Shown: positions 1 through 38,835 of the stretch, in pieces
Numbering within the stretch: position 1 is the stretch's first letter
Layout of the letters: each line of letters begins with the position of its first letter
Translations under genes and position numbers: made by a program
The notes under the pieces: generated by a model
What the model saw: the letters and a program-made list of their open reading frames with translations, nothing else
Database searches by the model: none
What the model was told of the DNA's origin: nothing
Assembly: GCA_017649645.1 (NCBI GenBank)
Contig: JAGCGK010000132.1
Location: 1 to 38,835 of the forward strand
Direction of reading: 5' to 3'
DNA length: 38,835 nt
Source: Clostridiales bacterium
GTDB taxonomy: Bacteria > Bacillota > Clostridia > Saccharofermentanales > Saccharofermentanaceae

Positions 1-323
1 AAAATTTCCACAGGGACACCATTATCGTCAGTAGACTCCTGAACTTTAAAAGTATTGGCATTAAGGTGAGCTGTCAATTTATTCGGCTTAGAATATGCAT
101 CACCCGAGATTCCTCTCGCACCGGTATTCAGTACAACACCGGATTCAGTGAGCGGATTCTTATCAAGTTGGAAAGAAATATCATCAGATGCACCCGCTCT
201 TGTAATACCAAAGTAGTTCACAGTCAGAATTCCTGCGATTAAAATGGTGCTCACGCGGACAGTATTGTTGAGCGTTCTGTCCGAAACGTGAAATACGATT
301 TGTTTGTCTGTTTTTTTGAACAT
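1..323 (-). CDS. Partial secreted or membrane-anchored protein, N-terminal 107 residues
   Basis: This open frame starts at the ATG complementary to 321-323 and runs off the left edge of the window, so only the N-terminus is visible. It begins MFKKTDKQIVFHVSD, followed by a hydrophobic stretch (VSTILIAGILTVNYFGI, about residues 24-40) that could be a signal peptide or membrane anchor, then a polar, Ser/Thr/Asn-rich region consistent with an extracellular protein. A TGA stop lies in frame just upstream, so this ATG is the first possible start. No Shine-Dalgarno sequence precedes it; a TATAAT box ends only 6 nt before the ATG, suggesting a leaderless transcript. I do not recognise the family; it could be a surface protein. 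The absence of stops over 107 codons supports it being real. Confidence 0.6.
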   Translation of the reverse strand, partial: MFKKTDKQIVFHVSDRTLNNTVRVSTILIAGILTVNYFGITRAGASDDISFQLDKNPLTESGVVLNTGARGISGDAYSKPNKLTAHLNANTFKVQESTDDNGVPVEI

Positions 324-329
324 GACTAG

Positions 330-338
330 ATTATATCA
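330..338 (-). promoter_or_regulatory. Extended -10 promoter immediately before the partial gene
   Basis: On the minus strand this reads TGATATAAT, a perfect -10 hexamer with the TGn extension. No good -35 is present. The hexamer ends 6 nt before the ATG at 323, so initiation 6-8 nt downstream would place the mRNA 5' end on or next to the start codon. Confidence 0.5.
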
Positions 339-611
339 TTGAAAAATCCCGAAAATGCGTGAAAACAGGTGTTTGTAGCATATTTGTAATCTTTGAAAGT
401 CAAAGTTTTTACCCTTAACAAATCGTTTTGAGATTTATCTCCGTCTATATTTCATGTGTCCTTCCCTCGAAAACACCCACCTTTCATCTGCTCATTTTTC
501 TTTCCTTTTTCGAAAATATTTGACATCTGCTCTCAGGTTAAATTTCTTAAAAATTGTCCAAATTAACACTATAAACGCTCATATTTTGTTGATTAATGCA
601 AAGAGTCTTGT

Positions 612-641
612 TGCCTTGCATCTGAATCCGATGATAAAATT
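612..641 (+). promoter_or_regulatory. Candidate promoter of the DUF4214/metallopeptidase gene
   Basis: TTGCCT at 612-617 and TAAAAT at 636-641 are separated by 18 nt, with a TGA extension at 633-635. A transcript from about 648 would have a 50-nt leader before the ATG at 699. This is a prediction from consensus only. Confidence 0.35.
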
Positions 642-698
642 TTAGAGAACACACAGGCCTTTGACTATAAAAGTCATCTGAAAGAAAAAGGTATATCC

Positions 699-2531
699 AT
701 GATGAAATCCAAATTTACAGCTCTGCTCCTGGCACTGTTTATGGTATTCATGCCGCTTGCAGGAATTGTCAGAGCAGACGAAAAAGATGATGGTGCAAAG
801 AACTTCGTTAACAGATGTTATCAGATCGCACTTGGACGTGATGCTGACGAAGACGGTTTCAATTTCTGGCTCGGACAATTAAATGACGGCAAGCTTACCG
901 GAACAGGTACTGCCCTTCTTTTTATCACCAGCGAGGAATACCAATCCAAGAACACTTCCGATGAAGTTTATATCAATGACCTCTACACTCTTTTCATGGG
1001 TCGTAAGGCAGATACGGAAGGATACGAATTCTGGAAAAAGAATATAAGTACGCTTGGCCGAAACGGAGTCTTTGACGGCTTTGCAAATTCCGAAGAGTTT
1101 TATGAACTGTGCATCCAAAACGGAATCACTCCTGGTTACTACTCTTCTTCCTACAACTTTGACAAACTTCAGAAAGTAAACATATTCGTAGACAGGTTCT
1201 ATGAATGCTGTTTCAACAGAAAGGGCGACAAAGGCGGCCAGCAGTACTGGGTCCAGAATCTTCTCGACGGTAAGATAACAGGCGTTGACTGTGCTTCTTT
1301 CTTTATCTTCAGTGATGAATATATCTCATTGTATTTATCAGATGAGGATTATGTTGAGTCCTTATATAAGCTTTTCATGGGCAGAGCTTCCGAAGAAGGC
1401 GGCAAAGCTTTCTGGCTCAGTGAACTAAAGAAAGGTGTTACAAGAGAACAGGTTTTTGCAGGATTTGCTTCAGCTCCTGAATTTCTAAAAATCTGTGATA
1501 CGTACGGTATCCCTAAGGGATCTTTCACACCGATCGGACGAAAAGATCCTAAGAAGCCAGTTGATACTACTACTCCAACAACTGCAAACCCTACATCAAC
1601 CAATACGACTACTCCGGTTCCAACAGTTGCAACAACAACGCCCGAGCCGACTTGTTCAGTAAAGATGCTTGAACTCGATGGTAACAAAAATACATGGGTT
1701 ACTACTACTGAGCCATGCTACTTTATAACTGAGTATTCGTATGTATTTGTCGACAAGGGTATCCCTGTAAGAGGAGATTCCGCAAAAGTAATCGATGACA
1801 TATTCAAAGCAAATGAGAAAAACACGGGGCTTTCATATTCAGGTGATTTCCTTACCAAATCATTCGGAGCCAGTTTAGATATGCTCGACGATTGGGGATT
1901 GGTAGATGATTGTTATCTTAATGGTGCTTTTAAGGATGTTCCAAAGCCAACTTCCAAGTTTTCCATCTTTGTTGCAGACAATTGTGAACCAAGCGCTTAC
2001 AGCAGAGCCGTCATTGTTAACCCATGTGATATAGACTTTAACGATGAATTGGGTTACAACGGAGGTAATTGGGCTCTCCCTCATGAGCTTTTACATGTGC
2101 TCAATTGCAACAACGGATACTACTTCTGTTCCATTCTTAATGAAGGCTTTACTACTGCATTTACTTACGACTGCATAAAAGCCGTTGATAATATGGACAC
2201 CGATGAAAAGCAATATCATTACAACTACTGTTATATCAAATATGAGATTAATGAAAGCAATGCTGAATCTCTATTTATCCAGGGATTTGAAGACGGTTGG
2301 GATGAATATACATACGGTTATAGATTTATGATCTATCTCAAGACCAAATACGGCAGCGAGTGCTATAAAAAGATCCTTACTGCTGCTAATGATTTCCAGC
2401 CAAAGGAGGGATATTCAGACTGCTTATCACGCGAGGACTCAGCAGCTGCCGTTAAGAAAGCATACGGTGATAATGTCTTTAAGGATTTTGCAAAATGGTA
2501 CAAAGCGAATGAGTCTATGTTTGATGAGTGA
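699..2531 (+). CDS. Secreted DUF4214-repeat protein with HELLH metallopeptidase-like domain
   Basis: The 610-residue product starts with a signal peptide (MMKSKFTALLLALFMVFMP, likely cleaved after Ala26). Residues 30-285 carry two related blocks of DUF4214 type, with phrases such as LGRDADEDGFNFW, FMGRKADTEGYEFW and FMGRASEEGGKAFW, a domain common in large extracellular bacterial proteins. A Thr/Pro-rich linker (about 283-318) leads to a C-terminal domain containing HELLH at 462-466 and, 15 residues further on, NEG with Glu482. This resembles the HExxH plus downstream Glu zinc site of gluzincin peptidases, so an extracellular zinc protease is inferred; the substrate is unknown. AAGG lies 7 nt before the ATG, and a second ATG directly follows. 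The gene is monocistronic and ends at a shared terminator. The DUF4214 part is confident, the protease activity is not. Confidence 0.85.
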   Translation: MMKSKFTALLLALFMVFMPLAGIVRADEKDDGAKNFVNRCYQIALGRDADEDGFNFWLGQLNDGKLTGTGTALLFITSEEYQSKNTSDEVYINDLYTLFMGRKADTEGYEFWKKNISTLGRNGVFDGFANSEEFYELCIQNGITPGYYSSSYNFDKLQKVNIFVDRFYECCFNRKGDKGGQQYWVQNLLDGKITGVDCASFFIFSDEYISLYLSDEDYVESLYKLFMGRASEEGGKAFWLSELKKGVTREQVFAGFASAPEFLKICDTYGIPKGSFTPIGRKDPKKPVDTTTPTTANPTSTNTTTPVPTVATTTPEPTCSVKMLELDGNKNTWVTTTEPCYFITEYSYVFVDKGIPVRGDSAKVIDDIFKANEKNTGLSYSGDFLTKSFGASLDMLDDWGLVDDCYLNGAFKDVPKPTSKFSIFVADNCEPSAYSRAVIVNPCDIDFNDELGYNGGNWALPHELLHVLNCNNGYYFCSILNEGFTTAFTYDCIKAVDNMDTDEKQYHYNYCYIKYEINESNAESLFIQGFEDGWDEYTYGYRFMIYLKTKYGSECYKKILTAANDFQPKEGYSDCLSREDSAAAVKKAYGDNVFKDFAKWYKANESMFDE

Positions 2532-2558
2532 TCATAACAAGAAATAATTAACACAAAA

Positions 2559-2587
2559 AAAGATCACTTCATTACGAAGTGATCTTT
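2559..2587. terminator. Bidirectional intrinsic terminator
   Basis: A perfect 12-bp stem (AAAGATCACTTC with GAAGTGATCTTT) and 5-nt loop lies between the convergent genes ending at 2531 and 2613. It is flanked by U-runs in both directions, with the longer one for the leftward ispH operon. Confidence 0.85.
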
Positions 2588-2612
2588 TTCGTTAACTGAT
2601 TAATTACTGAGA

Positions 2613-4709
2613 TTACTCAGCTGCAGGAGCCTCAGCCTCAGCAGCAGGTGCTTCCTCAACAGGAGCCTCCTCAACTGCAGGTGCTTCTTCAGCAGCAGGA
2701 GCAGCATCTTCCTCAGCGATAGCGTAGATATCCTCATCCTCTGTTACAGGATCGATAGGAGCTACTTCCTTGATGCTGATGGAGATTCTTCTCTGATCCT
2801 TCTTAACATCGATAACCTTAGCCTCGATCTCCATACCTACTGAAAGAACATCAGATGGCTTCTGAAGTCTTACTGTAGAGATTTCAGATACGTGGCAGAG
2901 TGCATCGAGGTTTGGCTCAAGCTGTACGAAAGCACCGAAGTCAGTAAGTCTAACAACTGTACCCTTAACGATAGAACCAACCGGGATTCTCTCTTCGATA
3001 TTGTAGTAAGGATCATCCTCTTCCTTCTTATAGCCCAAGGAGATCTTCTTTGTTTCCTTGTCGAAATCCTTAACGTATACATCAACTTCCTGACCTACGG
3101 AAAGAACATCAGAGGATCTCTTGATTCTCTTCCAGGAAATCTCGGAGTTGTGAAGGAGTCCGTCTACACCGCCGATATCGATGAATGCACCGAAATCAGG
3201 AAGGCTTCTAACGATACCCTTGTAGTGCTTGCCTACTTCGATACCGGACCAGAGAGCGTCAGCCTTTTCCTTACGCTCGTTGGAGATGATAGCACGGTGT
3301 GAACCGGAGATTCTCAAACGATGTCTAGCATCTGTATCCATCTTTGTGATGATAACGTCGATGTTCTGTCCCTTGTAGGACTCGAGATCGATATCCTCAC
3401 CGCCAGCCATCTTAAGCTGTGTCTTGTGGATATATACGTCAATGTTACCTGCGTAGTTACCGATTACACCGTCCTTAACAACGTTTGTGATCTTAAGTGT
3501 AACTGGTGTCTTATTCTCGAAAGCATCCTCGATAGCTTTCTTATGCTTGTCCATATCTACCTGGGACTTAGAAAGGATGATCTCCTTGCCCATATCGGAA
3601 TTACGAATGCTCTTTACGATAGTCGTAACTTCCTGACGCTCTGCAATTGCTTTCTCAAGATCGAAGTCTGGATCATTATCTACTTCTCTTCTTGGAATCT
3701 TTCCTTCGGATTTGTCACGAACATCTACATAAACGTAATCTGCGTCTGCCGAAGTTACAGAACCCTTAACGGTAGCTCCTCTCCTTAGTTGTGGAATACT
3801 ATCGATATAGTCCCCAAAATTGATATCAGTCTGTTCCTGATTCGTCATAACTTCGTTCTCGCTCATCTCGCCGACAACCTCCAAAATAATACATTGAGGC
3901 GTAGAAGCACCAGCTGTTACTCCGACTCTGTCAGAGGAAGAAATTGATCCTTCCTTTATAAGTTTCCTTACTTCAGAGGCGTCAGAAACTAGGTACGTTC
4001 TTACGCAATGACTTCTGCAAATATCAAAGAGTTTACGGGTATTGGAACTGTGCCCTGAGCCTATGACTAACATGACATCAGAATCCATGGATAACTGTAA
4101 AGCTTCTTTTTGCCTGCTTTCCGTCGTAATACATATTGTATCAAAAATGCAAGATTTTGCAATTTGATTTTTGACATTTGCACAAATTTTCTCGAATTCT
4201 ACTGTTGAGAATGTAGTTTGTGACACAATAACGGCACTATCGAGAGGAAACGGAATGTCCGAAATCTCCTCTGCAGAGCTTATTACGAACACTTTGTCAG
4301 CCGGAGCTTCACTACAAATACCGACTACTTCCGGATGACCTTTTGCTCCCGTTACAACTATGTTTTTTCCGTTATCGGCTTGTTCTTTTACGATCTTGTG
4401 TATCTTGTCTACAAACGGACAAGTGCAATCAAGCACTTCGCAATTGAGTTTTTTGAGTTTTTCTTTTACCTCGCAGGTAACTCCGTGTGCCCTTAAAAGA
4501 ACAAGGCTCCCTTCTGTCGCCTCCTCAGGGGAATCGATCAGAATGAAGCCTTTTGAGATCAATTCATTTACAACAAAATCATTATGAGTAAGCTCACCTA
4601 GCATGTAAAGCTTTCTGTCCTTGATCGTCTCAACTGATCTGTATGCAGTATCAACCGCATTCTTGACTCCAAAACAAAAACCTGCCTGCTTAGCGACCTT
4701 TATTACCAT
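2613..4709 (-). CDS. ispH: IspH (HMBPP reductase) fused to a four-domain S1 RNA-binding protein
   Basis: The 698-residue product joins two functions. Residues 1 to about 285 are 4-hydroxy-3-methylbut-2-enyl diphosphate reductase, the last step of the MEP isoprenoid pathway, with the iron-sulfur cysteines Cys12 (GFCFGV), Cys97 (TCPFVDKIH) and Cys193 (DTICITTESRQ), His42, His75, the GHPEV motif (His125, Glu127) and QTTFS. Residues from about 305 to 660 hold four S1 domains like ribosomal protein S1; the last two carry the clearest motifs (SLPDFGAFIDI, RLTDFGAFVQL). The tail is rich in Ala, Glu and Pro. Fusions of this kind are known in Clostridia. Start choice is supported by AAGGAG overlapping the cmk stop, 2 nt between the genes. 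It is the last gene of the ileS-led run, followed by the terminator at 2559-2587. Confidence 0.95.
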   Translation of the reverse strand: MVIKVAKQAGFCFGVKNAVDTAYRSVETIKDRKLYMLGELTHNDFVVNELISKGFILIDSPEEATEGSLVLLRAHGVTCEVKEKLKKLNCEVLDCTCPFVDKIHKIVKEQADNGKNIVVTGAKGHPEVVGICSEAPADKVFVISSAEEISDIPFPLDSAVIVSQTTFSTVEFEKICANVKNQIAKSCIFDTICITTESRQKEALQLSMDSDVMLVIGSGHSSNTRKLFDICRSHCVRTYLVSDASEVRKLIKEGSISSSDRVGVTAGASTPQCIILEVVGEMSENEVMTNQEQTDINFGDYIDSIPQLRRGATVKGSVTSADADYVYVDVRDKSEGKIPRREVDNDPDFDLEKAIAERQEVTTIVKSIRNSDMGKEIILSKSQVDMDKHKKAIEDAFENKTPVTLKITNVVKDGVIGNYAGNIDVYIHKTQLKMAGGEDIDLESYKGQNIDVIITKMDTDARHRLRISGSHRAIISNERKEKADALWSGIEVGKHYKGIVRSLPDFGAFIDIGGVDGLLHNSEISWKRIKRSSDVLSVGQEVDVYVKDFDKETKKISLGYKKEEDDPYYNIEERIPVGSIVKGTVVRLTDFGAFVQLEPNLDALCHVSEISTVRLQKPSDVLSVGMEIEAKVIDVKKDQRRISISIKEVAPIDPVTEDEDIYAIAEEDAAPAAEEAPAVEEAPVEEAPAAEAEAPAAE

Positions 4710-4711
4710 GC

Positions 4712-5377
4712 TTACTCCTTAACCTGTGCCAGAAGAGCCTCGAGGGTCTCCTCAATTGATATCTTTGAAGTATCGATCTCGATAGCATCAGCTACTTTTA
4801 CGAGCGGAGCATTGGTTCTTGTGGAATCCTGTTCGTCTCTCCACTTGATGTCCTTGAGGACTTCCTCATAGTTCTGCGAGAAATCACCGCGCTCGTTTAA
4901 TTCCTTGACTCTTCTTTCTGCCCTTATCTCAGCAGATGCAGTAAGGAAGAACTTGTATTTTGCATCAGGAAGAACGTTGGAACCGATGTCTCTTCCGTCA
5001 AGGACGAAGCTTTGCTCCTTGGCGATCTTTCTTTGCATATCTACCATCTTGCTTCTTACAACAGGAAGAGTGCTGATATTGGAGGCTGCTCTGGAGACCT
5101 CAGGAGTTCTGATCTGACCTGTTACATCTTCGCCGTCGATGATCATATGCTGCTCACCGTCTTTGAACTCGATCTTGAGATCCATCTGATCCATGAGTTC
5201 TTTTACCTTTGCTTCGTCCTTAGGATCTACGCCCTTCTTTATCGCATATAAACCGCATGTACGGTACATGGCTCCCGTGTCGAGATACATGATACCGAGT
5301 CTTTTCGATACACCCTTTGCGAGAGTGCTCTTTCCTGAACCTGATGGTCCGTCGATAGCGATCTGATAAATATCCAT
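4712..5377 (-). CDS. cmk: Cytidylate kinase
   Basis: This 221-residue protein has the usual length and motifs of (d)CMP kinase, which phosphorylates CMP and dCMP with ATP in the cytoplasm. The P-loop GPSGSGKS is at residues 10-17, followed by YLDTGAMYR, and FVLDGRDIGSNVLPDA matches the conserved GRDIG motif. AAGGAGG lies just before the ATG. It sits 12 nt after the hutP-like gene and 2 nt before ispH-S1; cmk next to ispH or rpsA is a frequent clostridial arrangement. Confidence 0.95.
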   Translation of the reverse strand: MDIYQIAIDGPSGSGKSTLAKGVSKRLGIMYLDTGAMYRTCGLYAIKKGVDPKDEAKVKELMDQMDLKIEFKDGEQHMIIDGEDVTGQIRTPEVSRAASNISTLPVVRSKMVDMQRKIAKEQSFVLDGRDIGSNVLPDAKYKFFLTASAEIRAERRVKELNERGDFSQNYEEVLKDIKWRDEQDSTRTNAPLVKVADAIEIDTSKISIEETLEALLAQVKE

Positions 5378-5389
5378 TTGTATTCCTCC

Positions 5390-5806
5390 TTAGATTGCTC
5401 TGTGTCCGAGACCGATAGCGATCTCGTTAAGATTCAACATTCCTATTCCAAAATATAGACATACGCTTAAATGATTTCCGTATCTTGCAACTGCGATCTT
5501 GCCTCCGACATTAAGGCCGATAGCTTTTTGCGAGATCTGCGAAACTGCTTCTCTTGCAGCACCGGCAACGGCACCTTCCTCATTATGGGAATCAGAGATG
5601 ATGCCTGCTTTTTGGGAAGTCACGATAGCTTTTTCGATTATTTTCGAGACGGATGAGATGAATTCGCCTCCGAAATCGACTGCGGCACATTTGATGTTCT
5701 GTGCCTGGAATTTAGCCTTGAGCTCGTTTTCCTCTTCTCTGCTCTCGGTGATGGCGAGCATGATGACTGCGGATGAAGTGAATTTGCTTTCAGGGATATT
5801 ACTCAT
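5390..5806 (-). CDS. HutP family protein (RNA-binding antiterminator homologue)
   Basis: This 138-residue protein aligns end to end with HutP, the Bacillus subtilis protein that binds hut mRNA with L-histidine and Mg2+ to prevent termination. The matching regions are residues 73-88 (SHNEEGAVAGAAREAV) and the C-terminus (VCLYFGIG, then IGLGHRAI). In an ungapped alignment by eye, the positions of B. subtilis metal-site residues His73 and His77 are Gly78 and Gly82 here, while the C-terminal His (His135) is kept. No histidine utilisation genes are present, so the ligand and RNA target are probably different. It overlaps the rpiR-type gene by 8 nt and has a strong GGAGGAGG site, suggesting coupled translation. 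Family assignment is confident, function is not. Confidence 0.85.
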   Translation of the reverse strand: MSNIPESKFTSSAVIMLAITESREEENELKAKFQAQNIKCAAVDFGGEFISSVSKIIEKAIVTSQKAGIISDSHNEEGAVAGAAREAVSQISQKAIGLNVGGKIAVARYGNHLSVCLYFGIGMLNLNEIAIGLGHRAI

Positions 5807-6683
5807 TATTATCCTCCTCCTTCTTCACGCGGTCTCCCTCATATACGCTGTACTTGGACCAGAGGTTCTCGAGAGCTTCAAAGGAACTCTTGATATGATC
5901 TTTTCTGTGCATTCCAAGAGTAACAAGAAGTGCATTGATAAGAGATAGAGGCGCAGCAAGCGAGTCAACGAACGATGCCATGCTGGATCTCGCGAAGAGC
6001 TTGATGTCTGCATTCTCAGTAAGTGCAGTGTTGTCCTTATCGGTAATGACGATTACCTTGGCTCCCTTGTCCTTGGCATAAGCCATGGAGTTAACCGTAC
6101 GTGTGGAATATCTCGGGAAAGAGATTCCTATCATTACATCGTCTTTTGATATAGGAAGGATCTGCTCGAAAACTTCGTTGGCACTGTTACTGTGGATATG
6201 GATGACATCATCGAAAAGAAGTGTCATATAAAAATGCATAAACGATGACAGCGGAGAACTTGAACGAAGACCCATGAGATAGATCTTCTTCGCTCCGAGG
6301 ATAGTCTTAACCGCATCCTCAAAAGATTCAGTGGATACTTCATTAAGAGTTGCCTTAAGATTATCGATATCAGCCTGCATGATGTCTCTTATGGCCGTAG
6401 CATCATCAGCGAAACGCTCAGTAGCATCAAGACGCTGAACGGAAGTAAGCTTACTTTTCAGCTCTTCCTTAAGAGTGTTCTGGAAATGAGGATAACCGTC
6501 GAAACCAAGTTCCATCGTAAATCTTACAACCGTAGATTCACTGACGCCGGTAGCCTCACCGAGCTTTGATGCAGTCATGTAAGCTGCTTTATCGTAATTG
6601 TCGAGGATGTATGAAGCAATGGCTTTGTGGCCCTTACTCATGGAATCCATTCTGTTAGTAATCTCGTCAAAAATCAAACTCAT
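5799..6683 (-). CDS. MurR/RpiR family transcriptional regulator
   Basis: The 294-residue protein has an N-terminal helix-turn-helix of RpiR type (about residues 1-75, with SKLGEATGVSESTVVRFTME) and a C-terminal SIS domain (about 125-265, starting KKIYLMGLRSSSPLS) that in this family binds phosphosugars. The SIS part contains the typical ISFPRYSTRTV and KVIVITD segments. Regulators of this type usually sit beside sugar catabolism genes. Here no sugar operon is adjacent; the gene lies 12 nt after scpB and overlaps the hutP-like gene by 8 nt. Its ligand and targets are therefore unknown. AAGG precedes the start. Confidence 0.9.
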   Translation of the reverse strand: MSLIFDEITNRMDSMSKGHKAIASYILDNYDKAAYMTASKLGEATGVSESTVVRFTMELGFDGYPHFQNTLKEELKSKLTSVQRLDATERFADDATAIRDIMQADIDNLKATLNEVSTESFEDAVKTILGAKKIYLMGLRSSSPLSSFMHFYMTLLFDDVIHIHSNSANEVFEQILPISKDDVMIGISFPRYSTRTVNSMAYAKDKGAKVIVITDKDNTALTENADIKLFARSSMASFVDSLAAPLSLINALLVTLGMHRKDHIKSSFEALENLWSKYSVYEGDRVKKEEDNNE

Positions 6684-6695
6684 AACGTGACCTTC

Positions 6696-7499
6696 TTACT
6701 TCTCGTCAAAATCGCTTTCCGGGAACTCTTCCTTCCCTTCATTTTCATCCTCAGCCTTCTTTTCTTCAAGAAGTCCGTCAATGGAAATCTGTCTGTTATC
6801 ATTTGCTCCCGCAGCATCCTCAAGGGACTGCTCGAGATCTCTGATAGTCTTATAACTCATAAGTTCCATGGATGGCAATTCATCTATGGATTTTATGCCG
6901 AACTCCAAAAGGAACTGTTCGGATGTCTTAAACAGAGTCGGTCTTCCAGGAGCATCCAGGTAACCTGCTTCTTCGATCCATCCCCTGTCCAGGAGCCTTG
7001 AGATGATGCTGTCACTCGATACTCCTCGAACTGCTTCTACCTGAGCTCTCGTTACCGGCTGGTTATAAGCTACGATAGCGAGTGTCTCATAAGAAGCCTG
7101 GGAAAGCGGAGCCTTCATCCTAGGCATGAACATCCTCTCCAAAACCTTCTTCATCGAAGGCTTAGTGCACATGATATAGGAATCCTCGGCTTTTCTGATC
7201 AAAAGACCTCCCCAAGGATTATTCTGATACTCACTCATCAGTTTGTCCATCGCTTTAACGATAAGTTCCTTATTGATTCCTGTTATCTCTTCAAGTCTGG
7301 AAAGAGAAACCGATTCACCGCTTACGAAAAGGATCGCTTCAAGAGCACTGGAAAGTTCCTGGATCGGAAGCTCGAAATCATCAACAAGGTTATCGGACTT
7401 GGATTTCTTCGGCATCTTTTCCTGCTCGAAAAATTCATCCAAGGTCTGCTCGCCTTCGATCGGAAGATCTTCTGCATTGTAGTCTTTCTTAACGTCCAT
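6696..7499 (-). CDS. scpB: Segregation and condensation protein B
   Basis: ScpB is the winged-helix partner of ScpA and SMC in the condensin that compacts and separates chromosomes. The 267-residue protein contains the family signature LSSALEAILFVSGESVSLSR and the conserved TLAIVAYNQPVTRAQVE and GRPTLFKTSEQFLLEFG segments. It is longer than the usual 190-200 residues: about 45 acidic residues are added before the core and a Glu/Asp/Lys-rich tail follows it. Its ATG shares one base with the scpA stop (TAATG), a typical sign of translational coupling. Confidence 0.93.
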   Translation of the reverse strand: MDVKKDYNAEDLPIEGEQTLDEFFEQEKMPKKSKSDNLVDDFELPIQELSSALEAILFVSGESVSLSRLEEITGINKELIVKAMDKLMSEYQNNPWGGLLIRKAEDSYIMCTKPSMKKVLERMFMPRMKAPLSQASYETLAIVAYNQPVTRAQVEAVRGVSSDSIISRLLDRGWIEEAGYLDAPGRPTLFKTSEQFLLEFGIKSIDELPSMELMSYKTIRDLEQSLEDAAGANDNRQISIDGLLEEKKAEDENEGKEEFPESDFDEK

Positions 7500-8266
7500 T
7501 ATGTTTCCCCTGCTCTTTTCTCTTCAAGAAGTATTACGTCAAACGGTTTCTTCTGTTCTGCCTTGATACTGTTGTTTCTCAAAAGCTCCAGTACGGCAAG
7601 AAAACCGACGATCCTGTCGATCTTCTCGACTTTTCCCTTAGGAAAGAGTTCGTGGAAGAAGCATTTGCCTCTTTTGGTGATCGACCTGAAAAGTGACTTC
7701 ATCCTCTCTCTTACGGAGAGCTTATCTCTCTTAAGGATGTGAGTGATCTTGGCGGAGATATCCGCGAATCTGATCTCATTACGCTTACATACGACATCGA
7801 CTGCTTCGTTAAACAGTTCCGAATCGAATTCCTGAGGCGGAGCCTCAAATTCGATATCCAGAGATTTGGCTGTCATAGGAACCCTGTAGTAGCAGTTCTG
7901 GAAGTCCTCATGTCTTACCTTAAGTTCACCTGCAAGGAACTTACAGCGCTTATAACGCAAAAGACTGATAACAAGTTCTTCTCTAGGGTCTTCTTCCTCT
8001 GTCTGATCTTCCGTTTTCCTGTTTGGAAGCATCATCCTGGATTTTATGTGGACCAATGTGGCGGCCATGACAAGGAACTCAGAAGCGACCTCCATGTCGA
8101 GCTGCTGCATTTTTTCGAGATGATCCATATACTGCTTTGTGATATCGGAGATAGGAATATCGTAGATATCTATGTCGTTTTTTTCAATCAAATGAAAAAG
8201 CAGGTCGAGAGGACCTTCAAAATGCCTGATCTTCAATTCAGGCTTCTGATGAATAGTCTCTTCCAT
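7499..8266 (-). CDS. scpA: Segregation and condensation protein A
   Basis: ScpA is the kleisin that bridges the SMC heads in bacterial condensin. The 255-residue protein opens with KIRHFEGPLDLLFHLIEKND, the standard N-terminal signature, continues with DIYDIPISDITKQYMDHL and LVMAATLVHIKSRMMLP, and ends with a winged-helix-like region (RIVGFLAVLELLRNN). Length is normal. AAAGGAG precedes the ATG. It lies 12 nt after the M50 protease gene and overlaps scpB by one base. Confidence 0.95.
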   Translation of the reverse strand: MEETIHQKPELKIRHFEGPLDLLFHLIEKNDIDIYDIPISDITKQYMDHLEKMQQLDMEVASEFLVMAATLVHIKSRMMLPNRKTEDQTEEEDPREELVISLLRYKRCKFLAGELKVRHEDFQNCYYRVPMTAKSLDIEFEAPPQEFDSELFNEAVDVVCKRNEIRFADISAKITHILKRDKLSVRERMKSLFRSITKRGKCFFHELFPKGKVEKIDRIVGFLAVLELLRNNSIKAEQKKPFDVILLEEKRAGET

Positions 8267-8278
8267 CTGCTTTCTCCT

Positions 8279-8986
8279 TTATAATAGATTAGCTACAAAT
8301 TTCATTACCAGTAATATGAGTTGCTGGAAAGGCCACTCGATAATCCTGATGGCTCCCGAGAAGAACGACATATTAGCAAATGCTCCGATAATGATCAATC
8401 CGAAAAGGATCAAAGGAGCATATCTAACATACCACTTAAAAAATCCAGTATATCTGAACTTTACAGGAACCAATTCATATATTACCCTGAATCCGTCAAG
8501 CGGCGGTATCGGGAGAAGGTTGAACGCCAAAAGTCCGAGATTAAGCGTTATGCACATATCCAAAAAGTCGGTTATCATCGGCAGGAACTGGAAATCCTGA
8601 GGGAGAAGTCCATATGCAAGAACATAAAGGACTCCTGCTATGAGAGCCAATATGAAATTAGCCGTAACACCCGCTATCGAAACCAGGATTATCGATATTG
8701 ATCTGCTCTTAAGCTTGGTAAGTCTTGACGGATCTACAGGAACCGGTTTACCCCAACCGAATCCCATGAGAAGCAAAGGTATCAATGCCTTCGCATCAAT
8801 ATGCGCCAAGGGATTCAAAGTTACTCGACCCATGTGCTTGGCAGTATCATCACCGAGTTTTAATGCCACAAAGGCATGTGCAAACTCATGACATGCAAAC
8901 GCTATGGACAGCGCGAGAATGTACATCACGAGGATGTACAGTATCTCTTTCGGGTCACGAGTTGCACGTATAAGATAAAACAGCAT
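8279..8986 (-). CDS. Site-2 protease family (M50) intramembrane metalloprotease
   Basis: This 235-residue polytopic membrane protein carries the zinc motif HEFAH at residues 33-37 within a transmembrane helix and the second motif NLLPIPPLDG (Asp164) typical of small M50 proteases. About five or six membrane segments are visible. The LNPLAHID and GWGKPVPV segments are usual in this subgroup. It lacks the PDZ domains of RseP and belongs to the short type often found next to scpAB in Clostridia. The substrate is unknown. AGAGGAAA lies before the ATG, 13 nt downstream of the ileS stop. Confidence 0.93.
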   Translation of the reverse strand: MLFYLIRATRDPKEILYILVMYILALSIAFACHEFAHAFVALKLGDDTAKHMGRVTLNPLAHIDAKALIPLLLMGFGWGKPVPVDPSRLTKLKSRSISIILVSIAGVTANFILALIAGVLYVLAYGLLPQDFQFLPMITDFLDMCITLNLGLLAFNLLPIPPLDGFRVIYELVPVKFRYTGFFKWYVRYAPLILFGLIIIGAFANMSFFSGAIRIIEWPFQQLILLVMKFVANLL

Positions 8987-8999
8987 TTACTATTTCCTC

Positions 9000-11900
9000 T
9001 TAGGCCTTCTCAACGTTGAAGAATACCTTCTCACCGTTGATAGACCACTCCTTCATATTTGAGCCTTCGCCTTCCTTGATCTCGGCAGCGAGAACTTCAG
9101 AAGCGATAAACTCCTTCTTCTTCTCGATGATCTCAGCAAGCTTAGCATTACCGCTATATGATAATACTATTCTGTCAACAACCTCAAGACCTGTCTCCTT
9201 ACGCTGGGTCTGGATCTTGGAGATCATCTCTCTTACGAAACCGTCTTCGATAAGGTCATCTGTAAGAACGATGTTGAGGGAAACCGTGATGCCCTTGTCT
9301 TCCTGAGTGGAAAGACCTTCAGGCTGGATCGTCTCAACAAGGAAATCTTCCTCGTTCATCTCGAAGTCCTCACCGTCAACAGTGATGGTTACAGGACCTT
9401 CCTTAACCTTAGATACGATCTCCTTACCGTTAAGGTTAGCGATTACTTCCTTAGCAGCATTGAGCTTAGGGCCGAACTTACGTCCGCAAGTTCTAAGCTG
9501 TGGCTTGAGCTTATAATCTACGAGCTCGCCTGCATCTTCAAGGCACTTGATGGTCCTTACGTTAAGCTCTTCACATACGATCTGACCATACTCCTCGTCA
9601 AGCTTCTTATCAGCTACTACGAAGATCTCAGACAATGGCTGTCTGTTCTTCATGTTAGCCTGAGCTCTTGCAGCACGGCCGAGAACAACGATGTTCTGAA
9701 CGAGATCCATCTCTTCTTCGAGGTTCTTATCGATAAGTTCTTCCTTAACCTCAGGACAATCACACATGTGGATCGACAAAGGAGCATCAGGATTAACTGT
9801 TCTTACGATGTTCTGATAGATAGACTCAGAGATGAACGGAACAAACGGAGCGATAAGTCTTGTGAACTCATCAAGAACCGTATAAAGGGTCATGAATGCA
9901 TCGACCTTATCCTTTGTCATCTCGCCGCCCCAGTATCTCTCACGGCCTCTTCTTACGTACCAGTTGGAGAGCTCATCAGTGAAATCCTGGATGAGTCTTG
10001 CAGCTGTTGTGATGTCATAACCTGCCATCTCTTCGTTAACATTCTTGATGAGAGTGTTAAGTCTTGAGAGTACCCATCTGTCCATAGCACAGAGGTTCTT
10101 GGTATCAAGAGTGTACTTAGTCGGATCGAAGTTATCGATATCAGCATACATTACGTAGAATGCATATGTATTCCAAAGTGTTCCCATGAACTTTCTCTGG
10201 CCTTCGTTAACTGCAGCATCAGAGAATCTGTTGGAAAGCCATGGTGAGTTAGCGCTGTAGAAATACCATCTTGCAGCATCTGCACCCTGGTTATTGAGGA
10301 TATCCCAAGGACTTACAACGTTACCCTTGTGCTTACTCATCTTCTGGCCGTTCTCATCCTGAACAAGACCCATAACGATACAGTTCTTGAACGGAGCCTT
10401 TCCGAAAAGAACAGTACTGATAGCGATAAGAGAATAGAACCATCCTCTTGTCTGGTCCAAAGCCTCGGAGATGAAGTCACACGGATAGTGGGACTCAAAG
10501 AACTCCTTGTTCTCGAATGGATAGTGGTACTGAGCAAACGGCATAGCACCTGAATCGAACCAGCAGTCGATAACCTCAGGAACTCTGGTCATCTTGCCGC
10601 CGCACTTAGGACACTTCAGATGAACATTGTCGATGTAAGGCTTATGAAGTTCGATATCATCCGGACAATCGTCACTCATGCTCTTGAGTTCTTCGATAGA
10701 ACCGATGCAGTGTCTGTGGCCGCACTCACACTCCCATACAGGAAGCGGTGTACCCCAATATCTCTCACGGGAGATACCCCAGTCGATTACGTTCTCGAGG
10801 AAGTTACCCATACGTCCGTCTCTGATGGTCTCCGGATACCAGTTGACCATTCTGTTGGACTTAAGGAGTTCTTCCTTCTTTGTGCTCATAGCGATGAACC
10901 ATGTAGATCTAGCATAGTAGATGAGTGGTGTATCACATCTCCAGCAGAACGGATAGTCATGCTCATAAGGCATCTTCTTAAGAAGTTTAGCCTCCATGTT
11001 GAGCTTCTTGATGATGATAGGATCAGCTTCCTTAACGAAAAGACCCTTAACCTCACCGCAGCACTCAGGCATTGTACCGTCTTCATTAACGAGCTGGATG
11101 AACGGAAGGTCATTATCTCTACCTACTCTTGCGTCGTCTTCACCGAAAGCAGGAGCGATATGAACGATACCAGTACCGTCGCTCATTGTTACGTAACTGT
11201 CGGATACAACGTAGTGGCTCTTCTTCTTAGCTGCTGCAAGATCATCTGTAGCATATGGAAGAAGCGGCTCATATTCCATACCGCAAAGGTCAGAACCCTT
11301 CATGGATTCCAATACTTCAACCTTCTCGAAAAGGGATGCTACAAGCTCATTAGCCATGTAGTAATAAACAGGCTTAGCTGTTCCGTCAAGGTCCTCGTCA
11401 ACCTTGATCTTTACGTACTCGTCCGTCGGGCTTACGCAAAGAGCAACGTTTGAAGGAAGTGTCCATGGAGTTGTTGTCCATGCTGCAAGGTAAGTATCTT
11501 CCTGACCTTTGACCTTGAATCTTACGTAAACGGAATTCTCCTTTACGCACTTATAGCCCTGAGCAACCTCATGGCTGGAAAGTGCCGTACCGCAACGTGG
11601 GCAGTATGGAACGATCTTATGACCCTTATAAAGGAGATCCTTATCCCAGATCGTCTTCAAAGCCCACCACTCGGACTCGATGTAGTTATTGTCATATGTA
11701 ACGTAAGGATGCTCCATGTCAGCCCAGAAGCCTACGCGGTCACTCATCTGCTCCCACTCGCCCTTATACTTCCATACGGATTCCTTACACTTCTTGATAA
11801 ACGGCTCAACACCGTAATCCTCGATCTGAGGCTTACCGTTGATACCGAGCATCTTCTCAACTTCGAGCTCGACAGGAAGACCGTGTGTATCCCAACCGGC

Positions 11901-12149
11901 CTTGAATGTAACATTTGCTCCCTTCATAGCATAGAATCTAGGGATCAAATCCTTGATTACTCTGGTCTTGATATGACCGATATGCGGCATTCCGTTAGCC
12001 GTCGGAGGGCCGTCATAGAGAGTAAAAGTCGGTGCGCCGTCCTTTGCAGGTCTGATCGACTTCTTGTAAACATCGTTTTGCTTCCAGAACTCGAGAACTT
12101 CCTGCTCGCGCTCCTTGAACTTCATGTCGGTAGATACTTTCTTATACAT
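9000..12149 (-). CDS. ileS: Isoleucyl-tRNA synthetase, long IleRS2-like type
   Basis: The enzyme charges tRNA-Ile with isoleucine in the cytoplasm. The 1049-residue protein has the class I HIGH motif at residues 56-59 (NGMPHIGHIK) and a KMSKH motif at 603-607. Residues around VTFKAGWDTHGLPVELEVEK and the length resemble the eukaryote-like IleRS2 branch rather than the about 920-residue IleRS1. Cys pairs in WECECGHRHC and KCPKCGG suggest a zinc knuckle inserted before the catalytic loop. IleRS2 enzymes as a group are less sensitive to mupirocin, but that is not demonstrated here. AAGGTGG lies 7 nt before the ATG. The gene heads an eight-gene run and follows an isoleucine T-box. Confidence 0.97.
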   Translation of the reverse strand: MYKKVSTDMKFKEREQEVLEFWKQNDVYKKSIRPAKDGAPTFTLYDGPPTANGMPHIGHIKTRVIKDLIPRFYAMKGANVTFKAGWDTHGLPVELEVEKMLGINGKPQIEDYGVEPFIKKCKESVWKYKGEWEQMSDRVGFWADMEHPYVTYDNNYIESEWWALKTIWDKDLLYKGHKIVPYCPRCGTALSSHEVAQGYKCVKENSVYVRFKVKGQEDTYLAAWTTTPWTLPSNVALCVSPTDEYVKIKVDEDLDGTAKPVYYYMANELVASLFEKVEVLESMKGSDLCGMEYEPLLPYATDDLAAAKKKSHYVVSDSYVTMSDGTGIVHIAPAFGEDDARVGRDNDLPFIQLVNEDGTMPECCGEVKGLFVKEADPIIIKKLNMEAKLLKKMPYEHDYPFCWRCDTPLIYYARSTWFIAMSTKKEELLKSNRMVNWYPETIRDGRMGNFLENVIDWGISRERYWGTPLPVWECECGHRHCIGSIEELKSMSDDCPDDIELHKPYIDNVHLKCPKCGGKMTRVPEVIDCWFDSGAMPFAQYHYPFENKEFFESHYPCDFISEALDQTRGWFYSLIAISTVLFGKAPFKNCIVMGLVQDENGQKMSKHKGNVVSPWDILNNQGADAARWYFYSANSPWLSNRFSDAAVNEGQRKFMGTLWNTYAFYVMYADIDNFDPTKYTLDTKNLCAMDRWVLSRLNTLIKNVNEEMAGYDITTAARLIQDFTDELSNWYVRRGRERYWGGEMTKDKVDAFMTLYTVLDEFTRLIAPFVPFISESIYQNIVRTVNPDAPLSIHMCDCPEVKEELIDKNLEEEMDLVQNIVVLGRAARAQANMKNRQPLSEIFVVADKKLDEEYGQIVCEELNVRTIKCLEDAGELVDYKLKPQLRTCGRKFGPKLNAAKEVIANLNGKEIVSKVKEGPVTITVDGEDFEMNEEDFLVETIQPEGLSTQEDKGITVSLNIVLTDDLIEDGFVREMISKIQTQRKETGLEVVDRIVLSYSGNAKLAEIIEKKKEFIASEVLAAEIKEGEGSNMKEWSINGEKVFFNVEKA

Positions 12150-12213
12150 ATCTCTGCCACCTTTATATTTAATAAATTTATAAACTTATCTAAATGTCAG
12201 AATACAAGGCAAT

Positions 12214-12248
12214 AAAAAACGCCTCAAGTCCACCTTGGACATTGAGAC
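12214..12248 (-). terminator. T-box regulated terminator
   Basis: GTCTCAATGTCCA and TGGACTTGAGGC form a 12-bp stem with one bulged base and a 3-nt loop, followed by six U residues. It competes with the T-box antiterminator for CTCAAT. Confidence 0.9.
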
Positions 12249-12484
12249 GGTTAAAACCGCGGTACCACTCAATTTGCGAAGTTATCCCTCGCCACTCACA
12301 GATTCTGACAAATCCTTTGCCTTAACGCAGCAACTACGGACACAGTCTACTCAGTTCCTAACTATTCGGTGTGTCAGCTCGGAAGCGATAATCCCCTGGT
12401 GTTTTGAAATCTCAACTCTCAGCAAACGTTGATTCTCTGTACAGACAAAAGCACCGGACCTTCTTCGTCACAGCTTTAAAATAT
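12214..12484 (-). promoter_or_regulatory. T-box riboswitch, isoleucine specific, controlling ileS
   Basis: The leader between the promoter and ileS has the T-box hallmarks. The conserved AGTGGTACCGCG lies at 12258-12269 (minus strand). Stem I can be drawn with GGTGCTTTTG pairing with CAAAACACC and a lower CGAAG/CTTCCG helix; the internal loop between them holds ATTATCG, with specifier ATC at 12387-12389 followed by a purine, while the overlapping alternative ATT (12390-12392) is also an isoleucine codon. The antiterminator forms by ATTGAG (12268-12273) pairing with CTCAAT (12241-12246), and the same CTCAAT is needed by the terminator at 12214-12248. Uncharged tRNA-Ile should therefore permit readthrough. 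The stem boundaries were drawn by hand. Confidence 0.93.
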
Positions 12485-12490
12485 ATCGGT

Positions 12491-12519
12491 AGAATAAACA
12501 ATCTTTATTATAAAGTCAA
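12491..12519 (-). promoter_or_regulatory. Promoter of the T-box/ileS operon
   Basis: TTGACT (complement of 12514-12519) and TATTCT (complement of 12491-12496) are spaced by exactly 17 nt, a good housekeeping sigma promoter. Transcription should start near 12484, just before the T-box stem I. Confidence 0.75.
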
Positions 12520-12600
12520 TAGTTAAGGTTTCTAAAGGCCCTCTGCACAGCGACGGAAATTCCATACAAAATTTCTTTGGTTTTTATTGCATTTTTATAC

Positions 12601-12628
12601 TTTACGAATAAAAGATTTGCTTTATAAT
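12601..12628 (+). promoter_or_regulatory. Candidate promoter of carB
   Basis: A perfect TATAAT at 12623-12628 is preceded at 16 nt by TTTACG (12601-12606, four of six matches). Transcription from about 12635 would give a leader of about 195 nt containing a short ORF and two terminator-like hairpins. It diverges from the ileS promoter. Confidence 0.6.
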
Positions 12629-12670
12629 GGTTGACAGTGATAATTCAGACAAAGACCAACGGAGGTTCAC

Positions 12671-12766
12671 ATGATCGGCTTGATGCACCCACATCTTAAT
12701 AGCGACATGACAGTGATTACTCATTCTTCCCCATGTGGAAGCGGTTTTTGTTTTTATTCTTTGTGA
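12671..12766 (+). CDS. Putative 31-residue leader peptide upstream of carB
   Basis: The frame starts with ATG 5 nt after a strong GGAGG (12661-12665) and encodes MIGLMHPHLNSD, a short linker, then HSSPCGSGFCFYSL. The stop codon (12764-12766) directly abuts the terminator hairpin at 12767-12792. The C-terminal GFCF codons are the U-tract of an upstream hairpin, as is usual when a leader ORF runs through an attenuator. The codons for His-Pro-His (12686-12694) form a strand, CCACAT, that can pair with ATGTGG at 12733-12738 and so disrupt that hairpin. A translation-coupled attenuator is inferred. No Arg codon run is present, so the sensed signal is unclear; the peptide might instead be a functional microprotein. 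Confidence 0.6.
   Translation: MIGLMHPHLNSDMTVITHSSPCGSGFCFYSL
12726..12758 (+). terminator. Terminator-like hairpin 1 in the carB leader
   Basis: CTTCC (12726-12730) pairs with GGAAG (12737-12741) across a 6-nt loop and is followed by CGG and an interrupted U-rich tail. The stem is short, so termination may be weak. It competes with CCACAT (12689-12694) for ATGTGG. Confidence 0.45.
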
Positions 12767-12792
12767 AGTCAGTATTTTGTACTGGCTTTTTT
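12767..12792 (+). terminator. Intrinsic terminator (attenuator) 2 in the carB leader
   Basis: AGTCAGTA and TACTGGCT form an 8-bp stem with loop TTTTG, followed by a U-run through 12792. It lies between the carB promoter and the carB start, so it must be bypassed for expression. The leader ORF stop codon is immediately 5' of the stem, so a terminating ribosome would cover its 5' arm. Confidence 0.7.
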
Positions 12793-12830
12793 GTTAGCAA
12801 AAAAATAGAAGTGAGTGGAGGTTAACATCA

Positions 12831-15800
12831 ATGGGTAAAAGAGAAGACATCAAGAAAGTATTGATCATCGGTTCCGGCCCGATCATCATCGGTCAGGCTT
12901 GTGAGTTCGACTATTCCGGTACTCAGGCTTGTAAGGCGTTAAGACAGCTTGGTTACCAGATCGTCCTCGTTAACTCGAATCCGGCTACAATCATGACGGA
13001 TCCTGAAATCGCAGACATCACATACATCGAGCCTTTGAATCTTAAAAGACTTTCACAGATCATCGAGAAGGAGCGTCCTGACGCTATCCTCCCTAACCTC
13101 GGCGGTCAGTCCGGTTTGAACCTTTGTGCTGAGCTTAACAAAGCAGGCGTTCTCGACAAGTACGGCGTTAAGGTAATCGGTGTTCAGGTAGACGCTATCG
13201 AGCGTGGTGAGGACCGTATCGAATTCAAAAAGACAATGGACAAGCTCGGTATCGAGATGGCTCGAAGCGAAGTTGCTTACTCCGTTGACGAGGCTCTCGC
13301 TATCGCTGACAAGCTCGGATACCCTGTAGTTTTGAGACCTGCTTACACCATGGGTGGTGCAGGCGGCGGCCTCGTATATAACACAGAAGAACTTAAGACC
13401 GTATGCGCAAGAGGACTTCAGGCCAGCTTGGTAGGCCAGGTACTCGTAGAAGAGTCCATCCTCGGCTGGGAAGAGCTCGAACTCGAGGTAGTAAGAGACT
13501 CCAAGGGTCAGATGATCACAGTATGTTTCATCGAAAACATTGACCCTCTCGGCGTTCACACAGGTGACTCATTCTGCTCCGCTCCAATGCTCACTATCTC
13601 TGAAGAACTCCAGAAGAGACTTCAGAAGCAGGCATATAGCATCGTAAACGAAGTTCAGGTTATCGGTGGTACAAACGTACAGTTCGCTCACGATCCTGTT
13701 TCCGACAGAGTCGTAGTTATCGAGATCAACCCTAGAACATCCAGATCTTCCGCTCTTGCTTCTAAAGCAACAGGCTTCCCTATCGCTCTTGTTTCCGCAA
13801 TGCTCGCTTCAGGACTCACACTTGACGAGATTCCTTGCGGTGTAAACGGAACACTTGATAAGTATGTACCCGGAGGAGACTACGTAGTAATCAAGTTCGC
13901 TAGATGGGCATTCGAGAAGTTCAAGGATTCCCAGGACAAGCTCGGCACACAGATGAGAGCTGTCGGCGAAGTTATGAGTATCGGTAAGACATATAAGGAA
14001 GCTTTCCAGAAGGCTATCAGATCCTTGGAGATCGGCCGTTACGGTTTGGGCTTTGCCAAGAACTTCAATGAGATGAGCAAGGCTGAGCTTCTTGAGCACC
14101 TCGCTTATGCAACATCCGAGAGACAGTTCATCATGTATGAGGCTCTCCGTAAGGGTGCTACGGTAGATGAACTTTTCGAGCTTACAAAGATCAAGCATTA
14201 CTTCATCGAGCAGATGAAAGAGCTTGTTGAGGAAGAAGAGGATCTTCTTAAGCTCAAGGGTTCTGTTCCTTCAAAGGATATCCTCGAGCAGGCTAAGAAG
14301 GACGGTTTCTCTGACCGTTACCTCGCTAAGCTCCTTGATGTATCTGAGGAAAACATCAGAAACACAAGGATCTCCTACGGTATCGAAGAAGCTTGGGAGC
14401 CTGTACACGTAAGCGGTACTAAGGACAGCGCTTACTACTACTCCACATATAACGCTCCTGATAAGACAACAACATCCGAGAATAAGAAGATCATGATCTT
14501 AGGCGGCGGTCCTAACAGGATCGGTCAGGGTATCGAGTTCGACTACTGCTGCGTACATGCTGCATTCGCTCTCAAGGAAATGGGCTTCGAGACTATCATC
14601 GTTAACTGTAACCCTGAGACAGTTTCAACAGACTACGATACATCCGATAAGCTCTACTTCGAGCCGCTTACACTCGAAGATGTTTTGAGCATCTACAATA
14701 AAGAAAAGCCTTTGGGCGTTATCGCACAGTTCGGTGGTCAGACACCTTTGAACCTTGCTAATGACCTAAAGAAGAACGGCGTTAAGATCCTCGGTACATC
14801 ACCTGAGGTTATCGATATGGCTGAGGACCGTGACCTCTTCCGTGCAATGATGGAGAAACTCGAGATCCCTATGCCTGAGGCAGGTATGGCTGTTAACGTA
14901 GAGGAAGCTCTCGCTATCGCTGATAAGATCGGCTACCCTGTAATGGTTCGTCCTTCCTACGTTCTCGGCGGACGCGGAATGGAAGTCGTCAACGAGCCTG
15001 AGTCATTGAAGACTTACATGGCTGCTGCAGTCGGTGTTACACCTGACCGTCCAATCCTTATCGACAGATTCCTCCGTCACGCTACAGAATGCGAGGCTGA
15101 TGCTATCGCAGACGGAAAGCACGCTTATGTTCCTGCAGTTATGGAGCACATCGAGCTCGCAGGTGTTCACTCCGGTGACTCTGCTTGTATCCTCCCTTCC
15201 AAGAACATCCCTGCTGATCTTGTTAATACGATCAAGGATTACACAAGAAAGATCGCTGAGGAGATGGGCGTTGAGGGTCTCATGAACATGCAGTACGCTA
15301 TCGAGAACGGTAAGGTTTATGTTCTCGAGGCTAACCCACGTGCTTCACGTACAGTACCGCTCGTATCCAAGGTATGTAACGTTAAGATGGTCAAGCTTGC
15401 TACTCAGATCATGACTCGTGAACTCACAGGTGCTTCTTCACCTATCGAAGGCAAGCAGGAAGTTCATCCTAAGTACTACGGTGTTAAGGAAGCTGTCTTC
15501 CCATTCAACATGTTCCAGGAAGTTGACCCTGTTCTCGGACCTGAGATGAGATCCACAGGTGAGGTCTTGGGTCTTTCCACAGACGTCGGAGAAGCTTACT
15601 TCAAGGCTCAGGAAGCTACACAGACAAAGCTTCCTACAGAAGGAACGGTTCTCTTCACAGTATCCAGCAAGGATAAGCCGGAACTCGTACCGATCGCTAA
15701 GAAGTTCGAAGAGTGCGGATTCAACATCGTTGCTACAGGAAGCACACATGAACTTCTCATTAATAACGGAATCAAGTCCACAAGGATCAACAAGATGCAG

Positions 15801-16052
15801 GAAGGTCGTCCTAACATCGTGGATGCTATCATGAACGGCAAGATCCAGCTCATCATCAATACACCTGCTTCTACAACAGATGAGAAGCTCTTTGATGACA
15901 GCTATGTAAGAAAGACAGCTATCAAGGCCCGTGTTCCTTACATCACAACAATGGCTGCTGCTAAAGCTGCTGCTGACGGCATCTACACTGTTATCAAGGA
16001 AGGCGAGATCGGAGTAATGTCACTCCAGGATATCCACGCTTGTATCGAATGA
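12831..16052 (+). CDS. carB: Carbamoyl-phosphate synthase large subunit
   Basis: CarB makes carbamoyl phosphate from ammonia, bicarbonate and two ATP for arginine and pyrimidine synthesis, normally with the glutaminase subunit CarA. The 1073-residue protein shows both homologous halves: the first opens with VLIIGSGPIIIGQACEFDYS and the second, near residue 560, with IMILGGGPNRIGQGIEFDYC. Each half has its own ATP-grasp fold (AYTMGGAGGG and SYVLGGRGMEV). The last 140 residues are the MGS-like allosteric domain (TVSSKDKPELVPIAKKF). Length is standard. GGAGG lies 9 nt before the ATG. No carA is next to it; expression appears to be governed by the leader described at 12671-12792. Codon use is strongly biased, as expected of a well expressed gene. 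Confidence 0.97.
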   Translation: MGKREDIKKVLIIGSGPIIIGQACEFDYSGTQACKALRQLGYQIVLVNSNPATIMTDPEIADITYIEPLNLKRLSQIIEKERPDAILPNLGGQSGLNLCAELNKAGVLDKYGVKVIGVQVDAIERGEDRIEFKKTMDKLGIEMARSEVAYSVDEALAIADKLGYPVVLRPAYTMGGAGGGLVYNTEELKTVCARGLQASLVGQVLVEESILGWEELELEVVRDSKGQMITVCFIENIDPLGVHTGDSFCSAPMLTISEELQKRLQKQAYSIVNEVQVIGGTNVQFAHDPVSDRVVVIEINPRTSRSSALASKATGFPIALVSAMLASGLTLDEIPCGVNGTLDKYVPGGDYVVIKFARWAFEKFKDSQDKLGTQMRAVGEVMSIGKTYKEAFQKAIRSLEIGRYGLGFAKNFNEMSKAELLEHLAYATSERQFIMYEALRKGATVDELFELTKIKHYFIEQMKELVEEEEDLLKLKGSVPSKDILEQAKKDGFSDRYLAKLLDVSEENIRNTRISYGIEEAWEPVHVSGTKDSAYYYSTYNAPDKTTTSENKKIMILGGGPNRIGQGIEFDYCCVHAAFALKEMGFETIIVNCNPETVSTDYDTSDKLYFEPLTLEDVLSIYNKEKPLGVIAQFGGQTPLNLANDLKKNGVKILGTSPEVIDMAEDRDLFRAMMEKLEIPMPEAGMAVNVEEALAIADKIGYPVMVRPSYVLGGRGMEVVNEPESLKTYMAAAVGVTPDRPILIDRFLRHATECEADAIADGKHAYVPAVMEHIELAGVHSGDSACILPSKNIPADLVNTIKDYTRKIAEEMGVEGLMNMQYAIENGKVYVLEANPRASRTVPLVSKVCNVKMVKLATQIMTRELTGASSPIEGKQEVHPKYYGVKEAVFPFNMFQEVDPVLGPEMRSTGEVLGLSTDVGEAYFKAQEATQTKLPTEGTVLFTVSSKDKPELVPIAKKFEECGFNIVATGSTHELLINNGIKSTRINKMQEGRPNIVDAIMNGKIQLIINTPASTTDEKLFDDSYVRKTAIKARVPYITTMAAAKAAADGIYTVIKEGEIGVMSLQDIHACIE

Positions 16053-16076
16053 TCATAGAATTTCAGAACAAAGCAA

Positions 16077-16106
16077 AGACGGGGGTCTCAATTGAGACTC
16101 CCGTCT
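16077..16106. terminator. Terminator after carB
   Basis: A 13-bp stem with one G-T pair (AGACGGGGGTCTC with GAGACTCCCGTCT) and loop AATT, followed by a U-rich stretch. It lies between carB and the convergent gene ending at 16117 and may serve both. Confidence 0.8.
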
Positions 16107-16116
16107 GTTTATTTGT

Positions 16117-16716
16117 TTAATCTTCGTCTTCGTCCGCGTCGTCCAGTTCTTTTTTTCTAAGTACGAACAGTTCTTTATACAGTGCTTCAAACTCCTCTCC
16201 GAAATCGAACTTCTCCTGTTCGTTGCTCTCCCTTACCTCATTAATGATCTTCTCCCAGACCTCATCGTTTGGCTCAAGATTGTCTCTTTCTCTTATGAGA
16301 AGCTCCAATGATGATTGATATTTAAGTTCGGCCTGTTTCCTTAGGCGGATGACGCTGTTTGCAAAATCCAGAACTGCAAGATAAGAATCTTCATATAATG
16401 ACAGTTCATACTCGTCCAACTCTGCGATATCTTCATTAGTCATCTCGGAATACTTCTCAAGGTCTTCCATGTTCTCGTCAAAAAGTCTCTTCTCTTCTAC
16501 ATGCTTCTTCGATTTAGAGAGATTCTTTCTTTTCTCACGATGCTTCTCGATGATCGCTTCCTTGGTGGTTTTATCCTTCATGGGCCAATACTTGTCAGCA
16601 TGAAGAAACTCTTCCTGTAACAGATAGTAGTTTGACATCTTGAGTTCCTCTTCTACCTTATTCTCCATCCAATAGAGAAGTGTTTCAACGTTTTCCTTTG
16701 TAATATGCATTTCCAT
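16117..16716 (-). CDS. Hypothetical charged, coiled-coil-rich protein
   Basis: The 199-residue product is highly charged, predicted mainly helical, and has no signal peptide or membrane segment. Its C-terminus is an acidic run (LDDADEDED). GGAGG lies 8 nt before the ATG. Residues 108-167 (from YEDSYLAVLDFANSVIRLRK) resemble the translation of a truncated frame at 19478-19681, so this is one member of a small local family. No known domain is recognised. A 37-bp palindromic repeat lies about 120 bp upstream of its start, and a copy of the same repeat lies next to the truncated paralogue. The protein is probably cytoplasmic; function unknown. Confidence 0.75.
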   Translation of the reverse strand: MEMHITKENVETLLYWMENKVEEELKMSNYYLLQEEFLHADKYWPMKDKTTKEAIIEKHREKRKNLSKSKKHVEEKRLFDENMEDLEKYSEMTNEDIAELDEYELSLYEDSYLAVLDFANSVIRLRKQAELKYQSSLELLIRERDNLEPNDEVWEKIINEVRESNEQEKFDFGEEFEALYKELFVLRKKELDDADEDED

Positions 16717-16838
16717 TTGATCTACCTCCGTTTAATTTCCAAAAGTGCTCAAAGTTCCTGCCTTCCAAGGGCTTTAACTGGTTTCACCTCACTTTATTCA
16801 ATTGTCAAGTTCCAAAGCAGTGGCTATGTTATATATCA

Positions 16839-16875
16839 ACGTGTATTTCACGCGGTGTGCTGACAGCACACAAAA
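16839..16875. repeat. 37-bp palindromic extragenic repeat, copy 1
   Basis: The unit starts ACGTGTATTTCACGC and ends GCACACAAAA. It contains two adjacent hairpins, CGTG/CACG with loop TATTT, and GTGTGCT/AGCACAC with a 3-nt loop. Copy 2 at 19687-19723 matches at 32 of 37 positions, and the similarity continues weakly about 13-15 bp on the 5' side. It lies upstream of the hypothetical gene starting at 16716. Confidence 0.8.
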
Positions 16876-16947
16876 AAACGTTTAAATCCGAGTGATATAA
16901 TAGACAAAATTGTCTTTCGGGACGGATTCGCTGTTTGTGTCATGTAA

Positions 16948-17190
16948 AGACTGAAGTTTTTTTGCAAAGATTTTTTCCTGCTAAGTACACAGTTCCTCCC
17001 TCTGTGTCTTACAATCATATCATCAGTGATCACGCTCTACGCCAACGGAAAACTCAAAAAGGCAGAAGATAACAGGACGATCTACAGCATAATAAATATC
17101 ATAACCATACTTTCCGTGATCTTCGCGGTGATCGGGTTCATTCTGTCGTTGATCGCAGATTATGTACCGATCCATGTAATAAGTGTGTAA
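16948..17190 (+). pseudogene. 3' remnant of a small membrane protein gene, CD225/dispanin-like
   Basis: An open plus-strand frame following a stop at 16945 ends at the TAA of 17188-17190. It has no credible start: the only late candidate is a GTG at 17026 without a ribosome binding site. From there it encodes VITLYANGKLKKAEDNRTIY followed by a long hydrophobic helix (SIINIITILSVIFAVIGFI). A basic-acidic stretch between membrane helices is reminiscent of the second half of CD225/dispanin domains. I read this as the C-terminal part of a decayed or truncated gene. The rest of the 16717-17196 gap holds only the repeat at 16839 and a TGATATAAT box at 16893-16901. Confidence 0.5.
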
Positions 17191-17196
17191 ACCAGT

Positions 17197-19380
17197 CTAA
17201 TTATTCTGTTTCTCGTTAAACAGGGTCGTAAGCCTGTCCTGCAGGGTCTTCTCAACTTCCTTAACGTCCTTTTTACCTGAGAAGCAGGCTGACAATTCTT
17301 CATAGACGACAGTCTGAATAGAAGGATCCAGAGATGATACCACCTCGACCTTTTCCATGCTCTCGATATATGCGTACTTTATCTCATCAGTCGGAAGATA
17401 ATAATCGAATTGGGCAGCCTCAGTCTCATTAGCAAAGCCGGCCTCTTCATATTCGATGGTGCAGATCTCAGCCTCTCTGTCCAGAACAGCCGGAAGAGCC
17501 TTCCTGTTGATCGGGTTATATGAAGCTGATTCCTGGATATCCTGAGAGATCAGGAGTTTAATAAAATCAACGCAACCGTCTTTGAGGTCTGACACTGCGC
17601 TTACGGATACGGAAGTCTCTATCTGCGCAGCAGGACCTCTTCCGTCAGAAGAAGGAAGTCCCAGGAATGTCGGATCTTCATATCTGCCAAACAGAAAACT
17701 ATAGAAAGTAGGCGTGATCATCATATAGCTATATGCTTTATTCGTCTCAAGCCATCCGCCATACATGAAATCTTCTTCATTATATAAAGGTTCTTCCTTT
17801 ACATTCTCGAAAAAACCGCACATAGACTCAAACGACTCGTTGGCTATATCTATCTTGCCATCCTTAAACCAGGTATCATTCATCTGAGAGAAGCACATAA
17901 AGAAATAGTCTTCTCTGCCGAAGGATTCTGAAACCGCATCAGTTCCGTTTCCTACCGTTGAAACGAACTGCTCATATTCTTCATAGGTGAACCCCCTTGC
18001 TCCCTCCTTCACATTGCTTCCGGAAGTCATAAGACCCGTTGCCGTGAACGATACGGGCATACAGTACAGTTTGCCGTCTCTTGAAGCGCTGTTGATCAAC
18101 TTCGTGTAGTATGTGCTCTCATCCAGATCAAGTTCCTTACTAAGATCCACAAAGTAGTCGTCTGACTGGAACCACCAAAGATCGTCGATGGAGAAGTAGA
18201 TATCTGCGGCTTCTGATGATATGAGTTCCTCCTGGAATTCTTTCTCGTATTCCTCATATTCACTTTCATCTTCGATAGTCTTGAGAGAATATCTTATGAA
18301 ATAATCCTTATTTTCGTCGTTGAACCGTTTAATCGCCTCACCTGTCATATGATCGATTGACAAGCCATAAGACTTTGCACTGATAACTGTCTTTCCCGCA
18401 TTCGGATTCTCATTTTGCTTATCAAGTATGATGATGTCTTCGCCACCATGACGATCAAATAAATAGGATGATGGATAGATACTTAATACGATCCTTTCAT
18501 CAGTTACCTCGATAAGGCTTGCGTCCAGAAAATCAGTCACATTACAATCAGTATCGGTAAACATTACATAAGGCTGATCATCAACATATATTCCGTCTTC
18601 CTTCTTAACGTAAGTTCTTCCGTCGGATCCGATCACTTCACACCCAAATCCGTCAATATAATCTTCCATAGTCGCGACACCGTCTTTTTTAAGTTCTCCG
18701 GTATCCGGATCGAAAAGATACATCATATTTTCACTTTGAATACTGAATCCGTTTTCATCGGGCTTAACCCTTGTGAGCATATCGTATGGCGCGAACATTT
18801 CATTCTTCGCAATAAGTGAACCATCCTTAAAGACATACAATGTATCCTTATCCTGCTTCGTTCCCAGGGCAAATATATATCCCATACATGTGGTACAGTC
18901 GACTATCTTATCGCTCTCTCCTCCGAGGTCAAATTCATCTGTACCTGTTATCTCACCGGTAGTCACATCCAGTACAGCCTCGCAAAACTTCCCGTCAGAT
19001 GCGTAAAAGAGCACCGGTTCTCCGTTGTCTATACCTGTGTTCAAGAGACGTGCCAAAGAGATTTCATCATTTAATTCAAATTCTCTTATGAGATTTCCAT
19101 CTTCGTCGAAAAGACATATAGGATCATGTGCGGCACCGTTGGAATTATAAGCATTATAAGTCACCAGCAAGCTGCCGTCCAAAGAAACCGGATCCCTGAA
19201 GTAAAAGTACTCATAATCATCGGCACTGCATTTGTCACAGTACACGATCTTCTTACTCTTATACCAAGTGTCGGAACTGTTGATAGTTACGCGTTCTCTT
19301 AAGGTCTTTGAACCACAACCGCTTATAAGAACAGCAAACATAATAAGGATTGCCATTGAACCCGCAAATAATCTTTTCAT
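17197..19380 (-). CDS. Orphan extracellular solute-binding lipoprotein with beta-rich N-terminal half
   Basis: The 727-residue product has a lipoprotein signal peptide with lipobox ISGC (Cys22), so it should be anchored outside the cell membrane. Residues about 30-330 are beta-rich and contain repeated phrases such as LFDEDGNLIREFE, YASDGKFCEAVLD and LFDPDTGELKKDG, as in propeller-like domains. From about residue 340 the sequence resembles family 1 ABC sugar-binding proteins (MTGEAIKRFNDENKDYFIRY, then AADIYFSIDDLWWF). No permease or ATPase genes are nearby, so it may be a sensor or may use a permease encoded elsewhere. The 3' end faces a gene remnant on the other strand. It has an extended -10 promoter at 19411-19419 and a GAGGAA site before the ATG. 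Confidence 0.82.
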   Translation of the reverse strand: MKRLFAGSMAILIMFAVLISGCGSKTLRERVTINSSDTWYKSKKIVYCDKCSADDYEYFYFRDPVSLDGSLLVTYNAYNSNGAAHDPICLFDEDGNLIREFELNDEISLARLLNTGIDNGEPVLFYASDGKFCEAVLDVTTGEITGTDEFDLGGESDKIVDCTTCMGYIFALGTKQDKDTLYVFKDGSLIAKNEMFAPYDMLTRVKPDENGFSIQSENMMYLFDPDTGELKKDGVATMEDYIDGFGCEVIGSDGRTYVKKEDGIYVDDQPYVMFTDTDCNVTDFLDASLIEVTDERIVLSIYPSSYLFDRHGGEDIIILDKQNENPNAGKTVISAKSYGLSIDHMTGEAIKRFNDENKDYFIRYSLKTIEDESEYEEYEKEFQEELISSEAADIYFSIDDLWWFQSDDYFVDLSKELDLDESTYYTKLINSASRDGKLYCMPVSFTATGLMTSGSNVKEGARGFTYEEYEQFVSTVGNGTDAVSESFGREDYFFMCFSQMNDTWFKDGKIDIANESFESMCGFFENVKEEPLYNEEDFMYGGWLETNKAYSYMMITPTFYSFLFGRYEDPTFLGLPSSDGRGPAAQIETSVSVSAVSDLKDGCVDFIKLLISQDIQESASYNPINRKALPAVLDREAEICTIEYEEAGFANETEAAQFDYYLPTDEIKYAYIESMEKVEVVSSLDPSIQTVVYEELSACFSGKKDVKEVEKTLQDRLTTLFNEKQNN

Positions 19381-19410
19381 TTCACATTCCTCATTTCTAT
19401 TCCTTCTAGG

Positions 19411-19419
19411 ATTATATCA
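19411..19419 (-). promoter_or_regulatory. Extended -10 promoter of the solute-binding lipoprotein gene
   Basis: TGATATAAT on the minus strand, with transcription expected near 19404 and a leader of about 24 nt containing GAGGAA. No strong -35 is seen. Confidence 0.6.
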
Positions 19420-19449
19420 ACAAAAAATTACAAATAAAACAGTTTGAAG

Positions 19450-19485
19450 CATTACATTAATGTAATGAAAGGCTGTCTCAGCCTT
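19450..19485. repeat. Two adjacent inverted repeats after the truncated paralogue
   Basis: CATTACATTAATGTAATG at 19450-19467 is a perfect 18-bp palindrome. Directly beside it, AAGGCTG/CAGCCTT (19469-19485) forms a 7-bp hairpin with a 3-nt loop that contains the stop codon of the truncated frame. The hairpin lacks a proper U-tract. Either could be a weak terminator for the minus strand or a protein-binding site. Confidence 0.45.
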
Positions 19486-19681
19486 CCTTATTCTGCTTCC
19501 TGATCTCGGCTATTGCCCTATTGCAGAATTCATCTGACATATAGAACGTATCCTTTTCTCTCTGGAGTTTTGCCTTGGATGCAAGATACCTGTATTCCAC
19601 GGTTTTTCGAAGACTGATAATACTACTTGCGAATTCCAGTTCCGTCAGATAAGAATCTTCATAATTCGTACATGTTTTATA
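19478..19681 (-). pseudogene. 5'-truncated paralogue of the gene at 16117-16716
   Basis: The minus-strand frame ending in TGA at 19478-19480 reads NYEDSYLTELEFASSIISLR and continues to EIRKQNKEG. Over the first 27 positions 16 residues match residues 108-134 of the protein encoded at 16117-16716. There is no start codon: a TAG lies directly upstream at 19682-19684. The homologous 107 N-terminal residues are missing, replaced by copy 2 of the 37-bp repeat. This looks like a gene remnant left by duplication and deletion. Confidence 0.75.
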
Positions 19682-19686
19682 CTACG

Positions 19687-19723
19687 ACGTGTATTTCACG
19701 CAGTGTACCGCGAGCACACAAAA
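19687..19723. repeat. 37-bp palindromic extragenic repeat, copy 2
   Basis: It matches copy 1 (16839-16875) at 32 of 37 positions, with the first 15 bases and the last 10 identical. The differences fall mostly in the second hairpin, reducing its stem to about 4 bp. It lies immediately upstream of the truncated paralogue and beside the rluA-type gene terminator. Confidence 0.8.
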
Positions 19724-19752
19724 TAAGCCGTCTTCTTCTCGAAAACGGCTTA
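19719..19752 (-). terminator. Terminator of the lipoprotein-methyltransferase-rluA operon
   Basis: TAAGCCGT (19724-19731) pairs with ACGGCTTA (19745-19752), with extra pairing possible inside the loop. Reading leftward it is followed by ATTTTG. It lies 17 bp after the pseudouridine synthase stop. Confidence 0.7.
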
Positions 19753-19769
19753 AAGGTTTAAAGTTATGA

Positions 19770-20462
19770 TCATTTAAACAGATTCCACGGGATCTCGTCA
19801 CGTACCGGAAGCTTAAACTCCATATGTTCGTGTGACGTCGGATGATCGAATCCCAGGACAAAGGATTCCAGCGCGATATCTCCATTATAAAGCCCGCTTC
19901 CGTATCTTGCATCACCCAGGAGAGGATGCCCTGTATACTGAAGCTGCGTCCTTATCTGATGAGATCTTCCCGTATGAAGATCTATCTCAACAAGCGAAAC
20001 GGCCTTGCCTTTATACTCCCCTATTGCGACAACTTCATATGAGAGTTTAACGGGTTTTGCATCCTTTGGCGCTTTTCCCTCATCAAATATCCTGGTATTG
20101 TTGGTTTTCGGATCCTTCAAAGCATAATGCGAAAGAGTTCCGGAAGTTTCTTTAAACGTGCCTTCTACTACTGCACGATAACGCTTTGTGACTTTACGCT
20201 CGCGGATCTGTTCACTGATCCTTGAAGCGCACTTGCTTGTTTTCGCGAAGACCATAAGGCCTGATACCGGTCTGTCGAGGCGGTGTAACAAGCCAAGGAA
20301 TACGGCACCCGGCTTATTGTACTTCTCTTTGATATATTCCTTCAAAAGAGTAAGCATATCGGGCGCATCAGAACCGTCAGCCTGTGAAAGCACTCCGGCA
20401 GGCTTAACGGCAACAATAAGATGATTGTCTTCGAAAACGATAGTCAGATCTTTATAGGTCAT
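19770..20462 (-). CDS. RluA family pseudouridine synthase
   Basis: This 230-residue enzyme isomerises uridine to pseudouridine in rRNA or tRNA. The catalytic motif GLLHRLDRPVSGL has Asp63, and HTGRSHQIRTQLQYTGHPLLGDARYG matches the conserved C-terminal signature in two parts. There is no S4 domain, so it resembles the short RluA or YqcB-like members; the target base cannot be read from sequence. The ATG at 20460-20462 overlaps the methyltransferase stop as ATGA. A longer upstream frame exists, but it would overlap the methyltransferase by 79 nt with no family similarity, so the short start is chosen. Confidence 0.92.
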   Translation of the reverse strand: MTYKDLTIVFEDNHLIVAVKPAGVLSQADGSDAPDMLTLLKEYIKEKYNKPGAVFLGLLHRLDRPVSGLMVFAKTSKCASRISEQIRERKVTKRYRAVVEGTFKETSGTLSHYALKDPKTNNTRIFDEGKAPKDAKPVKLSYEVVAIGEYKGKAVSLVEIDLHTGRSHQIRTQLQYTGHPLLGDARYGSGLYNGDIALESFVLGFDHPTSHEHMEFKLPVRDEIPWNLFK

Positions 20463-21352
20463 AGATATGTACCGGGAGTCCAGCGTGCAGTAGCTCCGCA
20501 TGGAAGATGGATTCCCATCTGACTTATAGGAAGGCAAAGTTCCTGCGCATCAACGGAACCGCCGTGTTTTTGAGCAACACCCAAGGCTAAGACATCACCT
20601 GATGCTTGAGCAGTGATCTCGGATGCATATGAACTTATGATAAAGAATAAAGGATCATCGGAAAGAAGCTGTTCGCACTTAGTGACGAGATCATAAAGAG
20701 CGTCCTCGAGTTTCCAGAGCTCGCCCTTAGGTCCTCTTCCATATGCCGGTGGATCCATGATGATGCCGTCATACTTACGGCCTCTTCTTATCTCGCGATC
20801 AACAAAGTTCATGCAGTCTTCCGCGATAAATCGGACGTATTTATCCGCATACCCGGATTCCTTAAGATTTTCCTTGGCACGGGCTATCATACCCTTTGAT
20901 GCATCAACATGAACAGTCTCATCCGCGCCGTGAGCAGCGGAAGCGATCGTAGCACCACCCGTATATGCGAACAGATTAAGGATCTTAATATCCTTCTTTC
21001 CCTGCTTTTTGGCATTCTCAATAAGATTACCGCAGTAATCCCAGTTAGCTGCCTGCTCAGGGAAAAGTCCCGTATGTTTGAACGAAGTCGGTTCGATAAT
21101 AAAAGTCAGTTCCTTGCCGAGCGAATCGTATTTGATCTTCCAATTCGAAGGCATCGGCTTGATCTTAGTCCAAGAACCGCCGCCTGTCTGACTTCTGTTA
21201 TATACTGCATGGGGCTTTGGCCATTCACAGAGTATCGGCCACACTGATTGAGGATCAGGTCTTCTGAGATACACATCACCCCAACGCTCATATTTCTCGC
21301 CGCCACCGGCGTATATAACCTCAAAATCTTCCCAATTATCAGCAGAAAACAC
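20459..21352 (-). CDS. Class I SAM-dependent RNA methyltransferase, RlmI/RlmK-like
   Basis: The 297-residue protein has the Rossmann-fold SAM motif NLFAYTGG at 126-133, an acidic residue at the end of strand 2 (VHVDASKGM), and the catalytic DPPAYGRG at 200-207. HTGLFPEQAANWD before motif I is typical of the family of 23S rRNA cytosine methyltransferases and relatives. It lacks the PUA domain of RlmI. It starts 14 nt after the third lipoprotein gene and is translationally coupled to the rluA-type gene, so two RNA-modifying enzymes share an operon with envelope lipoproteins. The exact substrate is unknown. Confidence 0.88.
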   Translation of the reverse strand: MFSADNWEDFEVIYAGGGEKYERWGDVYLRRPDPQSVWPILCEWPKPHAVYNRSQTGGGSWTKIKPMPSNWKIKYDSLGKELTFIIEPTSFKHTGLFPEQAANWDYCGNLIENAKKQGKKDIKILNLFAYTGGATIASAAHGADETVHVDASKGMIARAKENLKESGYADKYVRFIAEDCMNFVDREIRRGRKYDGIIMDPPAYGRGPKGELWKLEDALYDLVTKCEQLLSDDPLFFIISSYASEITAQASGDVLALGVAQKHGGSVDAQELCLPISQMGIHLPCGATARWTPGTYL

Positions 21353-21366
21353 TATAGATCCCTCCG

Positions 21367-22266
21367 TTACTTGACTTCAAGCGGTTCCTCAGTCTTCGCG
21401 AAAACTTCGTCATTCCACCTGAGTTCGATAGTGTAATTTCCGCCTGAGAAGGAACTGACACCTACAAGATCAGCAGAAAAATCAACAACTACTATAACGG
21501 AATCTCTTATCTCAATATCTGTCGAAGCCATTTTCTTGCCGTCTTCATTTCGAAGTACAGCCTCAAACCTGAGATTGACCGGTGTATTAAAATAGAACGC
21601 ACACTGTAAAGCAACCGGATCAGTGAGCTTATTGAGATGCAAAGGAGTAGAAAACATCGGGTCATACCATAATGCTTCTACATAGACATTTTCGAAATAC
21701 TCACTGGACAGATCGACCGGGAAACCCTCATCATCACAGACGTTCAAAGTTGAATACCCGGCTGTCGTAACATCGATTATCTCCTGAAGATTGCTGAACT
21801 TCCACTCTTTGCCGTCTTTTTCCAGATGCAAAACCATGGTTTTCTTCTTGCTCTTCATATCATCGATCTCAGATTTGAATTCACTCACGGTATGATATTC
21901 CGTTGCTTCGAACTTATCGCTAAGATCCTTGAACGAGAGCTTGATCGTACAGTCAGCGCTCTTATTGTCTTCAGCAAGTTCGAGTTCAGAGATCTTCATC
22001 TTACACTTATAAGCAGAATCAAAGATCTCCTGCTGTTCATCAGACAGTTCAGGAAGTTTCAGTTTCTTCAATGAGTTTTCGGACAAAACAGTCAATGGAT
22101 TCGTGGAAATATCTTCCACGAACCCATAAACGTAATCCTCAAGTCTTTCGAATTGACGCTCTCTGATATATTCCGTACAACCCGATGAAACGATCATCAG
22201 TGTTGCTACCAAAACGACAGAGAGTGTCATTCTTAAAAAATTTCTAATACTCTTCTTATCTATCAT
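21367..22266 (-). CDS. Lipoprotein, third of three related tandem copies
   Basis: The 299-residue product has a lipoprotein signal with lipobox VSSGC (Cys30). Its central part includes DGKEWKFSNLQEIIDVTTAG, which corresponds in place and sense to DDDWKVSNASKALKSV and DRRHWELADYEKIFVDL in the two upstream lipoproteins. That pattern, a helical start followed by a Trp-containing strand, suggests an NTF2-like fold. The C-terminus is beta-rich (FSGGNYTIELRWNDEVF). The ATG overlaps the preceding stop as ATGA. No known function is recognised. Confidence 0.82.
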   Translation of the reverse strand: MIDKKSIRNFLRMTLSVVLVATLMIVSSGCTEYIRERQFERLEDYVYGFVEDISTNPLTVLSENSLKKLKLPELSDEQQEIFDSAYKCKMKISELELAEDNKSADCTIKLSFKDLSDKFEATEYHTVSEFKSEIDDMKSKKKTMVLHLEKDGKEWKFSNLQEIIDVTTAGYSTLNVCDDEGFPVDLSSEYFENVYVEALWYDPMFSTPLHLNKLTDPVALQCAFYFNTPVNLRFEAVLRNEDGKKMASTDIEIRDSVIVVVDFSADLVGVSSFSGGNYTIELRWNDEVFAKTEEPLEVK

Positions 22267-23624
22267 TTAACTTCAACTGTAGATTTAACGATCAAATTGC
22301 CGTCCTTATCTTTACACTCAACAGTATAATTTCCTTCAAATTTTTCAAGTCCGCACTCACTTGGCTTGAGATAGCATACAAGGAAAGTCATGCTGCCTGT
22401 TACACTGTCAGTAATGAGAGTATTTCCATCTGCATCATAGAAGTTGTAGTCGAAATCCATATCGGTACCGTAGTCCTGAATGAAAATATTAAATTCAAGA
22501 TATTCAGGTTCTGCACTGTACCAGTCAACAAAGTAAATGTTGCTAACTTGATCGGAATCACCAAACTCTTCTTCAACAATGTTATAACCGAAATCCTTGT
22601 AAGAAGTAGTACATGTATATGTCTCAATAAGATTATCCTTCTCATCGAAAAGACGGAATTCAAAATCATGGTTACCGAAATAGCCCTTGCCGTCTACATA
22701 ATCCGGGAAATCCTTAGCACTGATACTGCAGATAACAAGTCCTTCACCGTCTTCTTCGAGCGTATAAACATAAGCCCAGCATACATAATCACCATCGATA
22801 TAAACTTCGTATACGATATCGTCACTCCAGTCGCCGTCAACCGCACTTGGATCGATAATTACATCAAGTTCGACCATACCGGCATTAGGGAAATCATACT
22901 TACTGTCATTCTTATGTTTATTTCCGCAATCATACCAGTAATAATCACCTGTCATTGCACCAACGTAATCTCCGTCAAAAGAACCGGAAGAAGAAGTAGT
23001 TGTTGCTTCTGTTGTTGTTTCGGTAGTTGAAGGTTCTGTATCGATTACCGGCTCAGTAATATAGTCAATATATTCGAAGTCACTCCATGTACAAACAGAC
23101 TTAAGAGCCTTTGATGCATTGGAAACCTTCCAATCGTCATCATCGTTCTCGAGTTCAAGCTTAACTTCTACATCAGTGGTCTCGTCACCGTCTTCAATGG
23201 CATCAACCATTTCATCGGCATCATAGAACTCACCGTTCTTGATGATATTTTTGTAATCAGCCATTGTAAAAGTTACAGTTACCTCTGCACCGTCTTCGTC
23301 ACCGTCAACAGAATCTTCATCAACCTCGTACTCCATGCTGTCCAAAACTGCACCAAAGATGTTCTTTTCATCTTTATCATAGTCACTTCCGACTACGAGC
23401 TCATCAAACAGATCTGCTGCCTTCTTATCTGAAGAAATCTCTTCAAAACCATCGGCATCAGCCTTCTTGATAGCCTTAGCAAAATTCTCAGCAACCTCAA
23501 CTATTTCATCCTCATCAAAGTCGCCCTTCTTTGATTTCTTTTTGCTCTCTGTCTGGAATGCACTACATCCGAACAATGATGCAGCCATTGTCAAAACAAG
23601 AACAATACTGATAGTCTTTTTCAT
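22263..23624 (-). CDS. Lipoprotein, second of three related tandem copies
   Basis: The 453-residue product has lipobox SLFGC (Cys20), an acidic Lys/Asp-rich start, an N-terminal domain ending with DDDWKVSNASKALKSVCTW, a Thr/Ser linker (about 198-215, TETTTEATTTSSSGS) and two beta-rich C-terminal segments that read like Ig-type domains (YNFYDADGNTLITDSVTG, NYTVECKDKDGNLIVKS). It is strongly acidic overall. It follows the first lipoprotein by 11 nt and overlaps the third by 4 nt. Function unknown, location outside the membrane. Confidence 0.83.
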   Translation of the reverse strand: MKKTISIVLVLTMAASLFGCSAFQTESKKKSKKGDFDEDEIVEVAENFAKAIKKADADGFEEISSDKKAADLFDELVVGSDYDKDEKNIFGAVLDSMEYEVDEDSVDGDEDGAEVTVTFTMADYKNIIKNGEFYDADEMVDAIEDGDETTDVEVKLELENDDDDWKVSNASKALKSVCTWSDFEYIDYITEPVIDTEPSTTETTTEATTTSSSGSFDGDYVGAMTGDYYWYDCGNKHKNDSKYDFPNAGMVELDVIIDPSAVDGDWSDDIVYEVYIDGDYVCWAYVYTLEEDGEGLVICSISAKDFPDYVDGKGYFGNHDFEFRLFDEKDNLIETYTCTTSYKDFGYNIVEEEFGDSDQVSNIYFVDWYSAEPEYLEFNIFIQDYGTDMDFDYNFYDADGNTLITDSVTGSMTFLVCYLKPSECGLEKFEGNYTVECKDKDGNLIVKSTVEVK

Positions 23625-23635
23625 TTTTCCACTCC

Positions 23636-24892
23636 TTACTTAAAATCTGATAATATCATTTTTCCATCAGAATCATAAACAATAAGACATTCAACAGGAG
23701 CTAAACTGTCAACACCCGCTTCATCTGCCTCAACAGTAAGTTCAACATATGAACTTGAACTCTCAGCCTTGAATGTATCACTAGTATAGACTAAGCCGTC
23801 ACTGTCATATAACTCGAAATACATCTCGTAGTCAGTGTTTGACGGCAGATCATACCATATATCATACTCGATAAAATCGCTGTTTGTTGTATACCATCCG
23901 GAAGATATGTAGTAATCATAGAAATCACTGTCACCGAACACAACAGTATTGCTCGACATTGAAGAACCGGAATTTGAACCGACGCTGGAAGACTTTGTTA
24001 CTTCACAGGATTCACGCCAGAACTCGTTATCATTAAAGTCATAACAAACAAAAGTATACGTTCCTGTATCAAGGTATTCACTATTATTAAGAAGATAACC
24101 ATTATATAGAGCATAGTACGTATTACCGTAGAAAGTGTCTTCTACAAATTCGCCCTGATACAGCGGGTCCGGATCATCATTGAAGAAAACCTCATAATAA
24201 CAGTCCTTAGCAAGATTCTTACCATCAGTCTTTATATCAAACTCGATATAGATTATATTTTCAAATTCATTTCCGGAACCGGAGTCATAATCATGAATCC
24301 AGCTGGTCTTAGTAACATAATTTGAATAGTCTACACAGAAGTCGTAATGGAAATCTTTCCATGTGAAAAGATCAACAAAGATCTTTTCATAGTCGGCCAA
24401 TTCCCAATGTCTTCTGTCCATCACGAAAGTAATGTGAACTTTCTTCTCGACTGTTTGGTCATAATCCTTGAGAAGTTTGTAATACTCCTTTGTATTCTCT
24501 GCCTTTCCGGATTTGAAAAGTCCAAGGTAATCAACATGTTTGAAATAAACGTCGATCTCACCTTCTTTTCTGGCATGGGAAGCAAAAGCGGAATTATAGT
24601 CAATCTCGTAAGTTAGCGTACTTCTGATATAGTCACTTATCTTCTTCTGAGATTTGTCCCACATGTCGTTGTCATAGAAAACATCGAGTTTATCCTCTAC
24701 ATCCCTGTCCTTATCCTTGTCAAGGACAGAATTTTCCTCGAAAAACTCATAGTCACCAGCTATGACACTGTCGCAGACTTCAGCCGTGAATTCCCTTACT
24801 TCATCGTCTGCAGTCTCCGTAATGCCCACGCAAGCTGTCAAAGAAGCAAGCATTGCAACGAGCAAAAGAAATGCTATGTATCTAACCTTCAT
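23636..24892 (-). CDS. Lipoprotein, first of three related tandem copies
   Basis: The 418-residue product has lipobox SLTAC (Cys21). The N-terminal domain contains DRRHWELADYEKIFVDLFTW, parallel to TWSDFEYIDY in the next gene, and the C-terminal half is Tyr/Asp/Ser-rich and beta-rich (YEMYFELYDSDGLVYTSDT). A Ser/Gly linker (SSVGSNSGSSMSSNT) separates the two. It is the first gene of a five-gene operon, with an extended -10 promoter and a palindromic leader upstream and AAGGAG before the ATG. The gene diverges from a two-component system. Function unknown. Confidence 0.83.
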   Translation of the reverse strand: MKVRYIAFLLLVAMLASLTACVGITETADDEVREFTAEVCDSVIAGDYEFFEENSVLDKDKDRDVEDKLDVFYDNDMWDKSQKKISDYIRSTLTYEIDYNSAFASHARKEGEIDVYFKHVDYLGLFKSGKAENTKEYYKLLKDYDQTVEKKVHITFVMDRRHWELADYEKIFVDLFTWKDFHYDFCVDYSNYVTKTSWIHDYDSGSGNEFENIIYIEFDIKTDGKNLAKDCYYEVFFNDDPDPLYQGEFVEDTFYGNTYYALYNGYLLNNSEYLDTGTYTFVCYDFNDNEFWRESCEVTKSSSVGSNSGSSMSSNTVVFGDSDFYDYYISSGWYTTNSDFIEYDIWYDLPSNTDYEMYFELYDSDGLVYTSDTFKAESSSSYVELTVEADEAGVDSLAPVECLIVYDSDGKMILSDFK

Positions 24893-24905
24893 CTATATTC
24901 TCCTT

Positions 24906-24934
24906 GTTATTATAATAACAGAGATATTATATCA
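24906..24934 (-). promoter_or_regulatory. Promoter and palindromic leader of the lipoprotein operon
   Basis: TGATATAAT (complement of 24926-24934) is an extended -10. Just downstream, GTTATTATAATAAC at 24906-24919 is a perfect 14-bp palindrome covering the expected transcription start, a place where a repressor could act. AAGGAG follows before the ATG at 24892. Confidence 0.55.
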
Positions 24935-25076
24935 TTTATTTCTTTAAAAGAAATATTCCACTCTGTTTTGCCCCAAAGTGCCTGAAAATACGTGAATTGT
25001 GAAGATTTTTAGTCAAATCTAACTCTAAATTGAGAACTATTTTACAATTTTTAAGTGATATTTTTCACATTTAAGC

Positions 25077-25082
25077 TATAAT
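25077..25082 (+). promoter_or_regulatory. Candidate -10 box of the two-component operon
   Basis: A perfect TATAAT lies 49 bp before the response regulator ATG, and GGGAGG precedes that start. No matching -35 is found at the usual spacing, so the call is weak. Confidence 0.35.
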
Positions 25083-25130
25083 TAAAATAATTGGGTTTAA
25101 TTCTTATGCTGCCAAGGGAGGAAATAAAAT

Positions 25131-25817
25131 ATGTCACAGACACCACATATTTTGATTTGCGATGATGATCCGGTTGTACACGAATCACTGGCATTATACT
25201 TTGAAAACGAGCACTTTACTCATTCAGATGCATATGACGGAAGAGAAGGACTTGCTATGGTTGCTGAAAACAAACCGGATCTTATCCTTCTTGATGTTAT
25301 GATGCCAGAGCTTACAGGTCTTGAGGTTTGCAAAGAAATCCGCAAGACATTGTCCACGCCTATTATCATTCTCACAGCTAAAGGCGAAGAGATCGACCGA
25401 GTTGTCGGTCTTGAGATCGGTGCTGATGACTATATCGTTAAGCCATTCTCTCCTCGTGAGGTTATTGCAAGAATCAAGGCAGTCCTCAGAAGAAGCAATG
25501 AGCCTACTGAAGTATCCAACATTCTCCGATTTGAAGGATTAGAGATCAACCTTGATAACTATCAGATCAAAGTTAACGGTGAGATCATCCCTTGTACTCC
25601 AAAGGAAGTTGAGATCCTTCACCTCCTCGCATCTAACCAGGGCCAGGTTATGAGCCGTGATCAGATCCTCTTCAAGATCTGGGGTTATGATTTCTCCGGT
25701 GATCCACGTACTGTTGATACTCATATCAAGCGTATCAGACAGAAAGTATTCCTTGACGGAGCTCCATGGAGCATCCAGACTGTTTACAGCGTAGGTTATA
25801 AGTTTGAGGTTGTTTGA
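25131..25817 (+). CDS. OmpR/PhoB family response regulator
   Basis: The 228-residue protein has a receiver domain (about 1-120) with acidic pocket CDDD, phosphoacceptor Asp55 (LILLDVMMPELTG), Thr in IILTAKGEE and Lys104 (VKPFSPREV), then a winged-helix DNA-binding domain ending DTHIKRIRQKV and TVYSVGYKFEV. This is the standard layout of a PhoB/WalR-type activator or repressor. It is transcribed away from the three-lipoprotein operon, which shares the 238-bp upstream region and is therefore a natural target candidate. The kinase gene follows with no gap. Confidence 0.95.
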   Translation: MSQTPHILICDDDPVVHESLALYFENEHFTHSDAYDGREGLAMVAENKPDLILLDVMMPELTGLEVCKEIRKTLSTPIIILTAKGEEIDRVVGLEIGADDYIVKPFSPREVIARIKAVLRRSNEPTEVSNILRFEGLEINLDNYQIKVNGEIIPCTPKEVEILHLLASNQGQVMSRDQILFKIWGYDFSGDPRTVDTHIKRIRQKVFLDGAPWSIQTVYSVGYKFEVV

Positions 25818-25819
25818 TA

Positions 25820-27628
25820 ATGTACAAAAGTGTGTTGCTTCGTAAAACCATCATACTGTTGTTGGTTGCTTTGTTTGCATCCGCTTTGTTCACGACTTTT
25901 GCATTTACCATTGCAGGTAAATCCGCTACTTATCTTTCACAGACTGACAGATCTAAAGAGCAGATCAATTCTCTTGCGTCTTTTTTCAGTACTTATCCTG
26001 AACTTATAGATGACGAGAAGATTACTGATGCTCTTTTTTCTGATACTTCAATAACGGGTAACAGTATTTTCCTCTTTTCAAAGGACGGAGAACTCGTCTA
26101 CTGCCCTACTAACCCGTCTTCAACTGATTCAAAGTATTTCGACGCTTATATTTCCTACATTCAGGACAAAATGCTCGGCAAGCTCACCTTGGAAAAAAAC
26201 TATGAGAGTATCACGATCGGTAAGAATCTTATCGACAAGACTTTCATTATCCAGCAGCCGGTCTACGTTGAAGGAGAGATACAATATTACATCGTTTCCG
26301 TGACTTCCATTTCAGAGAACAATCAACTCGTAAATAAATTTGTTAATGTCCTTTTGATCTCAACACTTTTCGTAGCATTCGGAATGCTCATTCCGGTTTA
26401 TCTCGTAACCAGAAAGATCGTAGACCCTATCAATTCGATCAATAATATCACAAGAGAATATGCTGCAGGAGACTTTTCCGTACGTGCAAACGAGAATTAT
26501 AAAGGCGAGGTCGGAGAGATCGCCAAGTCATTTAACTATCTTGCCGATCAGCTCTCCAAATCCATTTCCGATCTTACGATCGAGCGTAACAGATTGAAAG
26601 AAGTATTCGATGTCATCACAGACGGAATCGTTGTTGTTGATGCCGATATTAAGCCAATTGTTGTAAATAAAACAATGGATACCCTTTTCGATAAGGTACA
26701 GAAGAAAAACCTGTTTACGGAAAAACTTCAGCTCATACCGTTTGATGAAGTATGGGAAGCTTTCTCCAATGTTGTTCAGACTTCCGAAAACTATGACAAC
26801 ACATTGGAAGGTCCTAACTATGCTTATCATGTTGCCATCTTCCCTAAGTATGATATCGACAACGTAACCTGTATCGGTGCTACCGGATTCTTCCGAGATA
26901 TTTCCGAAGAATTGAAACTTGAAAGAACCAGAAAAGATTACGTTGCAAACATATCTCATGAGCTTCGTACACCTCTTCAGACTTTGCGCGGACTTATCGA
27001 GCCATTGTCTGACGGAATGGTTAAAAAGGAAGAAGACCGTATGCGTTACTACGGCATTATCCTCCATGAGACCATGAGACTTTCAAGACTTATCGACGAC
27101 ATGCTTGAGCTTTCAAAGCTCCAGTCCAGAACACTCGCATTTAAGACTTTCCCATTTGACTTGAATCAGCTCCTTATGGAAGTCGAGACTAAGTTCATGC
27201 CGGTAATGAAAGATGCTGAATTGAACTTTAAAGTTTCGTTTAATACCGGCGAACTCCCTACTGTTATGGGTAATCCGGACCGAGTTGAGCAGATCCTTGT
27301 AATACTTATGGATAACGCCAAGAAGTATACTCCTGCAGGCGGTTCTATAACTATCGCTGCTGAGTATCACGAAGATACGGATAAGGTTTTCGTATCAGTT
27401 ATCGATACGGGACAAGGTATCCACGAATACGATATCAATCATATATTTGACAGATTCTTCAAAGCAGACCGTGCAAGAGGTAAAAAAGGTACGGGTCTGG
27501 GTCTTGCTATCGCCAAAGAGCTTCTTACTTACATGGGTGAAGATATCACCGTTGACAGTACCTACGGCGAAGGAACCACATTCACGTTCACTTTGAAGAG
27601 AGTCGGAGCTCAGAATACATGGTTCTAA
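25820..27628 (+). CDS. Membrane sensor histidine kinase
   Basis: The 602-residue kinase has a membrane helix near the N-terminus, an extracellular region of about 130 residues, a second helix (FVNVLLISTLFVAFGMLIPVY split by short breaks), a HAMP linker (INNITREYAAGDFSVRANEN), a PAS-like domain (about 255-360), then the HisKA box with His380 (ISHELRTPLQ) and an ATPase domain with DNAKKYTPAGG, DTGQGI and GTGLGLAIAKEL. It resembles the PhoR/WalK group. The start is taken as ATG at 25820, which is 10 nt from GAGG and overlaps no coding; a TTG at 25814 inside the regulator's end is less likely. It overlaps rluF by 10 nt. The signal is unknown. Confidence 0.93.
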   Translation: MYKSVLLRKTIILLLVALFASALFTTFAFTIAGKSATYLSQTDRSKEQINSLASFFSTYPELIDDEKITDALFSDTSITGNSIFLFSKDGELVYCPTNPSSTDSKYFDAYISYIQDKMLGKLTLEKNYESITIGKNLIDKTFIIQQPVYVEGEIQYYIVSVTSISENNQLVNKFVNVLLISTLFVAFGMLIPVYLVTRKIVDPINSINNITREYAAGDFSVRANENYKGEVGEIAKSFNYLADQLSKSISDLTIERNRLKEVFDVITDGIVVVDADIKPIVVNKTMDTLFDKVQKKNLFTEKLQLIPFDEVWEAFSNVVQTSENYDNTLEGPNYAYHVAIFPKYDIDNVTCIGATGFFRDISEELKLERTRKDYVANISHELRTPLQTLRGLIEPLSDGMVKKEEDRMRYYGIILHETMRLSRLIDDMLELSKLQSRTLAFKTFPFDLNQLLMEVETKFMPVMKDAELNFKVSFNTGELPTVMGNPDRVEQILVILMDNAKKYTPAGGSITIAAEYHEDTDKVFVSVIDTGQGIHEYDINHIFDRFFKADRARGKKGTGLGLAIAKELLTYMGEDITVDSTYGEGTTFTFTLKRVGAQNTWF

Positions 27629-28341
27629 ACGATCAGGAAGAAATCAGGATCAACAAGTACATCTCCTCATCAGGTTATTGCTCCAGAAGAGAAGCAGATA
27701 AGCTTATCGAAGAAGGAAAAGTAACTATTGACGGTGTTGTCGCTGTTAACGGAAGCAAGGTGTTCCCGGGACAGACGGTTCTCGTGGACGGAGAACCTGT
27801 TGTTCCTACAGATGACCATCTTTATATCGCGTTAAATAAGCCTTTGGGAATTACATGTACGACTGATAAGCGTGATAAAGACAACATCATCGATTTTCTC
27901 GGTTTCGAGGAAAGGATCTTCCCTATTGGACGATTAGATAAGAATTCTTCAGGTCTTATCCTTCTTACCAACGACGGTTCCATCGTTAATAAGTTGCTTC
28001 GTGCCGAACACGGACATGAGAAAGAATACGTCGTTAAAGTCGATAAGAAGATCGACGATGAATTCGTAAGGAAGATGAAAAACGGTCTTCCTGTTTTGGA
28101 TCAGATCACTCTTCCCTGCAAGGTTACTCCTACAGGTCCTTACACATTCAAGATAATACTGACTCAGGGGCTTAACCGTCAGATAAGAAGGATGTGCGAA
28201 TATTTAGGCTACCGCGTAGTCAGCCTCAAAAGAATCCGTTTTATGAATATACTCCTGGGTGATATGAAACCGGGTGAATACCGTTATCTCAACAACAAGG
28301 AGAAGCAAATACTTCTTACAAATCGTGCTCGCCTTCCTTGA
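27619..28341 (+). CDS. rluF: 23S rRNA pseudouridine synthase, RluF-like
   Basis: The 240-residue protein has an N-terminal S4 RNA-binding domain (about 9-65, RINKYISSSGYCSRREADKL) and a catalytic domain with Asp107 in PIGRLDKNSSGLILLTNDG. The segments AEHGHEKEYVVKVDKKI and LTQGLNRQIRRMCEYLGYR closely follow the Escherichia coli RluF pattern (pseudouridine at 23S position 2604) rather than RsuA. The ATG lies inside the last codons of the kinase gene, so translation is probably coupled to it. The 3' end overlaps the convergent GH2 gene by 26 bp with no terminator between. Confidence 0.88.
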   Translation: MVLNDQEEIRINKYISSSGYCSRREADKLIEEGKVTIDGVVAVNGSKVFPGQTVLVDGEPVVPTDDHLYIALNKPLGITCTTDKRDKDNIIDFLGFEERIFPIGRLDKNSSGLILLTNDGSIVNKLLRAEHGHEKEYVVKVDKKIDDEFVRKMKNGLPVLDQITLPCKVTPTGPYTFKIILTQGLNRQIRRMCEYLGYRVVSLKRIRFMNILLGDMKPGEYRYLNNKEKQILLTNRARLP

Positions 28342-31300
28342 ACTTAAGAATGAAACTCTCTTTATAAGTTACATTCTTCTTAAGCGGAAGACTTGATGTG
28401 TTTGTCCTTGTTCTCTCGATCTCTTTGGAACAGAAATCCAGGAACAATTCGCAGTATTCATTATTCATCAGCTGCTCCTGATGTAGGAACTCATTCATCT
28501 GCTCAGGAGAATAAGGAAGTACGGTAAACTCGAACTTGTTGTTTCCTTCCCTTACAACTCTGATCTCATCACCAAGTTTATTGGTAAGAACAAGAGTAGA
28601 TGTATCAGTATGTGAGCTGTTCTCGGCTGGCCTGGCATACGGATGATATATCTCATTTGCCTTGGCCTGGAATATGCCGAATCTGGTTGCATTCTTACGG
28701 TCATAGTAAGACTCACCCGGACCTCTTCCGTACCACTTACAGATAACATCATTCTGATTGATCGGAACACGAAGACCGTATCTGACCATATCGTACTTTG
28801 GAGTAAAGTGAAGCGTGATCTTAAGTTCGTTATTATGCATCTCATAACAGATGATTACTTCACCCTTCATAGCAAATGATTTATATCTTGAGATAAGCGT
28901 AAAGACATCGTCGGTTACGCTGTAGTTGCAGCCTGCAAACTGAAGTGAATCCTGTATTCCTTCGTAATCGTTTTCGCGAGAGAAGATAGTTTTCGCGAGG
29001 ATAAAAGACTTGTCTGTTCTGTCGATGTTTGAAGGACATCTGTAAAAGCTCGGAAGGAAGCCGCCGTTAAGGAAATCAAATCCGCCTACGGAAATGTGAT
29101 TAACAGAACCTGTCTTACGATCAAACGCGATCTTGATGTCATCCTTACCTACGATGACACCCTTAGGAAGAGCTATGACATCGATCCTCTGATCATCAAG
29201 TTCCTCTTCCTGCATGATCTCTGTAGCAGATGATTCACCTTCGTCAACGGAAAGATCTGTAATGATCTCATTCTTTTCTTCAGAAGATTCAGAAGCTTCA
29301 TTATTCTCTTCAGAAGAAAGCGGCTGTTCGCTCTCAGACGGAAGGAACGGAAGACCGCTGTCATCAAGAAGACGCTTAACGGTAAACGCATTAAGAGAAC
29401 CGACTGTCTTACCGGTCTTGATAGGGCTGGCGACCTCATCAGTCAATACTTCCTGGAAGAAAGCAACCTCATATCCTTCTTTGGAATAGAAGCTGTCCTT
29501 AGCAAGTTTCAGACTTATATCAAATATCAACTCGTGCGAGAGGGCTTCGTTATACATGGTAATAAACTTCTCATTACCATCTGCCCAACCGTCTTTAAGA
29601 TACTTCTCGACATCAAGATTAAACTTAAGCGTTCTAGTACCGTAAGGCTCGATCTCGGAAACAAGTCCGTTACCGAACATCAATACATTACCGCCGAGAA
29701 TGAGTTTCCATTCGAGGATCATCTCATCCGTAAAAGCAAACGGATGGATATTACGCATCGTAAGTGTTGTCGGATTATTAGGATCCGGGAAGATGTTGAC
29801 CATCTCGCACTGCTTCTTGATATCAAAATAGATAGGATGAGGCTTACGCTCACTATCGACGATACCCTGACCGATACTGCTTCCTACACGGGTCTTTCCA
29901 CCCTCGAGATCGGCCTGATGGATCCACTTATAATCTGCATCATCATCATCAAAATTCGTTCTTCCAGGAATAGTCTTAAACAGATTGACTCCTGTCTTAT
30001 TCTTTCCGAAAATATACGCACGATCAAGGCAGATATCTTCCCAAGGACCGTAAACATTTCCAGCTTCACTCGGGAACGAAGGAAGATCTGAAATGTCGCC
30101 CTTCTGGTCCTTCTCGCAGTACCACGGCCTAGCGTCATCTACTACTTCACACTGATTCTTGATCGTCTTGCATCTGTTGTAATCATAGTTGTAGTTCGGG
30201 AATCCCCAGCAAACGATACTCGGGTGATTCATATGCGCTTCAACATAATCAAACATGTATCTTGAATCCGACATTGCGAATACATAGATACCGTACTGAT
30301 CACAAAGATTAAGTAGCATATCATTAGCCGGGAATGAAGAAACGATTATACCGTTGATTCCGCAGCGCTTCATAAGAACGATATCCTGACGCATCCTGCT
30401 GATAGGAATAGCGATACCATTCTGAGGATCAAACTCATAATATCTGGTAAGCATCAACGGGATTCGTCTGTCGTTGATATTAAGCTTATCAAGAATAACT
30501 TCAGCAGTTCTGAAACCGAACCTTCTTTTCTTCGCACAGATGGTCCTTCCTTCACTGTCGAGAAGTTCCAATACAACATCATACTGAACAGGAGTAGCAT
30601 CAGACCACTGAGCTACGTGAACAGCAACTGCCTGGGATTTAAATACTTCAGATGAGTTGGCATCAACTGTGCCCTCCATCTGCTTCTCGATATTAAGTTT
30701 AACGAACGGAAGATTATAAGGATCATAATCTCCTCTTGCTTCAAGGATAGAAGTCCTTACCGAGAAAGGCATCATATAGTTTGTATGATTCGTGATCTTA
30801 ACATCCATGAAGATCATATAATCTCCACGTGAGATCTTTGCTACATTTTTTCTCTCAGTTCCCTTTTCATCCAATGCCAACTGATCGACATATGTATTAG
30901 GGATACTGCTGCACTTGATATGAAGATTACTCATCTCAAGAAGTGACTCAAAAGTAAGAGAAACAGGTCTGAAAATACCGCTGAAACCGAAGTTTGCCAG
31001 TTCCTTGATTATCTTACCATTCTTATCTCTGTCGTATCTGTTTATTATGACAACGATCGTGTTGATTCCTACCTGTGCAACAGGAGACAAGAGAAGTCTC
31101 TTGTTAGTAAGGATAGAATGTGATGACGTAACGAGTTTACCGTTTACATATACCTCGAAACTACCTGTAATACCTGAAGCTTCAAAGTAGATAGCTCTCT
31201 CCAGGTCTTCTTCCGAAAAGACGGTCGTTGTTCTGTAGATACCGATCTCATCTTCTTCAGCAGATGTGGAGTTATAGTAGTTTTTGTTATTGATACTTGA

Positions 31301-31609
31301 ATCTCTGGATTCCTTGTCGTTTTCGAGAATTTCAGGAAAATCATAAAGAAGATTCTGCGGAAGGCCATAGCCTTCTGTCTGCCATGTAGAAGGAACGTTT
31401 ATGAGATTCCAGTCACTGTCATCAAAATCAGGTGTATCAAAACCCATCGGGATCTCGTTCTCGGATCTCGCAAGGAAGAATTTCCATGTATTAAGAGGCC
31501 TGGAATACGGAGAATCGATCTTACCGAATTCCGGCATCTCCCTTTCAGAGAAAATATAATCAAAAGACTCATACGGCAAAAAGCAGTCATTTGAATAGGT
31601 AAATTCCAT
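28316..31609 (-). CDS. LacZ-type GH2 homologue with degenerate active site
   Basis: The 1097-residue protein follows the LacZ layout: jelly-roll domain with VPSTWQTEGYGLP, FGFSGIFRPVSL, Ig-like domain, TIM-barrel segment, then a beta-sandwich C-terminal domain with GRGPGESYYDRKNATRFG. It has no signal peptide and is probably cytoplasmic. The key positions are altered. WSLGNES with the acid/base Glu of LacZ reads WGFPNYN (468-474), placing Tyr473 there; SHYP, RHEHHP and VVDEANIETHG positions read SSFP, TRYYEFDP and VFAMSDSRYMF. A Glu515 in FPSEAGN might stand for the nucleophile, but no CEYAHAMGN is seen. An acidic Ser/Glu insertion lies at about 755-803. There is no frameshift, so the protein seems to be maintained for binding or another chemistry. 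AAGGA precedes the ATG. Confidence 0.88.
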   Translation of the reverse strand: MEFTYSNDCFLPYESFDYIFSEREMPEFGKIDSPYSRPLNTWKFFLARSENEIPMGFDTPDFDDSDWNLINVPSTWQTEGYGLPQNLLYDFPEILENDKESRDSSINNKNYYNSTSAEEDEIGIYRTTTVFSEEDLERAIYFEASGITGSFEVYVNGKLVTSSHSILTNKRLLLSPVAQVGINTIVVIINRYDRDKNGKIIKELANFGFSGIFRPVSLTFESLLEMSNLHIKCSSIPNTYVDQLALDEKGTERKNVAKISRGDYMIFMDVKITNHTNYMMPFSVRTSILEARGDYDPYNLPFVKLNIEKQMEGTVDANSSEVFKSQAVAVHVAQWSDATPVQYDVVLELLDSEGRTICAKKRRFGFRTAEVILDKLNINDRRIPLMLTRYYEFDPQNGIAIPISRMRQDIVLMKRCGINGIIVSSFPANDMLLNLCDQYGIYVFAMSDSRYMFDYVEAHMNHPSIVCWGFPNYNYDYNRCKTIKNQCEVVDDARPWYCEKDQKGDISDLPSFPSEAGNVYGPWEDICLDRAYIFGKNKTGVNLFKTIPGRTNFDDDDADYKWIHQADLEGGKTRVGSSIGQGIVDSERKPHPIYFDIKKQCEMVNIFPDPNNPTTLTMRNIHPFAFTDEMILEWKLILGGNVLMFGNGLVSEIEPYGTRTLKFNLDVEKYLKDGWADGNEKFITMYNEALSHELIFDISLKLAKDSFYSKEGYEVAFFQEVLTDEVASPIKTGKTVGSLNAFTVKRLLDDSGLPFLPSESEQPLSSEENNEASESSEEKNEIITDLSVDEGESSATEIMQEEELDDQRIDVIALPKGVIVGKDDIKIAFDRKTGSVNHISVGGFDFLNGGFLPSFYRCPSNIDRTDKSFILAKTIFSRENDYEGIQDSLQFAGCNYSVTDDVFTLISRYKSFAMKGEVIICYEMHNNELKITLHFTPKYDMVRYGLRVPINQNDVICKWYGRGPGESYYDRKNATRFGIFQAKANEIYHPYARPAENSSHTDTSTLVLTNKLGDEIRVVREGNNKFEFTVLPYSPEQMNEFLHQEQLMNNEYCELFLDFCSKEIERTRTNTSSLPLKKNVTYKESFILKFKEGEHDL

Positions 31610-31661
31610 ATTCTTTTTCAGTCCTTCCTTTTAACAAACACCTATAATTTCAGACAGTACA

Positions 31662-31670
31662 ATTTTATCA
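31662..31670 (-). promoter_or_regulatory. Extended -10 promoter of the GH2 gene
   Basis: TGATAAAAT on the minus strand, with transcription expected near 31656 and a 47-nt leader with AAGGA before the ATG. No clear -35. Confidence 0.4.
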
Positions 31671-31838
31671 AACTAAGGTTTCAAACATGTTACAGTATCG
31701 AGGTATTTCCGAAAGATTTGGAGCAATTTGCTTTTAGCACAATAATATAAAAAAAATATCCTACTATGGTATGTCCATATTTCAGATTATTAGTGTAGAA
31801 TCAAGAATGTAGATTTTTTTAGTATGGAGGGTCACCTG

Positions 31839-34013
31839 ATGGAACTATTCTTGGGTTTGGTAATTCTGGCTGCTCTCTTGGCATTAGCTTATGCTGCGAT
31901 CAACTTCTATTCCGTTAAGAAATTAGAAGAAGGAACGGAAAGAATGACCGAGATCGCAAAAGCTATTCGTCTCGGAGCTAACACGTTCATCAACTACGAA
32001 TATAAGGTCGTCGCTATCATCGGCGCTATTATTGCAGTAGTCCTTGCAGTTGTTATCTCATGGCAGGGTGCTTGTTCATTTGTACTCGGTGCCGTTATGA
32101 GTGCTACAGCAGGTTATGTAGGTATGAAGATCGCTACCTACGCGAACGTTCGTGTTACCAACAAAGCACGCACAACAAAGAAACTCGGCGATACACTTAA
32201 AGTAGCTTTCAAAGGCGGTTCAGTAATGGGCCTTTGTGTTTCCGGTTTCGCACTTCTCGGTATTTTTCTCGTATATCTCATCTTCGGTTACGGTTTAGGT
32301 CAGATAGCTGATGTTGCTAATGACATCCCTAACACAAACCTTATCGGTCTTAATGCACCGTTCTCAATGACGATCTCAAGTTATGCTCTCGGCTGTTCTA
32401 TCATCGCGATGTTCAACCGTGTAGGCGGTGGTATTTATACAAAGGCTGCAGATATGGGTGCTGACCTCGTTGGTAAGACTGAGGCTCATATTCCTGAGGA
32501 CGATCCTCGTAACCCTGCAACGATCGCTGATAACGTTGGTGACAACGTTGGTGACGTAGCAGGTCTCGGTGCTGACCTTTTGGAGTCTTATGTAGGCGCT
32601 ATCATGTCAGCTGCTATCCTCGCATGTGAGATCTTTAAGACAACTCCTGCTGCTGACAGAGGAGAACTTACAGGTGAGCTTTTGGAAAAGCTTCTCATGT
32701 ACCCTATCTCATTTGCAGCTTGCGGTCTTATCGCATGCGTTATCGGTATTGCATCTATCCTTCTTAAGAGAAAACTCTCCGAAGATCCGCATAGAGAACT
32801 TAACATGGCAACATGGATCTCTGCAGGCGTAACTGCCGTATTCGGACTCGGACTTACATATTTCATCTTTAAGGATTCTCACCTTTCAAGCTTCAAGGCC
32901 GGATGGATCTCTCCATGGCTTGCTGCTATTCTCGGTGTAATAGCCGGAATCGTTATCGGTATCATTGCCGAATACTACACAAGTTATGACTATAAGCCGA
33001 CTAAGATACTTGCCAACGCATCTGTCGAAGGTCCGGCTCTTACAATTACACAGGGTCTCGCACTCGGTATGAAATCCTGTATGGCACCTGTTATCGTTTT
33101 GGGTATCGCTATCGTCGGTTCTTACCAGCTCGGCGGTATGTACGGTATCTCCTGTGCTTCCATCGGAATGCTCAGCTTCGTAGCTGCTACAGTTTCCGTT
33201 GATACATACGGTCCAATCTCCGATAATGCCGGCGGTATCGCAGAAATGAGCTACCTCGAAGAAGGTGTTCGTAACATCACAGATAAACTCGACTCAGTTG
33301 GTAATACAACAGCTGCTATCGGTAAGGGATTCGCGATCGGTTCTGCCGCTCTTGCAACTCTTTCCATGATGAACTCATATCTCTGCTCTTACTCAGAGGG
33401 TGATGCTGTTGACCTTAACCTCCTTAAGCCATTGACACTTGCAGGTGCTCTTGTAGGTGCTGCTCTCCCATTCCTGTTCTCAGGTATGCTCATCGAGGCA
33501 GTTGCCAAGGCAGCTCGTAAGATGGTTGTCGAGGTTCGTCGTCAGTTCAAGGAGATCAAGGGTCTTCTCGAAGGCAAAGTACTCCCTGACTACAAGACAT
33601 GTATCGCAATTTCTTCACAGGGCGCTATCAAAGAGATGAGAGTTCCTGCTATCATGGCAATCCTCTTCCCTGTTATCTCAGGTTTCCTCTTTGGTGCAGA
33701 CTTTGTAGGCGGTATCCTTCTCGGAGCTACTATCTCAGCTATCATGCTCGCTATCTTCACAGGTAACGCAGGTGGTGCATGGGATAACGGTAAGAAGTAC
33801 ATCGAGACAGGCGCAATCGAAGGTCACGGAAAAGGAACACCTGCACACGACGCAGCAGTTGTCGGTGATACAGTCGGTGATCCTTTGAAAGACACTGTTG
33901 GTCCTTCACTCGATATCTTGATCAAGATCATGAGTACGATCTCTCTCGTTGCAGTTACTGTATTCTACAGATACAACCTCTTCGACTTCATCATGAAGAT
34001 GTTTGATAAATAA
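31839..34013 (+). CDS. hppA: Membrane ion-pumping pyrophosphatase, K+-dependent type
   Basis: This enzyme hydrolyses pyrophosphate in the membrane to pump H+ or Na+. The 724-residue protein is rich in membrane helices (about 16) and has the substrate motif DMGADLVGKTEAHIPEDDP followed by DNVGDNVGDVAG, and later DTVGDPLKDTVGPS. GNTTAAIGKGFAIGSA has Ala where K+-independent enzymes have Lys, so the K+-dependent class is inferred; H+ versus Na+ cannot be decided. The ATG at 31839 is chosen because GGAGG (31826-31830) lies 8 nt before it; the ATG at 31824 overlaps that site. A TAGAAT at 31796-31801 is a possible -10. A terminator follows at 34034. Confidence 0.95.
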   Translation: MELFLGLVILAALLALAYAAINFYSVKKLEEGTERMTEIAKAIRLGANTFINYEYKVVAIIGAIIAVVLAVVISWQGACSFVLGAVMSATAGYVGMKIATYANVRVTNKARTTKKLGDTLKVAFKGGSVMGLCVSGFALLGIFLVYLIFGYGLGQIADVANDIPNTNLIGLNAPFSMTISSYALGCSIIAMFNRVGGGIYTKAADMGADLVGKTEAHIPEDDPRNPATIADNVGDNVGDVAGLGADLLESYVGAIMSAAILACEIFKTTPAADRGELTGELLEKLLMYPISFAACGLIACVIGIASILLKRKLSEDPHRELNMATWISAGVTAVFGLGLTYFIFKDSHLSSFKAGWISPWLAAILGVIAGIVIGIIAEYYTSYDYKPTKILANASVEGPALTITQGLALGMKSCMAPVIVLGIAIVGSYQLGGMYGISCASIGMLSFVAATVSVDTYGPISDNAGGIAEMSYLEEGVRNITDKLDSVGNTTAAIGKGFAIGSAALATLSMMNSYLCSYSEGDAVDLNLLKPLTLAGALVGAALPFLFSGMLIEAVAKAARKMVVEVRRQFKEIKGLLEGKVLPDYKTCIAISSQGAIKEMRVPAIMAILFPVISGFLFGADFVGGILLGATISAIMLAIFTGNAGGAWDNGKKYIETGAIEGHGKGTPAHDAAVVGDTVGDPLKDTVGPSLDILIKIMSTISLVAVTVFYRYNLFDFIMKMFDK

Positions 34014-34033
34014 TCAAATCGATTGAGATAACG

Positions 34034-34067
34034 AAAACGGATGCCGCATAAACGACATCCGTTTTTT
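34034..34067. terminator. Terminator between hppA and the DUF3842 gene
   Basis: AAAACGGATG and CATCCGTTTT form a 10-bp stem around a 12-nt loop, followed by a U-run rightward; a shorter one exists leftward. Confidence 0.85.
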
Positions 34068-34068
34068 G

Positions 34069-34476
34069 TTACTTAATTAATTCTTCGATCTTATTAAGTG
34101 TATCCTCGATCAGAGCACTCATCGGCTGTGATTTAATACCCGCTATCATAATGTTGCATTTAGTCATCGGCAGAAGGATCTTTGTCGCTTCACTTTGGGC
34201 AACCGCCAAAGCCATCTTAGGAGTTATCTCCCCGAGAAGCGAATCTGCACAGATGATACCTATAGGTCCTATGATTATATCGGCATTTCTGGAACAGACC
34301 ACTATCGCATTCTCACCTGTTGCTGCATTTTTTGCTCCGCCCTTTATCATCGATGAAGTAGCAATGGTATTGGTTCCGACACAGGTCAATTCGATCTCAG
34401 GGAATCTTCCGATTATGGATTCCGCGAGTTCCTTTCCTATCTTTCCGCCTTGACCGTCGATCAAAAGGATCTTCAT
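34069..34476 (-). CDS. DUF3842 family protein
   Basis: The 135-residue protein starts MKILLIDGQGGKIGKEL, a Rossmann-like glycine-rich turn, and continues with TCVGTNTIATSSMIKGGAKNAATGEN and NADIIIGPIGI, typical of DUF3842, a short clostridial family of unknown function. The start at 34476 is preferred because AAGGCGG lies before it and the family begins here; an upstream ATG at 34536 would add a 20-residue hydrophobic start. It stands alone, divergent from the GH3 gene. Confidence 0.88.
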   Translation of the reverse strand: MKILLIDGQGGKIGKELAESIIGRFPEIELTCVGTNTIATSSMIKGGAKNAATGENAIVVCSRNADIIIGPIGIICADSLLGEITPKMALAVAQSEATKILLPMTKCNIMIAGIKSQPMSALIEDTLNKIEELIK

Positions 34477-34546
34477 ATTTTTATCCGCCTTACTGATTAT
34501 TGACATAAGTATAAAGTATAAGACAAGAAAAAACAAAATCTTGCGT

Positions 34547-34552
34547 TATAAT
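34547..34552 (+). promoter_or_regulatory. Candidate -10 box of the GH3 gene
   Basis: Perfect TATAAT, 30 bp before the GH3 start, followed by GGAGG at 34572-34576. No -35 at standard spacing, so the call is weak. Confidence 0.35.
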
Positions 34553-34582
34553 CTCATTAGCAATTATTATCGGAGGCTTAAA

Positions 34583-36523
34583 ATGAAAAACAGAAAGATC
34601 ATTTCTGTTGCCCTTGCATGCGCGATGATCCTTTCATTGTCTGCATGTAACAAAACAGATAAAACTACTGAAACAGGTTCCACAACAGCCGAAACGACTG
34701 AAGCATCAAGTTCCGAGTCCACATCCGCTGAGACTTCGGAAACAACTGAAGACTCGAAGCCTTCTGAGACTTCCGTCAGCGATATTGAACTTTCCAACGT
34801 TCAAACAATGACACCCGAAGAGCTCGTAGCTACCCTGACATTAGATCAGAAAGCAGCACAGATGGTTCAACCGGCTCTTTATAACATCACGGAAAACAGC
34901 ATGAAGACATACGATTACGGATCCGTTCTGTCAACTTACGGCCAGATCCCTAATCCGAGCGCCGAGGAATGGTGCTCCATCGTCGATTCTTTCCAGGACG
35001 GAGCTTTGGCTTCTGATGCCAAGATTCCGTATATCTACGGTCAGGACTCTGTTCACGGAGTTAATTACGCCAGCGGAACGGTTATATATCCACAGAACAT
35101 CAATATCGGAGCAGCCAATGATATCGAGCGTACTATCCTCATGGGACAATACGTAGGTTCTGATATCATGAGGACTAAGATGATCCTCAACTTCTCACCT
35201 TGCGTTGCAGCCGCACAGGATCCACGTTGGGGAAGAACGTACGAGAGTTATTCTTCCGATCCGGCTCTTATCAAGGAACTGTCCGTGGCTTATGCAACAG
35301 GTCTTCTGGACGAAGGAATAGTCGTATGTGCGAAGCATTTTATCTGTGAAGGATATACTACCTACGGCTCAGGCGAAAACCCTGCTATCGGAATGATCCT
35401 TGACAGAGGTAATGCCGAAATTTCCGAAGATGTCATCAATGAAAATCTCGCTATCTATCAGGCTCTCGTTGATTCAGGTGTACAGAGCATAATGATCTCC
35501 CACTCTGCCCTTAATGGAACGAAGATGCACGAATACGGCGAATACATCATGAAGATCAAGAACGAGATGGGCTTTGAAGGATTTATACTGTCAGACTGGG
35601 ATTCTATAGAGAATTGCTCAGGCGCTACACTCAAAGACAATGTCGTCCTTTCAATTAACGCGGGCATTGATATGCTGATGGAAGCAGATCACTTCGAAGA
35701 ATGCAGAAAATACATCGTTGAAGCAGTAAACGAAGGTCTGATCTCACAGGAGCGAGTAGACGACGCTGTAACAAGGATCATCAGAGTAAAGATGGAGGCG
35801 GGACTTTTCGAAGATCCGTATCTTTTGAATAAGACTCCTTCATTTGAATGGAACTGTGATGAATCAATAGAAAACGCCAGGATCCTTGCCGAGGAGTCAT
35901 TGGTACCGATCAAGGACGGAGGCAATCTTACCATCAAGGAAGGAAGCAAAGTCTTCGTTGCAGGCCCTGCAGCAAATGACATGGGTGTAATGCTCGGAGG
36001 CTGGTCATATATCTGGCAGGGTATTTCAGATGAAGAATACGGTGATAAGGTATTCCCTGATTCACCTACGATACTCGAGGCGCTAGAGGAAGCTTCCAAG
36101 GACGGAAACTTCACGATCGTGACAGACGAATCGGAGATCTCTTCGTGTGACATGGTCTTGCTCTGCCTGGGTGAGATGCCTTATTCAGAATGGTACGGAG
36201 ATGCTGAAGATCTCTCTATAACAGGAGATCTGGGTCTGGACGGAAACAAGGAAGCCATTGATCTTGCTAAGAAATCCGGACTTCCGACAACTACTCTTCT
36301 TATCTGCGGCAGAAACGTTATCATAGAAGATTATATCAATGACTGGGATTCGGTACTTATGTGCTATCTGCCGGGTTCCGAGGGTGGTAATGCGATCTGT
36401 AACGCATTAACCGGAAAGTGCAAATACAAAGGACATCTTCCTATGCCTTACTACAAATCAGAAACGGATATTGATTCAGGAAACGTTTGGCTCCCATTAG
36501 GCTACAGCGCTTTGGATAATTAA
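34583..36523 (+). CDS. Lipid-anchored GH3 family glycoside hydrolase
   Basis: The 646-residue product hydrolyses beta-linked sugars at the cell surface, probably a beta-glucosidase. It has lipobox LSLSAC (Cys22) and a Ser/Thr/Glu linker (about 24-75), then the GH3 N-terminal barrel with IPYIYGQDSVHG, SPCVAAAQDPRWGRTYES, CAKHF and the nucleophile Asp338 in ILSDWDS. The GH3 C-terminal domain follows (about 440-646; AGPAANDMGVMLGGW). Start at 34583 is set by GGAGG; an upstream ATG at 34541 has no site. The stop overlaps the convergent gene by 4 bp. The sugar specificity cannot be read directly. Confidence 0.93.
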   Translation: MKNRKIISVALACAMILSLSACNKTDKTTETGSTTAETTEASSSESTSAETSETTEDSKPSETSVSDIELSNVQTMTPEELVATLTLDQKAAQMVQPALYNITENSMKTYDYGSVLSTYGQIPNPSAEEWCSIVDSFQDGALASDAKIPYIYGQDSVHGVNYASGTVIYPQNINIGAANDIERTILMGQYVGSDIMRTKMILNFSPCVAAAQDPRWGRTYESYSSDPALIKELSVAYATGLLDEGIVVCAKHFICEGYTTYGSGENPAIGMILDRGNAEISEDVINENLAIYQALVDSGVQSIMISHSALNGTKMHEYGEYIMKIKNEMGFEGFILSDWDSIENCSGATLKDNVVLSINAGIDMLMEADHFEECRKYIVEAVNEGLISQERVDDAVTRIIRVKMEAGLFEDPYLLNKTPSFEWNCDESIENARILAEESLVPIKDGGNLTIKEGSKVFVAGPAANDMGVMLGGWSYIWQGISDEEYGDKVFPDSPTILEALEEASKDGNFTIVTDESEISSCDMVLLCLGEMPYSEWYGDAEDLSITGDLGLDGNKEAIDLAKKSGLPTTTLLICGRNVIIEDYINDWDSVLMCYLPGSEGGNAICNALTGKCKYKGHLPMPYYKSETDIDSGNVWLPLGYSALDN

Positions 36524-37005
36524 AATACGTAGATAAGACCGATTACCTCAACAATTATGAGAAGAACCAGCATTAAAGCTGCAAACGAGAGAATGATCGG
36601 ATTATAAAAAGGAATCAGAGAGACCGGGACGAGAACATATCGTTCCGATCTCTTTTCTTTATAGAAAACAGGATCGCCGACTGTAGCATATTTACCCGGG
36701 ATATCTCTATACGGAGGAACGTAGTCCTCACTCTGCTTCACAGGTGTCGAGAATGCATCATGAGAAGTACCTGATTTAACAACAGGCTTAACATTACCGT
36801 TCAAAAGATCCTCATCTTCCAACGGCGGAAGATAGTTCATGGAATCATCTGTGAACTGTAAAGACTCATAGCCTTCTTCCCTGGCCTTACGCTCCTGATA
36901 ATGAGTCGCAAGGTTAATATACTCAGGAGTATCCTGAGCATTCATAACGGGCCTGTCGGCTTTTGTCTTGACCTGAAGTCTTAAAAGATCGTCTCTATTT
37001 TCCAA
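36520..37005 (-). CDS. Hypothetical C-terminal single-pass membrane protein
   Basis: The 161-residue protein has a polar, charged N-terminal domain with Tyr and Pro (YLPPLEDEDLLN, YVPPYRDIPGKYATVGDP) and a strongly hydrophobic C-terminal helix (IILSFAALMLVLLIIVEVIG), so it is probably tail-anchored with the bulk in the cytoplasm. AAGAGG precedes the ATG. No family is recognised. Its promoter carries a 9-bp inverted repeat. It overlaps the GH3 stop by 4 bp on the opposite strand. Confidence 0.75.
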   Translation of the reverse strand: MENRDDLLRLQVKTKADRPVMNAQDTPEYINLATHYQERKAREEGYESLQFTDDSMNYLPPLEDEDLLNGNVKPVVKSGTSHDAFSTPVKQSEDYVPPYRDIPGKYATVGDPVFYKEKRSERYVLVPVSLIPFYNPIILSFAALMLVLLIIVEVIGLIYVF

Positions 37006-37015
37006 ACTAACACCT

Positions 37016-37052
37016 CTTAACGTAGTTTACTTACGTTAAGGCATTCCGTCAA
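37016..37052 (-). promoter_or_regulatory. Promoter with overlapping 9-bp inverted repeat (candidate operator)
   Basis: TTGACG (complement of 37047-37052) and TAAACT (complement of 37024-37029) are 17 nt apart. The inverted repeat CTTAACGTA/TACGTTAAG (37016-37024 and 37032-37040, 7-nt spacer) covers the -10 and the expected start of transcription, a typical repressor position. Confidence 0.5.
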
Positions 37053-37072
37053 CCTATAGACAATGATGAATA

Positions 37073-38182
37073 TTACTCAGCTACAGAACCGCCCCATTCG
37101 ACCACGGTAAATCCGTTACGTTCTACGCCTTGAGGCATCTGAAGTTGCTGTTCTTCAGGTATCTCGATATATTCATCCAACGGCTTATAGACCATATAGA
37201 CTCTTATAACTGTATCAGGCATAGGATCGACATTAAGCTTAGCTATTTCTTCATATTCTTCAGTCGGGAACGATATCAGGTTATACGGGTTATTCTGCAT
37301 CTTAGGAAGCCAGAATGTAATGAAATCATCCATCTCGCTGTCGTTTAATCCAGCTGCTTCGAGATACTTTTCAAGGAATGAGGCTGTCTCATCACCTGAT
37401 ACAACGATTGCTTTATCAAAGGAATCAGGAATATCGGTTGTTCCTTCCCAGAACAAGTAATTATAATACCTGTCTGAATCTGCTTCATAGAGAGTTCCGT
37501 CAGGCTGAGCTGTAATATTCCAGCCGTTATCATACTGAGGATATGTACATGTGAATTCACCGTCAAAATCCAGAGTTACATTTACATCTGTCTCTTCTTC
37601 AGGATAAAGATAAATAACAGGTTTGTATATTTCTTCCGGTTGTTCAACATCACTTCTACTAAACGTTCTAAAATCATACATACTATCAATCTTTCCCTCA
37701 GGATTATAAAAGATCAAAGTATAATACCCAGGTTTTTCTCTCATACTATCATCAAGTTGAAAATAAAAGATCATCGAATGAAATCTCGGGGATGCATTAT
37801 ACTTTCCATGAGTTTTACAAAGCACATCATCAGTATCCCACTGATATTGATCATTTTGCTCGATAATAATCGATTTCATAGTTCCATCAATTTGACCGTC
37901 TTCCCAACCATATTTCTGATAAGCCTCATCGGAAATCTCACATATCACCTGAAAAGTATAATCTTTACAACAAACTTTTCCACCTACATTCGCAGAATCA
38001 AAATACACCTTATTCACAAAGTGCTCATCATTATCGATGGGATACATAATGCCATCATTGATATTATTCAGATCAGGATTTCCTTTAAATTCTTTATCAA
38101 CAAATTTAGGAGTATTTTGACCGCACGAAACCAATAAAACAGTTAAAAGCAATGCCGAGATTAAATAAATAACTCTTTTCAT
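37073..38182 (-). CDS. Lipoprotein with conserved KPVIYLYP C-terminal domain
   Basis: The 369-residue product has lipobox LLVSC (Cys20). Residues 35-175 form a polar, beta-rich region; from residue 187 a second domain starts with KPVIYLYPEEETDVNVTLDF and includes YNYLFWEG and FLEKYLEAAGLND. Proteins with this C-terminal domain are common in Clostridia but have no assigned function as far as I know. The ATG at 38182 is chosen because GGGAGGTGG precedes it; the frame extends upstream but lacks a site and the lipoprotein signal begins here. It is transcribed alone, from an extended -10 at 38208-38216. Confidence 0.82.
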   Translation of the reverse strand: MKRVIYLISALLLTVLLVSCGQNTPKFVDKEFKGNPDLNNINDGIMYPIDNDEHFVNKVYFDSANVGGKVCCKDYTFQVICEISDEAYQKYGWEDGQIDGTMKSIIIEQNDQYQWDTDDVLCKTHGKYNASPRFHSMIFYFQLDDSMREKPGYYTLIFYNPEGKIDSMYDFRTFSRSDVEQPEEIYKPVIYLYPEEETDVNVTLDFDGEFTCTYPQYDNGWNITAQPDGTLYEADSDRYYNYLFWEGTTDIPDSFDKAIVVSGDETASFLEKYLEAAGLNDSEMDDFITFWLPKMQNNPYNLISFPTEEYEEIAKLNVDPMPDTVIRVYMVYKPLDEYIEIPEEQQLQMPQGVERNGFTVVEWGGSVAE

Positions 38183-38207
38183 AAATCCACCTCCCACCCT
38201 TAATTTG

Positions 38208-38216
38208 ATTCTAGCA
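38208..38216 (-). promoter_or_regulatory. Extended -10 promoter of the KPVIYLYP lipoprotein gene
   Basis: TGCTAGAAT on the minus strand. Transcription is expected near 38201, 19 nt before the ATG, with GGGAGGTGG in the short leader. No -35 is obvious in the T/A-rich DNA upstream. Confidence 0.45.
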
Positions 38217-38280
38217 TCGCTTTTTTTCGAAAAAAACGTGGCATTTTCGAGCAAAAAACGGGAGTTTTTACAGAAAACAC

Positions 38281-38312
38281 AAAAAAAGCCGCGTAGCTTG
38301 TGACTACGCGGC
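38281..38312 (-). terminator. Terminator of the aldolase gene
   Basis: A perfect 9-bp GC-rich stem (GCCGCGTAG with CTACGCGGC) and 7-nt loop, followed leftward by seven U residues. It lies 21 bp after the aldolase stop. Confidence 0.9.
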
Positions 38313-38333
38313 ATGAAATATCTAAGTATAAGA

Positions 38334-38835
38334 TTAGATCTTGTTGTCAGAACCAAGAACGTTAACGATCTTGTGAGCAACCATATCCTTAACAGCCTGA
38401 CGAGCTGGCTTAAGGTACTGACGTGGATCGAAGTGATCTGGGTGCTCTGCGAAGTACTTACGGATGTTACCTGTCATAGCAAGACGGATATCAGAGTCGA
38501 TATTGATCTTACATACAGCAAGCTTAGCTGCCTGACGGAGCTGCTCCTCAGGAATACCTACTGCATCAGGCATGTTACCACCGTACTGGTTAACCATCTT
38601 AACGAACTCTTGTGGTACGGAAGAAGAACCGTGGAGTACGATTGGGAAGCCAGGAAGCTTCTTCATGCACTCTTCGAGAACGTCGAATCTGAGCGGCGGA
38701 GGTACAAGGATACCGTCAGCGTTTCTTGTGCACTGATCAGCTGTGAACTTGTAAGCACCGTGGGATGTTCCGATAGCGATAGCCAAAGAGTCACAACCTG
38801 TTCTGGAAACGAACTCCTCAACTTCCTCTGGACGT
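38334..38835 (-). CDS. fba: Class II fructose-bisphosphate aldolase, C-terminal part
   Basis: The frame enters at the right edge and ends at 38334, giving about 167 C-terminal residues; the start lies outside the window. It contains the zinc and phosphate-binding segments GTSHGAYKF, VLHGSSSVP and KINIDSDIR, and ends at HKIVNVLGSDNKI. The enzyme splits fructose 1,6-bisphosphate into dihydroxyacetone phosphate and glyceraldehyde 3-phosphate in glycolysis and acts in reverse in gluconeogenesis. The codon bias is strong, as for a highly expressed gene, and a good terminator follows. Confidence 0.95.
   Translation of the reverse strand, partial: RPEEVEEFVSRTGCDSLAIAIGTSHGAYKFTADQCTRNADGILVPPPLRFDVLEECMKKLPGFPIVLHGSSSVPQEFVKMVNQYGGNMPDAVGIPEEQLRQAAKLAVCKINIDSDIRLAMTGNIRKYFAEHPDHFDPRQYLKPARQAVKDMVAHKIVNVLGSDNKI

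Follow-up and report, generated by a model that had tools for sequence, protein, structure and literature searches.

LacZ is a textbook enzyme, and the LacZ-type GH2 proteins (E. coli LacZ; PDB 6s6z; PDB 3bga) are the obvious reference for the protein described here. Glycosidase relatives that lack catalysis are described in PMC7828330, the available part of which names the GH18 protein YKL-39, the GH1-like klotho and the GH33-like CyRPA, all from animals or a parasite; in the known cases, a new binding role has been found. In leaf beetles, according to the available part of PMC6549527, inactive GH28 proteins work in the same pathway as their active counterparts. A literature search including PMC7828330, PMC5145203 and PMC6549527, each available in part, returned no account of a bacterial pseudoenzyme of the LacZ type.

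The window, that is, the whole 38,835-nucleotide stretch of DNA analysed here (Clostridiales bacterium, GCA_017649645.1, contig JAGCGK010000132.1, positions 1 to 38,835, forward strand), encodes a five-domain LacZ relative, pseudo-LacZ. It resembles LacZ-type GH2 enzymes in domain order, length and 38 of 92 LacZ-invariant columns, but differs from them in lacking the acid/base and nucleophile glutamates, the metal site and the galactose contacts, the nucleophile segment being deleted. Like the pseudoglycosidases in the accessible portion of PMC7828330, it is related to glycosidases and appears to be without catalysis, but it is bacterial, derived from GH2, has no signal-peptide-like start and is near-universal in its family. 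With the leaf beetle GH28 proteins, as far as the accessible text of PMC6549527 goes, it shares retention as a pseudoenzyme apparently important to its owner, whereas here about half of the genomes have no other GH2 barrel among the matches listed. The gene and its parts are as follows:

28316..31609, minus strand: pseudo-LacZ coding sequence, 1097 residues, N-terminus without signal-peptide-like features
30953..31489, minus strand: domain 1, jelly-roll, Glyco_hydro_2_N, residues 41-219; equivalents of N102 and D201 lost
30509..30952, minus strand: domain 2, Ig-like, residues 220-367; dN/dS 0.007 against the nearest relative
30275..30490, minus strand: front of the TIM barrel, the part still matched by Pfam, residues 374-445
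29900..30112, minus strand: back of the barrel, residues 500-570, remodelled and without the nucleophile segment
29444..29761, minus strand: domain 4, LacZ_4, residues 617-722; 25.1 bits against a curated cut-off of 27.3
29165..29407, minus strand: linker of acidic low-complexity sequence, residues 735-815; differs in length between sequences and is the least constrained part (dN/dS 0.26)
28436..29143, minus strand: domain 5, Bgal_small_N, residues 823-1058

The 1097-residue frame is unbroken, as an earlier note on this DNA had claimed. Pfam finds Glyco_hydro_2_N, Glyco_hydro_2, Glyco_hydro_2_C, LacZ_4 and Bgal_small_N. Glyco_hydro_2 and LacZ_4 score slightly below their curated cut-offs, and the Glyco_hydro_2_C match covers model positions 6-77 of 302, to which a whole-genome search adds a weak match at 116-165. 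The top beta-galactosidase match in a PDB sequence search has an E value of 2.8e-41, and HHalign aligns the protein profile with LacZ at a probability of 100% over 888 columns. Homology therefore extends over the five LacZ domains and places the protein by descent in the GH2/LacZ superfamily. The best score against the NCBIfam models is 298.9 bits, compared with a curated cut-off of 999, and in the four leading models the best stretch stops at residues 444-448. A strongly hydrophobic N-terminus is absent in 68 of 69 family sequences; the only one to have it (L077) starts at an in-frame ATG upstream.

Residues were matched to E. coli LacZ numbering using MAFFT. The family alignment holds 69 distinct sequences from fetched loci covering part of the 113 matching genomes, rows shorter than 1000 residues and identical rows having been left out. 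Three short segments illustrate the changes in the window protein:

30425..30442, minus strand: YYEFDP (residues 390-395) in place of RHEHHP; R356 replaced by Y390, H357 by Y391
30329..30340, minus strand: SSFP (residues 424-427) in place of SHYP; H391 replaced by S425
30188..30208, minus strand: WGFPNYN (residues 468-474) in place of WSLGNES; acid/base E461 replaced by Y473

None of the 69 family sequences has a glutamate in the E461 column, and one has an aspartate. HHalign independently pairs E461 with the tyrosine, in agreement with MAFFT, so that the replacement of the acid/base glutamate within WGFPNYN proposed in the earlier note is confirmed. The nucleophile E537 falls in a gap in 69/69 sequences, its segment being deleted, and HHalign also leaves it unmatched. 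This loss, a stronger point than the acid/base change, had been overlooked in the earlier note. The changes which that note had seen at SHYP and RHEHHP are real (H391 to S425, H357 to Y391), as is that in the metal-site segment DEANIETHG, where E416 is replaced by R450 and H418 is gapped; we take E416 and H418 to be active-site metal ligands of LacZ. The E416 column holds a glutamate in a single family sequence (1/69, from g18), and the H418 column is a gap throughout (69/69). Other substitutions in the MAFFT alignment are N102 to L88, D201 to A205, F601 to S578 and N604 to Q581, and H418, Y503, E537 and H540 all lie in gaps of the window protein. N102, D201, H540, F601 and N604 are presumably sugar-contacting residues of E. 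coli LacZ.

Of 92 columns invariant in the LacZs compared, which number only nine, 38 are kept in the family (≥90%), 33 are lost (<10%) and 21 lie between. Glycine, proline or tryptophan accounts for 18 of the 38 kept columns. Those lost include N102, D201, R356, H357, E416, H418, E461, Y503, E537 and W568, the matching of W568 to G521 being specific to MAFFT, since HHalign puts that stretch elsewhere. An active enzyme with a shifted glutamate, which the earlier note had named as fatal to its reading, was considered and rejected: among barrel columns at least 80% acidic, none offers by sequence another glutamate for the acid/base position, the exceptions being E602 at the very end of the barrel and the mixed Glu/Asp columns 404 and 611, and the profile alignment agrees. 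Judged by these alignments, the window protein and its relatives cannot be beta-galactosidases by the known mechanism.

About 58 LacZ residues around the nucleophile are without counterpart in the family alignment, so that the barrel itself may be incomplete. The remodelled stretch carries family-invariant residues (G517, G521, W523, D525, C527, H564 and D567). Across the protein, 25 positions are invariant in the family yet non-ancestral, several of them polar; 19 align to E. coli LacZ, and five of these lie within three residues of an old active-site residue, against a background of 73/877 columns (P 0.016, a weak value, which depends on the set of active-site residues assumed and was calculated after the alignment had been inspected). 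This mild clustering, the strong constraint on the barrel (dN/dS 0.020) and the compatibility of the lost catalytic residues with another chemistry would suit a new enzyme, with the old pocket turned into another active site, centred for instance on H564, C527, Y390 and D525. However, no new acid pair is conserved. The fully invariant barrel aspartates D409, D437, D525 and D567 look structural, being shared with 8 to 12 of the 12 catalytic rows, and 6/12 of those rows already carry D394. Given also the unmatched residues around the nucleophile, we regard a new active site as improbable. A class-wide search with the remodelled segment, a query that may not reach the other genera of the family, found it in 11/391 genomes including the window's own, all from one genus. 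Two extra matches were marginal (G412, a 108-residue frame, and G437); the G437 frame shows no LacZ catalytic pattern in the alignment and no match in the profile scores.

The acidic 50-residue insertion of the earlier note exists (at about residues 735-815), but it is not a new domain. Corresponding linkers measure 17-60 residues in the nine LacZs compared and 21-106 residues in the 69 family sequences. Because the stretch evolves fast, varies in length and is also present in those LacZs, it is best described as an enlargement of an existing linker.

Homologues are found in 113 of 115 genomes of the window's family (f1), in all five genera, and 105 of the 113 have an open frame of at least 1000 residues. 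The other eight copies are partial or split: in four genomes (G031, G034, G080 and G114) a piece begins within 10 bases of a contig end, and in two (G012 and G107) the copy is split within a single contig. One or two stops are reported within the match in nine genomes; five of these copies, read as frames (L004, L007, L008, L029 and L045), are open to query residue 1091-1094, so the stop sits at the very end. The dN/dS comparison suggested in the earlier note gives 0.031 overall against the nearest relative; beyond this pair, dS exceeds 1.5 and is near saturation. Within the pair, constraint is strongest on domain 2. Neighbouring genes in the same pair give 0.021 (RsuA-like), 0.027 (kinase) and 0.027 (H_PPase, a pyrophosphatase), whereas the neighbouring GH3, at 0.110, is a poor control because its pair is 67% identical with a dS of 2.2. 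A decaying pseudogene or an assembly artefact, to which the eight broken copies and the reported stops might point, is refuted by these selection and distribution data, and we give it practically no weight. With catalytic residues lost in 69/69 sequences, presence in 113/115 genomes and purifying selection like that on three housekeeping-type neighbours, the maintained pseudoenzyme of the earlier note is strongly supported, and we consider it close to certain from these comparisons that pseudo-LacZ is catalytically dead and maintained. Elsewhere in the order, a search with the complete window protein gave matches at E ≤ 1e-18 in 2 of 73 genomes (G182 and G183), and their frames (L128 and L129) retain the LacZ catalytic residues. 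The window's family consists of uncultured gut bacteria, nearly every sampled member of which keeps pseudo-LacZ.

Another GH2 barrel is present at E ≤ 1e-20 in at least 59 of the 115 family genomes, a tally made by hand from the matches listed. A genome search at the same threshold found none in the window's own assembly. Pseudo-LacZ could instead serve a co-resident active LacZ or GH2, as its subunit or decoy; this would fit with E. coli LacZ being a tetramer and with the strong constraint on domain 2. Among the matches listed, however, 55 of the 113 genomes that carry pseudo-LacZ lack a second GH2 barrel at E ≤ 1e-20, a second barrel that matches as strongly as a full LacZ (E 2e-79) occurs only in G061, and the remaining second barrels are at 1e-32 or weaker. 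Because the second barrel is patchy and absent from the window's assembly, pseudo-LacZ is not simply the partner of an active LacZ; these counts largely refute such a role, which we hold to be very improbable.

Two neighbours of pseudo-LacZ bear on its context:

27619..28341, plus strand: pseudouridine synthase with S4 domain, RsuA-like; tail-to-tail neighbour whose 3' end overlaps that of pseudo-LacZ
34541..36523, plus strand: GH3 with a signal-peptide-like N-terminus; not adjacent to pseudo-LacZ in the window

The RsuA-like gene is tail to tail with pseudo-LacZ in 25/40 loci, and a GH3 lies directly upstream and co-directional in 15/40 (14 from g20 and one from g18). A histidine kinase and a response regulator are also nearby in the window, on the opposite strand. 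In 15 of the 40 loci, the RsuA-kinase-regulator block does not follow immediately downstream; one of these (L076) has it one frame further and another (L057) ends there. Upstream neighbours differ between genera, with gaps of 87-331 bp. With changing upstream genes, the RsuA-like gene, kinase and regulator on the opposite strand and gaps of this size, the context names no pathway. The kinase and regulator could be read as the output of a cytosolic sugar sensor that has retained the binding of a galactoside or another glycan and signals to a partner, and known pseudoglycosidases such as YKL-39 do bind glycans (PMC7828330, in its available part). Yet these two genes are on the other strand and are not constant neighbours, and the near-universal presence of pseudo-LacZ, set against the patchy other GH2 barrels, is unlike that of a catabolic sensor. 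Loss of N102, D201, H540, F601 and N604, the galactose contacts, further weakens the galactoside version. We consider a sensor unlikely, and the "sugar sensor or scaffold" of the earlier note remains a guess.

Of the 23 genomes in the sister family f3, 16 carry another dead LacZ. It lies beside pnp in 9 of the 16 (read by hand), pnp itself often being preceded by rpsO, in a core cluster that resembles an operon. In both of two trees, the f1 and f3 dead LacZs stand apart, each adjoining catalytic LacZs, and a single clade of the two is rejected (AU p 0.00056), so a single origin was discarded. The second tree holds 13/16 f3 dead copies and 13/69 f1 sequences; it omits G039, which is partial, G057 and G179, which diverge strongly, and L097, which nearly duplicates another row; three rows of the first tree (L100, L104 and L132) are also absent. 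Catalysis thus seems, from these trees, to have been lost in f3 independently of f1.

The reading we lean towards, by a narrow measure, is that pseudo-LacZ is a non-hydrolytic pseudoenzyme of the LacZ type, located in the cytosol and serving a housekeeping function through binding or as a scaffold. Beta-galactosidase chemistry would have been lost from a LacZ-type GH2 before the family diversified, and the protein would then have been retained as a core protein of the cytosol, with one locus in each genome. The multi-domain LacZ shell would have been kept and may work through binding, serving as an oligomeric scaffold or a regulator. The old pocket would have had its floor rebuilt, its newly conserved residues accommodating a partner or a ligand other than a galactoside; the acidic linker may serve as a flexible tether, and the target would be a housekeeping process rather than lactose or galactoside breakdown. 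Because retention is near-universal and the event was apparently repeated independently in a related family, the LacZ shell probably has a second job in the cell. More tentatively, and with the odds against it, the shell may have been recruited twice, independently, in sister families as a non-enzymatic housekeeping protein, linked through the f3 pnp cluster to some basic process, RNA turnover or cell growth for instance; if true, this would be a new cellular protein class based on an enzyme fold that is among the best known. Homology-based annotation would likely call such genes beta-galactosidase, and as their products cannot be beta-galactosidases by the known mechanism, predictions of sugar use from such genomes could be wrong. 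A dead LacZ kept more widely than the other GH2 barrels in its genomes, and apparently evolved twice, offers a natural experiment on the non-hydrolytic uses of the LacZ scaffold.

The LacZ-like GH2 protein of the window (pseudo-LacZ) descends from LacZ, has lost the known catalytic machinery and is strongly maintained.

28316–31609, minus strand: pseudo-LacZ coding frame, 1,097 amino acids

Pfam matches cover the GH2 N-domain, the GH2 Ig domain, LacZ domain 4 and Bgal_small_N (those to LacZ domain 4 and the GH2 Ig domain scoring just below their cut-offs), and the first quarter alone of the GH2 barrel; by comparison, the catalytic LacZ L128, whose genome belongs to the same order, covers 300 of the 302 barrel positions. 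Against solved beta-galactosidases, E-values reach down to 2.8e-41. Scores against the NCBIfam LacZ models are far under the cut-offs (best, 298.9 bits versus 999). For the four leading models, the best-matching stretch ends at residues 444–448, immediately ahead of the catalytic half.

We aligned 69 distinct homologues from the window's own bacterial family, f1 (genus g1, n = 49; g20, n = 14; g17, g18 and g19, n = 2 each), with nine LacZs, and realigned them with another 11 GH2 frames, a set that repeats one of the nine. None of the 69 has Glu at the acid/base column E461 (E. coli LacZ numbering): 43 have Tyr, and the rest Arg, Lys, Phe, Trp or others, with Asp in one sequence. The window protein has Y473 there. 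The E537, Y503, H540 and H418 columns are gaps in all 69. As exceptions, one g18 sequence has Glu at the E416 column, His 391 is retained in 14 of 14 g20 sequences and in one of two each from g18 and g19, and Asn is found at 460 in 8 of the 49 g1 sequences. HHalign of the family and LacZ profiles (probability 100%, 888 columns) concurs at the acid/base position and leaves the nucleophile unmatched; from the nucleophile to residue 588 the two alignment methods disagree, and single-residue assignments there (for example, W568 to G521) are unsure. The loss of the acid/base Glu claimed in the earlier note is thus borne out, and neither the alignment nor HHalign places another Glu at that position. 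The nine LacZs share 92 invariant columns, of which the family keeps 38 and has lost 33, with 21 in between; ten of the lost columns are what we take to be active-site residues.

It is possible that the protein is a new enzyme, but no conserved new acid pair is seen. The barrel (368–612) columns that are at least 80% acidic are D380, D394, D409, D437, D508, D525, D529 and D567, together with E602, right at the end of the barrel, and two columns in which Glu and Asp are mixed. Of the 12 catalytic rows, at least 11 share D409, D508, D525 and D567, 8 share D437 and 6 share D394.

Pseudo-LacZ is matched in 113 of the 115 f1 genomes (E ≤ 1e-30; five genera; matching genomes 64–100% complete), 105 of which hold an open frame of at least 1,000 amino acids. 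Among the matches listed there is one locus per genome, some split across contigs. Two loci (L092 in genome G012, and G107:C71) have it in two frames inside one contig, a possible frameshift or assembly error. The genomes lacking a match are G022 (90% complete) and G065 (78%), in which a targeted second search returned a weak GH2 hit only and nothing, respectively. Another GH2 barrel (E ≤ 1e-20, irrespective of catalytic residues) was hand-counted in 59 of the 115 genomes among the matches listed, and none was found in the window's own assembly, so the dead copy is maintained more widely than other GH2 barrels. In a class-wide search with the remodelled segment (the back of the barrel, residues 500–570, where the nucleophile segment is deleted), 11 of 391 genomes showed the f1 type, each of them from the window's genus. 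Contigs related to the window bear the labels of uncultured Clostridia or Clostridiales MAGs, and horse faeces are the source of one; on this basis we infer that f1 hosts are gut bacteria.

Compared with its nearest relative, pseudo-LacZ has an overall dN/dS of 0.031 (domain 2, 0.007; barrel, 0.020; domain 5, 0.011; acidic linker, 0.26). Neighbours in the same pair, named from Pfam matches, give 0 (response regulator), 0.021 (RsuA-like), 0.027 (histidine kinase), 0.027 (H_PPase) and 0.110 (GH3, whose pair is only 67% identical). This strong constraint, with the near-universal presence in f1, upholds the earlier proposal of a maintained pseudoenzyme. A literature search found no report of pseudo-LacZ. 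The portion of PMC7828330 consulted describes, besides a bacterial pseudoesterase domain, pseudoglycosidases from animals and from a parasite; that of PMC6549527 concerns a beetle GH28 case; and in that of PMC5145203, on GH2 architecture, the terms 'inactive', 'pseudo' and 'not conserved' are absent.

The sister family, f3, has a second dead LacZ: a LacZ-like frame that has lost the catalytic pattern is present in 16 of the 23 f3 genomes.

L101, L102, L103, L153–L162, L164–L166 and L170–L172 (L163 excepted): f3 dead LacZ frames

Thirteen of the 16 form one clade; the others are the very divergent G057 and G179, and G039, which is partial, lies outside the tree and resembles G048 in catalytic pattern. 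The pnp gene adjoins the dead LacZ at 9 of the 16 loci, two with opposite strands and one with a short frame in between; at several others that side is cut off by the end of the contig, and the neighbours visible at L153 do not include pnp. S15, PNPase, P5C reductase, FtsK, NUDIX and RNase H are Pfam-confirmed in L171 or L159 only, the remaining loci being tied to these neighbour genes by clustering. In trees with long branches and many rows of odd letter make-up, the f1 group adjoins the catalytic L128, and the f3 group lies within catalytic LacZs, adjoining L163 and L130, a separation already visible in the first tree, before the AU test. Long-branch attraction would not explain this split, because it would join the groups rather than part them. 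Placing f1 and f3 in one clade costs 71 log-likelihood units and is rejected (AU p = 0.00056). The f3 dead LacZ appears to be derived independently of that of f1, and its constraint is weaker (dN/dS 0.13–0.19, three pairs).

Across 40 f1 loci, an RsuA-like gene lies tail to tail with pseudo-LacZ at 25; the 3′ ends overlap in the window (28316–28341), as in 5 of the 25 adjacent pairs. Upstream lie GH3 (15 loci), H_PPase (11, 5 of them divergent), a 382-amino-acid protein with no Pfam match (6) or others (8), and the intergenic gaps are 87–331 bp. Pseudo-LacZ is probably its own transcription unit, and the context therefore names no pathway. Elsewhere in the window, 22263–24892 encodes two adjoining proteins (453 and 418 amino acids) with no Pfam match, fast-evolving among relatives, the first with a lipoprotein-like signal at its start as judged by eye; 699–2531 encodes a 610-amino-acid protein with four DUF4214 stretches, and 2613–4709 three S1 domains fused to LytB (698 amino acids).

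A strongly hydrophobic N-terminus is absent from 68 of the 69 family proteins and present in the neighbouring GH3. Of the two roles suggested earlier, a sugar sensor is the less likely, because the sugar-contact residues are gone as well; the scaffold survives as a conjecture, and pseudo-LacZ may have a cytosolic binding or scaffold role. The family has 25 new invariant positions, 19 of which align to E. coli LacZ; 5 of these 19 are no more than 3 residues away from an old active-site residue, against a background of 73 of 877 columns (P = 0.016), a mild hint in the sequences that the floor of the old pocket may have a new use.
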